Assembly (NCBI RefSeq): GCF_034932065.1
Contig: NZ_JAYGHP010000003.1
Coordinates: 248,001 to 312,000 of the forward strand
Direction: 5' to 3'
Source: Crocosphaera sp. UHCC 0190
GTDB lineage: Bacteria > Cyanobacteriota > Cyanobacteriia > Cyanobacteriales > Microcystaceae
DNA length: 64,000 nucleotides
The position numbers and the translations under genes were made by a program. Shown here piece after piece: positions 1 to 64,000 of this stretch. The first letter of the stretch is position 1. Each line of letters starts with the position of its first letter. The notes under the pieces are model-generated. The model worked only from the letters and a program-made list of their open reading frames with translations. It did no database searches and was not told the origin of the DNA.

Positions 1-494
1 AATTCAGGAAGGGGGTCTTGTAAATCTGTTAGGTTGGACTTATGATCTCCTCTTAAATACTTTTTGTTAGAACCATAAATATAATGTATAAGTTTACAAG
101 GTATCTCAAAGTTGTTTGGTTGATTAGAAACAGCATACCTATCAAAGTTTCTTAATGTTTGACTCCATGGTTCGCCATATCTTTCTGTCTGTGCCGCTCC
201 TGTATCATAAGGAAAGTATCTAGCTACGTTATCAAGTAACTTGGGAGCGAACAAAAAGGCAACTGGTAATTCCGTCGGTTCTTGAGTCACTTTCTTCTTA
301 GAACGATAGAAGGCTCCTCCATAAAAAAAGTATAGTAAATTTTGATGAAAAACGGGGCATTCTCCAGGTTGAAGAGAACCTTGTTCACAAATCTTCGGAA
401 ACCAACGAGCATTGCTCATATGAACAATTGGTAATGGTTTTGGTAAGTTGTCAGGATTTTTTAAATCCCTAATTGTATCATTGAGGGAGGTCAT
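1..494 (-). CDS. Conserved protein of unknown function, partial (runs off left edge)
   Basis: An open frame on the minus strand starts at ATG 492-494 (M-T-S-L-N-D-T-I) and stays open for 164 codons to the window edge, so only the N-terminal part is visible. The frame has no stop and its composition looks coding. Residues about 23-45 (I-V-H-M-S-N-A-R-W-F, then a G-S-L-Q-P turn) followed by L-L-Y-F-F-Y-G-G-A-F-Y-R and later R-Y-F-P-Y-D-T-G-A recall, from memory, a family of uncharacterised proteins whose His...Tyr layout is ART-like; this is weak. The SLATT-domain gene lies 125 bp upstream on the same strand, so the two may be a unit. Function not known. Confidence 0.75.
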   Translation of the reverse strand, partial: MTSLNDTIRDLKNPDNLPKPLPIVHMSNARWFPKICEQGSLQPGECPVFHQNLLYFFYGGAFYRSKKKVTQEPTELPVAFLFAPKLLDNVARYFPYDTGAAQTERYGEPWSQTLRNFDRYAVSNQPNNFEIPCKLIHYIYGSNKKYLRGDHKSNLTDLQDPLPE

Positions 495-619
495 AGATGC
501 TTATACACACTCATTATTCTTGGTTCTACCGAACTTGGCAATGATTTTGTTAACAATCAAACTATTAAAAACTCAAACACTTGCCAAATAATGCTTTAAG
601 GATGTTAATCCGAATCGTT

Positions 620-1120
620 TCATGTGACAGGTTTGGTAGAACCTGATTTTTCGTCTTTTGGTAATCGATCAGATTTCCAGCTTTCATTAGTAACTTGAAG
701 AATTTTTTTATATCTTTGATAAAATTCATCAACAGTTATATCTTCTAATGCTGATGCTTGACGACACTTTTGATATTTAATGTCAGAGTTGAGATCGTAA
801 AGTTTCATGAGTGTTTCATTATTGTTAACCCATCTCGACCGATAATTAAACAAGCCATCCCAAGCATTAACAATCGTCATAGAAGAACTTACAATAAGAG
901 CTATGACTGATAAAGGCTGCTGATCATATATTTGTCCTACACCAATTAAAACTGTCGTGGCTGCCGATAGACAAACTGATAGCATAGTGAACCTGACTGT
1001 ATTTTTCCGATACAAATCAACTTTCTTTTTGAAAGAAGAAATTCGTTTATCAATTCCTTCTTCTAGAAACTGGAGTGCTTTTTGGTCACACATATATTCA
1101 TTAATTCTAACATTCAACAC
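620..1120 (-). CDS. SLATT-domain (DUF4231-like) two-TM membrane protein
   Basis: 166 aa. A hydrophilic N-terminal helix (about 10-38) is followed by two predicted membrane helices (about 44-65 and 71-90) and a charged C-terminal region with the motif Y-R-S-R-W-V after the second helix, which is the layout of SLATT/DUF4231 proteins. That family is proposed to form membrane pores or sensors as the effector of nucleotide-activated or other conflict systems (inference from family context, not shown here). The listed start is GTG 1120; an in-frame ATG at 1093 would shorten it by nine residues and neither has a good ribosome binding site. The next gene on the strand is the partial gene at the left edge. 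Confidence 0.72.
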   Translation of the reverse strand: MLNVRINEYMCDQKALQFLEEGIDKRISSFKKKVDLYRKNTVRFTMLSVCLSAATTVLIGVGQIYDQQPLSVIALIVSSSMTIVNAWDGLFNYRSRWVNNNETLMKLYDLNSDIKYQKCRQASALEDITVDEFYQRYKKILQVTNESWKSDRLPKDEKSGSTKPVT

Positions 1121-1264
1121 TTCTGATCTATTACCCTTTAACCCTTGGCAAAGTTAATGATAAAAAGTTATTACGGCGTGAATTGGCTTAGTTATTATCA
1201 TAGGGCAGAAATAATCAATCAATACATGAATTTTTATTAAGTTTTAACAAAAATGACAGAGAAA

Positions 1265-1312
1265 GGGTGGTTTTAGCCAAAACCACCCCCTACGAATTTT
1301 GTGTAATTAATT
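1265..1312. repeat. Palindromic repeat with AT-rich tail
   Basis: A perfect 10-bp stem GGGTGGTTTT / AAAACCACCC (1265-1274, 1279-1288) is followed by CCTACGAA and a 16-bp tail TTTTGTGTAATTAATT at 1297-1312. The same tail follows a similar palindrome at 58321-58360, so this is a dispersed element. It lies just downstream of pxcA (minus strand) and could also end that transcript. Confidence 0.65.
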
Positions 1313-1331
1313 CTGTGTACTTACTTAACAA

Positions 1332-2609
1332 TTATTCATTCATATTCTTTAAGGTTGCGACTGCTGACGGAGAAATTTGATTAAGATAACGAAAAATCCA
1401 ATACTTAAAAACTGTATCGAGGATCACAGGAAAGGTAGCAATAAAGAGAAAAATCGCGCTATGATTAGCAGCAATTCCTAGATGATTGGCGATTCCTTCT
1501 AATAAAACTTCCCAACCATGAGGGGAGTGAAACCCTACAAAGATATCAGTAAATAGAATTAAAATAAAGGCTTTAGCACTATCACTAAGTCCATAAATAA
1601 TATCGTTTAAAAATAGTTTAATTGCTACCATACCCTGAGAATTAAAGGCAACGACGACTAACAAAGCGGCTAAACCAGTTAAATCAGCAAAAACATTACT
1701 AATGGCATTCGTTCCTTTTTGATGAAAAGTTTCTTCAATTTCTTGGGCTTTTTTGGTAACTTTATTTTCTAATAATTCAGGAGAAAAATTAGGAATATGA
1801 TGGAGTAACTTTTCAAATTTAAGTTCTTCTTCAAAAGCTTGTAATTCCCGCAAAGCTTCTTCTTTCATTTCTGAATTAATAAATATGGGAACTTCATGAT
1901 GATTTCGGTAATTTTCAATTAAAGGAAGAAAAATGAATTCTTTGGAAATTTTTTGACAGAGTAAAGGAATAAGAATTAATAAGATTAATACACTAATTGC
2001 TTGTCGGGTAACACGACGAGAACTGCGGAATTTTTGAACTAATTCTTCCTCAGCTTTTGGACTCATATCAATTTGAATTTTCTTAAGGGTTTTGCCGATT
2101 GAACGGGGTAAAGCACCTGTTTTCTTGAAGTTTTCTGCGGGTTTTTCAAAGTCTAATAAGTTTACTTGAGATACATTTGAAGGTTTATTATTTGAGTTTT
2201 TTTGCGATGATGAATCATTATTATTTGAGTTAATGGATAGGATGTTTTTCTCTAACTCTTGATAGCGGTTTAGGGTTTCATCAATAAATTTAAGTTTATT
2301 GATGAATTCATAGTTTGAATGTCTTAAAAATAAACGACTGACTTTAAACTCAGTAATTTTGAGCTTGATATAAGTCAATTTATTGTCTACATCTTCGACA
2401 AAGCAATCAACAACATTTTTGGTATATTTGCCAGAACTTTCTGAAACAGTTTGGCCATTAAAATGTTCCTTTTCTATTTTTTGAATTTTCAAAGCAGCTT
2501 GATAAGCTTCTTCTAAGGATCTTTCCGGTGTACTAAAAAACCATTTATTTAGTTTTGTAAATTTAGGAGAACTGGAATTATTTTGAGAGGGAACTATAGA
2601 GGACTTCAT
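1332..2609 (-). CDS. pxcA: Proton extrusion protein PxcA (CemA/CotA family)
   Basis: 425 aa, the usual length for cyanobacterial PxcA. A long soluble N-terminal half (1-200, Ser/Asn-rich about 125-150) precedes a CemA-type membrane domain with hydrophobic segments near 203-219, 306-322, 346-360 and 384-404. PxcA/CotA homologues are needed for light-induced proton release at the cytoplasmic membrane and support CO2 and nitrate uptake, and the chloroplast relative is Ycf10/CemA. It is the last gene of a run of five co-directional genes (SbtA, two SbtB-like proteins, carbonic anhydrase, PxcA), 48 bp after the carbonic anhydrase stop. The context fits a role in inorganic carbon acquisition and pH balance. 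Identification is firm; co-transcription is inferred from spacing. Confidence 0.9.
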   Translation of the reverse strand: MKSSIVPSQNNSSSPKFTKLNKWFFSTPERSLEEAYQAALKIQKIEKEHFNGQTVSESSGKYTKNVVDCFVEDVDNKLTYIKLKITEFKVSRLFLRHSNYEFINKLKFIDETLNRYQELEKNILSINSNNNDSSSQKNSNNKPSNVSQVNLLDFEKPAENFKKTGALPRSIGKTLKKIQIDMSPKAEEELVQKFRSSRRVTRQAISVLILLILIPLLCQKISKEFIFLPLIENYRNHHEVPIFINSEMKEEALRELQAFEEELKFEKLLHHIPNFSPELLENKVTKKAQEIEETFHQKGTNAISNVFADLTGLAALLVVVAFNSQGMVAIKLFLNDIIYGLSDSAKAFILILFTDIFVGFHSPHGWEVLLEGIANHLGIAANHSAIFLFIATFPVILDTVFKYWIFRYLNQISPSAVATLKNMNE

Positions 2610-2657
2610 ATTGACTAAAGTTTAACAAAAAGATGATATTTGATCAAAAATGTTTAT

Positions 2658-3344
2658 CTAGTTAGGTTGTAAACTAGAAAGGGGATCGGGAACAGGAAAG
2701 GCCTCATATCCTAATTTAACAAATTTTTTTTCTTGGGCATTATAAGCGGAAATTATTCCTAGTTCAATATCATAAACCCAAGCATGAAGGGAAAGCTTAT
2801 TACTGTGTGATTTAGAACGAATTACGGGGTAGGTTTCGATATTTTCGATCTGGGTTAAAACATTTTCTTCAATGGCAATCCTTAAAAGCTTTTCACCATC
2901 ATAGTGTTTATAATTATCCTTAAGAAGACGACGAGTTGATTCAGCATGATGTTTTAACCAAGTATAAACTAGAGGCATTTCTTCTGTTAAACTATTGAGT
3001 TGTAGTAACCCTTTCATACTCCCACAATCAGAATGTCCACAAATAATAATATGCTTGATATCTAAAGCACAGACTGCATATTCTATGGCAGCACCTTCAC
3101 TATTATTTGTGGTTCCATGAGGGGGGATAATATTACCTAAATTGCGAATAATAAAGAGTTCTCCTGGTTTCGTTTGGGTTAAAAGATTGGGATCAATTCG
3201 AGAGTCAGAACAAGTAATAAATAGAATTTCTGGAGTCTGTCCCTGTGACAGTTGACGAAATAGTTCTTGATTAACTGTAAAATAGTTAGTTTGGAACTGA
3301 TTAAGTCCTTGAATAATTCGATTCATTGGCATAAAGTTATCCAT
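2658..3344 (-). CDS. Beta-class carbonic anhydrase, CcaA-like but short
   Basis: Zinc enzyme interconverting CO2 and bicarbonate. From the chosen start (M-D-N-F, ATG at 3344) it has 228 aa; C-S-D-S-R at 45-49 and H-S-D-C-G at 104-108 give the Cys/Asp/His/Cys zinc set typical of beta-CAs. Sequence from M-N-R-I-I-Q-G-L onwards resembles carboxysomal CcaA, but the protein stops soon after the catalytic domain and lacks the roughly 45-70 residue C-terminal extension of Synechocystis CcaA. A longer frame begins at 3392 and would overlap the upstream SbtB-like gene by 26 bp; the later ATG avoids this and matches the homology. It sits between the SbtB-like genes and pxcA, so a soluble cytoplasmic or loosely carboxysomal CA of the Ci-uptake operon is likely. 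Confidence 0.88.
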   Translation of the reverse strand: MDNFMPMNRIIQGLNQFQTNYFTVNQELFRQLSQGQTPEILFITCSDSRIDPNLLTQTKPGELFIIRNLGNIIPPHGTTNNSEGAAIEYAVCALDIKHIIICGHSDCGSMKGLLQLNSLTEEMPLVYTWLKHHAESTRRLLKDNYKHYDGEKLLRIAIEENVLTQIENIETYPVIRSKSHSNKLSLHAWVYDIELGIISAYNAQEKKFVKLGYEAFPVPDPLSSLQPN

Positions 3345-3366
3345 GTTCTTATAGATTAAAGTTTGA

Positions 3367-3681
3367 CTAATGGTGTATCCATTTAGCTTCATTGACTAAA
3401 CAGATACCCCCCACTTTGTTAAGTAAAGGTTTTAGAGTTTCTGTCAGGTTAAAAAGTTGCTTTTCATTGGTACAAACTGTCAGGATATAAGTACCATGAT
3501 AGACACAGTTATCATCGGAACAAGATAACCCGCGATCGCCTTTTCCTGATGTGTCATTAATGATGGTGTAACCGGAAACACCAATGTTATCTAAAATCTT
3601 TAATGCGTCTTGAAGATGGGAATCACTGATAATGATTTCAACGCGCTTAACATCCTGCATAAATGAAATAATATTGTTCAT
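3367..3681 (-). CDS. PII-like SbtB-family signalling protein, copy 2
   Basis: 104 aa from ATG 3681, preceded by GGTGA about 7 nt upstream; a TTG at 3693 would add four residues. The protein has the PII-like ferredoxin fold pattern: a beta strand V-K-R-V-E-I-I-I-S, a glycine turn (G-V-S-G-Y-T-I-I), the T-loop region starting G-K-G-D-R-G, a second strand Y-I-L-T-V-C-T and a C-terminal strand ending K-W-I-H-H. It is clearly a paralogue of the gene at 3760-4053. SbtB proteins bind adenylnucleotides and regulate SbtA. The C-terminal C-G-P-x-G-C redox loop of Synechocystis SbtB is absent, so it belongs to a different PII-like branch. Role inferred from its place between sbtA and the carbonic anhydrase. 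Confidence 0.82.
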   Translation of the reverse strand: MNNIISFMQDVKRVEIIISDSHLQDALKILDNIGVSGYTIINDTSGKGDRGLSCSDDNCVYHGTYILTVCTNEKQLFNLTETLKPLLNKVGGICLVNEAKWIHH

Positions 3682-3759
3682 GTTGTTCACCAAAAGAGTC
3701 CGATTAATTACTATTTTACAATTAAAATTATAGCAAAATAATTAATCGGATTACATCAA

Positions 3760-4053
3760 TTAATGCACTACCCAATTAGAATCAGTCACTAAACATACTC
3801 CCCCAATACGTTTCAATAGTTTAACAACTTCTTCTACTAAAAAATCAAGCTGTTTTTTATCAGTACAAACTGTCATAATATAACTGTTACTAGAGGTTCG
3901 ATCTAAATCATTGTAGGACATTCCTCTGTCACCTTTGCCCGCTATATTTTCAATCACTGTATATCCCGATACCCGAACTGAATTTAAAATGTCTAAAATT
4001 TCGTTCAATTCTAGGGTACTGATGATAATTTCTACCTTATTAACTGCTTGCAT
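3760..4053 (-). CDS. sbtB: PII-like SbtB-family signalling protein, copy 1
   Basis: 97 aa from ATG 4053. The frame can be extended to a TTG at 4077 overlapping sbtA by 17 bp, but the alignment with copy 2 starts at M-Q-A-V-N-K-V-E-I-I-I-S and a GGAG lies 12 nt upstream inside the end of sbtA, so the ATG is preferred. T-loop begins A-G-K-G-D-R-G; the C-terminus is N-W-V-V-H. It follows sbtA by 7 bp, the position of sbtB in known sbtAB operons, and probably binds SbtA to gate bicarbonate uptake according to adenylate state. The C-terminal Cys pair of canonical SbtB is missing. Symbol given from position and fold, not from close sequence identity. Confidence 0.8.
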   Translation of the reverse strand: MQAVNKVEIIISTLELNEILDILNSVRVSGYTVIENIAGKGDRGMSYNDLDRTSSNSYIMTVCTDKKQLDFLVEEVVKLLKRIGGVCLVTDSNWVVH

Positions 4054-4060
4054 TTTGTCT

Positions 4061-5041
4061 TTAAGCTCCAATTCCAAGACGGTGAATAATTTCTAAATAA
4101 AGAGGAATTCCGATGACAATATTAAAGGGAAATGTTAATGCTAAGGCCATAGAAACATAGAGACTAGGATTAGCTTCAGGAACCGTCATTCTCATGGCAG
4201 CAGGAACCGCAATATAGGAAGCACTAGCAGACAAAACAGCAAATAAAAGGGCATTTCCTTCTGTAAATCCGAGAACTTTAGCAACGGAAATTCCCACCAA
4301 AGCATTAACCACAGGAGAGATGACAGAAAAGCCAATTAAAAATGATCCAGTTTTACCCAATTCTCGAATTCTTTTCGCGGCGACTAACCCCATATCTAAT
4401 AAGAAAAATGTGAGGGCCCCGTAAAAAATTCCTTGGGTAAAGGGTTGTAATTTCTCCCAACCTTTTTCTCCCGTTAATATGCCAATTAATAAACTTCCAA
4501 CCAATAGAAAAACTGAGCCATTTAAGAAAGCTTCTTGTAAAACTTTTCCCCAAGAAACTGCCCCATCACCCTCTTTTTTAGGAGCAAAAAGTCGCACTAA
4601 AATTAAGCCGACAACAATGGCCGGAGACTCCATTAAGGCCAAGGCAGCAACCATGTGACCTCCATAGGTAATATGGAGTTTTTCTAAGAAGGAACTAGCA
4701 GTAATAAAGGTAACAGCACTAATAGAACCATAGGCTGCAGCAATGGCAGCAGCGTTGTAATTATCTAATCGATAGCGAAGGATGAAATAAGAATAAATTG
4801 GCACAATTGAAGCCATAATAACAGCAGCAACTAAGGTTAAAATTATTTGAGTATTTAACCCACTTTCTGATAATTCATAGCCTCCTTTAAATCCAATAGC
4901 TATCAGTAAGTAAAGAGAAAATAGTTTCGGTAAAGGATGAGGAATTTCTAAATCAGATTTACAAAAAACAGCACACATTCCCAAGAAAAAAAACAAAACG
5001 GGAGGATTCAAAATGTTAAAGAGGATCAAACTTCCATCCAT
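4061..5041 (-). CDS. sbtA: SbtA-type sodium-dependent bicarbonate transporter
   Basis: 326 aa integral membrane protein with about ten hydrophobic segments in two inverted halves. Hallmarks are A-I-A-A-A-Y-G-S-I-S-A-V-T-F near 93-107, the M-E-S-P-A-I-V-V-G-L segment near 137-146, and S-A-S-A-S-Y-I-A-V-P-A-A-M-R in the second half. SbtA imports bicarbonate with Na+ across the cytoplasmic membrane under CO2 limitation. It is somewhat shorter than Synechocystis SbtA (about 374 aa), mainly in the central cytoplasmic loop. First gene of the five-gene Ci cluster; AAGGAAAG lies 8-15 nt before the ATG. The upstream region carries a 14-bp palindrome, so low-carbon control by a dimeric regulator is plausible. 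Confidence 0.9.
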   Translation of the reverse strand: MDGSLILFNILNPPVLFFFLGMCAVFCKSDLEIPHPLPKLFSLYLLIAIGFKGGYELSESGLNTQIILTLVAAVIMASIVPIYSYFILRYRLDNYNAAAIAAAYGSISAVTFITASSFLEKLHITYGGHMVAALALMESPAIVVGLILVRLFAPKKEGDGAVSWGKVLQEAFLNGSVFLLVGSLLIGILTGEKGWEKLQPFTQGIFYGALTFFLLDMGLVAAKRIRELGKTGSFLIGFSVISPVVNALVGISVAKVLGFTEGNALLFAVLSASASYIAVPAAMRMTVPEANPSLYVSMALALTFPFNIVIGIPLYLEIIHRLGIGA

Positions 5042-5126
5042 GAACTGACTTTCCTTGATTGTGTAAACTTTTAATAACCTCCTTTGAGAATACTTTACAA
5101 TCTCTAAGAAAACGATGAGAAAATGC

Positions 5127-5140
5127 TAAGAATATTCTTA
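5127..5140. promoter_or_regulatory. 14-bp perfect palindrome upstream of sbtA
   Basis: TAAGAATATTCTTA is a perfect palindrome 86-99 bp before the sbtA ATG, in the 226-bp gap between sbtA and mutL (both minus strand). Its place fits an operator for the inorganic-carbon cluster. No specific regulator can be named; it is not an obvious LysR-type T-N11-A match. Confidence 0.4.
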
Positions 5141-5267
5141 TTTAGTTTTTAAACAAGGAAACATGAGCATGATTTCCTAATAGTTTGCTGAAAATTATCG
5201 AGTGAAATTCGTAATCATACATAAAATCACAGGTCTTGTGTTAAGATGGGCAGTCAAAAATAATAGT

Positions 5268-6926
5268 TTAAGAACCAAGACCATGACTTTTTCCAATCAC
5301 CCAATGGCGACGGAAAAAGCGAGACAAAGAAGACTCTTCTAAGGACAAATAAATCGGTCTACCGTGGGGACAAGTTCGAGGATTCCGAGTTTTTTTCCAA
5401 CTATCTAAAAGGTCTTGCATTTCAGATACATTAAGGGTTGTTCCGTTCCGAATTGCACTCCGACAAGCGGTAGCAACTTGGGCTGTTTCTAAATCGCCTC
5501 CTAAACTTAATTCTAACAAAGCTGCCGCACAATCATCCCGCTGTGATAATATTTGAGGAACCGTCCGTACTGCCCATATATGTTCCCCAAATAGCTCAAT
5601 TTCTAAGCCAATACGTTGTAATTGTTCTACTTGAGATTGGGATAATTTGGTTAAAATAATAGGACTGTCTAGAGGAATTAATTGCCAATTATCTTGTAAT
5701 TTTTCATATAAAACCCGTTCATGAGCAATATGTTGTTCAATTAACCATAACCCGCTCGAATGTTCTGCTACAATATAAGTCTGATTTACTTGCCCTACTG
5801 CCCGTAATGTAAAGACTTCTAACTGATTAACTTTCTTTGAATTAACTTGATAACTACCCTTATCTTCTGATACTTTCAGTAACTTTTTCACCCGTTGATT
5901 TTGACCATAAGTGTCCAAGGTAACAGAGGATAATCTTAGGGTTTGTTCAATAATTTTTGTTACATTTTCTTGCCAAAAATCAAGGGACTGTAAATAAATT
6001 TCCGTTTTGGCCGGATGACGATTCCAGTCAATTTGATTAGGAGGTATTTTTAAATGAATAAAACAGATAGGAAAACGATTTTTTGGTAAAGTACGACTAA
6101 AAGCAGCCAAAATAGTTTGTTCTAATTGCGGCGATCGCACGACACGGCCATTCACCCCGACCTTAACCCAATCAGGACGACCCCGATGAGTGCGATCGGG
6201 TAATCCTAACACCACTTCAATCCTACCTTGCGTCTCTATATCTTGGCTAAGATACTGTAAATCATGAAAATGAACCCGTTTGAGTAATTGGGGTAAAATC
6301 TGCTGTGGTGTCCTTCCTGGACTAATATTGAAGCAAGATTGATTATTTTGCTGGACTTGCCAAGTAATCTGGGGATGACACAGGGCCAGGTTCTCAATAA
6401 TGCTCTGAATTGCCTTTAATTGCTGCGAGAAGGCGGGTAAACCTTGACGACGGATGGGAATTCGCCCAAACAAATTAGATACGGTAATAATAGTTCCTGG
6501 GGCAATAGGCGCAGTTTCTTCTGTTTTAGCGTCCCCATCAAGATTATAGCGAAGACACCAGCCACTTCCATCCTCATCAGCCTGGCGACTGATCACTTCC
6601 AACTCAGCGACTTGGATAATACTATGTAACGCTTCCCCACGGAACCCTAAGCTGGTAATTTTCCAAAGATCATCAAGATCACAAATTTTGCTCGTACTGT
6701 GAGGTTTCCCACAGTTACGCAAGTCTTCTAAGGACATCCCCTGACCATTATCTGTCACCTTGACCTGCCAAATCTCAGGATAAAGGGAGATAACCAAACG
6801 AGTTGCCCCCGCATCAAGGGAATTTTCTACTAATTCTCTGACCACAGCTGCAAAAGAATCAATGACTTCTCCTGCAGCGATTAAATTGATGAGATGAGGA
6901 GAAAGAGGTTTAATGGGGGGTGACAT
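5268..6926 (-). CDS. mutL: DNA mismatch repair protein MutL
   Basis: 552 aa. The N-terminal GHKL ATPase domain (1 to about 330) shows G-E-V-I near 18, the magnesium-binding E-N-S-L-D-A-G and D-N-G-Q-G-M. The C-terminal domain (about 370-540) has E-Q-H-I-A-H-E-R-V-L-Y-E, a form of the endonuclease motif D-Q-H-A-x2-E-x4-E with Glu replacing the first Asp, plus A-C-R-S-A-I and C-P-H-G-R-P near the end, both associated with nicking MutL proteins. It couples MutS mismatch recognition to strand removal. Shorter than E. coli MutL but normal for cyanobacteria. It follows rpaA on the same strand with a 176-bp gap and is probably transcribed separately. Confidence 0.94.
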   Translation of the reverse strand: MSPPIKPLSPHLINLIAAGEVIDSFAAVVRELVENSLDAGATRLVISLYPEIWQVKVTDNGQGMSLEDLRNCGKPHSTSKICDLDDLWKITSLGFRGEALHSIIQVAELEVISRQADEDGSGWCLRYNLDGDAKTEETAPIAPGTIITVSNLFGRIPIRRQGLPAFSQQLKAIQSIIENLALCHPQITWQVQQNNQSCFNISPGRTPQQILPQLLKRVHFHDLQYLSQDIETQGRIEVVLGLPDRTHRGRPDWVKVGVNGRVVRSPQLEQTILAAFSRTLPKNRFPICFIHLKIPPNQIDWNRHPAKTEIYLQSLDFWQENVTKIIEQTLRLSSVTLDTYGQNQRVKKLLKVSEDKGSYQVNSKKVNQLEVFTLRAVGQVNQTYIVAEHSSGLWLIEQHIAHERVLYEKLQDNWQLIPLDSPIILTKLSQSQVEQLQRIGLEIELFGEHIWAVRTVPQILSQRDDCAAALLELSLGGDLETAQVATACRSAIRNGTTLNVSEMQDLLDSWKKTRNPRTCPHGRPIYLSLEESSLSRFFRRHWVIGKSHGLGS

Positions 6927-7102
6927 GAAGGGAAGTCGATACTTTTCCTATGTTCTCACAATTGGATTCACCATGTTAAGGGTTTTGTCCTCAATGGTGC
7001 ATTGAGTGACCTGTTTTTTCGGCGAATTTCGGCAATAATGCCCCCCACTTCCACTTTTAGATAGAGACGGTTAAATCCTATCTCCCTAATGTCGGGAACC
7101 AT

Positions 7103-7843
7103 TTAGACAACAGCAACATCAGGAGTCATAATTAGCTGTTCACTGCTAGGCAATTCTAAACAGTAACCAGCCCCATAGACCGTCTTAATGTAGCAAGGAT
7201 GTCTGGGATCGGGTTCTAATTTAGTCCGTAAATGGCGAATATGAACCCGAATGGTTTCAATATCGTCATCAGGATCGTAACCCCACACTTCTTTAAGAAT
7301 TTCGCTAGGGGAAACTGTTTGTCCATGACGTTGCAGTAAGCAGTGTAATAACTCAAATTCTAAATGAGTTAACTTGACTGTTCGATCAAACCAGATAGCC
7401 TCAAATCTTTCGGGAATTAGGGTTAAGGGCCCATAATTCAAGATTTCCGAATGTTTAGCCGCTTGGGGAATACGATCAGTTCGTCTGAGTAAGGCCCGTA
7501 CCCTGGCTAACATTTCCTCGACTTCAAAGGGTTTGGTGAGATAGTCATCGGCCCCCGCATTGAAACCTTCTACTTTGTCTTTGGTTTGTCCTAGGGCCGA
7601 TAACATCAGCACCGGAATATCAGAGGTACGATCATCTCGGCGAAGTCGTTGGCACACAGTAAACCCATCTACTTTGGGCAGCATGAGGTCAAGCATGATT
7701 AAATCGGGCTGCAGTTGGACGGCTAAGGCCTGTCCTTTAATTCCGTCTTCCGCTTGGTTGATGTCATAACCCGCCATCTCTAGATTGATAGCGACGAGTT
7801 CTGAAATTGCGGCATCATCATCGATTACGAGTATTCGAGGCAT
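7103..7843 (-). CDS. rpaA: Response regulator RpaA (OmpR family, circadian output)
   Basis: 246 aa. The receiver domain (1-120) has the acidic D-D-D pocket at 8-10, the phosphoacceptor Asp at 52 in I-M-L-D-L-M-L-P and Lys in T-K-P-F. A linker [15 protein letters not shown] leads to a winged-helix domain (about 140-235) with [20 protein letters not shown]. These linker and wing sequences match RpaA as I remember it rather than RpaB. RpaA receives the KaiC clock signal through SasA/CikA and drives dusk genes; it also affects phycobilisome coupling. The divergent neighbour is a glycosyltransferase. A 12-bp palindrome lies 23-34 bp before the start. Confidence 0.92.
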
Positions 7844-7865
7844 TGCAACAAATTGATAACTAAAT

Positions 7866-7877
7866 GTAAACGTTTAC
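7866..7877. promoter_or_regulatory. 12-bp palindrome in the rpaA/glycosyltransferase divergent region
   Basis: GTAAACGTTTAC is a perfect palindrome just upstream of rpaA, close enough to overlap its leader or promoter. The rest of the 304-bp divergent region (7844-8147) is AT-rich. A TATATAGTATATTAAT stretch at 8125-8140 just before the glycosyltransferase ATG could hold a -10 element or leader. No RNA gene or further ORF was seen there. Confidence 0.4.
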
Positions 7878-8147
7878 GAAGAAGTATGTTCGGATGATAA
7901 AGAATCCTGTCCCGATTATAAGCATGATTTCTCAAATGGTTGTAAATTTGTTAAATTTTCCAGATAAAATATCCGGTGCAAGGGCTTTAATGTTAAGATT
8001 TATTACAGAAATTCAAGCCATTTTCAGGGTAATTGGGGTTAAATTAAAGATTAAGGGAGTTTTAATCTAGGAGAAAAGATAATTAAAATTTATGTTATCC
8101 GCGTTTATTCGCTATTTTTCAGATATATAGTATATTAATGCAGTAAT

Positions 8148-9419
8148 ATGGCTCATTTTGGACTAATTTGCCCAGTAGAAACCGGACACCTCCATACCAT
8201 GCTGCCTTTGGGAAAAGAATTAAAAAGGCGTGGTCATCAGGTTACTTTTTTTGGCATTGTGGACGCTGAGGCAAAAATTAAGGCCGCGGGGTTAGAATTT
8301 CAGGGGATTGGCGAGAAAGTGTTTCCTTTGGGGTCTACGGAACAGGGGTTTGCTGAACTGGCTAAACTCAGGGGCATTCCTGCCTTGCTTTATACAATGA
8401 ATTGGTTTCGGGGGTTAGCGGACACATTTTTACAAGAAGCCCCGACTATTATTAAATCAGCTAATATAGATACTTTATTGGTAGATCAAATTTCTCCTGA
8501 AGGGGGAACAATTGCGGAATTTTTAAAGATTTCTTTTATCACGGTTTGTTCTGCTTTACCTTTTAATCAAGAATCGGGTATTCCTCCCTTTTTTACGACT
8601 TGGCAATATGATTCAGTTTGGTGGGCCCGTCTTCGTAATCAAATAATTTATGCTTTAGCAAATCCCTTTGGAAAATCGTTAAAACAATTAAGAGCGAAAT
8701 ATCGTCAAAAGTGGAATTTACCCCCAGAATCTTCCGTTGATTCCTCCTTAGCAATTTTATGTCATCAACCAGCACCATTTGAATTTCCTAGGGAAAAGTT
8801 GCCCCAATGGTTTCATTTTACGGGGCCTTATCATACCAGTATGGAACGTCCGATGATTCCCTTTCCTTGGGAAAAATTAACGGGACAGCCTTTGATTTAT
8901 GCCTCAATGGGAACCTTACAAAATGGCATGATTGATGTCTTTGAAAAAATCGCTCAAGCTTGTGTAGGCTTAGAGGCTCAATTAGTGATATCTTTAGGAG
9001 GAAAAAATAAGTTTGAATCCTTACCAAAATTACCTGGTAATCCTTTGGTAGTCGAATATGCAGCCCAATTAGAATTATTGCAAAAAGCGGTATTAAATAT
9101 TACTCATGCGGGGATGAATAGTACCTTAGAATCTTTAACCTATGGGGTTCCCATGGTGGCTATTCCTATTACAAATGATCAGCCAGGTATTGCTGCCCGT
9201 ATTGCCTGGACAGGAACAGGGGAGTTAATCCCTTTGTCTCAGTTAACGGTTTCTAAACTTCGCGCTACAATTCAAAAGGTATTAACTGAAGATTCCTATC
9301 GCAATAATGCGTTAAGATTACAAAAGGCGATTCATCAGGCAGGAGGTGTTCAACGAGCAGTTGATATTATCGAAACAGTAGCTTTGACAAAACAACCTGT
9401 TTTAAAGACAAAATTTTAA
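8148..9419 (+). CDS. GT1-family glycosyltransferase (CrtX/MGT-like)
   Basis: 423 aa, two Rossmann-like halves as in GT-B enzymes. N-terminus G-L-I-C-P-V-E-T-G-H-L-H-T-M-L-P-L is the acceptor-side start of UDP-glycosyltransferases; the C-terminal donor-binding signature appears as T-H-A-G-M-N-S-T-L-E-S-L-T-Y-G-V-P-M followed by P-I-T-N-D-Q-P-G-I-A-A-R. It probably moves a sugar from a nucleotide sugar to a lipophilic acceptor. The family includes zeaxanthin glucosyltransferase CrtX and macrolide glycosyltransferases; a carotenoid glycosylation role is possible but unproven. The stop overlaps the ATG of the next gene (TAATG), so a two-gene operon with the hydrolase is likely. No clear ribosome binding site is seen. 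Confidence 0.8.
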   Translation: MAHFGLICPVETGHLHTMLPLGKELKRRGHQVTFFGIVDAEAKIKAAGLEFQGIGEKVFPLGSTEQGFAELAKLRGIPALLYTMNWFRGLADTFLQEAPTIIKSANIDTLLVDQISPEGGTIAEFLKISFITVCSALPFNQESGIPPFFTTWQYDSVWWARLRNQIIYALANPFGKSLKQLRAKYRQKWNLPPESSVDSSLAILCHQPAPFEFPREKLPQWFHFTGPYHTSMERPMIPFPWEKLTGQPLIYASMGTLQNGMIDVFEKIAQACVGLEAQLVISLGGKNKFESLPKLPGNPLVVEYAAQLELLQKAVLNITHAGMNSTLESLTYGVPMVAIPITNDQPGIAARIAWTGTGELIPLSQLTVSKLRATIQKVLTEDSYRNNALRLQKAIHQAGGVQRAVDIIETVALTKQPVLKTKF

Positions 9420-10288
9420 TGATGGAAAAACAAACAATTCAACTCGAAAAATATCAAGCAGCTTATACCAGTGTTGGTCAAGGAATTCCGGTAATTTTAT
9501 TACATGGCTTTTTTGGGGATGGTTGGACACTTAATCCGATTATTCAAGAATTAAAAGATGACTATCATTGTCTTGGGTTGGATTTATTAGGGTTTGGTGA
9601 TTCTTCTAAGCCAAAAATCAATTATTTGATTGAGTATCAAGTTAGCTTTTTACGGGAATTTATTCAAGCTAAAAACATAAAAGAATTCTATCTAATTGGG
9701 TATTCCTATGGTGCGTGGGTAGCCTCTGCTTATGCTATTTCTCAAGAAAAACTATCTTCTTTTAATAATTTAACGATTAATAAATCTGATACTATTGGTT
9801 TAGTAAGCCAGGAAAAATCTACTTTAAAAAAAATGGTTTTAATGGCTCCTGCGGGTATTCGAGATGATAAGTTTGTCGGCCGATATAATCACCTTAAACC
9901 CTTACTTTGGGAAAGTCCATTAGTTGATTTTGGTTTAGATATAATTTCTCCTATTGCTAAATTAATTGGGCAGAAAAAGCAGTTTGATTTTATTCGAGAA
10001 GTTCGTCAATCTTTAATCAATCAACCCGTTGCTAAAGCCATGCTTACTAATCGTTTAAAACCAGAAGATGCGGTTGATACGGTTGACAAAAACATCCATA
10101 AAATAACTATTCCAACTATGGTTATTGCTGGGGAACAAGATCAAACGATTCCCTTGTGGCATTCCCAAACTTATGCTAACAATATTCCTCAAGCTGCTTT
10201 AGAAATACTTCCCGATGCTGATCACAATTTAATACATACTCACAGTAAAAAAATTGGACAATTAATTAAAAAATATTGGCAAAAATAA
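9419..10288 (+). CDS. Alpha/beta-fold hydrolase
   Basis: 289 aa. Motifs in order: oxyanion region L-L-H-G-F-F-G near 28-34, D-L-L-G-F-G-D-S near 58-65, nucleophile elbow G-Y-S-Y-G (Ser in the middle), acid region A-G-E-Q-D-Q-T-I-P and the catalytic His in D-A-D-H-N-L-I near the end. These give a complete Ser/Asp/His set. Substrate unknown. The ATG overlaps the glycosyltransferase stop by one base, pointing to translational coupling and a shared pathway, perhaps processing of the same glycolipid or carotenoid. It ends 5 bp from the convergent nth gene. Class assignment is sure, reaction is not. Confidence 0.8.
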   Translation: MMEKQTIQLEKYQAAYTSVGQGIPVILLHGFFGDGWTLNPIIQELKDDYHCLGLDLLGFGDSSKPKINYLIEYQVSFLREFIQAKNIKEFYLIGYSYGAWVASAYAISQEKLSSFNNLTINKSDTIGLVSQEKSTLKKMVLMAPAGIRDDKFVGRYNHLKPLLWESPLVDFGLDIISPIAKLIGQKKQFDFIREVRQSLINQPVAKAMLTNRLKPEDAVDTVDKNIHKITIPTMVIAGEQDQTIPLWHSQTYANNIPQAALEILPDADHNLIHTHSKKIGQLIKKYWQK

Positions 10289-10293
10289 GATTA

Positions 10294-10947
10294 TTATACT
10301 TGAACAGAAGGACATAAATGAGCTAAATCACAATCTGCACAAATAGGTTTTCTCGCTTTACAAATTGCCCGACCATGATAAATAATCCGAATTGAAAAAT
10401 TTTCCCAATCTGCTTGAGGAAATAAGGGCATTAAATCTCTTTCTATTTTAATGGGGTCGGTTGCTTCTGTTAATCCTAATCGTTGACTTAAGCGTTTAAC
10501 ATGGGTGTCTACTGTTACCCCTTCATTAATACCAAAACCGTGCGCTAAGACCACATTAGCTGTCTTTCTCGCTACTCCTGATAAACTGAGTAATTGTTCC
10601 ATTTGTTTCGGAACATTACCCCCAAACTCATCGACAATTTTTTGACAAGCACCTTGAATATTTTTAGCCTTATTACGATAGAATCCAGTAGAACGGATTA
10701 AGGTTTCTAATTCTTCCCTGTCTGCTGAAGCTAAAGAAGGCGCATCAGGAAATCTAGCAAATAATTCTGGTGTAACTTTATTAACCCTTTCATCCGTACA
10801 TTGGGCCGATAAAATTGTGGCGACTAATAACTGTATAGGAGTTTCATAAGTTAAACTACAAGTGGCATCAGGATAAAGACGTTTGAGAATAATTAAAATT
10901 TCTAAAGCCCGTTGTTTTTTACTAGCACGTTTTCGAGTAAGACTCAT
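10294..10947 (-). CDS. nth: Endonuclease III (Nth)
   Basis: 217 aa DNA glycosylase/AP lyase of base excision repair, acting on oxidised pyrimidines. The helix-hairpin-helix segment L-S-G-V-A-R-K-T-A-N-V-V carries the catalytic Lys128; Asp147 lies in V-D-T-H-V-K-R-L. The C-terminal iron-sulfur loop is complete: Cys196, 203, 206 and 212 with C-x6-C-x2-C-x5-C spacing. Length matches the bacterial family. Convergent with the hydrolase gene; 52 bp after the rseP stop, with a palindromic repeat in that gap. Confidence 0.95.
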   Translation of the reverse strand: MSLTRKRASKKQRALEILIILKRLYPDATCSLTYETPIQLLVATILSAQCTDERVNKVTPELFARFPDAPSLASADREELETLIRSTGFYRNKAKNIQGACQKIVDEFGGNVPKQMEQLLSLSGVARKTANVVLAHGFGINEGVTVDTHVKRLSQRLGLTEATDPIKIERDLMPLFPQADWENFSIRIIYHGRAICKARKPICADCDLAHLCPSVQV

Positions 10948-10970
10948 CTAATTCGTCAATTAAAGGATAT

Positions 10971-10989
10971 GGGTGGGCAATGCCCACCC
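10971..10989. repeat. Palindromic repeat GGGTGGGCA-A-TGCCCACCC
   Basis: A perfect 9-bp stem with a one-base centre between nth and rseP, followed by CTACGGTTT. Related copies, some in opposite orientation, occur at 44198-44222, 54620-54638 and 58321-58360. It may also serve as a hairpin at the 3' end of rseP. Confidence 0.65.
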
Positions 10990-10999
10990 TACGGTTTAC

Positions 11000-12085
11000 T
11001 TATAAGCCAATTTGTTGAATAAAGTCCTGAAAGACGGTCAAATTAACCGTATCACGCACAATTAAAAACACCCCTAAACTTAATAACAAGACTAAACCTG
11101 TTTGCATGATTCCTTCTTGCAGTTTTAAAGGTAAGGGTTTTCCGAGTAATCCTTCAAACAATAAAAAGACGAGTTGTCCCCCATCTAAGGCAGGTAAGGG
11201 CAAAATGTTAATAATAGCCAAATTAATGCTAATTAAAGCCCCAAATTGAAACAAATTCCCGGCATTATTCTGAGCAATACTTGCCCCATATTCCACAATT
11301 TTGACAGGCCCTGCTACTTGTTTAACATTTTCCTGAAAATTACTAATCAGTTGCCAAAAGCCCTTAACCGTCAAAGTCGCTAAATTTTCATAAGCTTCTG
11401 CACTATAGGTAAAAGCTTCGATGAAATTTTTGGACTGATTTAACTTTATATTGGGAAGCAATCCAACCCCAATTTTTCCCTCTCCTTCTTCATTACTTTG
11501 GGGAATTACTGTCAGATTTAAGGTTTGATCGTCTCGTTTTACCGTTAAATTTAAGGGCTGATTCACCGAATTTTGCACCTTTTCAATGAAGATCGTTGTT
11601 GCTTCTGGAAATTCACCCAAAGGTTGATCATTCAAGGCAATTACAACATCACCCCCTTGCATTCCTGCTGTCATCGCTGGGGAAGCGGGATCTACTTGAG
11701 GAATCACTAACCCTGCTTGAATATCTTGAATGCCAATGGTTGCAACTTGTCCCACCAACAGAAAGTAAGCAAAAATAAGATTAGCAATGACTCCCGCACT
11801 AATCACAATAGCGCGATCAAAAATCGGACGATTACGGAGTAAATTAGGATCATCAGGGGTAATATCACTATCAGGATCATCATCAGGAAAACCCACAAAT
11901 CCCCCCAAAGGAATGGCACAAAGGGTATATTCCGTCTCAGGGCCTTTATATTTGGCTAAAACGGGGCCAAACCCGATGGAAAATCGGTTAACATGAATCC
12001 CTTGTAACCTAGCTGCGGCAAAGTGGCCTAATTCATGAACAACAATTAAAATAACCAAGACTGCGATCGCGGCCAAAACTGACAT
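11000..12085 (-). CDS. rseP: Site-2 intramembrane metalloprotease (RseP/S2P family)
   Basis: 361 aa. The zinc motif H-E-L-G-H lies at 17-21 in the first membrane helix; a PDZ domain follows at about 120-200 (A-G-L-V-I-P-Q-V-D-P-A-S-P-A, G-D-V-V-I-A-L-N-D); the second metal-binding segment P-L-P-A-L-D-G-G-Q-L lies near 292-301 and a last helix ends the protein. Members cut membrane-anchored anti-sigma factors and other substrates within the membrane after a first cut outside. The cyanobacterial target is not known from this sequence. Same strand as nth, separated by the palindromic repeat. Confidence 0.92.
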   Translation of the reverse strand: MSVLAAIAVLVILIVVHELGHFAAARLQGIHVNRFSIGFGPVLAKYKGPETEYTLCAIPLGGFVGFPDDDPDSDITPDDPNLLRNRPIFDRAIVISAGVIANLIFAYFLLVGQVATIGIQDIQAGLVIPQVDPASPAMTAGMQGGDVVIALNDQPLGEFPEATTIFIEKVQNSVNQPLNLTVKRDDQTLNLTVIPQSNEEGEGKIGVGLLPNIKLNQSKNFIEAFTYSAEAYENLATLTVKGFWQLISNFQENVKQVAGPVKIVEYGASIAQNNAGNLFQFGALISINLAIINILPLPALDGGQLVFLLFEGLLGKPLPLKLQEGIMQTGLVLLLSLGVFLIVRDTVNLTVFQDFIQQIGL

Positions 12086-12330
12086 AATAAACTAAGATGG
12101 ATGATCTAAAATGGCTTGAGGAAAAGATCCCCATTTAAAAATCTTATCAAAATTCCCTGATAATTCCCACTTTGGAAGAAGTAAAAAGTAAGAAGTTAGA
12201 TGATGTGGAGTGCTGCACGACGAAACGAGAAGGCAAATTAGCGTCTTGAGATGATTATCAAGTAATTTGGCAGAGATTTGGGGGTTCACAAAGAATTAAG
12301 GTAAACCCTTTATTTGTAAAGCTTTAAACC
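12086..12330. other. Intergenic stretch, no supported gene
   Basis: Together with the terminator that follows, this fills the 315 bp between rseP and the DUF1232 gene. A 65-codon frame exists on the minus strand (12092-12289) but has no recognisable family, no ribosome binding site and unlikely composition, so it is not called. The piece AGAAGTAAAAAGTAAGAAGT near 12177 resembles the dispersed GAAGTCA heptamer repeats. Confidence 0.4.
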
Positions 12331-12361
12331 AAAAACTAGCTGACGAATAATTCAGCTAGTT
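12331..12361 (-). terminator. Rho-independent terminator after the DUF1232 gene
   Basis: Read on the minus strand, the 10-bp stem AACTAGCTGA / TCAGCTAGTT with an 8-nt loop is followed directly by a T run (TTTTTGG). It lies 40 bp past the stop of the DUF1232 gene. Confidence 0.7.
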
Positions 12362-12400
12362 CTTAAATCAGAAAAACCGAGACTTTAGGCTAGTTTCTTG

Positions 12401-12709
12401 TTAACGAATCGGTTCAACATCAATGGTGTTTCCCTGAGATAAAATATCTTTTTGCTGTATATTCCCTTCGCTGTTTCCCTGAGTATTCTTTTTGGGACGA
12501 TTTTCTAAAATCAAACTAGATAATTCAGCCACTAATAAAGAAATCAGCAACCCATCGTCAATCCAGCCAATAATTGGGATAAAATCTGGGGCAATATCAA
12601 TGGGACTTACCAAATAAAGAACTGTTCCAATAATCACAAACCAGCGATACTTGGGATGCTTGATTTTTTCTCTATACCAATTGTAAAACGCTTGAATAAT
12701 TGAATTCAT
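12401..12709 (-). CDS. YkvA/DUF1232 family small membrane protein
   Basis: 102 aa. The core Y-R-W-F-V-I-I-G-T-V-L-Y-L-V-S-P-I-D followed by I-A-P-D-F-I-P-I-I-G-W-I-D-D is the DUF1232 signature: a hydrophobic helix with S-P-I-D and D-x-I-P elements and a G-x-x-D-D end. The C-terminal 30 residues are polar. The family is widespread and has no settled function. ATG 12709. It stands alone between rseP and sdhA with its own terminator. Confidence 0.85.
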   Translation of the reverse strand: MNSIIQAFYNWYREKIKHPKYRWFVIIGTVLYLVSPIDIAPDFIPIIGWIDDGLLISLLVAELSSLILENRPKKNTQGNSEGNIQQKDILSQGNTIDVEPIR

Positions 12710-12865
12710 GCTGATTCCTTAAAAGTTTAACTAATAACAGTTTGACCGAAATTGACTCTGATCAACAAGGGGAGATTTCCGCCCAAATGATTCGGGTTTA
12801 TTCGGTAAGCTTAGAGACAACTTATTCTAAAACTTAAGTTTTTTTAAAGAATTTTAAGGGGATGG

Positions 12866-12895
12866 TTTAGGGATCAACAATTGTTGACCCCTAAA
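12866..12895 (-). terminator. Long palindrome at the 3' end of sdhA
   Basis: Outer arms TTTAGGG / CCCTAAA enclose a perfect 14-bp palindrome TCAACAATTGTTGA. It starts 9 bp after the sdhA stop. There is no T run directly behind it, so it may protect or end the transcript, or be one more copy of the GTAGGGG...CCCCTAC repeat type. Confidence 0.45.
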
Positions 12896-12904
12896 TTAAA
12901 TCAT

Positions 12905-14632
12905 CTAATATTTCCGTTCTTTCGGTTCAAACATATTGATAACTACAGGCATATATTGAACATCAATACCAGCAGCAGAATAATAGGCTAAAGTATGTTT
13001 TAAGAAATTGGGATCATCCCGTTTTGTATAATCTTCCCGTGAATGGGCCCCGCGACTTTCTTGGCGGTTTAAGGCAGAGGTTAAAATCATTTCTCCTACT
13101 ACCATAATACTCTGTAATTCCATCGCTTCGATTAATTCTGTATTCCAACAACTTCCTTGATCATCAAGATAAGCTTGCTCATATTGTGCTTTAAACTCTT
13201 GGATTTTTTCGAGTCCTTCTTTCATTAATGCTTCCGTCCGAAACACCCCACAATGTTCGGCCATAGAGTCTTGAAATTGTTGTCTTAATGCCCCCAACCG
13301 AATCGTTCCTTTTTTATTTAAAAGACTTTCAATGCGTTGTTTTGCCCCATCTAAATAAGCTTGAGCATCAAAATCAGAAAACTTACGATCTTGCACATAA
13401 CTAGCAATATTTCGCCCCGTAATTCTGCCATAAACAACACATTCTAATAAGGAATTACTGCCTAAACGGTTGGCCCCATGTACCGACACACAAGCACATT
13501 CTCCGGCCGCAAAAAACCCTTCCGTCAAGCGATCGCCACTCAATCTAACCCGACCTTGGGTATTCACCGGAATGCCTCCCATGCAATAATGGGCAGTAGG
13601 ACGGACGGGCATGGGTTCATAAACCGCATCAACCCCGACCAAACGATGGGCTTCTTCCCAACAAAAAGGAACCCGACTCATGATTTTTTCTTCGCCCATG
13701 TGACGCAAATCTAGGTACACAAAGGGCCCTCCTGGGCTACCATCAAGATGAACACCCCGGCCGGCCCGTATTTCGAGGGTAATGGCGCGAGAGGTGATGT
13801 CACGAGGGGCTAATTCCATGCGGGAGGGGGCATAATCTTCCATAAATCGCCGGCCTTCGCTATTAATAAGATAGGCTCCTTCTCCCCTAACAGCTTCAGA
13901 AATTAAGACACCGACGGGATATAATCCAGTAGGGTGAAACTGCACAAATTCCATGTCTTCTAAAGGAACCCCTGCGATCGCAGACATAGCTAACCCGTCC
14001 CCAGTGGAAGCATAATCATTAGAGGTGGTATTAAAAACCCGTCCATAGCCTCCTGTGGCAAACATTACCACCTTACTGCGAACAATCTCAAGCTTGCCAT
14101 CTTCAATGCGATACATGAGAATGCCTTTAGCTTCCCCATCTTCGAGGATCAATTGCATCACATACCATTCATCATAAATTGTTACCCCATTGCGGCGTAG
14201 GTTATTAACTAATTCATGAAGGATAGCATGGCCTGTTTTGTCAGCAGCGTAACAAGTCCGGTTATGGGTATGGCCTCCAAAAGCCCGTTGAGCAATTTTC
14301 CCATCTTCTAAACGGGAGAATAAAACCCCCATGTGTTCTAAATCAATAATAACATCAGGGGCTTCTTGGGTGAGGAGAGCGACGGCATCTTGATCTGCCA
14401 GATAGTCTGATCCTTTAACCGTATCAAAGGCGTGGGCCTCCCAGCTATCTTTGGGATCAACATTTTTTAAGCTGGCAGCAATACCCCCCTGGGCCGCGAC
14501 GGAGTGGGAACGAATGGGATGGGTTTTGGCCACGACAGCAACATCGACAGTCGGGGTGAGGCGTTTAATTTCTAAGGCGGCGCGACATCCTGCTAAACCA
14601 CCACCAATAATGACCACATCGTGTTGTAACAT
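12905..14632 (-). CDS. sdhA: Succinate dehydrogenase/fumarate reductase flavoprotein subunit
   Basis: 575 aa. The dinucleotide-binding start [10 protein letters not shown] lies at 6-15; [10 protein letters not shown] at 41-50 includes the His (43) that carries covalent FAD in this family. Substrate-site elements are Q-F-H-P-T-G-L and R[12 protein letters not shown] in the C-terminal half (capping and helical domains). It oxidises succinate to fumarate and passes electrons through SdhB to plastoquinone in the thylakoid membrane. No sdhB is adjacent, as is usual in cyanobacteria, where the subunits are dispersed. A membrane protein gene lies upstream, 82 bp away. Confidence 0.93.
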
Positions 14633-14714
14633 CTTCCATCAGGCTAGAGCATTTATATTTCTGACTCTAACTTATTCACGAGCAAATACCCCCGAAGCAA
14701 AGTTAAAGATTTCA

Positions 14715-15350
14715 TTAGGAGTTAGCTCCTGAAAGGGGAAGATCAATATCCCACCGCGTTTCTGCTAACAGGAGGAGACTGGCTAACATGATGAGGCCTG
14801 TGGCTAAAAATTGCCAACCGATCACGTAGGGTAAGATAGCGATGCCAAGAAAATGCAATAATCCTGTTAACAACAAGGCGCGGGAGTTTACACCCCATCC
14901 TGTGATCAGATATCCTAACCCACATAACCCTAACCAAAGGTGAGAAAGATTGGCTAAAATATGAACCCACCCTAAAAAAATACCGCAGTCGGTGAGAATT
15001 ACGCCACCAACCATGATGATTACCCAGGTGTAGAGTATCCATTGAATTTGTTTAACTTGCACCCAGAAATAGGTGAGAATGACCATGGCCAGGGTTCCCG
15101 CTAGGGTTAAGATTGACCAGATGATGGCTTGGGTTGTCCAGCTAATGGGGGAAAATTGGGCTGTAATGAAAATTGCGGCGGAAATTAGTCCCCAAATCAC
15201 GAAAACTTGGTCAAGACAACTATAAATGCCAGAATATATTGTTTTTCCAGCTATTTTTAAATAAAGGCTGAGGAATCCTTGAAATTCCTGGCAATAGATT
15301 TCCCTTTGCTTCGATTGAAGAATGGGCTGTGTTCGATTTAATAAATTCAT
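14715..15350 (-). CDS. Conserved hypothetical multi-pass membrane protein
   Basis: 211 aa. After a 45-residue soluble start there are about six hydrophobic segments (near 47-66, 73-97, 103-122, 126-150, 154-176 and 180-198), and the C-terminus is D-I-D-L-P-L-S-G-A-N-S. No motif recognised. ATG 15350. It precedes sdhA on the same strand, so co-transcription is possible, but nothing in the sequence shows it to be a succinate dehydrogenase anchor: there are no evident haem-ligand His pairs. Function unknown. Confidence 0.7.
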   Translation of the reverse strand: MNLLNRTQPILQSKQREIYCQEFQGFLSLYLKIAGKTIYSGIYSCLDQVFVIWGLISAAIFITAQFSPISWTTQAIIWSILTLAGTLAMVILTYFWVQVKQIQWILYTWVIIMVGGVILTDCGIFLGWVHILANLSHLWLGLCGLGYLITGWGVNSRALLLTGLLHFLGIAILPYVIGWQFLATGLIMLASLLLLAETRWDIDLPLSGANS

Positions 15351-15553
15351 TGAAAGTGAATGAATGCCTATATTAAGTTTTTAAATTAACCTGCTTCTCA
15401 TAAACTTTACAATAATATACACTTTTTTTCAAGCTCCAGCCCAAAATCAGTATTTCTCGTTAAATTCAGATTTTCATGAAGAAAACATTATAATTTTACG
15501 GTTTTTGTCTTTTGTATGGTATGTTTTTTTATTCTATTTTTGATAGTTTAGCC

Positions 15554-15985
15554 CTAATTATAGATGGGATCTCTGCTTGTTTCTTGCCACAAAAATTGAT
15601 GAGAATCAACTATTTTATATTCACCAAAAATTTCTGTTGGTAATAATATTGCGACACCCAAAACATCAATAGAGACTCCATCTTCTACGAAAATTTTAAT
15701 AATTTCTTGTCCTTGGTTAATTAAACTAATTTCTAAATCGATGACTTGACCTTCTTCCGTTAAAATCTGCAACAATTCAGCAGAAGACAAAAGCAGTGTT
15801 TCTTCATTGTTAATACACTGAGTTAATTGATTTCCCATCTTTCCGGTGGCATCAATATCTAATATATTCCATTGATCATTAGGATATATTTTATCTAAAT
15901 ATTGGATGATTACAGCAATCCTATCTTCTAATTTTTCTGTTTGTTTATAACAGAGAGTAACTGCCCATTTTTCTCTAATACTCAT
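15554..15985 (-). CDS. Hypothetical acidic protein, possible immunity protein
   Basis: 143 aa, acidic, soluble, single-domain pattern with alternating strands and helices (I-A-V-I-I-Q-Y-L near 25-32; V-D-V-L-G-V-A-I-L-L-P near 112-122). No family recognised. ATG 15985 has GGAAC about 10 nt upstream. A 38-codon open remnant ends 15 nt before it on the same strand and looks like the tail of a truncated gene, the spacing expected of a toxin-immunity pair. On this basis it may be an immunity protein of a lost polymorphic toxin; this is inference only. Confidence 0.6.
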   Translation of the reverse strand: MSIREKWAVTLCYKQTEKLEDRIAVIIQYLDKIYPNDQWNILDIDATGKMGNQLTQCINNEETLLLSSAELLQILTEEGQVIDLEISLINQGQEIIKIFVEDGVSIDVLGVAILLPTEIFGEYKIVDSHQFLWQETSRDPIYN

Positions 15986-16000
15986 AATAATTCTGGTTCC

Positions 16001-16117
16001 TTATCTTTTGGGTTTTTGGTGTTTATATACTGGTGTTCCATCTGCATACCCCGCAGATATTTTTTGAGTCACTTGATACCTCTTACTTAAATAATATCTA
16101 TAAATTATTGAAATAGT
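16001..16117 (-). pseudogene. 3' remnant of a coding region upstream of the 15554-15985 gene
   Basis: A 38-codon frame without a good start ends at TAA 16001-16003 with a protein-like tail: Y-Q-V-T-Q-K-I-S-A-G-Y-A-D-G-T-P-V-Y-K-H, then Q-K-P-K-R. Only a GTG at 16072 could start it. The composition is unlike the surrounding AT-rich intergenic DNA. It could be the end of a toxin domain or a small basic protein; no family recognised. Confidence 0.35.
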
Positions 16118-16275
16118 ATCTTAAAAATTCCTTCTTCTTTTACTCCTTAGTTAAAAAAACTACTTACAGACGCAGGATGTTATTTTGAACAACTTAGGAT
16201 TTTATAAAATAAGAAACCTTGTCCTTGTAATATCATGAGAGAGAGTAAACCTACACAGAAATTCCTATTACCACA

Positions 16276-19155
16276 GTGACAGAATCCAAAAGCTACAAGG
16301 ACACCGTTAACCTACCCCAAACTAATTTTAGTATGCGGGCCAATGCCGTGAATCGAGAACCAGAATTACAGCAATTTTGGGCAGAAAATCAGATTTATGA
16401 GAAATTATCCCAAGAAAATCCTGGGGACTTGTTTATTCTGCATGATGGACCTCCTTATGCTAACGGGTCACTCCACATGGGTCACGCATTGAATAAAACC
16501 CTCAAAGACATTATCAATAAATACAAATTATTGCAAGGTCACAAAGTCCGTTATGTACCTGGTTGGGACTGTCACGGACTCCCCATTGAACTCAAAGTTT
16601 TGCAAAGTATGAAGTCTCAAGAAAGGGAGGGTTTAACCCCCATCAAATTACGTCGCAAAGCGCGAGATTTTGCTCTTAAAACTCAACAAGAACAGTGTGA
16701 GGGTTTCAAACGGTTCGGAGTTTGGGGAGACTGGGAAAACCCCTATTTAACCCTCACTCCTGAATACGAAGCGGCCCAAATTGGGGTATTTGGAGAAATG
16801 GCCCTCAAAGGGTATATTTATCGAGGTCTTAAACCTGTTCATTGGAGTCCTAGTTCTCAAACTGCCTTAGCTGAGGCAGAATTAGAATATCCTGAAGGTC
16901 ATACTTCCCGTAGTGTTTTTGCTGCTTTTCCTATTATTAAATCCTCCAAAGAAGCAGAAAAAACTTTAAAACCTTTCTTATCTAATTTAGGGGTTGCTAT
17001 TTGGACAACTACCCCCTGGACATTGCCTGGAAATTTAGCAGTTGCCCTTAATCCTGATCTCACTTATGCTGTAGTAGAACAGACTTCTAAGCTTTGCAAC
17101 TATCAATATTTAATTGTAGCAGCCGATTTAGTGGAGAAGTTATCAGCTACTTTTGAAACATCTTTAAAGGTTAAAGCAACTCTCCCAGGAAAGGATTTAG
17201 AACATACAATTTATCGTCATCCTTTGTTTGATAGAGAGAGTGAAATTCTCATCGGTGGCGATTATGTTACCACAGAATCAGGGACAGGTTTAGTGCATAC
17301 GGCTCCTGGTCATGGACAAGAAGATTATATCGTCGGTCAACGCTATGGTTTGCCAATTTTGTCTCCCGTTGATGCGAAAGGAAACTTTACGGAAGAAGCG
17401 GGACAATTTGCAGGGTTAAATGTTCTCAAAGATGCCAATGAAGTCATTATCAATGAACTGAAAGAAAAGGGAGCATTATTAAAAGAAGAACCCTATCAAC
17501 ATAAATATCCTTATGATTGGCGAACCAAAAAACCGACTATTTTTCGTGCAACAGAACAATGGTTTGCCTCAGTAGAAGGGTTCCGAGATGCAGCATTAAA
17601 AGCGATTAAAACAGTCAATTGGATTCCCTCTCAAGGAGAAAATCGTATTACTCCTATGGTCAGCGATCGCTCAGATTGGTGTATCTCTCGTCAGCGTAGT
17701 TGGGGTGTGCCTATTCCTGTTTTTTATAATGAAGAAACAAACGAACCTTTACTAACCGCAGAAACTATAAATAATGTAAAAAAAATCATTGCAAAAAAAG
17801 GTTCTGATGCTTGGTGGGAGATGTCTGTAGAGGAATTACTACCTAAGAAATACCAGAAAGATGCTCATAAATACCGCAAGGGAACAGATACAATGGATGT
17901 GTGGTTTGATTCTGGTTCTTCTTGGGCCGCAGTAGCAAAACAACGACCGGAATTAAAATATCCTGTTGATATGTATTTAGAAGGAACTGATCAACATCGG
18001 GGATGGTTTCAGTCTAGTTTGTTAACCAGTGTCGCGGTTAATGATATTGCCCCATATAAGACAGTATTGACTCATGGTTTCGTCTTAGATGAAAAAGGAC
18101 GAAAGATGAGTAAATCAGAAGGAAATATCGTTGATCCTCAAATCATTATTAATGGGGGTAAAAATCAGAAACAAGAACCGCCTTATGGGGCAGATGTGTT
18201 ACGATTATGGGTGTCATCGGTAGATTATTCTTCAGATGTTCCCGTTGGACAAACCATCTTGAAGCAATTATCAGATGTTTACCGCAAAATTCGCAATACA
18301 GCGCGATTTTTATTAGGCAACTTACATGATTTTGATCCGAAAAAGCATACAGTTGCTTATGAGGAATTGCCGGAATTAGATCAATATATGTTACATCGCA
18401 TCACCGAAGTTTTCACAGAGGTAACAGATGCGTTTGAAACTTATCAATTCTTCCGTTTCTTCCAAACTGTCCAAAATTTCTGTGTGGTAGATTTATCTAA
18501 TTTCTATCTAGATATTGCCAAAGATAGACTCTATATTTCTCATCCTGAGTCTATCCGTCGTCGCAGTTGTCAAACAGTATTAGCAGTCGCTGTAGAAAGT
18601 TTAGCTAAAGCAATTGCTCCTGTATTATGTCACATGGCCGAAGATATTTGGCAATTCTTACCCTACGAAACCCCTTATAAATCAGTTTTTGAGGCAGGAT
18701 GGGTCAAAACATCAAAACAGTGGGAAAACCCAGACTTAGGGGCTTCCTGGGCAAAATTACGGCAAATTAGAGCAGAAGTCAATAAGGTTCTTGAACAGGC
18801 CAGAAATGAGAAAGCGATCGGGTCATCTTTGGATGCAAAAGTGTTACTTTATGTCTCAGATAAAGACTTGAGAAAACAACTCGAAGCATTCAACCCTGAT
18901 GATAGTTTAACGGGGAATAAAGTGGATGAATTACGCTATTTTGTCTTAGCTTCTCAAGTGGAATTAGTGGATAGTTTAGAAAACCTTAAAAAGGCAGACT
19001 ATCAAAGCGAGTCTGACTTAGTTTCTGTGGGGGTAATAAAAGCAGAAGGAGAGAAGTGCGATCGCTGTTGGAACTATTCTACAAAAGTCGGAGAATTTAA
19101 AGATGATCCGACAATTTGTGAACGGTGTAATGATGCTTTAGTGGGTGAATTTTAG
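16276..19155 (+). CDS. ileS: Isoleucyl-tRNA synthetase
   Basis: 959 aa class I synthetase charging tRNA-Ile. Signature H-M-G-H at 67-70 (preceded by P-P-Y-A-N-G-S-L), the editing domain with [14 protein letters not shown] at 610-614, and a C-terminal zinc finger with Cys928, 931, 948 and 951. The catalytic domain, CP1 editing insertion, anticodon-binding region and zinc ribbon are all present, so this is the bacterial type. The start is GTG 16276 with no strong ribosome binding site; the next Met (Met20, S-M-R-A-N-A-V-N-R) would cut into the conserved N-terminus. A single gene with its own upstream region. Confidence 0.96.
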
Positions 19156-19163
19156 GGACTATT

Positions 19164-19186
19164 AAGGTGCGTTAATAGCGCACCTT
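19164..19186 (+). terminator. Hairpin after ileS
   Basis: Stem AAGGTGCG / CGCACCTT with a 7-nt loop, 9 bp past the ileS stop, followed by TTCCCTTAAT. It could end ileS transcription; the T run is weak. Confidence 0.5.
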
Positions 19187-19240
19187 TCCCTTAATATGAA
19201 AAGAATAAAATAGTTTTGTGTTTTAAATCAATCAATAATC

Positions 19241-20428
19241 ATGCAAATCACTTCCTTGACTATTAAAAATTATAAGGCTTTTCAAAATATTACTATTAGT
19301 AATATTCCAAGATTTTGTGTATTTGTTGGTGCAAATGGTACAGGGAAAAGTACGCTTTTTGATATCTTTGGTTTTTTAAGAGATTCTCTCAAAAATAATG
19401 TTCGTCAAAGTTTACAACTTAGAGGAGGATTTAAAGAAGTAATTACACGAGGACATGAAGACGAAGAAATTTATTTTGAAATTAAATTTAGGATGGAAAT
19501 TCTTGACAAAGAAAGATTAGTTACCTATGTTCTAGAAATTGGTTTAGAAAATAATAAACCTATAGTAAAAAGAGAAATTCTTCGTTATAAACGTGGTAGT
19601 CAAGGATCTCCTTTTCATTTTCTAGACTTTAAGAATGGTAAAGGTTATGCTATAACAAATGAAGAAGATTTTGATAAAACAGAGGAACAACTAACTCGTG
19701 AAGAACAAACACTTGACGCAAAAGATATTTTAGCGATTAAAGGACTTGGACAATTTCAACGCTTTAAAGCTGCTAGTGCATTTCGACTTTTAATCGAAAA
19801 TTGGCACGTATCTGATTTTCATATCAGTGCTGCTAGAGGTAGTAAAGATGCTGGATATGCAGAACATTTATCCACAACAGGAGATAACTTACCTTTAGTT
19901 GCTCAATATATTTATGAAAATCACAAAGATATTTTTGAGCATATTTTAGAAAAAATGAAGCAAAGAGTTCCTGGAGTTTCTAAAGTAGAAGCAAAAGAAA
20001 CTGACGATGGACGTTTAATTCTAAAGTTTCAAGATGAATCTTTTCATGATCCTTTTATTGCTCGTTATGTTTCTGATGGAACCATTAAAATGTTTGCCTA
20101 CCTTGTTTTATTGCATGATCCGAATCCCCATCCTCTTTTATGTGTCGAAGAACCAGAAAATCAATTATATCCTTTATTATTACAAGAATTAGCTGAAGAA
20201 TTTGAAGCTTATACCCGTTCAGAAGGACAGGTTTTTGTTAGCACTCACTCTCCTGATTTTCTTAATGCTGTTGATTTGAATAATATATTTTGGTTAGAAA
20301 AACATGAAGGAATTACAAAAGTTTATCGTGCTTCTGAACAAGAATTATTAAATAATCTATTTCAAGAAGGAGATCTACCTGGGTATTTATGGAAACAGGG
20401 ACTTTTTGGAGGTATTGATCCAACATGA
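19241..20428 (+). CDS. AAA/ABC-type ATPase of the OLD/RecF-like class
   Basis: 395 aa. Walker A G-A-N-G-T-G-K-S-T at 30-38 follows an N-terminal I-x-N-Y-K-A-F strand; Walker B C-V-E-E-P-E-N-Q-L-Y-P lies near 300-312, then the H-loop F-V-S-T-H-S-P-D-F-L-N. This is the SMC-like single-protein ATPase fold found in OLD, Gabija-type and PARIS-type defence systems. The stop overlaps the start of the next frame by ATGA, which encodes a DUF4276 (TOPRIM-related) protein; such ATPase-DUF4276 pairs recur in bacteria. Here the partner is internally deleted, so the ATPase may be an orphan. The ORF itself is intact. Function as defence is inference. Confidence 0.82.
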   Translation: MQITSLTIKNYKAFQNITISNIPRFCVFVGANGTGKSTLFDIFGFLRDSLKNNVRQSLQLRGGFKEVITRGHEDEEIYFEIKFRMEILDKERLVTYVLEIGLENNKPIVKREILRYKRGSQGSPFHFLDFKNGKGYAITNEEDFDKTEEQLTREEQTLDAKDILAIKGLGQFQRFKAASAFRLLIENWHVSDFHISAARGSKDAGYAEHLSTTGDNLPLVAQYIYENHKDIFEHILEKMKQRVPGVSKVEAKETDDGRLILKFQDESFHDPFIARYVSDGTIKMFAYLVLLHDPNPHPLLCVEEPENQLYPLLLQELAEEFEAYTRSEGQVFVSTHSPDFLNAVDLNNIFWLEKHEGITKVYRASEQELLNNLFQEGDLPGYLWKQGLFGGIDPT

Positions 20429-20652
20429 ACGATGACTATGATTTAGTTTTTTTACTGGAAGAAGCTTCTATGAAAGCACTGTTAGATATTTTGTTACCTA
20501 GAATTATTCCAAAATTGGTTAGTAATTATCAGCAAATAAGTGGTTCAAGAAAAATAGGTCAATATCTAGAAGTGGACAAGTTAGAAAAAAATACATCTCA
20601 CAGCTTTAAGATTTTTATGAAGGGATTGCAGAAAATATTAGCAGAACTGTAG
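20425..20652 (+). pseudogene. DUF4276 (TOPRIM-like) protein with internal deletion
   Basis: 75 aa. The first 30 residues (D-Y-D-L-V-F-L-L-E-E-A-S-M-K-A-L, then L-L-P-R-I-I-P-K-L) match the start of DUF4276 proteins; the rest (S-G-S-R-K-I-G-Q-Y-L, then N-T-S-H-S-F-K-I-F-M-K-G-L) matches their C-terminal end as I remember it. A normal member has roughly 190-220 aa, so about 120 central residues, including the expected D-x-D metal site, have been lost with the frame kept. Overlaps the ATPase gene by 4 bp. Most likely non-functional, though a short protein could still be made. Confidence 0.6.
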
Positions 20653-20669
20653 AAACAGACTTAAAATAT

Positions 20670-21119
20670 CAGACCATTTCTCAACCTTATATTGTGGCTG
20701 CCATGACCGAAGCGGCTGAGATTTCGCCTCAAGATAAGGTGCTAGAAATTGGCACAGGCTCTGGCTATCAAACAGCTATTTTAGGGGAATTAGCCCAAGA
20801 AGTCTATACTATTGAAATCATCCCCGAATTAGCCGAAATAGCGAGTCATATTTTACAAGAGCTTGGCTATCATAATATTCATAGTAAAGTCGATGACGGT
20901 TATCTCGGTTGGGCAGAATATGCGCCTTATGATGCCATTTTAGTGACTGCTGCTCCGCCAAATATTCCCCCTCAATTGAAAGAGCAACTCGCTACAAACG
21001 GGAGGATAATAATTCCCGTTGGTACCTTCTCCCAAGAACTATTAATCCTCAAAAAAACCGTTGATGTATGGGTTCAGCAGTCAATGTTCCCCGTGAGATT
21101 TGTGCCACTGACTCGGTAA
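20670..21119 (+). pseudogene. pcm: Protein-L-isoaspartate O-methyltransferase, N-terminally truncated
   Basis: The frame carries Q-T-I-S-Q-P-Y-I-V-A-A-M-T-E, the SAM motif V-L-E-I-G-T-G-S-G-Y-Q, Y-T-I-E-I-I-P-E-L-A and the C-terminal V-R-F-V-P-L-T-R of Pcm, which methylates damaged isoaspartyl residues. Everything before Q-T-I-S (about 60-80 residues, part of the substrate and SAM site) is missing, and the sequence upstream belongs to the DUF4276 remnant. The only starts are GTG 20694 and ATG 20703, giving 141 or 138 aa. The breakpoint lies at about 20655-20670. Probably inactive as a repair enzyme. Confidence 0.7.
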
Positions 21120-21202
21120 ATTTCCGGAACCCGATGCCCACTTAATGAAGTACCCCTTGTTGTCAGTATGAACCTAGCACCCTGAATCTTTAGGAGAATT
21201 TT

Positions 21203-22963
21203 ATGGACGATCGCAGAATAGAAGCCCTCAGAATTCGCCGTGATGCTGCTGAAGTTGCTAGTGAACGCCCCCATCCCCTTCATATTAGCAATGGGGAGGA
21301 GTTTCGCTATCGCAACAGTGAGAATAAACCCACCCATCTGGCCAACTATAGCAAAGGATTACCCCATTGCGAAAAAACAGGTGTGATCGTTAATGCTGAG
21401 GACTATCAACAGTTTGTACGGGGTATTGATTCAGGGGATGTGCGTGACTTCCGGGATACTCCCCTAGGCCCACCTAACCAAGATGGAGTACCCTTTCCTA
21501 AATGGCAATCCCACATTGCTCAAACCAGCAAAGGGTGCAAAGTTCCTGTTCGAGCTTGGGAAAGTGCGGGGGCCGGTTCTACCTTTGATTTACAAGGGCC
21601 TGATTCTCAATCTTTGACTATGCCTCCTGCTCCTGAATTGGACAGTGAAGAATTAATCACAGAAATGATTGAAATCTATGGCATGGCTCTTTTAAGAGAT
21701 GTTCCCTTTGCCAATTTTAATAGTTCTACTGAAGTTCAAAAAGTTGTTGATTTACTTAACCAGTCTCCTTGGATTAAAAATCAAGCCACTAATTACATTC
21801 ATTTAACCGATGCTGAGCAAAAACGGTTACGGGGCCCCTTTACCAAGCAAACAGTATTCCGAGGTATTGCACCTGGGGATAATGTAGGGCCATACTTATC
21901 TCAATTTCTTTTAGTCGGAAATCAAGGACTAGAAAATATACAGTCTCTCAGTGATGGCTATATTGCCTATGGTGCTATCCGCGTCGATCAACGAATACGG
22001 GTAGCTGAACCTCTAAAAGATTATATGACAACTTGGGAAGCTTGGGTGGATGTCCAAAATGGGGCAGATTTACGAGGCATAGAAACTTATTCTGAAACGC
22101 CCGCCCCTTATCGTTTTATGGCTACACCCCGTGATTTAGCCACCTACGTCCATTATGATGCTCTCTATGAAGCCTATTTGAATGCTTGTTTAATCATGTT
22201 GGGGCTAAAAATTCCCTTTGATCCCGGTATTCCCTTCCAAGGGGCTGATTTTAAGGATAAACAACAAGGGTTTGCTCAATTTGGTGGCCCTCATATCCTG
22301 TCTTTAGTAACAGAAGTGGCAACCCGCGCCCTCAAAGCGGTACGTTTCCAGAAGTTTAATGTCCATCGTCGTCTGCGGCCTGAAGCTGTTAGCGGTTGGG
22401 TGACACGGTATGTTAATGATGATACCAAAGGCATTGAAGCCATTAAACCCCTAGTAGATGGTTTAGGGGAAGGTCTTTTGAAGGCAGTGGCTGACCATAA
22501 CTGCAAACAAAACCAGAAATTTAGCGATCGCACCAGTGATGCTAATAATTGTTACAAGGCTTCTTATTTGCTGCCTATGGCTTTTCCTGAAGGTTCCCCC
22601 ATGCACCCGGCTTATGGTGCGGGTCATGCCACCGTTGCGGGTGCTTGTGTTACCATTCTCAAGGCATTTTTTGATGCGGGTGCTACCTTAAATTTTGCTT
22701 TTCAACCTAGTGCCGATGGTAGTAAATTAGAACCCGTGACCTTAGATAAACCTTTAACAGTTGAAGGGGAATTAAACAAAATCGCCGCAAATATTGCTAT
22801 TGGACGGAATTGGGCCGGGGTTCACTACTTCACAGATTATATTGAATCTCTCCGTCTTGGGGAACAAGTTGCGATCGGTATTCTCCAAGAACAAAAGTTA
22901 ACCTATGGGGAAAACTTTTCCATGACAATTCCTCTGTTTGATGGGGGCAGTATTCGCATCTAA
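21203..22963 (+). CDS. Vanadium-dependent haloperoxidase (algal bromoperoxidase type)
   Basis: 586 aa, close to the algal enzymes. The vanadate pocket can be traced: Lys384 and Arg392 (K-F-N-V-H-R-R-L-R-P-E), His468 (M-H-P-A-Y-G-A-G-H), Gly474, Arg535 and His541 (G-R-N-W-A-G-V-H-Y-F). The position equal to Ser483 of the Corallina enzyme is Ala473. It uses H2O2 to oxidise bromide or iodide to hypohalite, removing peroxide and halogenating organics. No signal peptide is evident. AGGAG stands 7 nt before ATG 21203. It is a single gene with a strong terminator, directly after the degraded pcm. Bromide versus chloride preference cannot be told from sequence. Confidence 0.88.
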   Translation: MDDRRIEALRIRRDAAEVASERPHPLHISNGEEFRYRNSENKPTHLANYSKGLPHCEKTGVIVNAEDYQQFVRGIDSGDVRDFRDTPLGPPNQDGVPFPKWQSHIAQTSKGCKVPVRAWESAGAGSTFDLQGPDSQSLTMPPAPELDSEELITEMIEIYGMALLRDVPFANFNSSTEVQKVVDLLNQSPWIKNQATNYIHLTDAEQKRLRGPFTKQTVFRGIAPGDNVGPYLSQFLLVGNQGLENIQSLSDGYIAYGAIRVDQRIRVAEPLKDYMTTWEAWVDVQNGADLRGIETYSETPAPYRFMATPRDLATYVHYDALYEAYLNACLIMLGLKIPFDPGIPFQGADFKDKQQGFAQFGGPHILSLVTEVATRALKAVRFQKFNVHRRLRPEAVSGWVTRYVNDDTKGIEAIKPLVDGLGEGLLKAVADHNCKQNQKFSDRTSDANNCYKASYLLPMAFPEGSPMHPAYGAGHATVAGACVTILKAFFDAGATLNFAFQPSADGSKLEPVTLDKPLTVEGELNKIAANIAIGRNWAGVHYFTDYIESLRLGEQVAIGILQEQKLTYGENFSMTIPLFDGGSIRI

Positions 22964-22988
22964 GTTTGATTTTTCCGATTGCTGAGTT

Positions 22989-23005
22989 CGTATCATTTCG
23001 ATACG
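22989..23005 (+). repeat. Short hairpin before the haloperoxidase terminator
   Basis: CGTATC-ATTTC-GATACG, a perfect 6-bp stem starting 26 bp after the haloperoxidase stop and 2 bp before the terminator; it probably forms a double 3' hairpin with it. Confidence 0.5.
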
Positions 23006-23006
23006 T

Positions 23007-23032
23007 CCCCCGTCAAAAGACGGGGGTTTTTT
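23007..23032 (+). terminator. Strong rho-independent terminator
   Basis: CCCCCGTC / GACGGGGG with an AAAA loop and a run of six T, 44 bp after the haloperoxidase stop. One of the clearest intrinsic terminators in the window. Confidence 0.9.
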
Positions 23033-23066
23033 ATGTTATATTAAATTTTTTTAGAGATAATGGATC

Positions 23067-23264
23067 ATGAGTAAACCCAATTTCGAGGCCATGAGTCGTG
23101 AGGAGTTAGCACGCTTCATGGTGTCTCATCGAGATACCCCGGATGAAATCGAAGCAAGAAGCGTCTATATCCGTCGTATGGCTGAAAATGCTAAACGTTG
23201 TGGGATTGAATTTTATAAACCCCATTTACAACCAAATTCAGTAGAAAATAACAGCGATCGCTGA
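23067..23264 (+). CDS. DUF6887 family small protein
   Basis: 65 aa: M-S-K-P-N-F-E-A-M-S-R-E-E-L-A-R-F-M, then H-R-D-T-P-D-E-I-E-A-R. This N-terminal helix-turn pattern is the cyanobacterial DUF6887 family of unknown function, in which an E-L-R/A-x-Y/F-M helix precedes an acidic turn. Such genes are often next to a DUF6888 gene; none is found here. The C-terminus is encoded in part by a HIP1 octamer (about 23252). ATG 23067 lies 34 bp after the terminator T run. Confidence 0.75.
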   Translation: MSKPNFEAMSREELARFMVSHRDTPDEIEARSVYIRRMAENAKRCGIEFYKPHLQPNSVENNSDR

Positions 23265-23282
23265 TCAATAAAACCTGTTTTT

Positions 23283-23945
23283 TTATTTTTTTAAGGCTAA
23301 GGTTAACCCATCAGCAATAGGAACTAAACTAAGGTTAATTCTGGGATCTTGGTGCAGTTTTTCATTAAAAGCACGAATTTTTTGGGTTCGATTATCTTGT
23401 ATCTCAGATTCAGCAACTTTACCCCCCCACAACACATTATCAACGGCAATTAATCCCCCTTCTCTGACTAACCATAAGGCTTTTTCGTAATAATTATCAT
23501 AATTGCTTTTATCGGCATCAATAAAGGCAAAATCAAAGGTGTTACTTTGTCCTTCTCCTATCAGTTTATCTAAGGTTTCTAATGCGGGTGCTATGCGTAA
23601 ATCAATTTTATTGGCGACTCCTGCTTTTTCCCAATAATGTTGGGCAATTTTTGTCGTTTCTTCATCAACATCACAGGCAATTATTTGACCATCTGGCGGT
23701 AAAGCTAAGGCAACAACTAAGGCACTATAGCCTGTAAATACCCCAATATCTAAGGTTTTTTTTGCTCCCATTAATTGCACTAATAAAGCCATAAATTGTC
23801 CTTGCTCTGGGGCAATTTGCATCATGGCCATGGGATGTTTTGCTGTTTCTTGTCGCAGTTGTTTAAGTATTTCTGATTCTCTCACAGAAACAGTCTGAAA
23901 ATATTGGTATAAATTGGGTGCAAGTCCTAGAGTTTGATTCGCCAT
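23283..23945 (-). CDS. Class I SAM-dependent O-methyltransferase (CCoAOMT-like)
   Basis: 220 aa. The SAM motif D-I-G-V-F-T-G-Y-S-A-L lies near 81-91, an acidic residue follows in I-I-A-C-D-V-D-E, then F-D-F-A-F-I-D-A-D-K-S-N-Y and V-D-N-V-L-W-G-G-K-V. The two last motifs hold the divalent-metal ligands of the caffeoyl-CoA/catechol O-methyltransferase family. Acceptor unknown; related cyanobacterial enzymes methylate flavonoid-like or catecholic substrates in vitro. It follows thiS on the same strand after 57 bp that hold a heptamer repeat, so it may be independently controlled. Confidence 0.87.
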   Translation of the reverse strand: MANQTLGLAPNLYQYFQTVSVRESEILKQLRQETAKHPMAMMQIAPEQGQFMALLVQLMGAKKTLDIGVFTGYSALVVALALPPDGQIIACDVDEETTKIAQHYWEKAGVANKIDLRIAPALETLDKLIGEGQSNTFDFAFIDADKSNYDNYYEKALWLVREGGLIAVDNVLWGGKVAESEIQDNRTQKIRAFNEKLHQDPRINLSLVPIADGLTLALKK

Positions 23946-23976
23946 ATTGTTTAATTATTATTAGATATTTTTTTCA

Positions 23977-24000
23977 TTCTGACTTCTGACTTCTGACTTC
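23977..24000. repeat. Tandem heptamer repeat (TTCTGAC)x3
   Basis: Three exact copies of TTCTGAC plus TTC between thiS and the O-methyltransferase gene. Single GAAGTCA-type heptamers recur near 39093 and 39129 in the window; such short tandem repeats are common in cyanobacteria. Confidence 0.7.
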
Positions 24001-24002
24001 AT

Positions 24003-24221
24003 TTACCCTCCGCCAACAATGGTGACAATTTCTAAGCGATCGCCTGTTTTTAATTCGGTATTTTCCCAATATTGTCTGTGTAAAATTTCTCCATTGTATT
24101 CGACAGCAACTAAACGAGGATTTAAACCCAAATTTACTAAAAATTGGGGCAAAATAGTTTGAGGGGAACAGGTTTCTGGTTTTCCATTGACTTGTAAACT
24201 GATGGTTTCTCTTGTATTCAT
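24003..24221 (-). CDS. thiS: Sulfur carrier protein ThiS
   Basis: 72 aa ubiquitin-like protein ending V-G-G-G; the terminal Gly-Gly becomes the thiocarboxylate that donates sulfur for the thiazole of thiamine. Internal marks are L-x-V-N-G-K-P, L-P-Q-F-L-V-N-L-G and V-A-V-E-Y-N-G-E. Its ATG is 3 bp after the thiE stop, so thiE and thiS are certainly one transcript. Confidence 0.9.
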   Translation of the reverse strand: MNTRETISLQVNGKPETCSPQTILPQFLVNLGLNPRLVAVEYNGEILHRQYWENTELKTGDRLEIVTIVGGG

Positions 24222-24224
24222 ATT

Positions 24225-25256
24225 CTAATTTATTGTGAGTTTAGTTAACAATTCTTCGGTGATTTTTTGGGGATCTTCTGCTTCCATAATTGCGCGAACA
24301 ACTGCCATTTGTTTCGCCCCTGCTGCCATGACTTCATTAATATTAATTGTATCAATTCCCCCAATGGCAAACCAAGGAACCGGAGACTTTTTTGCTGAAT
24401 AATTAACATAGTCTAATCCTGCGGGTTTTTTACCTGCTTTGGTTGGGGTTGCATACACTGGCCCAACCCCAATATAGTCTGCTCCTTCTGCGATCGCTTT
24501 GGCCATTTCTTGCTCATTTGTAGTGGAACGTCCGATAATTCTATTAGGCCCTAATATTTGTCTAGCTAAGGCAATGGGAATGTCTTGTTGTCCTAAATGT
24601 ACTCCATCTGCTTTAACAGCTAGAGCGATATCAACCCGATCATTCATAATAAATAGGGCATCATATTGATGACATAATTCACAGAGCTTGTGAGCGATTT
24701 CTAGGCGAATAATATCATTCGCATTTTTCTCTCTATATTGTACTAATTTTAAGCCTCCTTGTAAAGCAGCTTCAACAATTTTTAATATATTTTCAGAAGG
24801 AGATGTTACCAGATATAAATTAGCATTTGTTAATTTTTGGTAACGGTAACATTGTAATAAATCACTTTCTAAAGTATAGACTTTATAGCGCATTTGTTTA
24901 AACGTAATTCCCATGTTAGGATTATAAAGTTTGCCATATTCTTCTAATACCCGTAAAGCTTCTTGAACCCGACATAAATTAGCTTGTAGTAGTTGATCAA
25001 TACTGCTTCTTTTTTCCTCTTGTGGATGAGATAATTCTGTTCCTGGATCATTAGGAGTATCTCTCGCCATGCGTAAATCTGAACCATGCCAATTAGCAAT
25101 TTCTTGACGCATTTGCTTACATTTTTCGGCGAGGTTACTATTTTCCAGACCAAAGCGACACCATTCTTCTATTATTCTTAATCCTTCTCTAGCGCGATCA
25201 AGGTTAGCATCTAAAATACGGGGAATTGATAAACTGGTATGATTTTTTTGAGTCAT
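24225..25256 (-). CDS. thiE: Thiamine-phosphate synthase with N-terminal ThiD2-like domain
   Basis: 343 aa from ATG 25256. The frame is open to 25367, but that would run through the divergent promoter and over the antitoxin start, and the first 37 codons are not family-like. The N-terminal domain (about 10-130: I-L-D-A-N-L-D-R-A-R-E-G-L-R-I-I-E-E) is the ThiD2-type module seen in cyanobacterial ThiE; the C-terminal TIM barrel (about 140-343) has V-Q-Y-R-E-K, M-N-D-R, G-V-H-L-G-Q-Q-D and I-G-R-S-T. It joins HMP pyrophosphate and thiazole phosphate. Followed directly by thiS. Divergent from the toxin-antitoxin genes, with a 93-bp shared region. Confidence 0.92.
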   Translation of the reverse strand: MTQKNHTSLSIPRILDANLDRAREGLRIIEEWCRFGLENSNLAEKCKQMRQEIANWHGSDLRMARDTPNDPGTELSHPQEEKRSSIDQLLQANLCRVQEALRVLEEYGKLYNPNMGITFKQMRYKVYTLESDLLQCYRYQKLTNANLYLVTSPSENILKIVEAALQGGLKLVQYREKNANDIIRLEIAHKLCELCHQYDALFIMNDRVDIALAVKADGVHLGQQDIPIALARQILGPNRIIGRSTTNEQEMAKAIAEGADYIGVGPVYATPTKAGKKPAGLDYVNYSAKKSPVPWFAIGGIDTININEVMAAGAKQMAVVRAIMEAEDPQKITEELLTKLTIN

Positions 25257-25280
25257 AATTATTTTACGACGGCTCCAGAG

Positions 25281-25309
25281 TTGACATACGGCAAATTGCC
25301 GTATAGTAT
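25281..25309 (+). promoter_or_regulatory. Promoter with embedded operator of the toxin-antitoxin operon
   Basis: -35 TTGACA (25281-25286) and -10 TAGTAT (25304-25309) are separated by exactly 17 bp, and those 17 bp form a perfect palindrome TACGGCAAATTGCCGTA (25287-25303). A dimeric DUF1778 ribbon-helix-helix antitoxin bound there would block RNA polymerase. The palindrome is 31 bp from the divergent thiE start and might affect it too. Confidence 0.82.
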
Positions 25310-25349
25310 GAAAGTTGTAATCCTTTAATAATATATATGGTTCGTCGAT

Positions 25350-25637
25350 ATGGCTAATGTGAATCATTCAAAACAAATGGCCAGACTTGAGGCTCGTATC
25401 ACCCCAGAAACTAAAGCTCTCTTTCAGAAAGCTGCAAATCTGGAAGGGCGTACTTTGACAGATTTTGTTGTTGCAAGTGTTCAAGCAGAAGCTAGTCGAG
25501 TCATTCAGAAACACCAAACACTTAAGCTGAGTGTTGAGGATAGCGAAGCTTTTGTCGATGCACTCCTTAATCCTCCAAAGCCTAATGATTCTCTGAAATC
25601 AGCCGCTATACGCTATAAGCAAGTAATGTCAGATTGA
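25350..25637 (+). CDS. DUF1778 antitoxin (TacA/AtaR-like)
   Basis: 95 aa. The N-terminal ribbon-helix-helix (about 8-50: M-A-R-L-E-A-R-I-T-P-E-T-K-A-L-F, then L-T-D-F-V-V-A-S-V) binds DNA as a dimer; the C-terminal tail (S-E-A-F-V-D-A-L-L-N-P-P-K-P-N) wraps the GNAT toxin in known pairs. It starts 41 bp after the -10 element; the stop TGA shares its A with the toxin ATG (25637). It should repress its own operon through the palindrome in the promoter. The class assignment is firm. Confidence 0.9.
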   Translation: MANVNHSKQMARLEARITPETKALFQKAANLEGRTLTDFVVASVQAEASRVIQKHQTLKLSVEDSEAFVDALLNPPKPNDSLKSAAIRYKQVMSD

Positions 25638-26137
25638 TGGTTGTAAGGATCGAGCCGCTTAATGCTCGTAAGCATATTCGTAAAGGGTTTTCCTGTGGAA
25701 AGGATAGCTTAGACAATTACATACGTCAGCAGGCATCTCAAGATCTCAAAAAGCGAGTTACAACTGTGTTCGTTTTATTTGATGAGCCTAATTTTAACAT
25801 ATTGGCATATTACACGCTCTCTTCATTCACTCTTGATATTACAGATCTAGACGAAGCTTTTGCAAAACGCCTGCCCCGTTACCCACGATTGCCAGCTACA
25901 CTGTTGGGTCGTTTAGCTGTAGATTATAAACATAAGGGCAAGGGATTCGGGGAGTTGATGTTGTTGGATGCTCTTAAAAAGTCGCTGGATGTCTCTAAAC
26001 AAGTGGCCTCTCTAGCTGTGATAGCTGAAGCTTTAGATGAGCAAGCCTTAAATTTCTATAAAAAGTATGGCTTTCAACAATTTAAGCAAAATCCTATTAA
26101 GCTATACTTTCCAATGAAATCTATTGAAGAACTATGA
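25637..26137 (+). CDS. GNAT-family acetyltransferase toxin (TacT/AtaT-like)
   Basis: 166 aa. GNAT fold with the acetyl-CoA loop R-L-A-V-D-Y-K-H-K-G-K-G-F-G-E near 93-107 and the conserved late Tyr in F-Y-K-K-Y-G-F. N-terminal F-S-C-G-K-D-S-L-D-N-Y-I is typical of toxins that acetylate aminoacyl-tRNA and stop translation. ATG 25637 overlaps the antitoxin stop; a TTG at 25634 is the alternative. The stop overlaps (ATGA) the start of a truncated BrnA-like frame. It is intact, so the module is probably active. Confidence 0.9.
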   Translation: MVVRIEPLNARKHIRKGFSCGKDSLDNYIRQQASQDLKKRVTTVFVLFDEPNFNILAYYTLSSFTLDITDLDEAFAKRLPRYPRLPATLLGRLAVDYKHKGKGFGELMLLDALKKSLDVSKQVASLAVIAEALDEQALNFYKKYGFQQFKQNPIKLYFPMKSIEEL

Positions 26138-26193
26138 AAGACAAAGAGTTGAGCAATACCTCTCGCACTAATTGGGAAGTATTAGTCGAATAG
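26134..26193 (+). pseudogene. 19-codon remnant of a BrnA-type antitoxin gene
   Basis: ATG 26134 to TAG 26193 encodes M-K-D-K-E-L-S-N-T-S-R-T-N-W-E-V-L-V-E, nearly the same as the start of the complete antitoxin at 27286 (M-N-D-K-D-L-S-N-T-S-R-T-N-W-A-A-L-E-A). DNA identity stays high until about 26180, after which the copies diverge. It shows a partial duplication flanking the HEPN gene. Confidence 0.65.
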
Positions 26194-26421
26194 TAGGCCT
26201 AACTTGATTGAGGAAAGGAGATTCAGAGGGGGAATAGGAAGAAGTGGACATTTATCCGTGATTTGCCTTATTATAACCTCATACGAGATATTGTACAGCA
26301 ACTGCGATACAATTATAAGTTAGGCTGCTCAATCCTCGATGGTGACAGTAATTAAAAATTATGTGTTGTGTGTTTAAGGTTTAGAAAACCTGTGACTTTC
26401 CGATTTCAGGGTGAGTAGAAT
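26194..26421. other. Intergenic region with spaced inverted repeat
   Basis: GCCTAACTT (26197-26205) and AAGTTAGGC (26317-26325) form a 9-bp inverted repeat around 111 bp. A 45-codon frame without a start (about 26213-26353, with K-W-T-F-I-R-D-L-P-Y-Y-N-L) crosses it and may be a gene fragment. Near the end, GGTGAG at 26410-26415 is the likely ribosome binding site of the HEPN gene. Confidence 0.4.
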
Positions 26422-27255
26422 TTGACTAGCTATGAAAATTCTATTAAAGCTATGCCGGAAATACCTATTTGGGAAGTAAGACTCACTGTATACGGTTCAA
26501 TTACAGTTGAGAAAACGCTGCGTTTGAATGAGTTAAAGGGCTTTCGATTGCCTGATCCCTTCTACAGTGACATTGAAATTCGACGAAATCGATCAACTTC
26601 AGGAGTAGGAGCAACTGTTACAGCTTATGCACCAACAGAACAACTTGCTCGTGAGGCAGCAATTTTATTTTTCGGTCAAATGCTCGATGCACTCGCAGTC
26701 CAAATCAATCAACCACTCTATTTAAACTTTCGTGATCGCCAAAACATTAGCAATGCAACTCATAAAACCTTAAGAAGGGTCAGAAAAGAAGAATGGCAAG
26801 AGGCATTTAAAGAAGCGCGGCTTTTGGCTTCAACCGAGACGACTTTCTTGAGAGCCTTGGGGTGGTATGGTAAGGGTTTACATACCGAAGATCCCTTTGA
26901 CAAGTTCTTGGCTTTTTGGAACGCAATTGAAATAGTGGCAAGCAAATATCATCCTCAGATACCTGAAGGAAAAGCAAAGGGTTCAAAAAGCCAAACTTGG
27001 GAAAGCTTCAAAGCCTTGTGGGGTGAATGTGAAGATTGGGAAATTATTAAAGGACAAACACAATGGATTGATGATAATTATGAAGTTCGCAAAACAATTG
27101 CTCATGGTACGCAGCCGATAGACATTGAAACAGTTAGGGAAGTTGCTCAAAGAATCGATACCATAGAGCGGGTAGCACACAAATTTCTTCTTGAGTGGAG
27201 GCAGCAAAAGCTTAATCCACAAGTTCCTCCAGAACTTAGAGAGATGTTGAGATAA
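26422..27255 (+). CDS. MauJ/Apea-like protein with HEPN R-x4-H motif
   Basis: 277 aa, TTG start with GGTGAG 6 nt upstream. The N-terminal half (about 15-110) is beta-rich (W-E-V-R-L-T-V-Y-G-S-I-T-V-E). The C-terminal half is helical and HEPN-like: F-D-K-F-L-A-F-W-N-A-I-E-I-V-A-S-K-Y near 155-172 and V-R-K-T-I-A-H-G-T with Arg223 and His228, the R-x4-6-H pair used by HEPN ribonucleases. It lies 30 bp before a BrnA-type antitoxin, in the place normally held by the BrnT toxin, and behind a GNAT toxin operon. A toxin or sensor role is inferred. It could instead be a benign MauJ-like protein. Confidence 0.72.
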   Translation: MTSYENSIKAMPEIPIWEVRLTVYGSITVEKTLRLNELKGFRLPDPFYSDIEIRRNRSTSGVGATVTAYAPTEQLAREAAILFFGQMLDALAVQINQPLYLNFRDRQNISNATHKTLRRVRKEEWQEAFKEARLLASTETTFLRALGWYGKGLHTEDPFDKFLAFWNAIEIVASKYHPQIPEGKAKGSKSQTWESFKALWGECEDWEIIKGQTQWIDDNYEVRKTIAHGTQPIDIETVREVAQRIDTIERVAHKFLLEWRQQKLNPQVPPELREMLR

Positions 27256-27285
27256 TTGTCATTTCAGCAAGAAGGGCAAATCGAT

Positions 27286-27564
27286 ATGAACGACAAAGAC
27301 TTAAGCAATACCTCTCGTACTAATTGGGCAGCACTAGAGGCAATAGATGATGAAACAATTGATTACTCTGATATTCCACCATTGACAGAGGAGTTTTTTG
27401 AAAAGGCTACTTTAAGAATTCCTGCATCCCAAGCACAGCAGTTAGTTCAGATTGAACCTGATGTGTTGGAGTGGTTCCAAGCTCAAGGTGGTGAATACAA
27501 AGCTTTAATCAACTCAATTTTGCGTCATTACATTGAAAGTCAAGGTGAACAGCCAGCAGTGTAA
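27286..27564 (+). CDS. BrnA-type antitoxin without a BrnT partner
   Basis: 92 aa from ATG 27286; GAAGGG is 10-15 nt upstream. A TTG at 27256 would extend it but the family starts later. The C-terminal half, A-T-L-R-I-P, then E-P-D-V-L-E-W-F-Q-A-Q-G, then I-N-S-I-L-R-H-Y-I-E, is the CopG-like DNA-binding and dimer region of BrnA antitoxins. The N-terminal stretch is repeated at 26134-26193. BrnA normally pairs with the small ribonuclease BrnT just upstream; here the HEPN gene occupies that position. It probably regulates its own operon and may neutralise the HEPN protein. Confidence 0.78.
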   Translation: MNDKDLSNTSRTNWAALEAIDDETIDYSDIPPLTEEFFEKATLRIPASQAQQLVQIEPDVLEWFQAQGGEYKALINSILRHYIESQGEQPAV

Positions 27565-27600
27565 CCGGATTTGGTATCACCACCTCATTACTATCTCACC

Positions 27601-28392
27601 TTAAGCAGCCATTTCTAAGCGTTTTAACATAGTTGCTCTAGCTTGATAGGCTAAAGTATCATCTAGGGGACTTAAAGTAACTTCAGTTTGATATTTTTTT
27701 TGTAAAGCTCTTTTAATTAACCAATCAGCCAGAAAAGGATTTTTGGGTAATAAGGGGCCATGGGAATAAGTAGCGATCGCCTGACGATAAAAAGCCCCTT
27801 CATAACCATCTTCCCCATTATTACCATAACCTTTAAGCACCTTTCCCAAAGGTTGAACATCCCCTAAGTAAGTCCGTCCCCCATGATTTTCAAACCCAAT
27901 AATTATCGGAGGTTTTCCTAACATTTTGCTTAAATCTTCAGCTAAGGGAGAAGCCGTAATTTCAAAGACCACATTACCAATACAACGGGAAGCGTCGGGG
28001 CCCGGATGTTTACTAACTAAATCTAATAATCCTAACCCATCAATGCGTTGTCCTAAAGCGGGTTCATAATAATGGCCCAATAATTGCGGGGAACCACAAG
28101 TAAACACCCCTGGGGTTCCCTCATCTAATTTAGCCTTTAATGCTGCTGCTTTTGCCCCTTTTAAGTCCCGCATGACTAATTCTTGTTGACGATCTTGGGC
28201 CCCACCCCCGACAATTAAATCAACCTCAGAAAATTGAGACACTTCCGCTTGTTGATCTAGAGGTTTGATAGTTACTGGAATACCACGCCATTGACAACGC
28301 CTTTGTAGACAGATAACGTTACCGCGATCGCCATAGGTACTCATCAGATTAGGATAAAGCCAACCAATAATCAAGGTTTGGGTTTGGGACAT
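27601..28392 (-). CDS. gatD: GatD-like type 1 glutamine amidotransferase (CobB/CobQ family)
   Basis: 263 aa. N-terminal I-G-W-L-Y-P-N-L-M-S-T-Y-G-D-R-G-N and the class I amidotransferase nucleophile region G-V-F-T-C-G-S-P-Q-L-L-G (Cys about 100), with a catalytic His in A-T-Y-S-H-G-P-L-L-P near 215. This matches GatD, which with the Mur-ligase-like MurT amidates lipid II glutamate. No murT is adjacent, so the partner must be elsewhere or the enzyme acts on another cobyrinate-like substrate. It lies 7 bp after the LptF/G permease stop as the last gene of the lpt operon, tying it to envelope assembly. Confidence 0.82.
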   Translation of the reverse strand: MSQTQTLIIGWLYPNLMSTYGDRGNVICLQRRCQWRGIPVTIKPLDQQAEVSQFSEVDLIVGGGAQDRQQELVMRDLKGAKAAALKAKLDEGTPGVFTCGSPQLLGHYYEPALGQRIDGLGLLDLVSKHPGPDASRCIGNVVFEITASPLAEDLSKMLGKPPIIIGFENHGGRTYLGDVQPLGKVLKGYGNNGEDGYEGAFYRQAIATYSHGPLLPKNPFLADWLIKRALQKKYQTEVTLSPLDDTLAYQARATMLKRLEMAA

Positions 28393-28399
28393 AAACAGA

Positions 28400-29584
28400 T
28401 TATCGTAAACTTGCTGATTGAACTAATAATAAACCACCTGCGCCCAATCCCAAAAGATTAGGCAACCAGGCCCCGAAAAATGGATTTAAAATGCCCCAAA
28501 TACCGAGGGAACTAGCCACGAAAGAGAGCAGATAATAGGCAAAAATCAGGCCAACACAAATCCCAAAACTGGTCGCTTTATTAGTATTTTGGGGTCTGAC
28601 TCCAATCGCTGCCCCTACCAGGCCAAAAACTAAACAAACAAAGGGCAAAGCATACTTTTCTTGTAAACGCACCTGGACTTTTCGTACCCGTTTTTCATCC
28701 CCACTCAATTTCATCGCTTGGAGATATTCTCTTGTTTCACTGATGGTCATTTCTGTGAAATTTTGGCGACGATTTGCCAAATCTAAGGGGGCGCGAGGTA
28801 AGGCTAATTGTTGATGTTCAAAGCGTACAATATTACGATAGGAACCATCGGGAGCAATAATATAAACCGTCCCATTAAAAAAATCCCAGGTATTCGTTGA
28901 AAGATTCCAAGTAGCTGATTCGGCAGTGACAATTTGGTTAACATCTTCTTGGGTACGATCCAAAATAGTCAACCCTGTCATATTTTCCCCATTGTATTCT
29001 TCAGCATAAAATAGCCTGGTTAATATAGATAAATCTTGACCATCTTCATCTTGAATCGTTTTATATTCAGGATAGACAATATTGCGTTCTTTAAAATCGG
29101 GACGTTCCTGATTAACTGCTTTTTCTAAGGTAACAGCAGCTTCATGGGTAGCGGCCGGGGCCACCCAGTCATTAACCACAAAGGCAAATCCTGTCACCAC
29201 TAAACTAAAGAAAATCGCCGGAATCACCAAACGATAAACACTGATCCCTAAACTTCTGAGGGCAATCAGTTCACTATCACTAGATAAACGACTATAGGCC
29301 ATCAAAGAAGCGAGTAGCATCCCCATCGGAAAGGCCAAACTAATAAATCCAGGCATTTTTAATAAGAGGATTTTTAGGGCCACAGAGAGGAGAAGTCCTG
29401 ATTCAGTAACACGACGTACCAGATCGAATAATGTCCCAATGGAAAGGCCCAGAGAGGTAAAAATCCCCATCCCAAACAAAAAGGGTAGAAGGAGTTCAAT
29501 AAACAGGTAACGATCCATGATCGAGAGGCCGGGGATCTGGGGTTTCAACTTGATTTTAACGGGGTTTGCTTGACCGATATCCAT
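28400..29584 (-). CDS. LptF/LptG-family lipopolysaccharide export permease
   Basis: 394 aa. The YjgP/YjgQ pattern: N-terminal helices (about 22-130, with M-D-R-Y-L-F-I-E-L-L-L-P-F), a periplasmic beta-jellyroll (about 140-290) and C-terminal helices (about 310-390). Cyanobacteria often have a single such permease that may act as a homodimer in place of LptF plus LptG. It extracts lipopolysaccharide from the inner membrane using energy from LptB. LptA, LptB and this gene follow one another with gaps of 8 and 13 bp. Which of F or G it equals cannot be stated. Confidence 0.88.
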   Translation of the reverse strand: MDIGQANPVKIKLKPQIPGLSIMDRYLFIELLLPFLFGMGIFTSLGLSIGTLFDLVRRVTESGLLLSVALKILLLKMPGFISLAFPMGMLLASLMAYSRLSSDSELIALRSLGISVYRLVIPAIFFSLVVTGFAFVVNDWVAPAATHEAAVTLEKAVNQERPDFKERNIVYPEYKTIQDEDGQDLSILTRLFYAEEYNGENMTGLTILDRTQEDVNQIVTAESATWNLSTNTWDFFNGTVYIIAPDGSYRNIVRFEHQQLALPRAPLDLANRRQNFTEMTISETREYLQAMKLSGDEKRVRKVQVRLQEKYALPFVCLVFGLVGAAIGVRPQNTNKATSFGICVGLIFAYYLLSFVASSLGIWGILNPFFGAWLPNLLGLGAGGLLLVQSASLR

Positions 29585-29597
29585 GAGATGTGTGGGT

Positions 29598-30326
29598 TTA
29601 GAGTTGGAAGTTTTCCCCTAAATAATACTGTCGCACTAGGGAATTGTTATAAAGTTCTTCGGCACTACCGGCCGCTAAAATTTGACCATCCCGCATAATA
29701 TAGGCGCGGTTGGTAATGGCCAGGGTTTCTCGCACATTGTGATCCGTGATCAAAATTCCCATTTTGCGATCGCGTAATTGGGCGATCATGGTTTGAATTT
29801 CTGAGACAGCAATGGGGTCAACTCCGGCAAAGGGTTCATCTAATAATAAAAAATCTGGCCCGTCTTGGCCCACCGCTAAAGATCTGGCTAATTCTGTCCT
29901 GCGTCTTTCTCCCCCTGAGACTTGAGAACCTTGGGTATTAGCGATTTTTTCTAGGCGAAACTCTCTCAAGAGATCATGGAGGCGTTGGGTTCGTTGTCGA
30001 AAGGGGACATTAGTTTGTTCGAGGGCTAATTGAATATTTTCTAGGACACTCAAATGACGAAAAATGCTGGCCTGTTGAGTCATATAACCAATGCCTAAGC
30101 GGGCCCGTCTATTTAGGGGTAAGCGAGTAACTTCTTTTTGGTTAAGCCAAACTTTGCCTTTATTGGGTTTGACGAGGCCGGTAGCAATATAAAAGGTGGT
30201 GGTTTTGCCGGCCCCATTAGGGCCAAGGAGTCCCACAATTTCACCAGGGGCCACTTTGATGTTGACTCGGTTGACAACTTGGCGTTTTCCGTAGACTTTA
30301 TGAATGTTTTCTAAAATGAGCGTCAT
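29598..30326 (-). CDS. lptB: Lipopolysaccharide export ABC ATPase LptB
   Basis: 242 aa. Walker A G-P-N-G-A-G-K-T-T near 35-43, Q-loop M-T-Q-Q-A-S-I-F, signature V-S-G-G-E-R-R-R-T-E near 136-145, Walker B F-L-L-L-D-E-P-F-A-G-V-D-P and H-loop T-D-H-N-V-R-E-T. The Q-loop and signature follow the LptB subgroup. It powers the LptF/G-like permease encoded next, lifting lipopolysaccharide out of the cytoplasmic membrane. 8 bp after lptA. Confidence 0.93.
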   Translation of the reverse strand: MTLILENIHKVYGKRQVVNRVNIKVAPGEIVGLLGPNGAGKTTTFYIATGLVKPNKGKVWLNQKEVTRLPLNRRARLGIGYMTQQASIFRHLSVLENIQLALEQTNVPFRQRTQRLHDLLREFRLEKIANTQGSQVSGGERRRTELARSLAVGQDGPDFLLLDEPFAGVDPIAVSEIQTMIAQLRDRKMGILITDHNVRETLAITNRAYIMRDGQILAAGSAEELYNNSLVRQYYLGENFQL

Positions 30327-30334
30327 AGTTTAGG

Positions 30335-30844
30335 TTAGAAGTCGGGGGTAGGCAAGGGAGTATCGAAGACAGGAGGGGGAGCAACGGGGGTGGGTTCTGG
30401 GGGACTGTCTTCCGCTTCGGTGACTAAATATATTGATTCTACCTGTTGAGCAGATTCTGGGGTGGCAATAAAGCGGCCTTCGTCAATTAAATAGGTCATG
30501 GTTTCGGCCCGCATACTGTTTCCCTCTTGGAGAACATAAACATTACCTGTGAGAACTAAACGGCGTTCTCGGCTAAAATATTGAGCTTGGGCTGAGGTTC
30601 CTTGAATATCACGGGAAGGATAGAAGATTTGTACGTTTCCTCTTGCGGTGACGACTCCGGTTTCTGAGTTGGCTTCTTGGATGTCGGAACGGACGGTTAG
30701 GGGACTATTGGGAGGTGGGGGTGCAGTTTGGGCCTGGGCGGTTTTGGGGATGCCTTTGAGGGCGATGATACTCATGATGACGGCAAGGGTACAGCCGATG
30801 GTTCCGAAGGTGCTTTTAATGACTGGGACGGGAATGGATAACAT
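30335..30844 (-). CDS. lptA: LptA-like periplasmic lipopolysaccharide carrier
   Basis: 169 aa. An N-terminal hydrophobic signal or anchor (about 14-38, ending A-Q-A-Q-T) is followed by a Pro-rich linker and an OstA-like domain (about 50-140) with G-V-V-T-A-R-G-N-V-Q-I-F-Y and L-V-L-T-G-N-V-Y-V-L-Q, the repeating G-N-V strand pattern of LptA/LptD. The last 25 residues are Pro-rich and acidic. It forms part of the periplasmic bridge for lipopolysaccharide. First gene of the lptA-lptB-permease-gatD run; no LptC gene is seen here. Confidence 0.85.
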   Translation of the reverse strand: MLSIPVPVIKSTFGTIGCTLAVIMSIIALKGIPKTAQAQTAPPPPNSPLTVRSDIQEANSETGVVTARGNVQIFYPSRDIQGTSAQAQYFSRERRLVLTGNVYVLQEGNSMRAETMTYLIDEGRFIATPESAQQVESIYLVTEAEDSPPEPTPVAPPPVFDTPLPTPDF

Positions 30845-31023
30845 GATTGATCTTTAAGGAGGGATTCAAATTTATTCTAATGTTTAGTTTACTCAATCCT
30901 CTGACTAATGGTTAAGGCCAGTTGATTCTAGAAATTTTAACGCAAGAAGATTCGAGAATTGTTTGAATATCCTAAATTAGCCAAAGCAATATCTGAGTAG
31001 TTCACCAGTTTACCCTCTATTTT

Positions 31024-31061
31024 TGACACCAAAATGTCATAACAGTGTCACAGGGTTGTCA
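31024..31061 (+). promoter_or_regulatory. Helically phased TGTCA repeats upstream of the HhoA-type protease gene
   Basis: TGACA at 31024 and TGTCA at 31035, 31046 and 31057 start exactly 11 bp apart, one helical turn. A possible -10 TATATT follows at 31073-31078 with no good -35 at the usual distance, as expected for an activator-dependent promoter. The remainder of the 322-bp gap (30845-31166) back to lptA has no other feature seen. Confidence 0.5.
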
Positions 31062-31084
31062 TCTCCCCAGTTTATATTAAAAAT

Positions 31085-31141
31085 GTCAGTCCAAAGCTGT
31101 TTTCCGATCAAGTCGCTCCTCACTGGACTGACTTTTCTTCC
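31085..31141 (+). promoter_or_regulatory. Terminator-like hairpin in the leader of the HhoA-type protease gene
   Basis: GTCAGTCCA (31085-31093) pairs perfectly with TGGACTGAC (31124-31132) across a 30-nt loop and is followed by TTTTCTTCC. It starts just after the candidate -10 element and ends 26 bp before the ATG, so it would form in the 5' end of the mRNA and could act in attenuation or translation control. Confidence 0.5.
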
Positions 31142-31166
31142 TATTATTAACCTTAAAATAACGACA

Positions 31167-32414
31167 ATGATGAAAGACGACACTTTAAACTCCTCTTATC
31201 TACAACCTAACCTAAAAAAATCTCAACCTTCCTTTTGGCAAAAACCCATCACTTCTTTGTCCTTGGTATTATTAGGAATGGGGGTGGGTATTGGGGGAAC
31301 TGTCGCTTTTAGTTATCCCAATCTCTTGGCAGAAGCAAGCAAAAATATAACTGGTTCACAACCCGCATTTGCTCAAAATCAATTAGCGGCTATTCCTCCT
31401 TTAAGTTCGGAAAATTTTGTTACCGATGTGGTTAAGGAAGTGGGGCCGGCAGTAGTGCGAATTGATGCTTCTCGTACAGTGAAAGCTGAAGTCCCACCGA
31501 TGCTTGAAGATCCGGCTTTTCGTCGCTTTTTTGGCTCACAAATGCCTAATGTTCCTGATAGTCAAATTCAACGGGGAACGGGGTCAGGTTTTATTTTAAG
31601 TCAGGATGGGAAAATTTTAACTAATGCTCATGTGGTTGATGGGACTAGTGAAGTGACAGTCACTTTAAAAGATGGCCGCTCTTTCACAGGCAAAGTATTA
31701 GGAACTGACCCGGTTACTGATGTGGCTGTGATTAAAATTGAAGCTGATAATTTACCTACCGTTAAAGCTGGTAATTCTGACAATCTTCAGGTGGGAGAAT
31801 GGGCAATTGCTATCGGTAATCCATTAGGGTTAGATAATACGGTAACGACGGGAATTGTTAGTGCTACAGGACGGTTAAGTTCTCAAGTGGGAGTCGGAGA
31901 TAAAAGAGTTGAGTTTATTCAAACTGATGCAGCCATTAATCCTGGAAATTCAGGTGGCCCACTTCTCAATGCAAGGGGTGAAGTGATCGGAATCAATACA
32001 GCTATTATTAAAGATGCCCAAGGAATTGGTTTTTCTATTCCCATTAATAAGGCTGAACAAATTGCCAAAAAATTAATTGCTACTGGTAAAGTAGAACATC
32101 CTTATTTGGGAATTCAGATGGTAGAAATTACCCCTGAAATTAAAGAAAAATTGCAAGAAACTGAGGGCATCAAAGTTAATGCTGACTCAGGAGTCTTAAT
32201 TGTTAAGGTTATGCCAAATTCTCCAGCAGATCGCTCAGGTTTAAAAGCGGGAGATGTCTTACAATCAATTGAACAACAACCTCTAAAAAATCCTGGAGAA
32301 GTACAACAAGCGGTTGATAAAGTAGAGGTTGGTGAAACATTACCCTTACAAATTGAACGCAATGGCAATTCCCTAAATCTTAATGTTAAAGTTGGACTAT
32401 TGCCCAAGCAATAA
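31167..32414 (+). CDS. hhoA: Deg/HtrA-type serine protease (HhoA-like)
   Basis: 415 aa from ATG 31167. The frame extends to a TTG at 31023, but that would run through the putative promoter and leader. An N-terminal membrane anchor or signal (about 27-50) with A-F-A-Q after it; a trypsin-like domain with His155 (N-A-H-V-V), Asp185 (T-D-V-A-V-I) and Ser262 (G-N-S-G-G-P); one PDZ domain near 310-410. It degrades or refolds damaged periplasmic or thylakoid-lumen proteins during heat and light stress. Cyanobacteria carry three paralogues (HtrA, HhoA, HhoB), and the exact assignment is uncertain. Confidence 0.88.
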
Positions 32415-32451
32415 CGAAAATTTTAAGAGTTTGGTAAGTTTGGTACTTCGG

Positions 32452-32487
32452 TAGAGACGTGAATTTTTACGTCTCTATTTTCTATTT
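32452..32487 (+). terminator. Intrinsic terminator after the protease gene
   Basis: TAGAGACGT / ACGTCTCTA, a perfect 9-bp stem with an 8-nt loop, followed by TTTTCTATTTT; 37 bp after the stop codon. Confidence 0.7.
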
Positions 32488-32541
32488 TAAAATAAAGTCA
32501 AGACATGATAAAATATTTTTGCTAGAACCAAGAGAATTACT

Positions 32542-33381
32542 ATGTTACAAATTCTGACAGGATTTGGGTTTTTATCAGGAATGAGTTATCCTTTTCGACT
32601 GTTGGGAGTCTTTAAGTCCCATTCTCGTCTTTTATCCTATATTATTGTTCCTATTCTCCTTAATTTTGTTATTGCTATTTTTCTTGATGTTGGGTTATTT
32701 TTGTTTGGTTGGGAATTAACTCAAGTCTTAACTGACACCATTATTCAACGTCTTGATCTTTTCTTAGTTAACCTTCCTAGTTGGTTAGGAGGTTTAGATT
32801 ATTTAATTGTTGTTTTGGGATTTTTATTACGAATAATATTTGGGATTTTATTATTGGTTTTAACGGGATTTTTGTTGGTTCAATTTGGGGTGATTTTAGG
32901 TGCGCCTTGGTATGGTAAGTTATCAGAAGAATTAGAAAAAATTACAACAGGAAATGTTCAAGTTATTGAAGTTGGATTTATGGGAGATATTTGGCGAGCA
33001 ATTCTTTTTGAAATTAAAAAATTAGTATTAATTATTAGTCTCGGATTTTTATTGTTTTTCTTAAATGTTTTACCAGGGTTTGGGACTTTACTTTCTCCTA
33101 TGGGTGGAATGATCTTAACAGGAACAATTCTTTGTTTAGATTTTTTTGATGCACCATTAGAAAGAAGACGACTTAAATTTAGAGAAAAATTAGGAATTAT
33201 TTGGAAAAGTTTGCCAGCAAGTGCAGGATTTTCTCTAGTTTGTTTATTCTTAATTGCTATTCCTTTTGTTAATTTATTAACGATTCCTTTTTGTGTTGGT
33301 GGAGGGACATTATTTGTCTGCGATCGCATTTTACAAAAAGGGTTACTCCCCTCAGAAAATCAATCATTTATTCCTCAATAA
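32542..33381 (+). CDS. EI24/CysZ-type membrane protein
   Basis: 279 aa with about five or six hydrophobic segments (near 33-58, 86-122, 158-195, 230-262). The start G-F-G-F-L-S-G-M-S-Y-P-F-R and the segment G-A-P-W-Y-G-K-L-S-E-E-L-E near 119-131 match the EI24 domain family, which includes the sulfate transporter CysZ. Transport of sulfate is possible but not shown. The kinase-like gene follows after 24 bp on the same strand, so the two are probably co-transcribed. Confidence 0.75.
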   Translation: MLQILTGFGFLSGMSYPFRLLGVFKSHSRLLSYIIVPILLNFVIAIFLDVGLFLFGWELTQVLTDTIIQRLDLFLVNLPSWLGGLDYLIVVLGFLLRIIFGILLLVLTGFLLVQFGVILGAPWYGKLSEELEKITTGNVQVIEVGFMGDIWRAILFEIKKLVLIISLGFLLFFLNVLPGFGTLLSPMGGMILTGTILCLDFFDAPLERRRLKFREKLGIIWKSLPASAGFSLVCLFLIAIPFVNLLTIPFCVGGGTLFVCDRILQKGLLPSENQSFIPQ

Positions 33382-33405
33382 TTGTTCGTTGACTTTATTA
33401 ATAAT

Positions 33406-34944
33406 ATGGATATTTCGACCTTAATAAAAAAACTTCAAAATCCTGAATTTTATCCCCATTCAGTTAAAACACCGATTGAAGTTATGCAAACCCATTCATC
33501 AGTTGTTTTTTTAACGGGAGATTATGCTTATAAACTCAAGAAACCTGTTAATTTTGGATTTCTCAACTATTCAACTCTCGATAAACGGCAACATTTTTTA
33601 ACCCAAGAGTTGAACATGAATCAAGTGATCGCACCAGATATTTATTTAGAAGTTTTACCAATTACTGACGATAATAAGCAATTAAATTTATCAGGCGAGG
33701 GAGAAATTATTGACTATATTTTAAAGATGAATCAATTTCCTCAAAACTGTTTATTAATTAATCTATTTGAAGCCGGAAAATTACAAGAATATCATCTAAA
33801 AGAACTTGGAAAAACCATAGCAGAATTCCATAAAAACACTAAAACGAATGATTATATTCGCAGTTTTGGTGACATTGAAATAATCAAAAAATCCATTGAT
33901 GAAAATTATCAGCGCACTGAAAAATATATCGGCATTGCACAAAGTAAACAACAATATCAGGAAACTAAACAATTTACAGATCGCTATTTTTCAGCCAATA
34001 AAAAACTATTTGAAAATCGAAGAAAGCATGATAAAATAAGAGAGTGTCATGGAGATTTACATCTAAAAAATATTTGTTTATGGCATGACAAAATCCAACT
34101 ATTTGATCGCATTGAGTTTAACGAAGAATTCCGTTTAGTTGATGTGATGTTTGATGTAGCATTTACTGTCATGGATTTAGACGCAAGAAACCGTCAAGAC
34201 TTCAGTAATATTTTTCTCAATACCTATCTAGAATATACCGGAGACTGGGAAGGTTTGCCAGTCTTACCAGTTTATCTTTCTCGTCAAGCTTATGTAAGAG
34301 CAAAAGTCAATTCAATGTTGCTTGATGACCCCAATATTTCCCAAAAAGAAAAACAAGAAGCAACCCAAACTGCCGCTAATTATTATCATCTTGCTTGGCA
34401 ATATACCCAACAACATCAAGGGCAAATTATCCTAATGTCAGGGTTATCGGGTTCCGGTAAAACCACCATTGCAAAATACCTTGCTAAGCAGATCAATGGT
34501 ATTTTAATTCGCTCTGATGCTCTCCGTAAACACTTAACAGGAATTCCCTTAAACCAAACTGGGGGCGATGACATTTATACTCAAGAAATGAATGAAAAAA
34601 CCTATAATCGCTTAATTGAATTGGGCCAAATTCTAGCACAACATGGGTTTTCTGTGATTTTAGATGCTAAATTTGATCGTCATATTTGGCGGGAACTTGT
34701 AATTAATTGGTCCAAAAATAATCAGATTCCCCTGACAATTTTATACTGCGATGCCCCCAGAGAAGTCTTAATTGATCGCCTTTGTAAACGAACTGATGAT
34801 ATTTCTGATGCCACTCCTAATTTATTAGAAGAACAAGCAAAAAAAGCCGAATTATTTAATGAAATTGAGCAAGAATATGTTAAAATAATAGATACAACAA
34901 CTGACTGGGAAAAATCTTTAAATTCTCTATTTAATACAAGGTAA
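33406..34944 (+). CDS. Two-domain protein: APH-like kinase fold plus P-loop kinase
   Basis: 512 aa from ATG 33406 (TTG 33382 is a longer option). The N-terminal 320 residues resemble aminoglycoside phosphotransferase-like kinases: D-Y-A-Y-K-L-K-K-P-V with the ATP Lys, then C-H-G-D-L-H-L-K-N-I and F-D-R-I-E-F-N as catalytic loop and metal site. The C-terminal part has Walker A G-L-S-G-S-G-K-T-T at 346-354 and L-I-R-S-D-A-L-R-K-H, as in gluconate kinase/zeta-toxin-like AAA_33 proteins. This fused arrangement is widespread (COG0645/COG2187) and its substrate is unknown. Both active sites look complete. Confidence 0.8.
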   Translation: MDISTLIKKLQNPEFYPHSVKTPIEVMQTHSSVVFLTGDYAYKLKKPVNFGFLNYSTLDKRQHFLTQELNMNQVIAPDIYLEVLPITDDNKQLNLSGEGEIIDYILKMNQFPQNCLLINLFEAGKLQEYHLKELGKTIAEFHKNTKTNDYIRSFGDIEIIKKSIDENYQRTEKYIGIAQSKQQYQETKQFTDRYFSANKKLFENRRKHDKIRECHGDLHLKNICLWHDKIQLFDRIEFNEEFRLVDVMFDVAFTVMDLDARNRQDFSNIFLNTYLEYTGDWEGLPVLPVYLSRQAYVRAKVNSMLLDDPNISQKEKQEATQTAANYYHLAWQYTQQHQGQIILMSGLSGSGKTTIAKYLAKQINGILIRSDALRKHLTGIPLNQTGGDDIYTQEMNEKTYNRLIELGQILAQHGFSVILDAKFDRHIWRELVINWSKNNQIPLTILYCDAPREVLIDRLCKRTDDISDATPNLLEEQAKKAELFNEIEQEYVKIIDTTTDWEKSLNSLFNTR

Positions 34945-35099
34945 CAGGGAACAGCATTAACAACAAATATTTGTAGTCAATACTATATTTCTTAACCTTG
35001 GCCTTGCCAACCATAAGCAATATATAGCATCCCCAAAAATTCACCGCACGATTGTTCAAGAAAAAAAGTACACTAGAGGAATATCAAGCAATAAAGATT

Positions 35100-35654
35100 A
35101 TGGCCCGTAGACCCCCACCTCGTTACTCTGACCCCCGTTCCAACCCTTCCCGTTACCCAGATCCAGAACCAAAAGTACCTAAGTTTAATTATGGGGCGAT
35201 CGCCTTATTTGGGGGGATTTTCGTCTTAGGGATTGGAGTAGGGATTGGTGTCAGTTCTAGTGCGAGTTTTGACCCCCAAAATGTAGCCTCACGGGAAGTA
35301 ATTGATAAAAGTGCGCCCAATGCGGAACTATGTGTACAATATGGTGCTAGTGCTATTGTGAGCGATTTGCGGGTATTTATCACCTTAAACCCCTTTAGTG
35401 TTTATGTGACTCAACCTGCGATGCAACCTGGTTGTGTGTTACGTCAGTCTAATATGACCTTATTGGAACAAAAACGCTTAATTACAGCAGAACAGGTCAG
35501 AGATTGTCGAAATCGGATGAATACATTCGGATTTGTCGGTACTTTGGAGAGTAAACCCAGAATTGACTGTATTTATTCTAATGATGCTGCAGGAAATTTA
35601 TTTCTTAATCCTCCAGGATCGGTTAATCTTCGTTCAGAAGGGGAGAATTTTTAG
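35100..35654 (+). CDS. DUF3172 family protein
   Basis: 184 aa from ATG 35100 (frame open to 35052). A short Arg/Pro-rich cytoplasmic segment (M-A-R-R-P-P-P-R-Y) leads to one membrane helix (about 31-54, G-A-I-A-L-F-G-G-I-F-V-L-G-I-G-V-G-I) and a conserved C-terminal domain with A-E-L-C-V-Q-Y-G-A-S-A and F-V-T-L-like N-P-F-S-V-Y-V strands, two Cys in G-C-V-L-R and D-C-R-N-R. These are marks of the cyanobacterial/plastid DUF3172 family of unknown function. Stand-alone gene. Confidence 0.82.
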   Translation: MARRPPPRYSDPRSNPSRYPDPEPKVPKFNYGAIALFGGIFVLGIGVGIGVSSSASFDPQNVASREVIDKSAPNAELCVQYGASAIVSDLRVFITLNPFSVYVTQPAMQPGCVLRQSNMTLLEQKRLITAEQVRDCRNRMNTFGFVGTLESKPRIDCIYSNDAAGNLFLNPPGSVNLRSEGENF

Positions 35655-36034
35655 ATGATGAAAACATTAATAAATTATCCGTTAGTTGTTACCTAAGATC
35701 ACACTCTAAATCTTGATTAAGAGGGGATTAAAGAAGGGTTGACAAATTATTATAGCAGATGGCTTTTTTTTCGGTTAGTTCTTTCTTTAAAGTTGCCTTA
35801 GAAAATTAAATTAACCAATAAATATTATATCGATAGTCCATTGATAAGTGTTTCGGGTCATCGTTAAGTCAAGTTTTGTAAAGGCGATCGCTATCAGAAT
35901 TATAGGTGATACATTACAGAATTTTCAAGCTTACCCATTACTTATTTCTCTGTTGAAGCAACCAGCCTATTGCTGAATGAGGCTAACTCCGTTTATGCTA
36001 TTAAACGAGAGAAAATATTTATAATAAAAGCAGC
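35655..36034. other. 380-bp intergenic region, no gene seen
   Basis: AT-rich DNA with one HIP1 octamer at about 35884 and a TTGACA at 35739-35744 not backed by a good -10. No RNA gene, hairpin terminator or credible ORF was found. It must contain the end of the DUF3172 transcript and the promoter of the metallophosphoesterase gene. Confidence 0.5.
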
Positions 36035-36958
36035 ATGGCTATTCATCACAATCAAACCCTGACCATTGCCGTTATTGGAGACATTCACGATCAATGGGAT
36101 GAGGAGGATAATTTCGCATTAGAACAGTTAAACATTGATCTTGCTTTATTTGTGGGAGATTTTGGCAATGAATCTGTCCCTATTGTTCGCTTAATTACGG
36201 AATTATCAATTCCGAAAGCGGTGATTATGGGGAATCATGATGCTTGGTATACTGCCTCTGCTTGGGGACGAAAACAATGTCCTTACAATCGAAATACAGA
36301 AGATTGGTTACAAGATCAATTAGATTTATTAGGAGACATTCATGTTGGTTATGATAAGCTAGATTTCCCTGAATTTAATTTATCCGTTGTCGGGAGTCGT
36401 CCCTATAGTTGGGGTGGCCCAGAATGGAAAAATAAGGAATTTTTACGCGACCGCTATGATGTAACTAACTTTGCTGAATCTACAGCAAAAATCCTATCTG
36501 CCTCCCAACAAACTACCTATGAAACGGTTATTTTCCTCGGACATAATGGCCCCGCAGGATTAGGAGAAAATCCTGAAGCAATGTGTGGAAGAGACTGGCA
36601 ACCTTTAGGGGGTGATCATGGTGATCCTGATTTTGCCGAAGCGATTGAAAAAACTTATCTTCTGGGGAAAAATATTCCTTTAGTAACCTTTGGTCATATG
36701 CACCATCGTTTACGTCATACTCGTTCCCAACTGCGAACTAGAGTGAAAAATCATCACAATGGAACGGTTTACTTAAATGCAGCGAATGTCCCTCGTGTTA
36801 TTGAAAAAGACGGGGAGAAATTACGAAATTTTTCTTTAGTTTCTTTAGAGAATCATCAAGTTGTTGAAATTTCTTTAGTTTGGGTTGATAATAATGGGGT
36901 GATCAAAGCTCAAGATTGTCTTTATGACCATCGAGTAGCCTTTTCTTCTGTCGTTTAA
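36035..36958 (+). CDS. Calcineurin-like metallophosphoesterase
   Basis: 307 aa. All metal-binding blocks are present: G-D-I-H-D-Q near 15-20, G-D-F near 41-43, G-N-H-D-A-W near 68-73, F-L-G-H-N-G-P-A near 168-175 and G-H-M-H-H-R near 224-229. It hydrolyses a phosphoester, substrate unknown. From memory it resembles a cyanobacterial/plant subfamily (TIGR04168). The alpha/beta hydrolase gene starts 10 bp after its stop, so the two are likely an operon. Confidence 0.85.
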   Translation: MAIHHNQTLTIAVIGDIHDQWDEEDNFALEQLNIDLALFVGDFGNESVPIVRLITELSIPKAVIMGNHDAWYTASAWGRKQCPYNRNTEDWLQDQLDLLGDIHVGYDKLDFPEFNLSVVGSRPYSWGGPEWKNKEFLRDRYDVTNFAESTAKILSASQQTTYETVIFLGHNGPAGLGENPEAMCGRDWQPLGGDHGDPDFAEAIEKTYLLGKNIPLVTFGHMHHRLRHTRSQLRTRVKNHHNGTVYLNAANVPRVIEKDGEKLRNFSLVSLENHQVVEISLVWVDNNGVIKAQDCLYDHRVAFSSVV

Positions 36959-36968
36959 TTGGTAATTA

Positions 36969-37790
36969 ATGAAACACCAATCCGCAAAACTCAAATTTCT
37001 TTCCTTTAAATCTTCTCAAGTCTCCTCGACCTTATTAATTTATCTTCCTGGAATGGACGGCACAGGTGAATTATTTCATCGACAAGCTGAGAAATTGATT
37101 GATTTTTTTGCGATTCGTTGTTTATCGATTCCTTCCCATGATCAAAGTAATTGGCATGATTTAGCTAACAAAACTGTTCATTTAATTAAACAAGAATTAC
37201 AGTCTCATCATGGATCTTCTGTTTATTTATGTGGGGAATCTTTTGGGGGATGTTTGGCCCTTAAAGTTGCGTTGAAAGCCCCTGAATTAATTGAAAAAAT
37301 GATTTTAGTTAATCCAGCTTCTTCCTTTAATAAACGTCCTTGGTTGGGGTTAGGAGTTCAATTAAATCAATGGATGCCCAACTTTTTATATCAGAGTTCA
37401 ACCGTAGGATTTTTACCTTTTTTGGGATCATTGGGAAGAATTGAAAAAGAGGATAGTCAAGCTTTATTAAAAGCCATGCAGTCCCTTCCCCAAGAAGTTG
37501 TTAGTTGGCGACTTGCATTATTAAGAGATTTTCAGATTAATCGAGAAACATTGAAACGCTTAAAACAACCGATTTTAATGTTAGCAAGTGATCAGGATAG
37601 ATTATTACCTTCCGTAACAGAAGGACAACAATTAATGGGTTATTTTCCTCAAGGAATCTTGACAATTTTACCGAATAGTGGTCATGCTTGTTTGTTAGAA
37701 ACTGACGTTAATTTAGCCGAAATTTTACATAAAAATGACTTTTTACCTAGTCTTGAAATTAAGCAATCTTGTTCCCAAAATGCCGCTTAA
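36969..37790 (+). CDS. Alpha/beta-fold hydrolase (thioesterase/acyltransferase-like)
   Basis: 273 aa. L-I-Y-L-P-G-M-D-G-T-G near 23-33 forms the oxyanion region, the nucleophile lies in C-G-E-S-F-G-G-C (Ser about 90), the acid in A-S-D-Q-D-R-L-L-P and the His in N-S-G-H-A-C-L-L-E. The L-P-G-x-D-G-T-G start is typical of the hydrolase part of plant/cyanobacterial phytyl ester synthases, so an acyl-lipid or phytol role is possible. Follows the metallophosphoesterase closely. Reaction not determined. Confidence 0.8.
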   Translation: MKHQSAKLKFLSFKSSQVSSTLLIYLPGMDGTGELFHRQAEKLIDFFAIRCLSIPSHDQSNWHDLANKTVHLIKQELQSHHGSSVYLCGESFGGCLALKVALKAPELIEKMILVNPASSFNKRPWLGLGVQLNQWMPNFLYQSSTVGFLPFLGSLGRIEKEDSQALLKAMQSLPQEVVSWRLALLRDFQINRETLKRLKQPILMLASDQDRLLPSVTEGQQLMGYFPQGILTILPNSGHACLLETDVNLAEILHKNDFLPSLEIKQSCSQNAA

Positions 37791-37833
37791 ACTTCCCGAT
37801 ATTGTAGATAATCTGACCAGATAATATTTGATA

Positions 37834-38574
37834 TTATTGACTTAATGCCCGTAAAAATCGCTGCATATTAGCCAACATTCCTGATTTTTTCGGTTGGGGA
37901 CTATTGCTATTATCTTCCTCTCCTGTAGTAGCTTTAAGAATCAAGTTTTCTAAGGCTTCTCCCATGGGTTTTTGGGTTTCTTGAGCAATTAATTCATAAC
38001 CACTATCTCGCTCTAAATAAACATACCAAGGAGAAGGATAGGAACGCAACACGGCCACCCCATCTAAAGGACGAAAATAATAAACTGATTCAAGGGTACT
38101 AATAAACCGTTCTCGTAGTTGACGGGCAGCGTAACCAATGCCCACAATAGACACATCTTCTAGTTGGGGAATAAGGAGGATAACCGGGCGATCGCCAGCT
38201 AAATTACACAATTTTTCGACTATTCCCACTTCTACGGAGGAAGGGGCAACCAATAAAAACGCCTCGTCTGCGTCGGAAATTTTGCTTTCTATGGTTGTCG
38301 CACGACTGCCCAAGTCTGTTACCCTAAAAGGGGTTTCTCCCCAGTCTCGACGGGCTAAAGCTGCTGCCCCCGTATCAGGAAAAATCACCTTTAACCCTGA
38401 TTCTCGCCCCTCAAATAATGAGGTAAACTCTAAGGCGAGGGCTTGGGCCTGTAAAGCAATTTCAGGGATGATTAGTTCTAGGGAAATACGGCCAACCCCT
38501 GCTTCTAGGGCTAGTTTTGCTGCTTCTTTGGCCTGAGAGACGGCTTGTTCTAAACTGTTGGGGACTTCGAGCAT
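37834..38574 (-). CDS. DUF1995 family protein
   Basis: 246 aa. P-N-S-L-E-Q-A-V-S-Q-A-K-E-A at the start, P-E-I-A-L-Q-A-Q-A-L, K-V-I-F-P-D-T-G-A-A and a late R-S-Y-P-S-P-W-Y-V-Y are conserved in DUF1995 proteins of cyanobacteria and plastids (LPA3-type in plants has a photosystem assembly role). The last 30 residues are polar. The bacterial function is not settled. ATG 38574; a HIP1 octamer lies just upstream, at about 38590. Confidence 0.82.
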   Translation of the reverse strand: MLEVPNSLEQAVSQAKEAAKLALEAGVGRISLELIIPEIALQAQALALEFTSLFEGRESGLKVIFPDTGAAALARRDWGETPFRVTDLGSRATTIESKISDADEAFLLVAPSSVEVGIVEKLCNLAGDRPVILLIPQLEDVSIVGIGYAARQLRERFISTLESVYYFRPLDGVAVLRSYPSPWYVYLERDSGYELIAQETQKPMGEALENLILKATTGEEDNSNSPQPKKSGMLANMQRFLRALSQ

Positions 38575-38658
38575 AGTGGCTATGGTTTCGGCGATCGCTT
38601 ATTAAGCATTGTACAGGAATGGGGAACGTTTAACAGTCAAAAATCAACAAATAATAGA

Positions 38659-39105
38659 ATGATTATTGGTATTTTAGCGGTACTTTCGGCTTCAGCGGCC
38701 GCGGGAATGAGAATTGCTTTACCCTGATTAATTATCGGTTTACTTCGCAGTGATTTATGGTCAGAAGTTCCCCTACTTTCTTCACTTCCTCCTCAAGTTT
38801 TAATTGGCATTTTAACCAGTTGGTCATTCTTTGAATTATTTGGCTCTAAAAAGTTATTAGGACAGCGCATTTTACAGATTATACAATTAATTTTTAGTCC
38901 ATTAGTAGGAGGGTTATTAGCAGTAACTGTTGTAAAAATAGCTAACTTAGAAATGGAACCTTTATGGTTAATTGGGGTGTTGTTAGTTTTGTTTGCATTT
39001 AATGCGCCTAAGAATGGGGGATTAATTGCTTTAATGTTATTATGGATTGCGATTAGAAGCTCTACGGCTTGGCGACAATGGTATAGTACAAGTCAGAAGT
39101 CGTAG
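38659..39105 (+). pseudogene. DUF4126 family membrane protein, interrupted by TGA
   Basis: A frame of 148 codons reads as a membrane protein (I-L-A-V-L-S-A-S-A-A-A-G-M-R-I-A-L-P at 5-22; L-I-A-L-M-L-L-W-I-A-I-R-S-S near 127-140) but codon 23 is TGA (38725-38727), after which the same frame continues cleanly for 125 codons to TAG 39103-39105. No ATG soon after the stop could restart it. The sequence fits the start and end of the DUF4126 family, with the middle part shortened. Recent inactivation or a sequencing error. Confidence 0.72.
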
Positions 39106-39106
39106 A

Positions 39107-39128
39107 GGCTTAATAATATAAGCCCCTA
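39107..39128. repeat. GTAGGGG...CCCCTAC-type repeat
   Basis: AGAGGCTTAATAATATAAGC followed by CCCCTAC: AGGCTTA / TAAGCCC arms around an AT centre, close to the repeat types at 39210 and 47236. It lies directly behind the DUF4126 pseudogene. Confidence 0.4.
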
Positions 39129-39209
39129 CAGAAGTCAGAGCATTGAAATCATTGTGGTAATTCAACAAAAAATCTTTATTATAAGATTAATAATTATCAT
39201 GATTTGTAG

Positions 39210-39230
39210 GGATTTAACACTGTTAAATCC
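39210..39230. repeat. 21-bp palindrome upstream of the kinase gene
   Basis: GGATTTAACA-C-TGTTAAATCC is perfect, preceded by TGTAG. It lies 86 bp before the kinase ATG and could be an operator or another intergenic palindromic repeat. Confidence 0.5.
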
Positions 39231-39315
39231 AATTTATTTTATCATTTTGTTACAGGGATGATAGAAATCTCTTAAGTATAGGTAAACTAAGATTATTATA
39301 GTTTATCTTAACAGG

Positions 39316-40767
39316 ATGAAAAGGAATATGAGTATTTTTCCTGATTTTTCTCATCATAATTATACAATTATTCAAGAGTTAGGCCGTAACCGAGAGGGGG
39401 GACGTATTAGCTATTTAGGTGAGTCTCTAGAGACGCAGCAAAAGGTTGTGATTAAGCAATTTAGGTTTGTTGATGCTGATGCGACTTGGACAAGTTATAA
39501 AGCTTATGAACGAGAAATTTCTATCTTAGAAACCCTAGATCATCCTCGTATTCCTCATTATCTTACCTCTTTTGAAACTGAGGATGGATTTTGTATGGTA
39601 CAAGAATATAAAGAGGCCCCATCTTTAGCCAATAAATCTAATTTTTTGCCTGAACAAATTCAAAAAATTGCTATTTCTGTGTTAGAAATTTTAGTTTATT
39701 TACAAAATCATGTACCGCCGATTATTCATCGAGATATTAAACCAGAAAACATTTTAATTGATAATAATCTCAATGCTTATTTAATTGATTTTGGCTTAGC
39801 TAAAATTCGAGATGGAGAAGTTGCTAATAGTAGCATTGCTGCGGGTACACCTGGGTTTATGCCTCCTGAAGAATTGTTTAATCGTCCCTTAACAGAAGCA
39901 TCTGATCTTTATAGTTTAGGGGCAACTTTAATCTGTTTATTAACTCAGACTCCTTCTAGTAATATAAGTCAATTAATTGATGAGGATTATTGCTTTAAAT
40001 TTAATCATTTAATGGTTAAATTAAATCCTCAATTTATTACCTGGTTAAGTACCTTAGTTAACCCCTTACCAAAGCAACGTTATCCTAATGCTGAAATTGC
40101 TTTAAATGAGGTGCGATCGCTCAATATTAACGCATTACTAATTCCCAATAACAAACCTTTCTTAGTTTATTCTTTTGCTAAAGTAGGAATAGCATTTATT
40201 ATGTTAGGGTTTTTAATGGGTGGTGTTGTTAATATACGGCGTTTTTTCTCCTCATTTAATACAAATTATCAAATCAATGTTAATCCAAATTTATCTAATG
40301 GGGAAGCATGGTATCAAGAAATTAAACCTCATTGTAATTCAGTAGAAGTAGGGACAGCAATGAAAAATTCTCCCCCTCCTAATACATCTGATGGAATTGG
40401 TTTGGCTGCCGGATGTTATGCTTTAGCCGGTAAAATTGAGCAAGCTGATCAACTCATTCAAACATTACCTAAAACTGAACAATTTACAGCAGCAGGAATT
40501 GTATTTGCCATTGGACATCCGGTTGCAGATGCGGGAGATGATGAGTCTGCTGGGCCTATAATGGAGTTAGTAATTAAATATCAACCTGAGAATTTTATGG
40601 CAGTTTATCATGCAGGAATGTCAGAATATGTATTAGGTGATTATGCAAAATCTAAAGCTAATTTAACTAAGTTTTTAGAGCTTTATCAACAAAATGATGG
40701 TTGGCGAAGTAATGCCATTGAAGTGTTAAATCGGATGAATAGTAACACCAGCGTTCAATCAAATTAA
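39316..40767 (+). CDS. Membrane-anchored Ser/Thr protein kinase
   Basis: 483 aa. Kinase domain at about 16-275: ATP Lys47 in V-V-I-K-Q-F, catalytic loop H-R-D-I-K-P-E-N at 138-145, D-F-G-L-A-K, the A-G-T-P-G-F-M-P-P-E activation segment and D-L-Y-S-L-G-A-T. A membrane helix follows near 287-305, then a C-terminal region (about 315-480) with Ala-rich helical repeats resembling TPRs (A-M-K-N-S and A-V-Y-H-A-G-M-S-E-Y). This is the SpkB/SpkF-like layout in cyanobacteria. The glycine loop is poor (L-G-R-N-R-E-G-G). Targets unknown. The TPR gene follows after 166 bp and may be functionally linked. Confidence 0.87.
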   Translation: MKRNMSIFPDFSHHNYTIIQELGRNREGGRISYLGESLETQQKVVIKQFRFVDADATWTSYKAYEREISILETLDHPRIPHYLTSFETEDGFCMVQEYKEAPSLANKSNFLPEQIQKIAISVLEILVYLQNHVPPIIHRDIKPENILIDNNLNAYLIDFGLAKIRDGEVANSSIAAGTPGFMPPEELFNRPLTEASDLYSLGATLICLLTQTPSSNISQLIDEDYCFKFNHLMVKLNPQFITWLSTLVNPLPKQRYPNAEIALNEVRSLNINALLIPNNKPFLVYSFAKVGIAFIMLGFLMGGVVNIRRFFSSFNTNYQINVNPNLSNGEAWYQEIKPHCNSVEVGTAMKNSPPPNTSDGIGLAAGCYALAGKIEQADQLIQTLPKTEQFTAAGIVFAIGHPVADAGDDESAGPIMELVIKYQPENFMAVYHAGMSEYVLGDYAKSKANLTKFLELYQQNDGWRSNAIEVLNRMNSNTSVQSN

Positions 40768-40800
40768 ACAATTATTCATTATTCATTGATAAATTTAAAA

Positions 40801-40836
40801 CTTCATAAACTTCATAAATTTCATAAACTTCATTAA
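40801..40836. repeat. Four tandem 9-bp repeats (CTTCATAAA)
   Basis: Copies start at 40801, 40810, 40819 and 40828 (CTTCATAAA, CTTCATAAA, TTTCATAAA, CTTCATTAA) in the gap between the kinase and the TPR gene. They could be simple slippage or phased protein-binding sites. Confidence 0.65.
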
Positions 40837-40933
40837 GTTTAGATATTTTGATTAAAAACCATATTTATTATTGACAGGTATTTTTTTCAATGTTAAGTTT
40901 TGAACAGTAATAATCATCTAAATAAAAATAACA

Positions 40934-41410
40934 ATGACTGCTGAAGATTTTTATAACCGAGGAGTTGCCTATAGTGAGTTAGGGGACTTTCAAAAAGCTC
41001 TGTCTGACTATAACCAAGCCATTGCCCTTAATCCTAATAATGCTGAGGCTTACAATAACCGAGGGGTTGCCTATCGTAAGTTAGGGGGCTATCAAACAGC
41101 GATTTCTGACTATAACCAAGCCATTACCCTTAATCCTAATAATGCTGAGGCTTACCTTAGCCGAGGGGCTGCCTATGGTGCGTTAGGGGGCTATCAAACA
41201 GCGATTTCTGACTATAACCAAGCCATTGCCCTTAATCCTAACTATGCTCAAGCTTACCTTAACCGAGGGGCTGTCTATGGTATGTTAGGGGACTTTCAAA
41301 AAACTCTTTCTGATCTGCAAAAAGCAGAAAATTTGTTTCAGCAACAAGGCAACAGAGTAGAGGCTCAAAAAGTATTAGAAATTCTTAAACAATTGCCGTC
41401 AATAAACTAG
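40934..41410 (+). CDS. Tetratricopeptide repeat protein
   Basis: 158 aa made of four 34-residue TPR units (about 4-37, 38-71, 72-105, 106-139) each with N-R-G-x-x-Y, L-G-x-x-Q, and D-Y-N-Q-A-I-x-L-N-P. Units 1-3 are nearly the same at DNA level with a 102-bp period, showing recent expansion. No signal peptide or other domain. A scaffold or partner-binding role is the most that can be said; it follows a Ser/Thr kinase with its own TPR-like tail, so a functional link is possible. Confidence 0.85.
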   Translation: MTAEDFYNRGVAYSELGDFQKALSDYNQAIALNPNNAEAYNNRGVAYRKLGGYQTAISDYNQAITLNPNNAEAYLSRGAAYGALGGYQTAISDYNQAIALNPNYAQAYLNRGAVYGMLGDFQKTLSDLQKAENLFQQQGNRVEAQKVLEILKQLPSIN

Positions 41411-41458
41411 CTAATTTACCATTAATGTAATTACCAAGGCTATTCCTAGGAATGATCA

Positions 41459-41866
41459 CTAAAAAGATTGTTGAAACATTTTAAGAGACTCTAAATGTTG
41501 ATTTTGTTGTTGTAATTGGGTGGCGATAGAATTACAAACTAAATCACATAAAGGAAAAACTAAGGGGTTTGCGATCGCATAAAATACATTGACACCTTCT
41601 TGGGTTCGGGTGACAATTCCTGCTTGGGTTAATAGTTTTAAATGTTTGGAGACATTCGCTTGTCCTAAACCCGTCATTTCGATGATTTGAGAAACATTTT
41701 TTTCTCCACTTTTTAAGGCGCAAACAATCTGTAACCGACTCACTTCTGATAATACTTTAAAGAAGTCCGCAATCATGGCCAAAACCGTCGGAGATAACTT
41801 AGAAATCTCCTCATTTCCTAATAATGTCGTCTCGATAGATAAGCTTGAGTCGGTAAGGTTGGGCAT
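41459..41866 (-). CDS. ArsR/SmtB-family transcriptional regulator
   Basis: 135 aa winged-helix repressor. F-F-K-V-L-S-E-V-S-R-L-Q-I-V-C-A-L near 35-51, recognition helix G-L-G-Q-A-N-V-S-K-H-L-K-L-L near 67-80 and a wing with N-V-F-Y-A-I. The alpha3 metal motif E-L-C-V-C-D-L is replaced by E-K-N-V-S-Q-I, so it is not an ArsR-type metal sensor at that site. Remaining Cys are at about 50 (alpha2) and about 113 and 117 (alpha5), a pattern that could suit thiol or persulfide sensing. A palindrome lies upstream. Target unknown; it diverges from the pentapeptide gene. Confidence 0.85.
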   Translation of the reverse strand: MPNLTDSSLSIETTLLGNEEISKLSPTVLAMIADFFKVLSEVSRLQIVCALKSGEKNVSQIIEMTGLGQANVSKHLKLLTQAGIVTRTQEGVNVFYAIANPLVFPLCDLVCNSIATQLQQQNQHLESLKMFQQSF

Positions 41867-41888
41867 ATTGTTATATCGCTAACAAACT

Positions 41889-41898
41889 ATGTATACAT
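41889..41898. promoter_or_regulatory. ATGTATACAT palindrome, candidate ArsR operator
   Basis: Perfect 10-bp palindrome 23 bp upstream of the ArsR-type gene, in a shared 161-bp divergent region. ArsR/SmtB proteins usually bind AT-rich imperfect palindromes near their own promoter. Confidence 0.45.
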
Positions 41899-42027
41899 AT
41901 TATGATTCTTTATTATAGCTTAATTAATGCCAAGTTCCCATATTACCAAATAGTTGTACATTAAGAGAGGAGAGTGATCCCTCTCTCTCTCAGACCTTAA
42001 AATCAAGAGGGATAAAGGGAATAAACA

Positions 42028-42741
42028 ATGAAATTAGACGATTTATTAAGTAAATATGGTCTTGGGCAGAGAAATTTTCAGCATATTATTTTACAAGAAG
42101 CAGATTTAACCGAAATTAACCTCTCAGGGGCAAATTTTGAGGGGTCAGATTTCCGTCAGGGACGATTAGGAAAAAGTAATTTTTGTCAAGCAATCTTAAG
42201 AAAAGTTAATCTTAGTGAGTGTCTTCTTTGGGGGACAGATTTACGAGATGCTGACTTATCCCAAGCTATTTTAAGAGATGCGGATCTCAGTGGTGCAAAA
42301 TTAATCGATGCTAATCTCACAGATGCTTATTTAGGTAAAGCAAGTTTGTGTGGGGTAAATTTAACAGGGGCGACATTATTACGGGCTATTTTGTATGATG
42401 TAGATTTGCGGCCTACCTCTGAAAGACGAACCAATTTAGGCCAAGCAAATTTAAGTTATGCTGACTTATGTTATGCCAATTTAAGTGCAGCTTTATTATA
42501 TCAAGCCAATTTATCGGGTGCAAGGTTATGTCGAGCAAAATTAAGTCTAGAACCCTATAAATCGACCTTTTCAACTGATTTAACAGAAGCCAATTTACAA
42601 GGGGCAGATTTAAGCTATGCTGACTTAAGTAATGCCATTTTAGTTAATGCTAATTTACAGGGGGCAGATTTAACAGGTACTATCTTAACCGATGCGGATT
42701 TAAAAGGGGCAATTATGCCAGATGGGACAAAATATCACTAA
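42028..42741 (+). CDS. Pentapeptide repeat protein
   Basis: 237 aa. After a short start (1-27) almost the whole protein is A(D/N)LXX repeats (A-D-L-T-E-I-N-L-S-G-A-N-F at about 27-39 up to A-D-L-K-G-A-I near 225-231), which fold as a right-handed quadrilateral beta helix. One irregular insertion (R-P-T-S-E-R-R-T) lies near 130. No signal peptide. Functions in this class are mostly unknown; some mimic DNA. Divergent from the ArsR gene. Confidence 0.88.
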   Translation: MKLDDLLSKYGLGQRNFQHIILQEADLTEINLSGANFEGSDFRQGRLGKSNFCQAILRKVNLSECLLWGTDLRDADLSQAILRDADLSGAKLIDANLTDAYLGKASLCGVNLTGATLLRAILYDVDLRPTSERRTNLGQANLSYADLCYANLSAALLYQANLSGARLCRAKLSLEPYKSTFSTDLTEANLQGADLSYADLSNAILVNANLQGADLTGTILTDADLKGAIMPDGTKYH

Positions 42742-42757
42742 AATTTTAAGTTTGATT

Positions 42758-43198
42758 TCACCAATCAATTCCGGTTGATAATTGTTTTAATTCTTCAACC
42801 CGTCGAATGGTCATAATAGCTTCACAACGGGTCTTCCATTTCTCAGAAAATCGAGCATCACGATAATAATAATTCACTAAACCACATTGAGATTCTTTTA
42901 GTTTAATCCATGCTTGCTGCATGGTTTGTAGATATTCTTTTTCCTTGGTATCTGCGGTTTTCATTAATTTTTGGTATAGTTGATTTAATTCTCGATCTGC
43001 ATTTTGAAAAGCAATTGTATTACATTGAACAACAGTAGATTCTGCAAAGGGAATTCCTGGACATTTAATTTCTGTACCATCAAAATAACTCCCTGTGGGA
43101 TCATCAGCATGGGAGGGTGAAGCAACGGTTACACTTAAAATTGAAATGCTTAAAACTGAAAACAAATTATATTTAAGGTTGATTTTTTTTTTATTCAT
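42758..43198 (-). CDS. Secreted LprI/DUF1311-like protein
   Basis: 146 aa. A Lys-rich start and hydrophobic core with S-P-S-H-A at about 27-31 make a signal peptide. The mature part has the lysozyme-inhibitor LprI N-terminal pattern: C-N-T-I-A-F-Q-N-A-D-R-E-L-N-Q-L-Y, then Q-Q-A-W-I-K-L-K-E-S-Q-C, with four Cys likely forming two disulfides. Probably periplasmic. Lysozyme inhibition is a family label, not shown. Convergent with the pentapeptide gene. Confidence 0.8.
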   Translation of the reverse strand: MNKKKINLKYNLFSVLSISILSVTVASPSHADDPTGSYFDGTEIKCPGIPFAESTVVQCNTIAFQNADRELNQLYQKLMKTADTKEKEYLQTMQQAWIKLKESQCGLVNYYYRDARFSEKWKTRCEAIMTIRRVEELKQLSTGIDW

Positions 43199-43327
43199 TA
43201 GATTGAACTCCTGCTTTGAAAATTTGCTTTGCTGTTAAGTTTAATTCGGAAAAAACAACAGAAATAAGTTTATCATTCTTTCTGAATTAAAGCATTAGAG
43301 AGAAAAGGCAGATTAAACAATAATAAT

Positions 43328-43801
43328 CTAAAAATAAGACTGGTAAAACGTCACAGTTACAGTGTCTTCGTCATGTTCACAACAGACAACAAATCGCAAA
43401 TGAGGATAAACTAATTTGAGGTGATTTTCCCACATTTGTCTGATGGCTTGTCCTAGATAACAAAGATTATTAATTCCAACTCGATTACTGCCTGAAAATA
43501 AATCATCGATATGTTGATGATTCATTACTTTTTCAATTGCTTTGATATCATTTCCGAGTTGTTGTTTCCACTGTTGATAAATAGCCTGATCAAAAGCTTC
43601 TGCCAGAAAAATTCCTCCATCATATTCGATAAATTCTGGACAAAAAAGAGTCGCTAATATGATGGCAACTTCTGCACGAGACGCTCGAAAAAGATAATCC
43701 CAAGGAGAAAAATCTTCCCCATTAATAGCTTTCCACCGTTGAAAATTCTTCAGGTTATCAATATCAGGTCGTAAGTCTCTTATTGCTGGTTTTAGTATCA
43801 T
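43328..43801 (-). CDS. Putative immunity protein for the adjacent toxin domain
   Basis: 157 aa, soluble, mixed helix/strand: R-A-S-R-A-E-V-A-I-I-L-A-T-L-F near 39-53, then a C-terminal strand region L-R-F-V-V-C-C-E-H-D-E-D-T-V-T-V-T-F. No family recognised. Its ATG is only 2 bp after the stop of the toxin-like gene, giving tight coupling in the order toxin then immunity, as in contact-dependent and polymorphic toxin systems. The function is inferred from position. Confidence 0.6.
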   Translation of the reverse strand: MILKPAIRDLRPDIDNLKNFQRWKAINGEDFSPWDYLFRASRAEVAIILATLFCPEFIEYDGGIFLAEAFDQAIYQQWKQQLGNDIKAIEKVMNHQHIDDLFSGSNRVGINNLCYLGQAIRQMWENHLKLVYPHLRFVVCCEHDEDTVTVTFYQSYF

Positions 43802-43803
43802 GG

Positions 43804-44127
43804 TTAAGGAATTTCATCCATTCTGGCAGGGCGAACAGTTCTTGAGGCTTGGACAAATATAGTTCCTCTCGGACTTTTGTTATGATTGTACTCGACAACG
43901 TGAGGTGTAGGTATATCAGCATGGGATCTTCCCCTCAAGTCTACTCGCTTAATTGCTTTTCCATTATCATCATACACAATATAGCTTGTAATATTGACGT
44001 TATCGCTACGATATAGCACTTCTCTCGGTTTAGCTTGAGTAACAGGAAAATTACCCTGAAAACGCTTTCCCTGAGCTATCAAATCAGCAGCAGGTATGCC
44101 AATTGTCCAATCAACGGGTCTGACCAC
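43804..44127 (-). CDS. Stand-alone polymorphic-toxin C-terminal domain
   Basis: 107 aa. Motifs S-Y-I-V-Y-D-D-N-G-K-A-I-K-R-V-D-L, G-R-S-H-A-D-I-P-T-P-H-V-V-E-Y and a closing R-P-A-R-M-D-E-I-P recall toxin domains (type 24-like, from memory) normally found at the end of long secreted proteins; His in R-S-H and P-H may be catalytic. The start is GTG 44127 directly after an in-frame TAA, with no ribosome binding site and no delivery domain. This looks like a cassette separated from its parent gene. It may be silent or newly expressed. The immunity-like gene follows 2 bp on. Confidence 0.62.
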   Translation of the reverse strand: MVRPVDWTIGIPAADLIAQGKRFQGNFPVTQAKPREVLYRSDNVNITSYIVYDDNGKAIKRVDLRGRSHADIPTPHVVEYNHNKSPRGTIFVQASRTVRPARMDEIP

Positions 44128-44197
44128 TTAATTTATTTTGGAAAATCATCTTCTACAAACTTACCTATGGTCAAGTTAACCACAAAAATAAAAACCG

Positions 44198-44222
44198 TAG
44201 GGTGAGCATTGCCCACCCTACC
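44198..44222. repeat. Palindromic repeat GTAGGGTGAGC...GCCCACCCTAC
   Basis: A near-perfect palindrome with the flank AAAACC, matching the element at 10971-10997 in inverse orientation. It lies 9 bp downstream of acsF and 71 bp upstream of the toxin-like gene, so it may end the acsF transcript. Confidence 0.6.
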
Positions 44223-44231
44223 CTGATTAAT

Positions 44232-45311
44232 TTAACGAACTGTTCCCCGTAATGCTTCTGCATCAATGGGTTTAAGCAAATAAATCCGTAATAAATCCCC
44301 AACAATACCCGCAATTAAAGGTACTTTACGCAAAGTTTTAACCACTTTATTGCTGTTACTTTCTTCAATGGCTTTCATTTGCTGATTGCGTTCAGAACAG
44401 CGTTGTAAACGGGGATAAAACTCAGGATGATCTACATCTAAAACACTGGGAAATGCTCTGGCAGAGGTTTCATTAGTTTTACGAATTACTTCCTTATCAA
44501 ACTCCGTTGCATCTAAACCTAAAGACTCATAAAAACTCGCTCTTTCATGGACTGTTAAGGTATGGGTTGCAAACACAGAAAGCAGGAAGAAACGACTCCA
44601 TAAACGGGATTGCCAAGTATTCCAAAGTTTGGGTTGAGAACGTAATAAAGCGTTGAAAATATCCCCATGACGGTTCTCATCTTGACACCAATTTTCAAAT
44701 TTCTTGAAGATTGGATAAAATTGCTTTTCAGGATGCTTTTCTAAGTGACGGAAGATGATTATATAACGCCAATAACCAATTTTTTCAGAGAGATAAACGG
44801 TGTAAATTACCCACTCTAAAGGAAAGAATGTATAGGTGCGAGTTTTGGTAACAGTGGCTAAATCTAAGGATAGATTAAAATCAGCCATTGCTTTGTTTAA
44901 GAAACCAGCATGACGCGCTTCATCCCTGGCCATTAAATGAAACATTTCTGATAGAATAGGATTGCGGCCTTTGAGTTTACGGGATAATTCTTTAAACAGT
45001 AAGAATCCAGAAAATTCCGAAATGCAAGAGCGTTCTAAATACTCAATAAACCCCTCTTTGGTGGTTTCATCTAAGTTATCCCAACAACCTCCTTTAAAAT
45101 CATCGTCACGGACGAAATGATTACGGTTGTAGTCGTTCCGCATTTCCGTCAACATCGCTTGTAACTCTGACTCTTGCTCCGTTAAAGAGAGGTTGGCCGC
45201 AGTTTCAAAGTCTGTAATATAGAAGCGAGGGGTAAGAAGCGTTTCCTCTGTAGGTGCTTTCGTTCCAGGTTTCAGTTGCTCTGCGCTTGGTTTAATTGGA
45301 GTCTTAACCAT
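44232..45311 (-). CDS. acsF: Mg-protoporphyrin IX monomethyl ester (oxidative) cyclase
   Basis: 359 aa from ATG 45311, chosen because AGGA is 6 nt upstream; ATG 45317 would sit directly on it. The di-iron ligands appear as E-R-S-C-x3-E-F, R-D-E-A-R-H-A-G and, in the second half, C-Q-D-E-N-R-H-G. AcsF uses O2 to close the isocyclic ring of chlorophyll, at the membrane with Ycf54. Cyanobacteria often have two paralogues, one (ChlAI) for normal air and one (ChlAII) for low oxygen; no hemN or ho2 neighbour is seen, so the type cannot be settled. An inverted repeat overlaps the leader. Confidence 0.94.
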   Translation of the reverse strand: MVKTPIKPSAEQLKPGTKAPTEETLLTPRFYITDFETAANLSLTEQESELQAMLTEMRNDYNRNHFVRDDDFKGGCWDNLDETTKEGFIEYLERSCISEFSGFLLFKELSRKLKGRNPILSEMFHLMARDEARHAGFLNKAMADFNLSLDLATVTKTRTYTFFPLEWVIYTVYLSEKIGYWRYIIIFRHLEKHPEKQFYPIFKKFENWCQDENRHGDIFNALLRSQPKLWNTWQSRLWSRFFLLSVFATHTLTVHERASFYESLGLDATEFDKEVIRKTNETSARAFPSVLDVDHPEFYPRLQRCSERNQQMKAIEESNSNKVVKTLRKVPLIAGIVGDLLRIYLLKPIDAEALRGTVR

Positions 45312-45321
45312 AACCATTCCT

Positions 45322-45341
45322 ATATAACCGAATAGTTATAT
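45322..45341 (-). promoter_or_regulatory. Inverted repeat in the acsF leader
   Basis: ATATAAC-N6-GTTATAT, perfect 7-bp arms 11-30 bp before the acsF start. It could be an operator or an mRNA hairpin next to the AGGA ribosome binding site. Confidence 0.45.
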
Positions 45342-45412
45342 CATCGTATACTTAGGTTACTTTGTCTATCCCTGTTTGCAAAAGTTTAGAAAAGCTCCTA
45401 GTGAAGACATAA

Positions 45413-45625
45413 GTAATAGCAGTACGTGCAAGGGAACAGGCAACGCCGCATCTGGCAACAGTTGATTATGACAAGATTTTAGCTGGGGGTGAAAATAATC
45501 AATCTTGGGAGGAACTCGTTAATAGTATCATTGCTAAAAGTGGTAAAGTTGAACCGATTTGGGATGAATGGTTTTTACTCTTTTTCCCTTACTTAGAGAA
45601 TGTACTTCAAGGATGTCAAAATTAG
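45413..45625 (+). pseudogene. Gene fragment without start
   Basis: A 70-codon open frame ends at TAG 45623-45625 with protein-like sequence (S-W-E-E-L-V-N-S-I-I-A-K-S-G-K-V-E-P-I-W, then D-E-W-F-L-L-F-F-P-Y-L-E-N-V-L-Q). An in-frame TAA stands at 45410 and no usable start is found. This is the best explanation of most of the 386-bp gap between acsF and the WD40 gene. Family not recognised. Confidence 0.4.
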
Positions 45626-45697
45626 TAATAACTTCATTAAATAGGCTTTAAAAATTAAACGCTGTTATAATATAGTAGCTCTTAAATATATCAAATA

Positions 45698-46726
45698 ATG
45701 ATCACAAGAAAAAGCTTATTTTATTTACTCACTTTAACCACTTTTTTAACAGTGATTGCAACAGCTATGATACCTCAAACAAGTGGGGCAGAAACCCCAG
45801 AAATCACCCTAATTTCTCAGTCATCTTCTAAGCCAATGACGGTTAGAGATATTCAGGTATTTAATGGCGTTATCACGTCTTTAGCAGTTAGTGAAGTTAA
45901 CAACATCCTATTAGTTTCTACCAGAGATGGTACAGTAACTGGGGTTAATTTACAAGATCTACAACCCCTTTATGCAGAAACGTTTGTTAATGAACCCCGT
46001 TCTTTAGTAATTACTGCCGACCAAAATACTTTTATCACTGCATCAGATAAAGAGATTCGTCTGTTTAATCTTCAAGATGGAGTCAGGGGGAAAAGATGGG
46101 TCGCTCATGCGGGAAAAATAACTAAACTGGCCCTTAGTCCAGGCAATGAACTATTAGCAAGTATTAGTGCTGAAGATGGCACTGCTAAGCTTTGGCAACT
46201 AAAAGAAGGTAGTTTACTGCAAACTTTTGGGGAGCATACTGGCCCCTTAACGGCTGTCACTTTTAGTCCCAATGGAAAATTATTAGTTACAGGAGCTAGT
46301 GGCACAGATCGCACCTTAAAATTCTGGGACACAGAAGCCTTTGCTTTAATTAGAACCTCCCCGCAACAACCGGGTTACATTTATGATCTTGCTATTACCT
46401 CTGATGGCAATAAATTGGTGGCTGCTGTGCGAAATACCATCAAGATTTGGGACTTAAATACAGGTCAAGAATTATTAACTGTAAAAGCCGCTGAGCTTAA
46501 CTTAAATGCCATTGCTGTTTCTCCTAATAATCAATGGGTTGCCACAGCTAATAAAGAGGGAACAATCTCTTTAATTGATATTACTCAAGGTAAAATAATC
46601 GGAACCCTAAAAGGTCATAAAGGTTGGGTAACATCAGTAATGTTTAGTGATGATGGCCGCTACTTGTACAGTGGTGCTGAGGATAAAATTGTTAAAATTT
46701 GGGATTTTCAAGGAAATCAACCCTAA
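45698..46726 (+). CDS. Exported WD40-repeat protein
   Basis: 342 aa. Signal peptide about 1-31 (hydrophobic L-T-L-T-T-F-L-T-V-I-A-T, then S-G-A-E). The rest holds about six or seven WD40 units; clear ones are L-A-S-I-S-A-E-D-G-T-A-K-L-W, L-V-T-G-A-S-G-T-D-R-T-L-K-F-W-D and L-Y-S-G-A-E-D-K-I-V-K-I-W-D. It should form one beta propeller outside the cytoplasm as a binding scaffold. Convergent with dtd. Partner unknown. Confidence 0.85.
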   Translation: MITRKSLFYLLTLTTFLTVIATAMIPQTSGAETPEITLISQSSSKPMTVRDIQVFNGVITSLAVSEVNNILLVSTRDGTVTGVNLQDLQPLYAETFVNEPRSLVITADQNTFITASDKEIRLFNLQDGVRGKRWVAHAGKITKLALSPGNELLASISAEDGTAKLWQLKEGSLLQTFGEHTGPLTAVTFSPNGKLLVTGASGTDRTLKFWDTEAFALIRTSPQQPGYIYDLAITSDGNKLVAAVRNTIKIWDLNTGQELLTVKAAELNLNAIAVSPNNQWVATANKEGTISLIDITQGKIIGTLKGHKGWVTSVMFSDDGRYLYSGAEDKIVKIWDFQGNQP

Positions 46727-46734
46727 TTAAACTT

Positions 46735-47187
46735 TCAAATTCTTTCTTTTTCTAACAATAAAGTAACCGGGCCATCATTATTAATATTCACTTCCATCAT
46801 GGCCCCAAAAATTCCTGTTTCAACCCTTAAATCACTGTTTTTTAATTGCTCAATGAATAAATTATATAGAGATTGAGCAACATTAGGAGATGCAGAATTA
46901 CTAAAAGAAGGACGACGGCCTTTGCGACAATCACCATATAACGTAAACTGACTAATTACCAATAATTCTCCTTGAATTTCTTGAACTGATTTTTCCCATT
47001 TTTCTCCCCCTATTTCGGCAGAAAAAAGGCGTAATCCTAAGCATTTACGCACCATCCAATCAATTTCTATCGATGTATCCGTCTCAGCAATACCTACTAA
47101 TAAGTTTAATCCTCGTCCAATTTTCCCGACAATTTCCCCATTTACTGTTACTTGGGAACTCAAGACTCTTTGAATAATAATACGCAT
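46735..47187 (-). CDS. dtd: D-aminoacyl-tRNA deacylase
   Basis: 150 aa. The Dtd signatures are S-Q-F-T-L-Y-G-D near 80-87 and the cross-subunit G-P-V-T-L-L-L-E near 138-145 (normally G-P-V-T-F/I). N-terminus M-R-I-I-I-Q-R-V is typical. It frees tRNA from D-amino acids and mischarged glycine. A stand-alone minus-strand gene, normal length. Confidence 0.93.
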
Positions 47188-47235
47188 TCTTTTAATGACT
47201 AATAGACCTCTTTAAATCTATTCTATAACTTTATT

Positions 47236-47263
47236 GTAGGGGCCAACGACCGTTAACCCCTAC
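47236..47263. repeat. GTAGGGG...CCCCTAC palindromic repeat
   Basis: Arms GTAGGGG and CCCCTAC enclose AACG / CGTT in the 108-bp gap between the COG0523 gene and dtd. One of several such elements in the window. Confidence 0.5.
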
Positions 47264-47295
47264 TTAATTATCGAGGAAATTTTAGGGAATTAATC

Positions 47296-48417
47296 TTATT
47301 TCCCAAACCCTTTACCTCGTTGTGTTGATGGTAGAGAAACACAGTTTTCAATCTGCTCATATAATTTGTCCTCATCAAGATTTTGTCCGATTAAGACTAA
47401 TTGATTTTTGGGACTACCTTTCCATTCGTCATCTTCAATGGTAAACCGTTTTCCACTAAGGTGAAAAATATGACGTTTCGGACTTTCATTAAACCAAAGA
47501 ATTCCTTTGGCACGAAACACATTCGCAGGTAATTGGTTATCTAGAAAATATTGAAACTTACGAATTGACAATGGTTTATCACTCTGGAAAGAAATGGATG
47601 TAAAGCCATCATTTTCTAAGTGATGGGAATGATGTTCATGGTCATGATCGTGGTGGTGATGCTCATGCTCATGATGTTCGTGATCGTGATGTTCGTGATG
47701 TTCGTGATGATCGTGATCGTGATGTTCATGATCATGTTTTTCTGCTTCAGTCTCAAAATATTTATCTGACTCAAATAATCCTACACTCAGAACTAAAGGC
47801 AAGGGAACTTGAGACTTTTGTGTCCGTAAAATTCTCGCAGATTCTTTCATATCTCGGATGCGAATTTCTAAAGCATCAACATCTCCTTCATCCACTAAAT
47901 CAGTTTTGTTGAGAACAATAATATCCCCATAAGCAATTTGACTTTGGGCCGCTTCTGAGTTAAATAAATCCAGACTAAAGTTGGCACAATCTACCATCGT
48001 AACAATAGAATCAAGTCGTGTCATATCCCGTAACTCTGTACCTAAAAATGTCAGCGCAACAGGTAACGGGTCAGCTAATCCTGTGGTTTCTACCACGAGA
48101 TAATCGATCTTATCAGCGCGTTCTAGAACTTTGTAGACAGCTTGAATTAAATCTTCGTTAATGGTACAGCAAACACAACCATTATTTAATTCCACCATGT
48201 TGTCTTCGGTAGTGACAATGAGTTCATTATCAATGCCAATTTCCCCAAATTCATTGACCAAAACGGCTGTTTTTATGCCTTCTTGGTTGGTGAGAATATG
48301 ATTGAGTAGGGTTGTTTTTCCACTCCCCAAAAACCCCGTAATAATGGTGACGGGTAAGCCGTGTTTAGGAGTCTCCATGCCTTCGGGATTTCCTGACTGT
48401 CTATCAACTGTTTGCAT
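47296..48417 (-). CDS. CobW/COG0523 GTPase metallochaperone with His-rich loop
   Basis: 373 aa. Walker A G-F-L-G-S-G-K-T-T at 28-36, the family metal site G-C-V-C-C-T-I near 79-85, L-N-K-T-D for guanine, and a C-terminal CobW_C domain (about 275-365). Between them (about 227-268) lies a stretch made almost only of His, Asp and Glu, over 20 His, which should bind zinc or nickel. COG0523 proteins deliver metal to client enzymes, often under zinc limitation. No Zur box was recognised upstream. The DNA for the loop is a microsatellite-like run and likely varies in length. Confidence 0.88.
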   Translation of the reverse strand: MQTVDRQSGNPEGMETPKHGLPVTIITGFLGSGKTTLLNHILTNQEGIKTAVLVNEFGEIGIDNELIVTTEDNMVELNNGCVCCTINEDLIQAVYKVLERADKIDYLVVETTGLADPLPVALTFLGTELRDMTRLDSIVTMVDCANFSLDLFNSEAAQSQIAYGDIIVLNKTDLVDEGDVDALEIRIRDMKESARILRTQKSQVPLPLVLSVGLFESDKYFETEAEKHDHEHHDHDHHEHHEHHDHEHHEHEHHHHDHDHEHHSHHLENDGFTSISFQSDKPLSIRKFQYFLDNQLPANVFRAKGILWFNESPKRHIFHLSGKRFTIEDDEWKGSPKNQLVLIGQNLDEDKLYEQIENCVSLPSTQRGKGFGK

Positions 48418-48809
48418 AATCTTCCCGTATACGAAACATCGATGAAAATAAACTGCGGTGAAGTTTTCACCTTACTCTTTAATTATGACGAAAAATGAGA
48501 AATTTTGACTCTGGAATTCTGAACGATAAATTATAAATCCGCATTTATTATAAGTAAATCTTATTGTTTTTTGTTAATTTCTTTTAAAATTGTGATGTTA
48601 CATTCATTTATATTTTACATAACTTAACAAAAATTAATATTTTATTGCTAATAATTCTTAATTACCAACGAATTCATGGGATTTATCTGCCCTAACTGAC
48701 ATTAATTTTTGTTGCAGGAAAAAAACTCATTTTGACAAAAAAGCCATTTTATGTATGAGCGGTTTTTATGGCCCAGACTGTTATCATTTGAAGATAATGG
48801 GTTGAAATC
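48418..48809. other. 392-bp divergent intergenic region
   Basis: Very AT-rich. A possible promoter for the glutamine-synthetase-like gene is TTGACA at 48732-48737 with TATGAG at 48754-48759 (16-bp spacer). TTATC and GATAA arms at 48781-48797 form a short inverted repeat just before that gene. No canonical NtcA site (GTA-N8-TAC) and no RNA gene were found. Confidence 0.35.
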
Positions 48810-50138
48810 ATGGATAAGGAAACCTTTACCTCTCTTGATCAAGCAAGAATAAGATTTGTCCGAGTGCTTTGGTGCGACAATGCCAATGTGATTCGAGGGA
48901 AGGCCATACACCGGAAACGACTCGAAACTTACTTAACTCATGGCGTAGGCATTACTGCGGCCCAACAAGCCCTACCTGTGATGTATGATGCCCCCGTCCC
49001 TGAGAGCGGTCTGGGGCCAATTGGAGAAATTCGCTTAGTCCCTGACAGCAATACCCTAACCCTCTTACCCTATGCCAAAGGACACGCAAGGGTCATGGGA
49101 GATATGATCCTCGATGGACAGCCTTGGGGATGTTGTCCCCGTGCCTTTCTAAAACGTATGATTTTGGCGGCCAAACAAGCTAACTTTGAAGTCATGGCCG
49201 CCTTTGAGAATGAATTTTATCTCTTAAACCCAGAAGATTTAAGCCCCGTCGATGACACCGTTTTCGCTGCCACCCTCTCGATGGATTTACAACAGGGGGT
49301 GATTGATGACATTGTTGATGCCTTAATTGCTCAAGGTATGGTGGTCGAATTATACTATCCCGAATCTGGCCCAGGACAACAAGAAATATCCATACTCTAT
49401 AGCAATGCCCTGACGGCTGCTGATCAGCAAATTGCCTTTCGAGAAACCGTCAAAGCGATCGCCGTACAACATCACCTAAAAGCTTCCTTTTTACCGAAAA
49501 TTTTGCCAAATCATGCCGGAAGTGGCTGTCACATTCATTTCAGTCTCTGGCGAAATGGAAAAAACTGCTTACCCAGTCCTGACAACAGTGGAGAACTTTC
49601 CCCCCTAGCACAACAGTTTGTGGCCGGTATTCTCAAAAATCTCCCGGCCCTGATGGCTTTAACCACCCCTAGCACCAATTCTTATCGACGACTGCAACCC
49701 CAACATTGGAGTGGGGCCTATCGTTGTTGGGGGTATGATAATCGAGAGGCAGCGGTGAGAGTCCCTACCAATGCCACCCTTCCCAGTCCCACCCATTTAG
49801 AATTAAAAACCGTCGATGCTTCTGCTAACCCTTATTTAGCCTTAGGGGCAGTCATAGCAGCAGGATTAGATGGTATTCGTAACGAGTTAGAATTAGTTCT
49901 CCCAGTACAGGTTGACCCAGGAAGTTTAAGGGAGGCAGAAAGACAAAGCCAAGGAATTGAAAGACTGCCCACCAATTTAGGGGAATCGATTCAACAGTTA
50001 GAAAATAATGACGTGCTTTTACAAGCATTAGGAACGAGTTTAGCTCAATCATTTATCGCTGTCCGTCAACAAGAATGGGAAGTGATGAAAGATTGGGAAC
50101 TCGAACAAGAGGTTAAACAATTATTAGAAAGGTATTAA
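48810..50138 (+). CDS. Glutamine-synthetase-like ligase (type I fold, non-GlnA)
   Basis: 442 aa. N-terminal beta-grasp (about 10-100) and catalytic domain with A-A-F-E-N-E-F-Y near 129-136, G-P-G-Q-Q-E near 187-192, the ATP/glutamate site G-S-G-C-H-I-H-F-S-L near 232-241, N-S-Y-R-R-L and a late R-V-P motif. Compared with GlnA the sequence is closer to the GlnT/gamma-glutamylpolyamine or formylglutamide-like synthetases, so a glutamyl-amine product rather than glutamine is possible. No IF7/IF17-type regulator is seen beside it. Single gene. Confidence 0.83.
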   Translation: MDKETFTSLDQARIRFVRVLWCDNANVIRGKAIHRKRLETYLTHGVGITAAQQALPVMYDAPVPESGLGPIGEIRLVPDSNTLTLLPYAKGHARVMGDMILDGQPWGCCPRAFLKRMILAAKQANFEVMAAFENEFYLLNPEDLSPVDDTVFAATLSMDLQQGVIDDIVDALIAQGMVVELYYPESGPGQQEISILYSNALTAADQQIAFRETVKAIAVQHHLKASFLPKILPNHAGSGCHIHFSLWRNGKNCLPSPDNSGELSPLAQQFVAGILKNLPALMALTTPSTNSYRRLQPQHWSGAYRCWGYDNREAAVRVPTNATLPSPTHLELKTVDASANPYLALGAVIAAGLDGIRNELELVLPVQVDPGSLREAERQSQGIERLPTNLGESIQQLENNDVLLQALGTSLAQSFIAVRQQEWEVMKDWELEQEVKQLLERY

Positions 50139-50167
50139 ATGAACTTAGTCATAGAATGATACCAAAA

Positions 50168-50635
50168 TTAACTAATAGATTTACTGTGTTTTTTTGCAAA
50201 ATATTGTTGATGATAATCGTCCGCTAAATAATAATCAGATGCGGGAAAAATTTCTGTAACAATATCTTTATCATATTTTCCCGAAATTTGCAATTTTAGT
50301 TTAGATTGTCTCGCCGCTTTTTCCTGTTCTGATGTATGATAAAAAATCACTGAGCGATATTGTTCTCCCCGATCTGGCCCTTGACGATTTAAACTGGTAG
50401 GATCATGAATTTCCCAAAACATTTCTAATAGTTTTTCATAACTAATTTCTTCGGGATCATACTGAACTTGTACCACCTCTACATGGCCCGTAATTCTCGC
50501 ACATACATCCAAATAAGAAGGATTAGGAAAATGTCCCCCCATATAGCCAACGGAAGTAGAGATAACGCCCTTAACTCGACTAAAGAACCTTTCTACTCCC
50601 CAAAAACATCCGGCACCAAACGTGGCTTTTTCCAT
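50168..50635 (-). CDS. msrA: Peptide methionine sulfoxide reductase MsrA
   Basis: 155 aa. The active site G-A-G-C-F-W-G-V-E lies at 7-15 (Cys10). Y-M-G-G, G-H-V-E-V-V-Q-V and D-P-T-S-L-N-R-Q-G-P-D-R-G-x-Q-Y-R-S are standard MsrA. No recycling Cys near the C-terminus, which ends K-K-H-S-K-S-I-S. It repairs S-methionine sulfoxide. The small membrane protein gene ends 10 bp upstream. Confidence 0.94.
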   Translation of the reverse strand: MEKATFGAGCFWGVERFFSRVKGVISTSVGYMGGHFPNPSYLDVCARITGHVEVVQVQYDPEEISYEKLLEMFWEIHDPTSLNRQGPDRGEQYRSVIFYHTSEQEKAARQSKLKLQISGKYDKDIVTEIFPASDYYLADDYHQQYFAKKHSKSIS

Positions 50636-50645
50636 GGTTAATTAA

Positions 50646-51020
50646 TTATGTACTTTGTCGTCCCAATTCATAAATACCACAGGCCATACAAGCCAGCATT
50701 CCCATACTAACAGACCAACTTTCACCTAAGCCTAATTCTACTCCCCAATTACAAAATCCACCAAGGACTAAAAAAGGAATAATGCTCAATAAAGAAGCAT
50801 AAAAAGCATTTTGAGACTCTCGCGCTGGACGGGTTCTTTCAAACTCTTCAATGGAAGTATAAAGCGATCGCTCAGCAAAATTAAACCAACGATTTAAGCC
50901 GACAATAACCCATTCTCTCAGAGAAGAAAACCCTAAATAAAGGGAAAAAGACCATAAACAAGCACCTGCAATCATCGCAGTATTCAGGGAAAATCGAAAA
51001 GGAATAAAATCAATAACCAT
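50646..51020 (-). CDS. Small hypothetical membrane protein
   Basis: 124 aa from ATG 51020 (TTG 51032 is possible). Hydrophobic segments near 12-33 and 77-93 plus a third near 103-117; the loop between contains F-N-F-A-E-R-S-L-Y-T-S-I-E-E-F-E-R-T. No family recognised. Lies 10 bp before msrA on the same strand, so co-transcription is likely. Confidence 0.65.
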   Translation of the reverse strand: MVIDFIPFRFSLNTAMIAGACLWSFSLYLGFSSLREWVIVGLNRWFNFAERSLYTSIEEFERTRPARESQNAFYASLLSIIPFLVLGGFCNWGVELGLGESWSVSMGMLACMACGIYELGRQST

Positions 51021-51161
51021 GAGTTTTATCAATTGTCAAGCAAAGATTGGTAAATCATCTATAAATTTTAACAAAACTCTGTCAAATTAAGCAAAATCAA
51101 TAATTTTCTGGCATCCCCTCAAAACACCCTGCCTTGCCTAACTAGCAAATTAAAGGCAAAA

Positions 51162-51860
51162 ATGATTATGATGCAACCATTAGTCCAGTTCTGGCTAAAT
51201 TTAATCGGTGTGAGTGATGTTATGAATCAGTGCTTCAATTTTCTGAGATGGAAATCTAAAGCTTGCCGTTCCCAACCTCTCTGGTTACTATTCTTAGGAA
51301 TAGGGACGTTTTTAGTGCCTGTAACTCTCAATGGGTGGTTAGAGAGTCCTCTACAGGCCCAATATGTACCAGCGACCAATTCCACGAATATCTGGCGATC
51401 TGCTTCCTTTCCCCTGGAAAACTTCCAAACCTATACCTCTGGGTTTGGTTATCGGACTTCTCCTGTTACTGGTCAATCTCAATTTCATCAGGGATTAGAC
51501 ATGGCGGCCCCATTAGGGAGTTATGTCCGTAATTGGTGGGAAGGACGGGTGATCAGTTTATCTGATCATACAGCCTGTGGCACCATGATTCAGATTCAAT
51601 CGGGCCAGTGGACTCATATCTATTGTCATTTGATGGGATCGGTAGAAGAAAGCCCCCAAGGACGTTATTTGATTGATCGAGAGGGGGGAATTGTGTTATG
51701 GCAAGGCCAAGATGTTCCCGTTGGGGCGAGAATTGGTCGTGTGGGTATGACTGGCCGCACCACGGGGCCTCATCTTCATTGGGGATTAAAATATGGGGGT
51801 CAATATCTTGATCCGGCCTTAGTTTTGCGAGAAATGTTTCGAGATCGAGCGTCTTCTTAA
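51162..51860 (+). CDS. M23-family (LytM) peptidase
   Basis: 232 aa. A membrane/signal segment near 43-66 (W-L-L-F-L-G-I-G-T-F-L-V-P). The LytM zinc site is complete: F-H-Q-G-L-D-M-A near 108-115 and T-G-P-H-L-H-W-G-L near 205-213. It cuts peptidoglycan cross-bridges or serves as an activator of amidases. AAAGGC lies just before ATG 51162. Monocistronic, convergent with a small hypothetical gene. Confidence 0.87.
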   Translation: MIMMQPLVQFWLNLIGVSDVMNQCFNFLRWKSKACRSQPLWLLFLGIGTFLVPVTLNGWLESPLQAQYVPATNSTNIWRSASFPLENFQTYTSGFGYRTSPVTGQSQFHQGLDMAAPLGSYVRNWWEGRVISLSDHTACGTMIQIQSGQWTHIYCHLMGSVEESPQGRYLIDREGGIVLWQGQDVPVGARIGRVGMTGRTTGPHLHWGLKYGGQYLDPALVLREMFRDRASS

Positions 51861-51883
51861 CTGTTGAATATAACTATCAACAA

Positions 51884-52129
51884 TTAAAATTGTCTGGTAA
51901 TACATTCCCCATCATCCACTAATTCTGCTACTAATAATAAGGCTTCTTGCTCTCGATTGTGTTTTAATAACTGTTGAGTTTGATAAAGCTTACTTACCAA
52001 CTGATTGATCGAGAAAAATAGCTGTTCTTTTCTGGCTAAATGTTCTTCGAGTAAGGAATTTAATTCTCCAAGAGAATAGGGTTTTGGAGAAAAATCCGCT
52101 AGAAAAGATTCAGAGGGGTTACTATTCAT
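51884..52129 (-). CDS. Small hypothetical coiled-coil protein
   Basis: 81 aa from ATG 52129 (frame open to 52156). Mostly one long amphipathic helix, L-G-E-L-N-S-L-L-E-E-H-L-A-R-K-E-Q-L-F-F to L-L-V-A-E-L-V-D-D, ending C-I-T-R-Q-F. No family recognised. Convergent with the M23 peptidase. Confidence 0.55.
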   Translation of the reverse strand: MNSNPSESFLADFSPKPYSLGELNSLLEEHLARKEQLFFSINQLVSKLYQTQQLLKHNREQEALLLVAELVDDGECITRQF

Positions 52130-52237
52130 AGTCAATGATTTAATCAATGATTTCATCTACAATTATTGATTGATTGACGATCTCTGGCTGTTACTGAGAT
52201 CACACCCCTTTCGTGACATAGCACTGTTAAAGTTAGT

Positions 52238-52498
52238 TTAACCACCACTGACTGGTGGAATTAAAACTAATTCATCCCCATCTTTGAGGAAGGTATCACC
52301 CTCAACAAATTGTAAATTCACCCCAAATCTTGTTAAATCTCGCCATTTCGCTAAGGGGGGATGTTCTCTGAGTAACCCATCAAGAACAGTGCTTACAGTT
52401 GTTTCTGGGGGAAACTGTCGTCTTAATTCCGGCACACCATAAGCTTCTTGATAAATAGCAAACAGTTTAATGGTAATAGTAATCAGAGCTTGAGACAT
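52238..52498 (-). CDS. MoaD/ThiS-family sulfur carrier
   Basis: 86 aa from ATG 52498 (frame extends to 52543 without family likeness). Ubiquitin-like fold: I-T-I-T-I-K-L-F-A-I-Y-Q-E at the start, then V-S-T-V-L-D-G-L-L, D-G-D-E-L-V-L-I-P-P-V-S-G-G at the end; the terminal Gly-Gly is the thiocarboxylate site. It most likely acts in molybdopterin synthesis as MoaD, but no moaE or other moa gene is adjacent. Confidence 0.83.
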   Translation of the reverse strand: MSQALITITIKLFAIYQEAYGVPELRRQFPPETTVSTVLDGLLREHPPLAKWRDLTRFGVNLQFVEGDTFLKDGDELVLIPPVSGG

Positions 52499-52610
52499 AA
52501 AATTACTAAATTGATTTTTTTGAACTATTAATTTTTCTATCAAAATTGAGCCATATCGTTAGAAATATGTCAAGCTGAAGGTGGAATTCAATCGTTGATC
52601 AGGGGGGACT

Positions 52611-53147
52611 ATGGGAAACCAAGTTGACAGTCGGGAAGTCCTTACCCAACCTAATGTAGCTGGTTCTATTTATCAAAAAATTTTAGTAGCAGTCGATCAT
52701 CTGGCTGGCAATACGGAAGTTTTTGGAACGGCTTTAAACTTCGCCAAAGCTCAGGGCAGTGAGTTAATGATTTTTACCGCGATTCCTGAACAGACTCCAG
52801 GAACGATGGACTTACCTATTTATTCCGAAATGGCAGGTTATGGGGCAATTTATAGCCAGGAAATGGTAGATTTAGAGGAGAAATTAATTCAAGAAACCCT
52901 AGAAGAACTGCAAACTTGGCTGAAAAGATTAGCACAACAAGGAATTAGTCAAGGGATTAAAACCGGATCGGATTATGCTTATGGGGAACCAGGTCAACAA
53001 ATTTGCGCCTTGGCCAAGAAATGGGACGCTGACTTAATTATTATCGGTCGTCGTGGCCGGAGTGGTTTGTCGGAGTTATTATTGGGGAGTGTGAGTAATT
53101 ATGTGATTCATCATGCACCCTGTTCAATTTTAGTGGTGCAGCATTAA
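52611..53147 (+). CDS. Universal stress protein (UspA family)
   Basis: 178 aa. One Usp domain (about 22-178) starting I-L-V-A-V-D-H-L with the C-terminal ATP-binding motif G-R-R-G-R-S-G-L-S-E-L-L-L-G-S-V-S (G-2x-G-9x-G-S). An extra N-terminal tail of about 20 residues. AGGGGGG about 4 nt before ATG 52611 is a strong ribosome binding site. Probably binds ATP; role in stress unspecified. Convergent with rpsA. Confidence 0.88.
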   Translation: MGNQVDSREVLTQPNVAGSIYQKILVAVDHLAGNTEVFGTALNFAKAQGSELMIFTAIPEQTPGTMDLPIYSEMAGYGAIYSQEMVDLEEKLIQETLEELQTWLKRLAQQGISQGIKTGSDYAYGEPGQQICALAKKWDADLIIIGRRGRSGLSELLLGSVSNYVIHHAPCSILVVQH

Positions 53148-53207
53148 AAAAAGAGGGTTATACCCCCCTTTATACCCCCCCTTTATAATAGGGATTAACG
53201 GTTGTTT

Positions 53208-54206
53208 CTAGTCTTCTGTGGCCGCAACCGCCAATTCTTCGTCGGCTTCTAATGCCGAAGGAATATCCTCTAGATTTTCTTCTTGGGGCATTTCTTTTCC
53301 TTCTGCCTCAGCTAAGAGCTTCAGGCGGTATTTTTCCGCCATTTCTTCCGCTTTCTCAAACACTAAATCCCGATTTTTGAGCATATCACCAGGTTCAGGT
53401 TCTAGTTGTTTCGTAGACAGAGAAATGCGTCCTCTTTCTGCATCTAAATCAATGATCATGACCTTCAGTTCATCATTGACCCCAAAGACACTGTGAGGAG
53501 TATCAATATGGTCATGGGAAATTTCAGAAATGTGCAGCAGTCCACTCACGCCACCAATATCAATGAATGCCCCATAGGGCTTGATGCCACGAACGGAACC
53601 AATGACCACTTGACCGACTTCTAAGCCATTCATCTTCCGTTCGACAAGCGCACGACGATGACTGAGAACTAAGCGGTTGCGTTCTTCATCCACTTCCAGA
53701 AATTTTAACGGGAGTTCTGTGTTAACTAAATCTTCTTTGGCCTCACGGGTACTAATATGAGATCCGGGAATAAAGCCCCGTAACCCTTCAATTCTGACCA
53801 AAGCACCACCTCGGTTGGTGGCAAAGACAATAGAACGCACGGTTGCATCTTCTGCCTGTAGTTGACGAACCCTTTCCCAAGCTCGCATATACTCGATGCG
53901 ACGAATAGAAAGGGTTAACTGTCCGTCTTCGTTTTCATCCGTGAGAATGAAAAATTCCCTAGTTTCATTGGACTGGAGAACGTCTTTTGGGTCATCGACC
54001 CGATTAATTGACATTTCTTGAATGGGAATGTAGGCGGCTGTTTTTGCCCCAATGTCAATTAATGCGCCTCTCGGTTCCATACTAAACACCGTCCCAGGCA
54101 CAATGTCCCCAGGACTAAAATGATAATCGTATTTGTCGAGCAGTGCGGCAAAATCTTCGTGAGTGAAACCAATGTCTTTAGTCGCTGTTGTTTTCTGAGT
54201 TACCAT
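53208..54206 (-). CDS. rpsA: 30S ribosomal protein S1
   Basis: 332 aa with three S1 RNA-binding domains (about 30-100, 116-182, 196-266), the short form normal in cyanobacteria and plastids. Clear S1 starts: G-D-I-V-P-G-T-V-F-S-M and V-G-Q-V-V-I-G-S-V-R-G-I-K-P-Y-G-A-F-I-D. The acidic C-terminal tail (about 295-332) has no S1 domain. It binds mRNA on the small subunit during initiation. Upstream is a 279-bp leader region. Confidence 0.95.
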   Translation of the reverse strand: MVTQKTTATKDIGFTHEDFAALLDKYDYHFSPGDIVPGTVFSMEPRGALIDIGAKTAAYIPIQEMSINRVDDPKDVLQSNETREFFILTDENEDGQLTLSIRRIEYMRAWERVRQLQAEDATVRSIVFATNRGGALVRIEGLRGFIPGSHISTREAKEDLVNTELPLKFLEVDEERNRLVLSHRRALVERKMNGLEVGQVVIGSVRGIKPYGAFIDIGGVSGLLHISEISHDHIDTPHSVFGVNDELKVMIIDLDAERGRISLSTKQLEPEPGDMLKNRDLVFEKAEEMAEKYRLKLLAEAEGKEMPQEENLEDIPSALEADEELAVAATED

Positions 54207-54485
54207 GTACCTTATGTTGTCCTATATCTGATCTCCAATAGTCGGCGGTGCCTCCTGTTAATGTACAGTTGCCAATTTTAGGGGCTTCAACCGACTCATT
54301 AAGCTGAACCAAGTTGTGACCCTAAGCGCATGAAACTGCCATAGGCACTATCCTTCTCACCCTAGGTGACAAGGACAGTTAAAAGAAGATTGAGTGTGTT
54401 TTAGTCAATCAGTTTCAGGATACAGATTCTTTATTATAAATTATAGTTGATTAATTGAACATCTTGCACACGAGATCTCTCAAGG
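54207..54485 (-). promoter_or_regulatory. rpsA leader with upstream AGGAGG
   Basis: On the minus strand AGGAGG lies at 54256-54251, about 45 nt before the rpsA ATG, where it cannot serve that start directly. It could serve a mini-frame (TTG, 8 codons) ending just before rpsA, or be a target for S1/ribosome feedback. AAGG at 54213-54210 is the likely functional site for rpsA. Confidence 0.35.
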
Positions 54486-54629
54486 ATGTCCCCAGTCACA
54501 GTTGACCGAGAACAGGGACAATGGAATGTCTATGCTGATCTTGACTGGGAATTACTTAATTATCAACCCCATCAACCCTTGAAGAAATTAGGGCAGTATC
54601 TCCATACAATAGGATCATCGGGTGGGTAA
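54486..54629 (+). CDS. Possible small protein, 47 aa
   Basis: ATG 54486 to TAA 54627-54629. The sequence is protein-like: V-D-R-E-Q-G-Q-W-N-V-Y-A-D-L-D-W-E-L-L-N, then Y-Q-P-H-Q-P-L-K-K-L-G-Q-Y-L. The last residues G-S-S-G-G and the stop are supplied by a palindromic repeat (54620-54638), suggesting the original C-terminus was changed by that element. AAGG lies immediately before the ATG, too close for a normal ribosome binding site. No family recognised. Confidence 0.45.
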   Translation: MSPVTVDREQGQWNVYADLDWELLNYQPHQPLKKLGQYLHTIGSSGG

Positions 54630-54638
54630 TACCCACCC
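54620..54638. repeat. Palindromic repeat GGGTGGGTA-A-TACCCACCC
   Basis: Perfect 9-bp stem, same family as the repeats at 10971, 44198 and 58321. It forms the 3' end and stop codon of the small ORF 54486-54629. Confidence 0.65.
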
Positions 54639-54981
54639 CACTGATTAGTAAAAAAAATAAATCTCAGTATTTTTACTAAACATTTTTTAACAAGATTTTT
54701 CAACAAATTTTTTTAAATATATTGATACATATTTAAACTTTATGGCGATTTTTTTTTGTAACAAAATTTCATAAAAAAACGATTTGATTGTTAATATCCC
54801 TCTAAAATACTCGGCAAAACTAGACATCAAGGAAAACATTGACCAACTTTTCGGGACAATTGTATAAATTTTACGCATTTGCCAGTCCGTCACTAAAAGA
54901 TATTTAGCAAGGGAATAAACTCAGCTTTGTTAATCTGAAACAATATTTCTAGAAATTCTGTTAAAAGAGTACGGACAGATG
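54639..54981. other. AT-rich intergenic DNA, no gene supported
   Basis: First half of a 732-bp gap before the IS607-like gene. A 68-codon minus-strand frame (54687-54893) has no family likeness and an AT-driven composition, so it was not called. Poly-A and poly-T tracts are frequent. Confidence 0.45.
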
Positions 54982-55011
54982 TTGACATAAAGGCGAAATC
55001 AATGTTATTAA
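54982..55011 (+). promoter_or_regulatory. Candidate sigma-70-type promoter in a long gap
   Basis: TTGACA (54982-54987), an 18-bp spacer and TATTAA (55006-55011). No ORF begins for 350 bp, so it would make either a non-coding RNA or a long leader for the IS607-like gene. A second possible -10, TATACT, is at 55296-55301, 60 bp before that gene. Confidence 0.4.
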
Positions 55012-55017
55012 TTAGAT

Positions 55018-55196
55018 ACAAATCAGAAAAAATTATAAGGATCTGATTTAATATTCATCAGAAATTTAAAACCACACTAAAATGGAAGTACCAGAAAAAT
55101 TTAGCTCACTTATCAATCTAAATTCTTGATAAGTTTTTCGGAAAATCTTATAAATGTTCCCCTTGTTTGAAATCAGTTAATTAAACTGATTTTCCC
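55018..55196 (+). ncRNA. Possible small RNA (promoter to hairpin)
   Basis: Downstream of the promoter candidate, the 9-bp stem AAATCAGTT / AACTGATTT (55170-55178, 55184-55192) is followed by TTCCCTCT, a weak terminator. The approximately 180-nt interval has no ORF. Purely a positional candidate; no known RNA family recognised. Confidence 0.22.
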
Positions 55197-55361
55197 TCTG
55201 ATTCTTCATTGCTAAATCCTGGAAAAGTGCTTTGTTGTCTGCTCAATTAACAATGAAACTAATTGCCTGTTGTATTTCTTTTGTTTACCCCTATCTATAC
55301 TGTGATCTAACTTAAGTTGGCTACTGGTTAATCAGTATTTCTACTTCACTGAATCAACACA

Positions 55362-55997
55362 ATGACCATGAAAAATCTGCTCACTATTCAAGAAGCTGCT
55401 CAACTCTTAGGTGTTAGTACCAAAACCATTCGTCGCTGGGAGAAAGCGGGAAAAATAGAGGCCATGAGAACTCCAGGGGGACATCGGCGGTTTGAGGCCA
55501 ATGGTATATTACCCAAACCTTCTGTATCTTCCTTAACAGTCGCTTACGCGAGAATTAACCAAAGCCAATCTCCCGATGATTTAAAGCAACAAGTACATCT
55601 GCTAGAAACTTATTGTAAAAGTCATAATTACAACTATAAAATCATTCAGGATATTGGTAGTGGTGTTAACTACAAAAATCAAGGACTAATGTCTTTATTA
55701 GAACTCATTTGTACTGACAAAATAGAACGGTTAGTTTTAACCCGTAAAGACAGACTTTTGAGACTTGGTGCTGACATTATTCTTACCCTTTGCGAGATTC
55801 TCGGTGTTGAAGTGATTATCATTAACAGTCCAGATGTTGAGAAAATAGTGGAAGAAGAGTTAACCCAAGACATTGAAGACATCGTCACCCTATTTAGAAA
55901 TCGCCTGTATGGAATGCGTAATGCCACCAATGTCGCACTGCTCAATGAACTGGAGAACCTCACAGAACGATTACATGAATGTTCTTGCGCCCTATAA
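55362..55997 (+). CDS. IS607-type MerR/serine-recombinase protein lacking catalytic Ser
   Basis: 211 aa. MerR-like HTH at about 6-45 (L-T-I-Q-E-A-A-Q-L-L-G-V-S, T-I-R-R-W-E-K-A-G-K-I), then a serine-recombinase domain (about 58-190) with Y-K-I-I-Q-D-I-G-S-G-V-N-Y, R-K-D-R-L-L-R-L-G and R-L-Y-G-M-R. The catalytic stretch, normally Y-A-R-V-S-S-x-x-Q, reads Y-A-R-I-N-Q-S-Q-S, so the nucleophile position (66) is Asn. There is no tnpB nearby and no IS ends were seen. Either a dead transposase remnant kept intact or a domesticated DNA-binding regulator. The cysC gene follows after 77 bp. Confidence 0.8.
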   Translation: MTMKNLLTIQEAAQLLGVSTKTIRRWEKAGKIEAMRTPGGHRRFEANGILPKPSVSSLTVAYARINQSQSPDDLKQQVHLLETYCKSHNYNYKIIQDIGSGVNYKNQGLMSLLELICTDKIERLVLTRKDRLLRLGADIILTLCEILGVEVIIINSPDVEKIVEEELTQDIEDIVTLFRNRLYGMRNATNVALLNELENLTERLHECSCAL

Positions 55998-56074
55998 ACA
56001 ACCCTTGTCATTTGCCCCCATCCAGGGTACGCTGTCAATAATTATTAAGAAACACTTAGGAAACTTAAATCAGC

Positions 56075-56620
56075 ATGAAGCAGCGTGGCGTAACTGTTTG
56101 GTTAACTGGATTAAGTGGGGCTGGCAAAACCACCATCACCCAGGCCTTAGAAAAGAAAATCCTTGATGCGGGTTATCCCTTAGAAGTTCTTGATGGGGAT
56201 ATTGTGAGAACCAATCTCACCAAAGGGTTAGGTTTTTCTAAAGAAGATCGGGATGAAAACATCCGTCGGATCGGGTTTGTTTGCCGATTACTCACCCGTC
56301 ATGGTGTGATTGTTCTTGTTTCTGCTATTTCTCCTTATCGAGACATTCGGGAAGAGGTTCGCGGAAAAATTGGGGATTTTGTCGAAGTTTTCGTCAATGC
56401 ACCTTTAGCGGTATGTGAAGATCGGGATGTCAAGGGCTTATATAAGCGGGCTAGAGCAGGGGAAATCAAATCTTTTACAGGTATTGATGACCCCTACGAA
56501 GCCCCATTAAACCCTGAGGTCGAGTGTCGCACAGATCTCGAAACCTTGGAAGAAAGTGTCAACAAAGTTTGGCAAAAACTCGAAGAAATGGGCTATCTCG
56601 CTAAACCCGTTGCGGTTTAA
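56075..56620 (+). CDS. cysC: Adenylylsulfate kinase (APS kinase)
   Basis: 181 aa. P-loop G-L-S-G-A-G-K-T-T at 12-20, L-D-G-D-I-V-R-T-N-L near 38-47 for APS binding, and F-T-G-I-D-D-P-Y-E-A-P near 130-140. It makes PAPS from APS with ATP, feeding sulfate reduction or sulfotransferases. Normal length. Single gene; no cysN/D near. Confidence 0.95.
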   Translation: MKQRGVTVWLTGLSGAGKTTITQALEKKILDAGYPLEVLDGDIVRTNLTKGLGFSKEDRDENIRRIGFVCRLLTRHGVIVLVSAISPYRDIREEVRGKIGDFVEVFVNAPLAVCEDRDVKGLYKRARAGEIKSFTGIDDPYEAPLNPEVECRTDLETLEESVNKVWQKLEEMGYLAKPVAV

Positions 56621-56683
56621 GCTTTCAACCTTGAGAATTCCTGATAATCTGAAGATTGTGAAGGATAATAGGTAGAAACAAGC

Positions 56684-57943
56684 GTGAAAGTCTTAGTCGT
56701 TGGTAATGGAGGGCGGGAACACGCCCTCGCTTGGAAATTGCTCCAGTCTCCCCAAGTAGAACAGTGTTTTTGTGTTCCTGGTAATGGGGGAACAGCTTTA
56801 TTGCAAGGCTGTCAGAATATTACCCTAGGGGTTAATGACTTTGTGAGTATTGCTCAGGTAGCCCGTGAGCAGGCCATTGATTTAGTGGTGGTGGGGCCAG
56901 AAATTCCCCTATCTCTGGGAATTACGGATTATTTGCAAGCATTGGGCTTCAAAGTGTTTGGCCCCACCCAAGTCGGGGCGCAAATCGAGTCTAGTAAATC
57001 TTGGGCCAAAACCCTGATGGCTGAGGCTGGTATTCCCATCCCTCAAGGGGAAAGTTTTACAGATTCCCAAGCGGCCAAAGCCTATATTGCCCAACAAGGG
57101 GCCCCCATTGTGGTGAAAGCGGATGGGTTAGCGGCGGGAAAAGGGGTTATTGTGGCGAATACGGTGGCTGAGGCCCAAGCTGCGGTTGATAGTTTGATAA
57201 CTGATGGTTTTTCTCTGATTGTGGTGGAAGAATTTTTAATCGGGGAAGAAGTCTCAATTTTGGCTCTCACGGATGGTTTGACGGTGCGCCCTTTAGTGCC
57301 AGCCCAGGATCATAAACGCATTGGGGAAGGAGATACAGGCCTGAATACGGGAGGAATGGGAGCTTATGCCCCGGCCCCCATCGCCACACCTGCCCTATTA
57401 CAACGGGTGCAAAGGGAAATTTTGGAGCCAACGGTGGCGGCATTGCGTCAACGAGGGATTGATTATCGTGGGGTATTATATGCGGGACTGATGGTGAGCC
57501 CTGATGGTGAGCCGAAAGTTTTAGAATATAATTGTCGGTTTGGTGATCCAGAAACCCAAGCGGTTTTGCCGTTGTTAGAAACGCCTCTGGATGAGTTATT
57601 GTTAGCTTGCGTTGAACAGCGTTTGGAGAGTTTGCCGCCCTTGCAATGGTATTCAGGGAGTGCCGTTTGTGTGGTAATGGCTTCTGGGGGCTATCCTGGG
57701 GATTATGAGAAAGGTAAGCTGATTACAGGCATTGAAGATGCCCAAAGCTTGGGAGCTACGGTGTTTCAGGCGGGAACTAAATTAGATGGCAATCGCCTTT
57801 TAAGTGATGGGGGGCGTGTTTTAGGGGTGACGGCCTTGGGGCCAGATTTTCAGGCGGGGATTGAAGCTGTTTATTCAGCCGTTGAGTTGATTGAGTTTGA
57901 GGGGAAATATTATCGCCGTGATATTGGCTATCGTGCGCGGTAA
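56684..57943 (+). CDS. purD: Phosphoribosylamine-glycine ligase
   Basis: 419 aa ATP-grasp enzyme of purine synthesis making GAR. GTG start (V-K-V-L-V-V-G-N-G-G-R-E-H-A) with no ATG near. Other marks: V-V-V-G-P-E-I-P-L, K-A-D-G-L-A-A-G-K-G-V, R-F-G-D-P-E-T-Q and the C-terminal domain G-Y-P-G-D-Y. G-rich codon use is higher than in neighbours but within the range of the window. Hairpins follow the stop. Confidence 0.95.
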   Translation: MKVLVVGNGGREHALAWKLLQSPQVEQCFCVPGNGGTALLQGCQNITLGVNDFVSIAQVAREQAIDLVVVGPEIPLSLGITDYLQALGFKVFGPTQVGAQIESSKSWAKTLMAEAGIPIPQGESFTDSQAAKAYIAQQGAPIVVKADGLAAGKGVIVANTVAEAQAAVDSLITDGFSLIVVEEFLIGEEVSILALTDGLTVRPLVPAQDHKRIGEGDTGLNTGGMGAYAPAPIATPALLQRVQREILEPTVAALRQRGIDYRGVLYAGLMVSPDGEPKVLEYNCRFGDPETQAVLPLLETPLDELLLACVEQRLESLPPLQWYSGSAVCVVMASGGYPGDYEKGKLITGIEDAQSLGATVFQAGTKLDGNRLLSDGGRVLGVTALGPDFQAGIEAVYSAVELIEFEGKYYRRDIGYRAR

Positions 57944-58080
57944 TATTCAAATAGACCTTAACTCTAAAGAGTTAATCTAGATAAACAACGGTTGCCTACG
58001 CAACCTAAATTAAGTCCGCCTTCGCGGACTTAGTTCTTGTAGAATAAGGCTTTAGTCTGTTATTGATTATTGGTTTAGCA
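57944..58080 (+). repeat. Three hairpins after purD
   Basis: TTAACTCT-AA-AGAGTTAA (57958-57975), GGTTGC-CTAC-GCAACC (57990-58005) and TAAGTCCGC-CTTC-GCGGACTTA (58011-58032) follow in a row. The last is the most stable and may terminate purD; none has a long T run. Similar hairpin trains occur in other cyanobacterial genomes. The stretch has no ORF. Confidence 0.6.
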
Positions 58081-58197
58081 TAAGTAGTCGGACATAAATA
58101 AACGGCTCTATATTAAGAACTATTACGAAGTTTGAAAACCTTTACTGTTGCCTGTTGCCTCACCTCACAGTTAACTTTAATTTTGTCCGACTACTTA
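58081..58197. mobile_element. MITE-like element, 117 bp with 14-bp terminal inverted repeats
   Basis: TAAGTAGTCGGACA (58081-58094) and TGTCCGACTACTTA (58184-58197) are exact inverse copies bounding a non-coding 117-bp segment. No clear target duplication. Directly behind it AGTCCGATAGAACC begins, a motif repeated at 62414. No transposase with matching ends is in the window. Confidence 0.5.
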
Positions 58198-58320
58198 GTA
58201 AGTCCGATAGAACCTTTTTTACCGTAAAGTATCAATAGGAATTGAAATTGTTAGAGTTTTACATCAATGTAGAGATATTAATAGTCAATTTGATTGAGTT
58301 TTGGTTTTAGTCTAATAAGT

Positions 58321-58360
58321 GGTGGGCAATGCCCACCCTACAGTTTTTGTGTAATTAATT
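58321..58360. repeat. Palindromic repeat with TTTTGTGTAATTAATT tail
   Basis: GGTGGGCA-A-TGCCCACC, then CTACAGT and the same 16-bp tail as at 1297-1312. It lies 27 bp after the recF stop (recF is on the minus strand). Confidence 0.65.
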
Positions 58361-58386
58361 TGGTATAACAAATTGTCTGAAAAAGC

Positions 58387-59529
58387 TTAAAAAGGATAAA
58401 TTTTTCCCCCTTCAACTTTTAAGATTTGCGAAGATTCTAACCATTTTGCATCAAAAGAATGTAAATAAGTAGTGGTAATTAAGGTTTGAAATCGTCCTTG
58501 AATCACGTCTAATAATTGATTTTGTCGGTTGGGATCAAGTTCAGCTAAAACATCATCTAATAATAATAAGGGTGGTTCCCCGATCACATCTTCAATAAGT
58601 TGTAATTCCGCTAATTTTAAGGCTAAAACTAAGGTTCTTTGTTGTCCTTGAGAGCCATAAGATTTAGCGGGAGTGTGATTAATTTTTAATTCTACATCAT
58701 CGCGGTGAGGTCCCACAACTGTTGTCCCTAATTGTTGTTCAGCAATGCGACGTTGTTCTATTTTTTCTAAGAAGTTTTGTTGAACTTGTCGGGGTTCATC
58801 GATCTTACTAATAACATTAGGTAAATAATTAATTTCTAAAAATTCTGTGCCACCACTAATATTTGTATGCCAAGTTTGTGCTAAGGGAGTTAATCTTGCA
58901 ATGACCCGATTTCTTCTTCTAATCACCCTTGTTCCTGTTTCAACTAATTGTTGATCCCATAATTTTAATTGCGTGATATCTGTGGATAATTGAGATGGAG
59001 TGTCATCCTCTTCTGATTTTTTTCCCATGACTTTTAGTAAGGCATTGCGTTGTCTTAAAACTTGATAATATTCATGTAAAATATTAGCATAAACAGGTTC
59101 TAATTGAACTAATAGGGTATCTAACCAATTTCGTCTTGATTCCGGTGATCCTCGCACTAAATCTAAGTCTAAACAAGAGAATTCTACCGCATTGACATGA
59201 CCTAAAAATTCTAGATGACGACGTAAGTTTTCATGATTTAATGTTAAGCTACGTCTTCCAGGGGAACGGAGGATTAACCCCAAATCTGATTGACCATAGG
59301 TTCCTTCAATATTGGCTAAAATTTGCCCTGTATTGGCCCCTTGTAAAATGAGATCCTGATCGCGGTTTGTACGATGACTTTTTAAGGTTGCTAATAATTC
59401 AATTGCTTCCAAAAGATTCGATTTTCCTTGGGCATTATTTCCTAATAAAATCGTCTTTTGTGCTTCAAATTTAAGGGATTGTTCTTGATAATTACGGAAC
59501 GCATATAAGTGGATATTTTTCAAGTACAT
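58387..59529 (-). CDS. recF: DNA replication and repair protein RecF
   Basis: 380 aa. Walker A G-N-N-A-Q-G-K-S-N at 30-38, F-R-N-Y near 11-14, signature G-S-Q-G-Q-Q-R-T near 289-296, Walker B L-L-L-D-D-V-L-A-E-L-D. An SMC-like ATPase that loads RecA at gaps with RecO and RecR. Standard length. It stands 39 bp after sppA on the same strand. Confidence 0.95.
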   Translation of the reverse strand: MYLKNIHLYAFRNYQEQSLKFEAQKTILLGNNAQGKSNLLEAIELLATLKSHRTNRDQDLILQGANTGQILANIEGTYGQSDLGLILRSPGRRSLTLNHENLRRHLEFLGHVNAVEFSCLDLDLVRGSPESRRNWLDTLLVQLEPVYANILHEYYQVLRQRNALLKVMGKKSEEDDTPSQLSTDITQLKLWDQQLVETGTRVIRRRNRVIARLTPLAQTWHTNISGGTEFLEINYLPNVISKIDEPRQVQQNFLEKIEQRRIAEQQLGTTVVGPHRDDVELKINHTPAKSYGSQGQQRTLVLALKLAELQLIEDVIGEPPLLLLDDVLAELDPNRQNQLLDVIQGRFQTLITTTYLHSFDAKWLESSQILKVEGGKIYPF

Positions 59530-59568
59530 TGTTCAAAATTTAGTGGTTAAATTCCTCTGGTTTTTCTC

Positions 59569-61359
59569 CTAATGTAATTGCCAATTAAAGGGAAGACGAG
59601 AATAAACCCCTCTCGGATCATTGAGACTATTAAGGGAACTCAATTCTTCTTTAAATTTTATCAATTCTTGACTTAATGGATCAAGAGAAACCGCCATTTC
59701 TTGGGCATCATCATCAAGATTTTTTTTGAAAAATAAGTCAGCAAATCCACGAGAAATCGGATATTCTTCAATTTGCCAATCCTCTCCTAAAGTGGTTTGT
59801 GCTGCAGCGTATTTAATAGAAGATTCTAACCCGCCAAAACTATCCACTAAGCCAAGTTTTTTTGCTTCTTCTCCTGACCAAACTCTTCCTTGAGCAATCT
59901 TAGCAACTTTTTCTTTAGATAGGTTACGGGACTTAGCAACTTTATCTAAAAAGAGGTCATAAATTTGATTGACTGACTTTTGATAAATGGCTAATTCCTG
60001 TTCAGTTTTGGGACGAGTTGCTGTGTCTAAATCTGCCAATTTAGCTGTTTTTACACTATCCCAGGTAATACCGTTATTATTAGCAATTTTTTGCAAATTA
60101 AATAAAACACCAAATACTCCAATTGATCCGGTAATAGTAGTTGGTTGAGCAAAAATATGTTGACCTCCTGTGGCGATCCAATACCCCCCAGATGCCGCTA
60201 CATTGCCCATAGAAATAATGACAGGTTTTTCAGCTTGAGTTAGTTGGATTTCTCGTAAAATAATCTCTGAAGCTGTCGCACTTCCGCCAGGACTATTAAT
60301 GCGGATTACAGCAGCTTTAATGTCGTCATCTTCTCGGATTTTACGAAAGATATTGGCATAGCGATTTCCTCCAACTTCTTGTAATTTCCCTACCCCATCA
60401 ACAATGGTTCCTTCTACATAAACAACGGCGATTTTATTATCAGAAGATTTCTCGGTAATTCCTGATACGGGAACATCAATATAATTAGCTAAAGAAATTT
60501 GTCTAAGAGATTCATCTTTATTCTCTGTAATTTCTTTTAACTGATTAATGACTTGATCTCGATACTCAATCTTATCGATAAGTCCCGCTTTTTGTGCTTC
60601 TTTGGGATCTAAAACTCCTTGAGTATTGGCAATAGTTTGTAAACCTTGAGGGGAAAGTTTGCGACTGCTTCCCACTGTGTTGAGAAAGTCTCCCCAAATA
60701 TTGTTAAGTAATACAGATAATTGTTCTTGATTTTCAGGACTTAGGGTGCTTCTTGTAAAGGGTTCAACCGCCGATTTATAACTACCGACTCTAACCACTT
60801 GTACCCCAATTCCATACTTATCTAGGGCATTTTTCCAGAATAAAGGTTCTACCCCAATGCCGTTAATTTCTATCGATCCCATGGGGTTAATAATTAGGGT
60901 ATCTGCTAAGGAACTTAAATAATATTCTTGCTCACTTAACGTGACATCATAAGCAATGATTTTTTTGCCAGTTTCCTTAAACTTTACTAAGGCTTCTCGA
61001 ATTTCTGTAAAGGTGGCATAACCACTCCCATTACTGCTATTACTCCCATCTAAAAATATTGCTTTAATTCGACTATCTTGGGTGGCTTTTTCAATAGATT
61101 TAACCGCCTGACGTAAGGTGATTACTGATTTATCTTGATCAGAAAAAACCTCTCTAAAAGTAACAGGGGGTTCCGTATCTTGAATTGGGGTAGAGAGATC
61201 AAATACTAAAACAGATTTATCTTTGACCGTGGGGCCACTCTCAAAAGAAGCTAAAGTAATAAGCAATATAACTAAGCCACTTACACCGATTGTAGCAAAG
61301 AGAAATAATCCTGCAAGGGTTCCAATTAAGCTGGCAAGGGTTTGTTTAAAAAAGTTCAT
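59569..61359 (-). CDS. sppA: Signal peptide peptidase SppA (67K type)
   Basis: 596 aa with two tandem ClpP-like domains. An N-terminal membrane helix near 12-38. The catalytic Lys195 lies in V-G-S-Y-K-S-A-V-E-P and Ser390 in V-A-A-S-G-G-Y-W, in different halves as in E. coli SppA. It degrades cleaved signal peptides; in cyanobacteria SppA1 is also linked to phycobilisome loss under high light. A downstream recF on the same strand may be co-transcribed. Confidence 0.93.
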   Translation of the reverse strand: MNFFKQTLASLIGTLAGLFLFATIGVSGLVILLITLASFESGPTVKDKSVLVFDLSTPIQDTEPPVTFREVFSDQDKSVITLRQAVKSIEKATQDSRIKAIFLDGSNSSNGSGYATFTEIREALVKFKETGKKIIAYDVTLSEQEYYLSSLADTLIINPMGSIEINGIGVEPLFWKNALDKYGIGVQVVRVGSYKSAVEPFTRSTLSPENQEQLSVLLNNIWGDFLNTVGSSRKLSPQGLQTIANTQGVLDPKEAQKAGLIDKIEYRDQVINQLKEITENKDESLRQISLANYIDVPVSGITEKSSDNKIAVVYVEGTIVDGVGKLQEVGGNRYANIFRKIREDDDIKAAVIRINSPGGSATASEIILREIQLTQAEKPVIISMGNVAASGGYWIATGGQHIFAQPTTITGSIGVFGVLFNLQKIANNNGITWDSVKTAKLADLDTATRPKTEQELAIYQKSVNQIYDLFLDKVAKSRNLSKEKVAKIAQGRVWSGEEAKKLGLVDSFGGLESSIKYAAAQTTLGEDWQIEEYPISRGFADLFFKKNLDDDAQEMAVSLDPLSQELIKFKEELSSLNSLNDPRGVYSRLPFNWQLH

Positions 61360-61457
61360 TCTTGAATAACATAAAGGTTGATATTGCCTCTTTAATTATA
61401 TATAGCAATTCTCATAAATGCTATAAGGTTTTTCTTCTAGTCATTTAAATTACTCGC

Positions 61458-62306
61458 TCATAGCCCTTCTGAACTCGGTGGCAATTCTAAGGGAATTTCT
61501 CCCATAATTCCTTTACGAAAATCATTAAGTAATTGCATGGCTGCCCTTTCTTTATCCCCTTGATAACGGTTATTTCCTAAGTGATGAATATACTCTTCTC
61601 CCGTAATTTCTAGGGGATCAAGTTGATAACGGGATGACAAAATTTGCTCAAAATTCAATTCAACTAATAAGTCAACTAAAGCCGCGGCAATTTGTTGATT
61701 ATCATAACCCGCTTCTCCCATATCTTCACAAATTGCTAATTTGACGGCATCTTTTTGATTATCTAGCTTAGCTGGAATGACTCCAGGTGCGTCTAAAAGT
61801 TCAATACTATCGGAAATTCGTACCCATTGTAACTGACGGGTTACACCAGCCCGTCTGGCACTGGCCACCACTTTACGCCCCAATAAACGGTTAATTAAAG
61901 CTGATTTTCCTACATTCGGGAAGCCTATGACCACTGCTCGCACGGGACGGGGCAGCATTCCGCGATCGCGTCTTCGGTAATTCATCTGTACTCCAGCAGT
62001 TTGAGCCGCTTTATTTAAGGCTTTGACGCCCTGTCCCTGTTTACCGTTGGTACAATAGGCGTTTTCACCTTGGCTTTTAAACCAGCTTAACCAGTCTTGA
62101 AGCACGGATTGAGGTATCATATCAATGCGGTTGAGTACCAAAATCCTCGGTTTTTCGCCAATCCATTCAGGCACGTTGGGATGGTGAGAAGCGATGGGAA
62201 TACGAGCATCTAGCACTTCAAAGACAACATCGACACGGTTGAGTTGTTCTTTGAGTTGTCGTTCGGCTTTGGCAATGTGGCCAGGATACCATTGAATTAG
62301 GGGCAT
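61458..62306 (-). CDS. ylqF: Ribosome biogenesis GTPase YlqF/RbgA
   Basis: 282 aa circularly permuted GTPase: G4 L-N-R-I-D near 58-62 comes first, then G1 G-F-P-N-V-G-K-S near 129-136 and G3 D-A-P-G-V. The start P-L-I-Q-W-Y-P-G-H-I-A-K-A is family-specific. RbgA acts in late 50S assembly. Standard length; single gene on the minus strand. Confidence 0.93.
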   Translation of the reverse strand: MPLIQWYPGHIAKAERQLKEQLNRVDVVFEVLDARIPIASHHPNVPEWIGEKPRILVLNRIDMIPQSVLQDWLSWFKSQGENAYCTNGKQGQGVKALNKAAQTAGVQMNYRRRDRGMLPRPVRAVVIGFPNVGKSALINRLLGRKVVASARRAGVTRQLQWVRISDSIELLDAPGVIPAKLDNQKDAVKLAICEDMGEAGYDNQQIAAALVDLLVELNFEQILSSRYQLDPLEITGEEYIHHLGNNRYQGDKERAAMQLLNDFRKGIMGEIPLELPPSSEGL

Positions 62307-62435
62307 GGATTAGCATTCAGAAATTGTCTCTCTTCATTAATTTTAAACGGTTGTTTGATAATTCTCGACAAACTAGAGTTAAATTCTATTATTTGTGATA
62401 ATTTAGTAGAAAAAGTCCGGTAGAACCTTTTTTTC

Positions 62436-62864
62436 CTAGGGACAAGGTTCAATTGTCCAATCACTTGATTCCTTGCTTCTATAACAAGATTGTTGACGAC
62501 CGACTTCTATTAAACGCCATTTTCCGATAGATTGATCGAATTGAAATTGAAGTCTGTAACGTATCCCCCTAACCGAATCATCCGGCAGATTCATCTGAGT
62601 TAACATCACAATTTTGTCAAACCCTTCTTGTTTATTGGCCGTGATTTCTTGAGAAAAGTTTCCCTCGACTTTTTCCTTTATCCCAAATAACTCTAATGTC
62701 ATCGCTTCGGGATTATCTCCAGTTAACTCTCCTTCGACTTCTGTTAGATTGATGGGTTGATAAGAATTTTCGCCTAAAACATTATTCTCCGGGGTACATC
62801 CTATGAGAATTAAACTAAAACATAATCTTATTGTTAAAGACTGTAAGTTGATTTTTCTTGGCAT
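62436..62864 (-). CDS. Hypothetical lipoprotein
   Basis: 142 aa. Signal sequence with lipobox L-I-L-I-G-C (Cys23). The mature part is acidic with strands and two late Cys (R-Q-Q-S-C and I-E-P-C-P) that may be disulfide linked. No family recognised; probably membrane-anchored outside the cytoplasm. Divergent from recJ. The stop lies 1 bp after a repeated motif AGTCCGGTAGAACC plus T run (62414-62434). Confidence 0.7.
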   Translation of the reverse strand: MPRKINLQSLTIRLCFSLILIGCTPENNVLGENSYQPINLTEVEGELTGDNPEAMTLELFGIKEKVEGNFSQEITANKQEGFDKIVMLTQMNLPDDSVRGIRYRLQFQFDQSIGKWRLIEVGRQQSCYRSKESSDWTIEPCP

Positions 62865-62944
62865 AGGTATTTAAAATTAGATTTGTTACAATCAAAGAAT
62901 TGTTATTATTATAAACTGTAACAGAGTCATCTGACAAATCTCTT

Positions 62945-64000
62945 ATGAAATTACCCAATCAAAGATGGTCTATTGCCCCTTCTCACCCCGAAAAAGTACA
63001 GGCATTAGTCAAAGAAACGGGACTCTCTCCCCTCATTGCCCAAGTCATTTTAAATCGTGGCATTGATACCCCTAATTTAACTCAAGTTTATCTTAACCCT
63101 GACCAGCAAATTTTGCCTTCTCCTTTAGAAGAATTTCCTGATTTACAGAAAAGTATTGAATTATTAAAGGAAGCTATTGAAACAGGAGATAAAATTGCTA
63201 TTTGTGGAGATTATGATGCTGATGGCATGACTAGCACTTCTTTATTATTACGGGCTTTAAAACATTTAGGGGCAGATGTTTATTATGAAATTCCTAGCCG
63301 TATGAAAGATGGTTATGGGATTAATAAACGAATTGTCGAAAGTTTTGCTCAAGATGGGGTAGGACTTATTTTAACGGTTGATAATGGAATTTCTGCCTAT
63401 GAACCTATTCAAAGAGCCGTTGAATTAGGGTTAACTGTTATTATTACAGATCATCATGATTTACCGGAAAAGTTACCCCCTGCTCAGGCAATTTTAAACC
63501 CTAAATTATTGCCTGTTATGTCTCCCTATCGAGGTTTGGCGGGGGTAGGAGTTGCTTATATTTTAGCGGTAACTACGGCCCAAAGTTTAGATAAAAGTCA
63601 AGGGATTATTGGCCCTTTATTAGAACTATTTACCTTGGGAACAATTGCCGATTTAGCCCCCTTAGTTGGGGTTAACCGTCGTTGGTTAAAACGGGGCTTA
63701 AAACAATTGCCTAATTCACAATTAGCTGGAATTCAAGCCTTAATGCAAGTAGCAGGGGTGAGTGAAGCGCAAAAACAATTGAAACCTGATGATATTGGCT
63801 TTAAATTAGGGCCGAGAATTAATGCGGTGGGACGAATTGGCGATCCTCAAGTTGCGATTGAATTATTGACTACAGATGATTTAGGAATTGCTTTAGAAAG
63901 AGCTATGCAGTGTGAACAAATTAATAGTAAACGCCAATCTTTGTGTGAGGAAATTGAACGGGAAGCGATTCATTTAATTGAAACAACGCCTATTAATTAT
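62945..64000 (+). CDS. recJ: Single-stranded-DNA exonuclease RecJ, partial (right edge)
   Basis: 352 codons visible from ATG 62945 and no stop before the edge. DHH-family motifs: G-D-Y-D-A-D-G near 88-94, V-D-N-G-I-S and D-H-H at 169-171, G-T-I-A-D and late G-P-R-I-N-A-V-G-R for the DHHA1 region. RecJ removes 5' ends of single strands in recombination and mismatch repair. Its start K-L-P-N-Q-R-W matches the cyanobacterial enzymes. Confidence 0.93.
   Translation, partial: MKLPNQRWSIAPSHPEKVQALVKETGLSPLIAQVILNRGIDTPNLTQVYLNPDQQILPSPLEEFPDLQKSIELLKEAIETGDKIAICGDYDADGMTSTSLLLRALKHLGADVYYEIPSRMKDGYGINKRIVESFAQDGVGLILTVDNGISAYEPIQRAVELGLTVIITDHHDLPEKLPPAQAILNPKLLPVMSPYRGLAGVGVAYILAVTTAQSLDKSQGIIGPLLELFTLGTIADLAPLVGVNRRWLKRGLKQLPNSQLAGIQALMQVAGVSEAQKQLKPDDIGFKLGPRINAVGRIGDPQVAIELLTTDDLGIALERAMQCEQINSKRQSLCEEIEREAIHLIETTPINY

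Follow-up and report, generated by a model that had tools for sequence, protein, structure and literature searches.

The analyzed stretch of DNA (64,000 nucleotides, hereafter the window) comes from a cyanobacterial draft genome of 4.43 Mb in 38 contigs and harbors a broken, incomplete member of HEC-01, a candidate defence system of PADLOC. The ATPase gene of this two-gene module is intact, and its DUF4276 partner gene has lost the core to an internal deletion. Loss of the partner with the ATPase retained recurs in 14 of the 64 cyanobacterial modules surveyed. The locus is probably best explained as an inactivated HEC-01 that lost its nuclease before its ATPase, an order that would follow from a restraint of the nuclease by the ATPase. 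A second rearrangement then placed a stub of the pcm gene against the module.

All features considered here lie on the forward strand. The conserved gene ileS (16276..19155) is separated from the module by a terminator-like inverted repeat, AAGGTGCG-N7-CGCACCTT (19164..19186), which was seen by eye and is predicted only. The ATPase gene (19241..20428) encodes 395 aa with zero internal stops, matches AAA_21 of Pfam at E 2.9e-30, and retains the stretches GANGTGKST, EEPENQLYP, and STHSPDF (found by sequence inspection), which we take to be the P-loop, Walker B, and H-loop regions. It matches the HEC-01 ATPase model PDLC04144 of PADLOC over positions 1-394 of 395 (1.2e-204, 677.9 bits). The ATG of the next frame (20425..20652) overlaps the ATPase stop. 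This frame encodes 75 aa. When aligned with an intact 190-aa homologue, its two ends fall on residues 1-32 (78%) and 147-189 (72%), so that residues 30-146 of 190 (~117 codons, ~351 bp) have been deleted in frame. The join, placed by alignment at 20509..20515, lies near 20512; because the sequence there is rich in A, the deletion point can be fixed only to within a few bases. Profile searches of Pfam and NCBIfam gave no name for the remnant; PDLC04143 of PADLOC matches it in two stretches (6.3e-15, 53.3 bits), excluding a chance likeness to the partner. The original prediction of an intact ATPase followed by a partner retaining only its two ends in frame is thus upheld.

The intact partner from Crocosphaera sp. 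MO_202.B2 (L067) was modelled with 27 homologues (pLDDT 93.3, pTM 0.88). Among the Foldseek candidates, its best structural match was 6nk8_B, a TOPRIM region of OLD (Z 11.6, rmsd 4.0, 169 aligned); the match to 6njv had Z 11.1, and the OLD TOPRIM regions spanned Z 11.6 to 10.7, with Foldseek E-values of 1.3e-4 to 2.3e-3 for the OLD rows. Lower matches included Thermus OLD (Z 9.5), the uncharacterised Pyrococcus protein 2p62 (Z 9.2), and lumazine synthases (from 8.2). The intact partner is accordingly predicted to have a TOPRIM fold of the OLD C-terminal type. The remnant keeps two of the 16 columns invariant in 28 homologues (both Ser), the other 14 being inside the deletion gap. The residues D67, D69, E100, E102, and D108, presumably catalytic, all fall within the deleted part, leaving the window protein without the acidic core. 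The model of the remnant (pLDDT 64.1, pTM 0.37) features helices only, without the TOPRIM sheet; judging from the loss of the core, the remnant would be nuclease-dead.

The intact partner from G017 is recognized by PADLOC as HEC-01 (231.6 bits), and the Pfam families of the pair are AAA_21 for the ATPase and DUF4276 for the intact partner. The window module resembles HEC-01 in the nearly complete ATPase match (394 of 395 positions) and in having intact relatives with a full partner; it differs in that the ATPase adjoins the 75-aa remnant without the core instead of a full-length DUF4276 protein. The HEC names reportedly originate from a preprint. As given in the available text of PMC12988326, HEC stands for Hma-embedded candidate, and other HECs have been experimentally tested. 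In the available parts of the literature searched, the relevant mention of HEC-01 is an entry among the systems found, with nothing further, and DUF4276 was not found in that literature. A comparable two-gene plan, with an ATPase sensor and a separate TOPRIM effector, is described for PARIS, where AriA sequesters the TOPRIM tRNase AriB until triggered by a phage protein (PMC12409363, available text). Membership in PARIS was rejected, since the AriA model scores 96.5 bits on the window ATPase vs. 677.9 for HEC-01; the partner also differs in its Pfam family, DUF4276. The predicted TOPRIM fold of the intact partner is shared with the OLD family nucleases, i.e., the single-gene OLD, GajA, and the retron Eco8 effector (PMC10568477, available text), whereas the ATPase and TOPRIM parts of HEC-01 reside on separate genes. 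By its anatomy and the predicted fold, HEC-01 looks like an OLD nuclease split over two genes.

The position of the module is shared with relatives. Matches to ileS were found in 49 of 50 genomes of the family, and the best 30 loci were examined. In six of them (the window genome G000, G012, G017, G029, G060, i.e., Crocosphaera MO_192.B18 with the locus L066, and G062, i.e., Crocosphaera MO_133.B10 with the locus L095), the module or its remains are situated on the 3' side of ileS, the likeness to the module starting 34-180 bp past the last ileS codon. Intact pairs directly after ileS occur only in G029 and G060 among the six; the different decay at the same site in G012, G017, and G062 counts for the decay reading. 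In G012, the partner is interrupted by a 93-bp insert with inverted ends (L010:953-1045, minus strand). The insert, to which the G012 genome has nine matches, five of them identical and one partial, is a small, recently active mobile element. In G017, at most the final 57 codons of the ATPase remain, behind a new ATG (L028:1516-1677), and this remnant still overlaps the start of an intact DUF4276 gene; in G062, the ATPase is broken and the partner is absent. As to the other 24 loci, 22 have other ORFs of at least 70 aa after ileS and two have none, these ORFs including what we take to be a DNA-methyltransferase-like gene and a VapC-like gene. The 3' side of ileS is a variable site, with the gene content differing widely over the 30 loci (L098-L127). 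The window module shares this site with relatives in two other genera and presumably reached it before these genera split.

Decay of the module was surveyed with both genes as queries in three overlapping sets, one of 58 relatives, one of 386 genomes from the phylum, and one of 388 from the order, at thresholds of E 1e-100 for the ATPase and 1e-25 for the partner, so each one-sided class was found through its surviving gene. The total of 64 modules comprises 60 ATPase matches in 56 genomes, G017, G602, and G627 obtained with the partner search, and G062 obtained with the ileS and contig searches. By open frame, 40 of the modules have both genes intact. The ATPase is intact and the partner broken or gone in 14 (G000, G012, G056a, G066, G067, G069, G207, G300, G342, G444, G447, G544b, G585, and G650), the ATPase match of G544b reaching residue 389 of 395. 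The reverse, an open partner with the ATPase broken or gone, is found in four (G017, G065, G068b, and G602), and both genes are broken in three (G062, G064, and G148b). Three unclear cases were kept outside the test: G472 at a contig edge, G063, where only the last part of the partner is lost, and G627, where the partner lacks its 5' end and the ATPase side is off the contig. The lesions are of varied kinds, i.e., stops, a one-base shift, an insert, deletions, and complete loss.

Were lesions distributed in proportion to gene length, the ATPase, which is twice as long, would receive a share of 0.675 (67% of single-gene lesions expected). It carries four of the 18 single-gene lesions (P(4 or fewer) = 1.1e-4, assuming independent lesions and equal detection). 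In the first eight modules, where the idea arose, the partner was lost in 7 vs. 1 (P = 0.0022), and in the ten modules found after it, in 7 vs. 3 (P = 0.017). Sequencing errors should scale with length, so the opposite bias would be expected from them. The partner ATG reads AGG in G027, G068b, and G069 of the genus g7 (L016, L209, and L142, respectively), the last also having a stop. In the open-frame tally, G027 is listed with the intact pairs and G068b with the partner-only modules; with strict start codons, G027 becomes ATPase-only and G068b broken in both genes, changing the counts to 15 vs. 3. Distant pairs (~40% identity) were left out; in G002:C17, G037:C4, and G022:C95, the partners look cut with the ATPase present. 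Outside the cyanobacteria, 26 of 29 loci (L068-L094, L096, and L097), seeded by ATPase patterns and kept outside the lesion test, are intact pairs by open frame; L087 has a frameshift in the partner only, L096 is broken in both genes, and L094 is cut by the contig end.

The order of loss fits a PARIS-like restraint of the nuclease by the ATPase. By analogy with AriA and AriB, the ATPase of a complete pair would act as the infection sensor and keep the TOPRIM nuclease inactive until needed. The in-frame deletion of about 351 bp removed the TOPRIM core, a second rearrangement set a pcm gene lacking its 5' third next to the module on the downstream side, and the module would now be switched off. 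Loss of the partner would be harmless or a relief, and loss of the ATPase first would free or strand the nuclease; relief from the cost of the nuclease may therefore drive the partner-first loss. The decay of toxin–antitoxin pairs fits the same loss order. At the same time, three or four modules lost the ATPase instead (G017, G065, and G602, with G068b added when judged by open frame), so DUF4276 on its own can at times be tolerated, and the partner-first rule is not absolute. The original prediction of a decaying two-gene ATPase/TOPRIM candidate defence module is borne out by the HEC-01 match and the core deletion; its description as a loss caught midway proved too simple, as the state with the partner lost and the ATPase kept is recurrent. 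Isolated broken defence genes are frequent; in the present case, one module is broken again and again, mostly in the shorter effector gene. Read from sequence only, the loss order points to the costly half and to the half that may restrain it, and the mechanism proposed for this uncharacterised candidate system becomes directly testable. Among the titles listed for loss or pseudogenes of defence effectors, none bore on this point, and no novelty is claimed for the partner-first loss.

Certain features of the remnant speak against simple inactivation: its 75-aa frame is open, the overlap of its start with the ATPase is kept, the deletion is in frame, and a second independent in-frame deletion of the DUF4276 core exists in G585 (L207:1258-1542; 94 aa, both ends kept, ATPase intact upstream). 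The core-less partner might then be a working mini-protein, which would keep the contacts with the ATPase without the nuclease center and act as a regulator, an ATPase plug, or a safeguard from related modules. The retention of both ends in these two unrelated lineages agrees with this, as do the in-frame join of ATPase residues 1-324 to DUF4276 residues 122-185 in G148b (L152; one 385-aa open frame) and the dN/dS of 0.12 for the kept partner pieces of G000 vs. G012 (both partners broken). However, the remnant folds without confidence in the model described above, the internal deletion of the G650 partner is out of frame, and G012 and G056a have lost the C-terminal end kept by G000 and G585, so that no part is always retained. 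Within the 64 kept partner codons, the unique changes of G000 are 5 nonsynonymous and 2 synonymous vs. 6 and 17 in its own ATPase; the same codons of intact partners show 3 and 0 in G060 and 5 and 5 in G029, all being small numbers. Overall, a working mini-protein appears unlikely, and it is quite improbable that the core-less DUF4276 represents a recurrent second state of HEC-01, in which in-frame removal of the nuclease center makes the effector a small partner that still binds and regulates the ATPase, the ATPase itself remaining fully selected as a sensor or for protection from related modules. An excess of in-frame deletions, considered as a sign of selection, is not apparent: those of G000, G585, and G148b are in frame, that of G650 is not, and the G300 partner also carries a stop codon. 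In G056a (L012), the C-terminus of the partner is replaced by a stretch with the palindrome AGAGACGTAATATATTACGTCTCT, perhaps another small element.

A function of the ATPase on its own, with the loss of the partner representing reduction to a one-gene system and not decay, is rather unlikely. It would accord with the number of ATPase-only modules and with G342, where the partner has vanished completely and the tip omega of the ATPase is 0.050 vs. 0.041 in the partner-intact sister. In the group of G000, G012, G029, and G060, the ATPase has an NG86 dN/dS of 0.070-0.084 in all six pairs, and its three-point tip omega is 0.112 for G000. Relaxed selection on the lone ATPase was not found: pooled over seven of the 14 lineages with a broken partner, the tip omega is 0.078, vs. 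0.086 over seven partner-intact ones, estimates that include one intact tip with a negative dS and two very short tips. The low omega after partner loss fits both a recent loss and a retained function. Against the one-gene system stand the 40 intact pairs among the 64 modules and the recent look of the G012 insert, owing to which the low omega may stem from selection that preceded the loss. Inactivation of HEC-01 remains the preferred reading.

The downstream edge of the module was affected by the second rearrangement. The likeness to the DUF4276 3'-end of L066 extends to ~20665, and the likeness to pcm (protein-L-isoaspartate O-methyltransferase) begins at QTISQPY (20670) in the alignment with four intact pcm proteins, placing the junction at 20661..20670. 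The positions of the two joins proposed originally are corrected to 20509-20515 for the first and ~20661-20670 for the second. The pcm fragment (20670..21119) lacks the 5' third, in line with the earlier description of a pcm beginning at Q-T-I-S without an N-terminus: the four intact homologues have 81-103 residues ahead of this point. It matches the family profiles, i.e., PF01135 (20655-21116, 6.7e-46, from profile position 54), TIGR00080 (166.5 bits, above the cut-off), and NF001453 (186.3 bits, just below the cut-off of 188). Its frame contains no ATG, GTG, or TTG from the stop at 20607 to the GTG at 20694, the first possible start (141 aa), and differs from the 75-aa frame, so there is no DUF4276-pcm fusion protein.

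The abutment of the pcm stub on the module had suggested an insertion of the module into or next to pcm that disrupted this gene. This is extremely improbable, as ileS is followed by the module or what is left of it also in G012, G017, and G029, which have no pcm match at E 1e-15 (of the six loci, the pcm search covered these and G000); the place after ileS is common to relatives and pcm is not. Moreover, the search of the window genome for another pcm, proposed as a check, revealed neither the pcm 5' part (best E 0.318, 31% identity) nor a second strong pcm. The eight other PF01135 matches in the genome, all above the curated cut-off, reach only 22.9-30.6 bits, cover profile parts between 39 and 171, and were taken as other methyltransferases. 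Most likely, a deletion or translocation later brought the stub up to the downstream end of the module, and the genome thereby probably lost its only pcm, a minor point beside the fate of the module. An assembly error at one or both joins, conceivable in a draft of 38 contigs, is very improbable, since both joins are inside a 407-kb contig and relatives, including the 4-contig genome G012, show other lesions at the same site.

The pcm gene is sporadic (a match at E 1e-15 in five of the 58 genomes searched, including the window genome). In the window, the pcm fragment is followed, outside the module, by a PAP2-like gene (21203..22963, 586 aa; E 0.012, below the curated cut-off), presumably encoding a vanadium haloperoxidase. 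Five further genomes among these 58 match this gene at E 1e-30, none with a pcm match, and no PAP2-like gene was seen within the 1.5 kb flanking each of the other four pcm loci. Further downstream, the window harbors a pair of a TacA-like antitoxin and a GNAT acetyltransferase (25350-26137), likely a toxin–antitoxin module.
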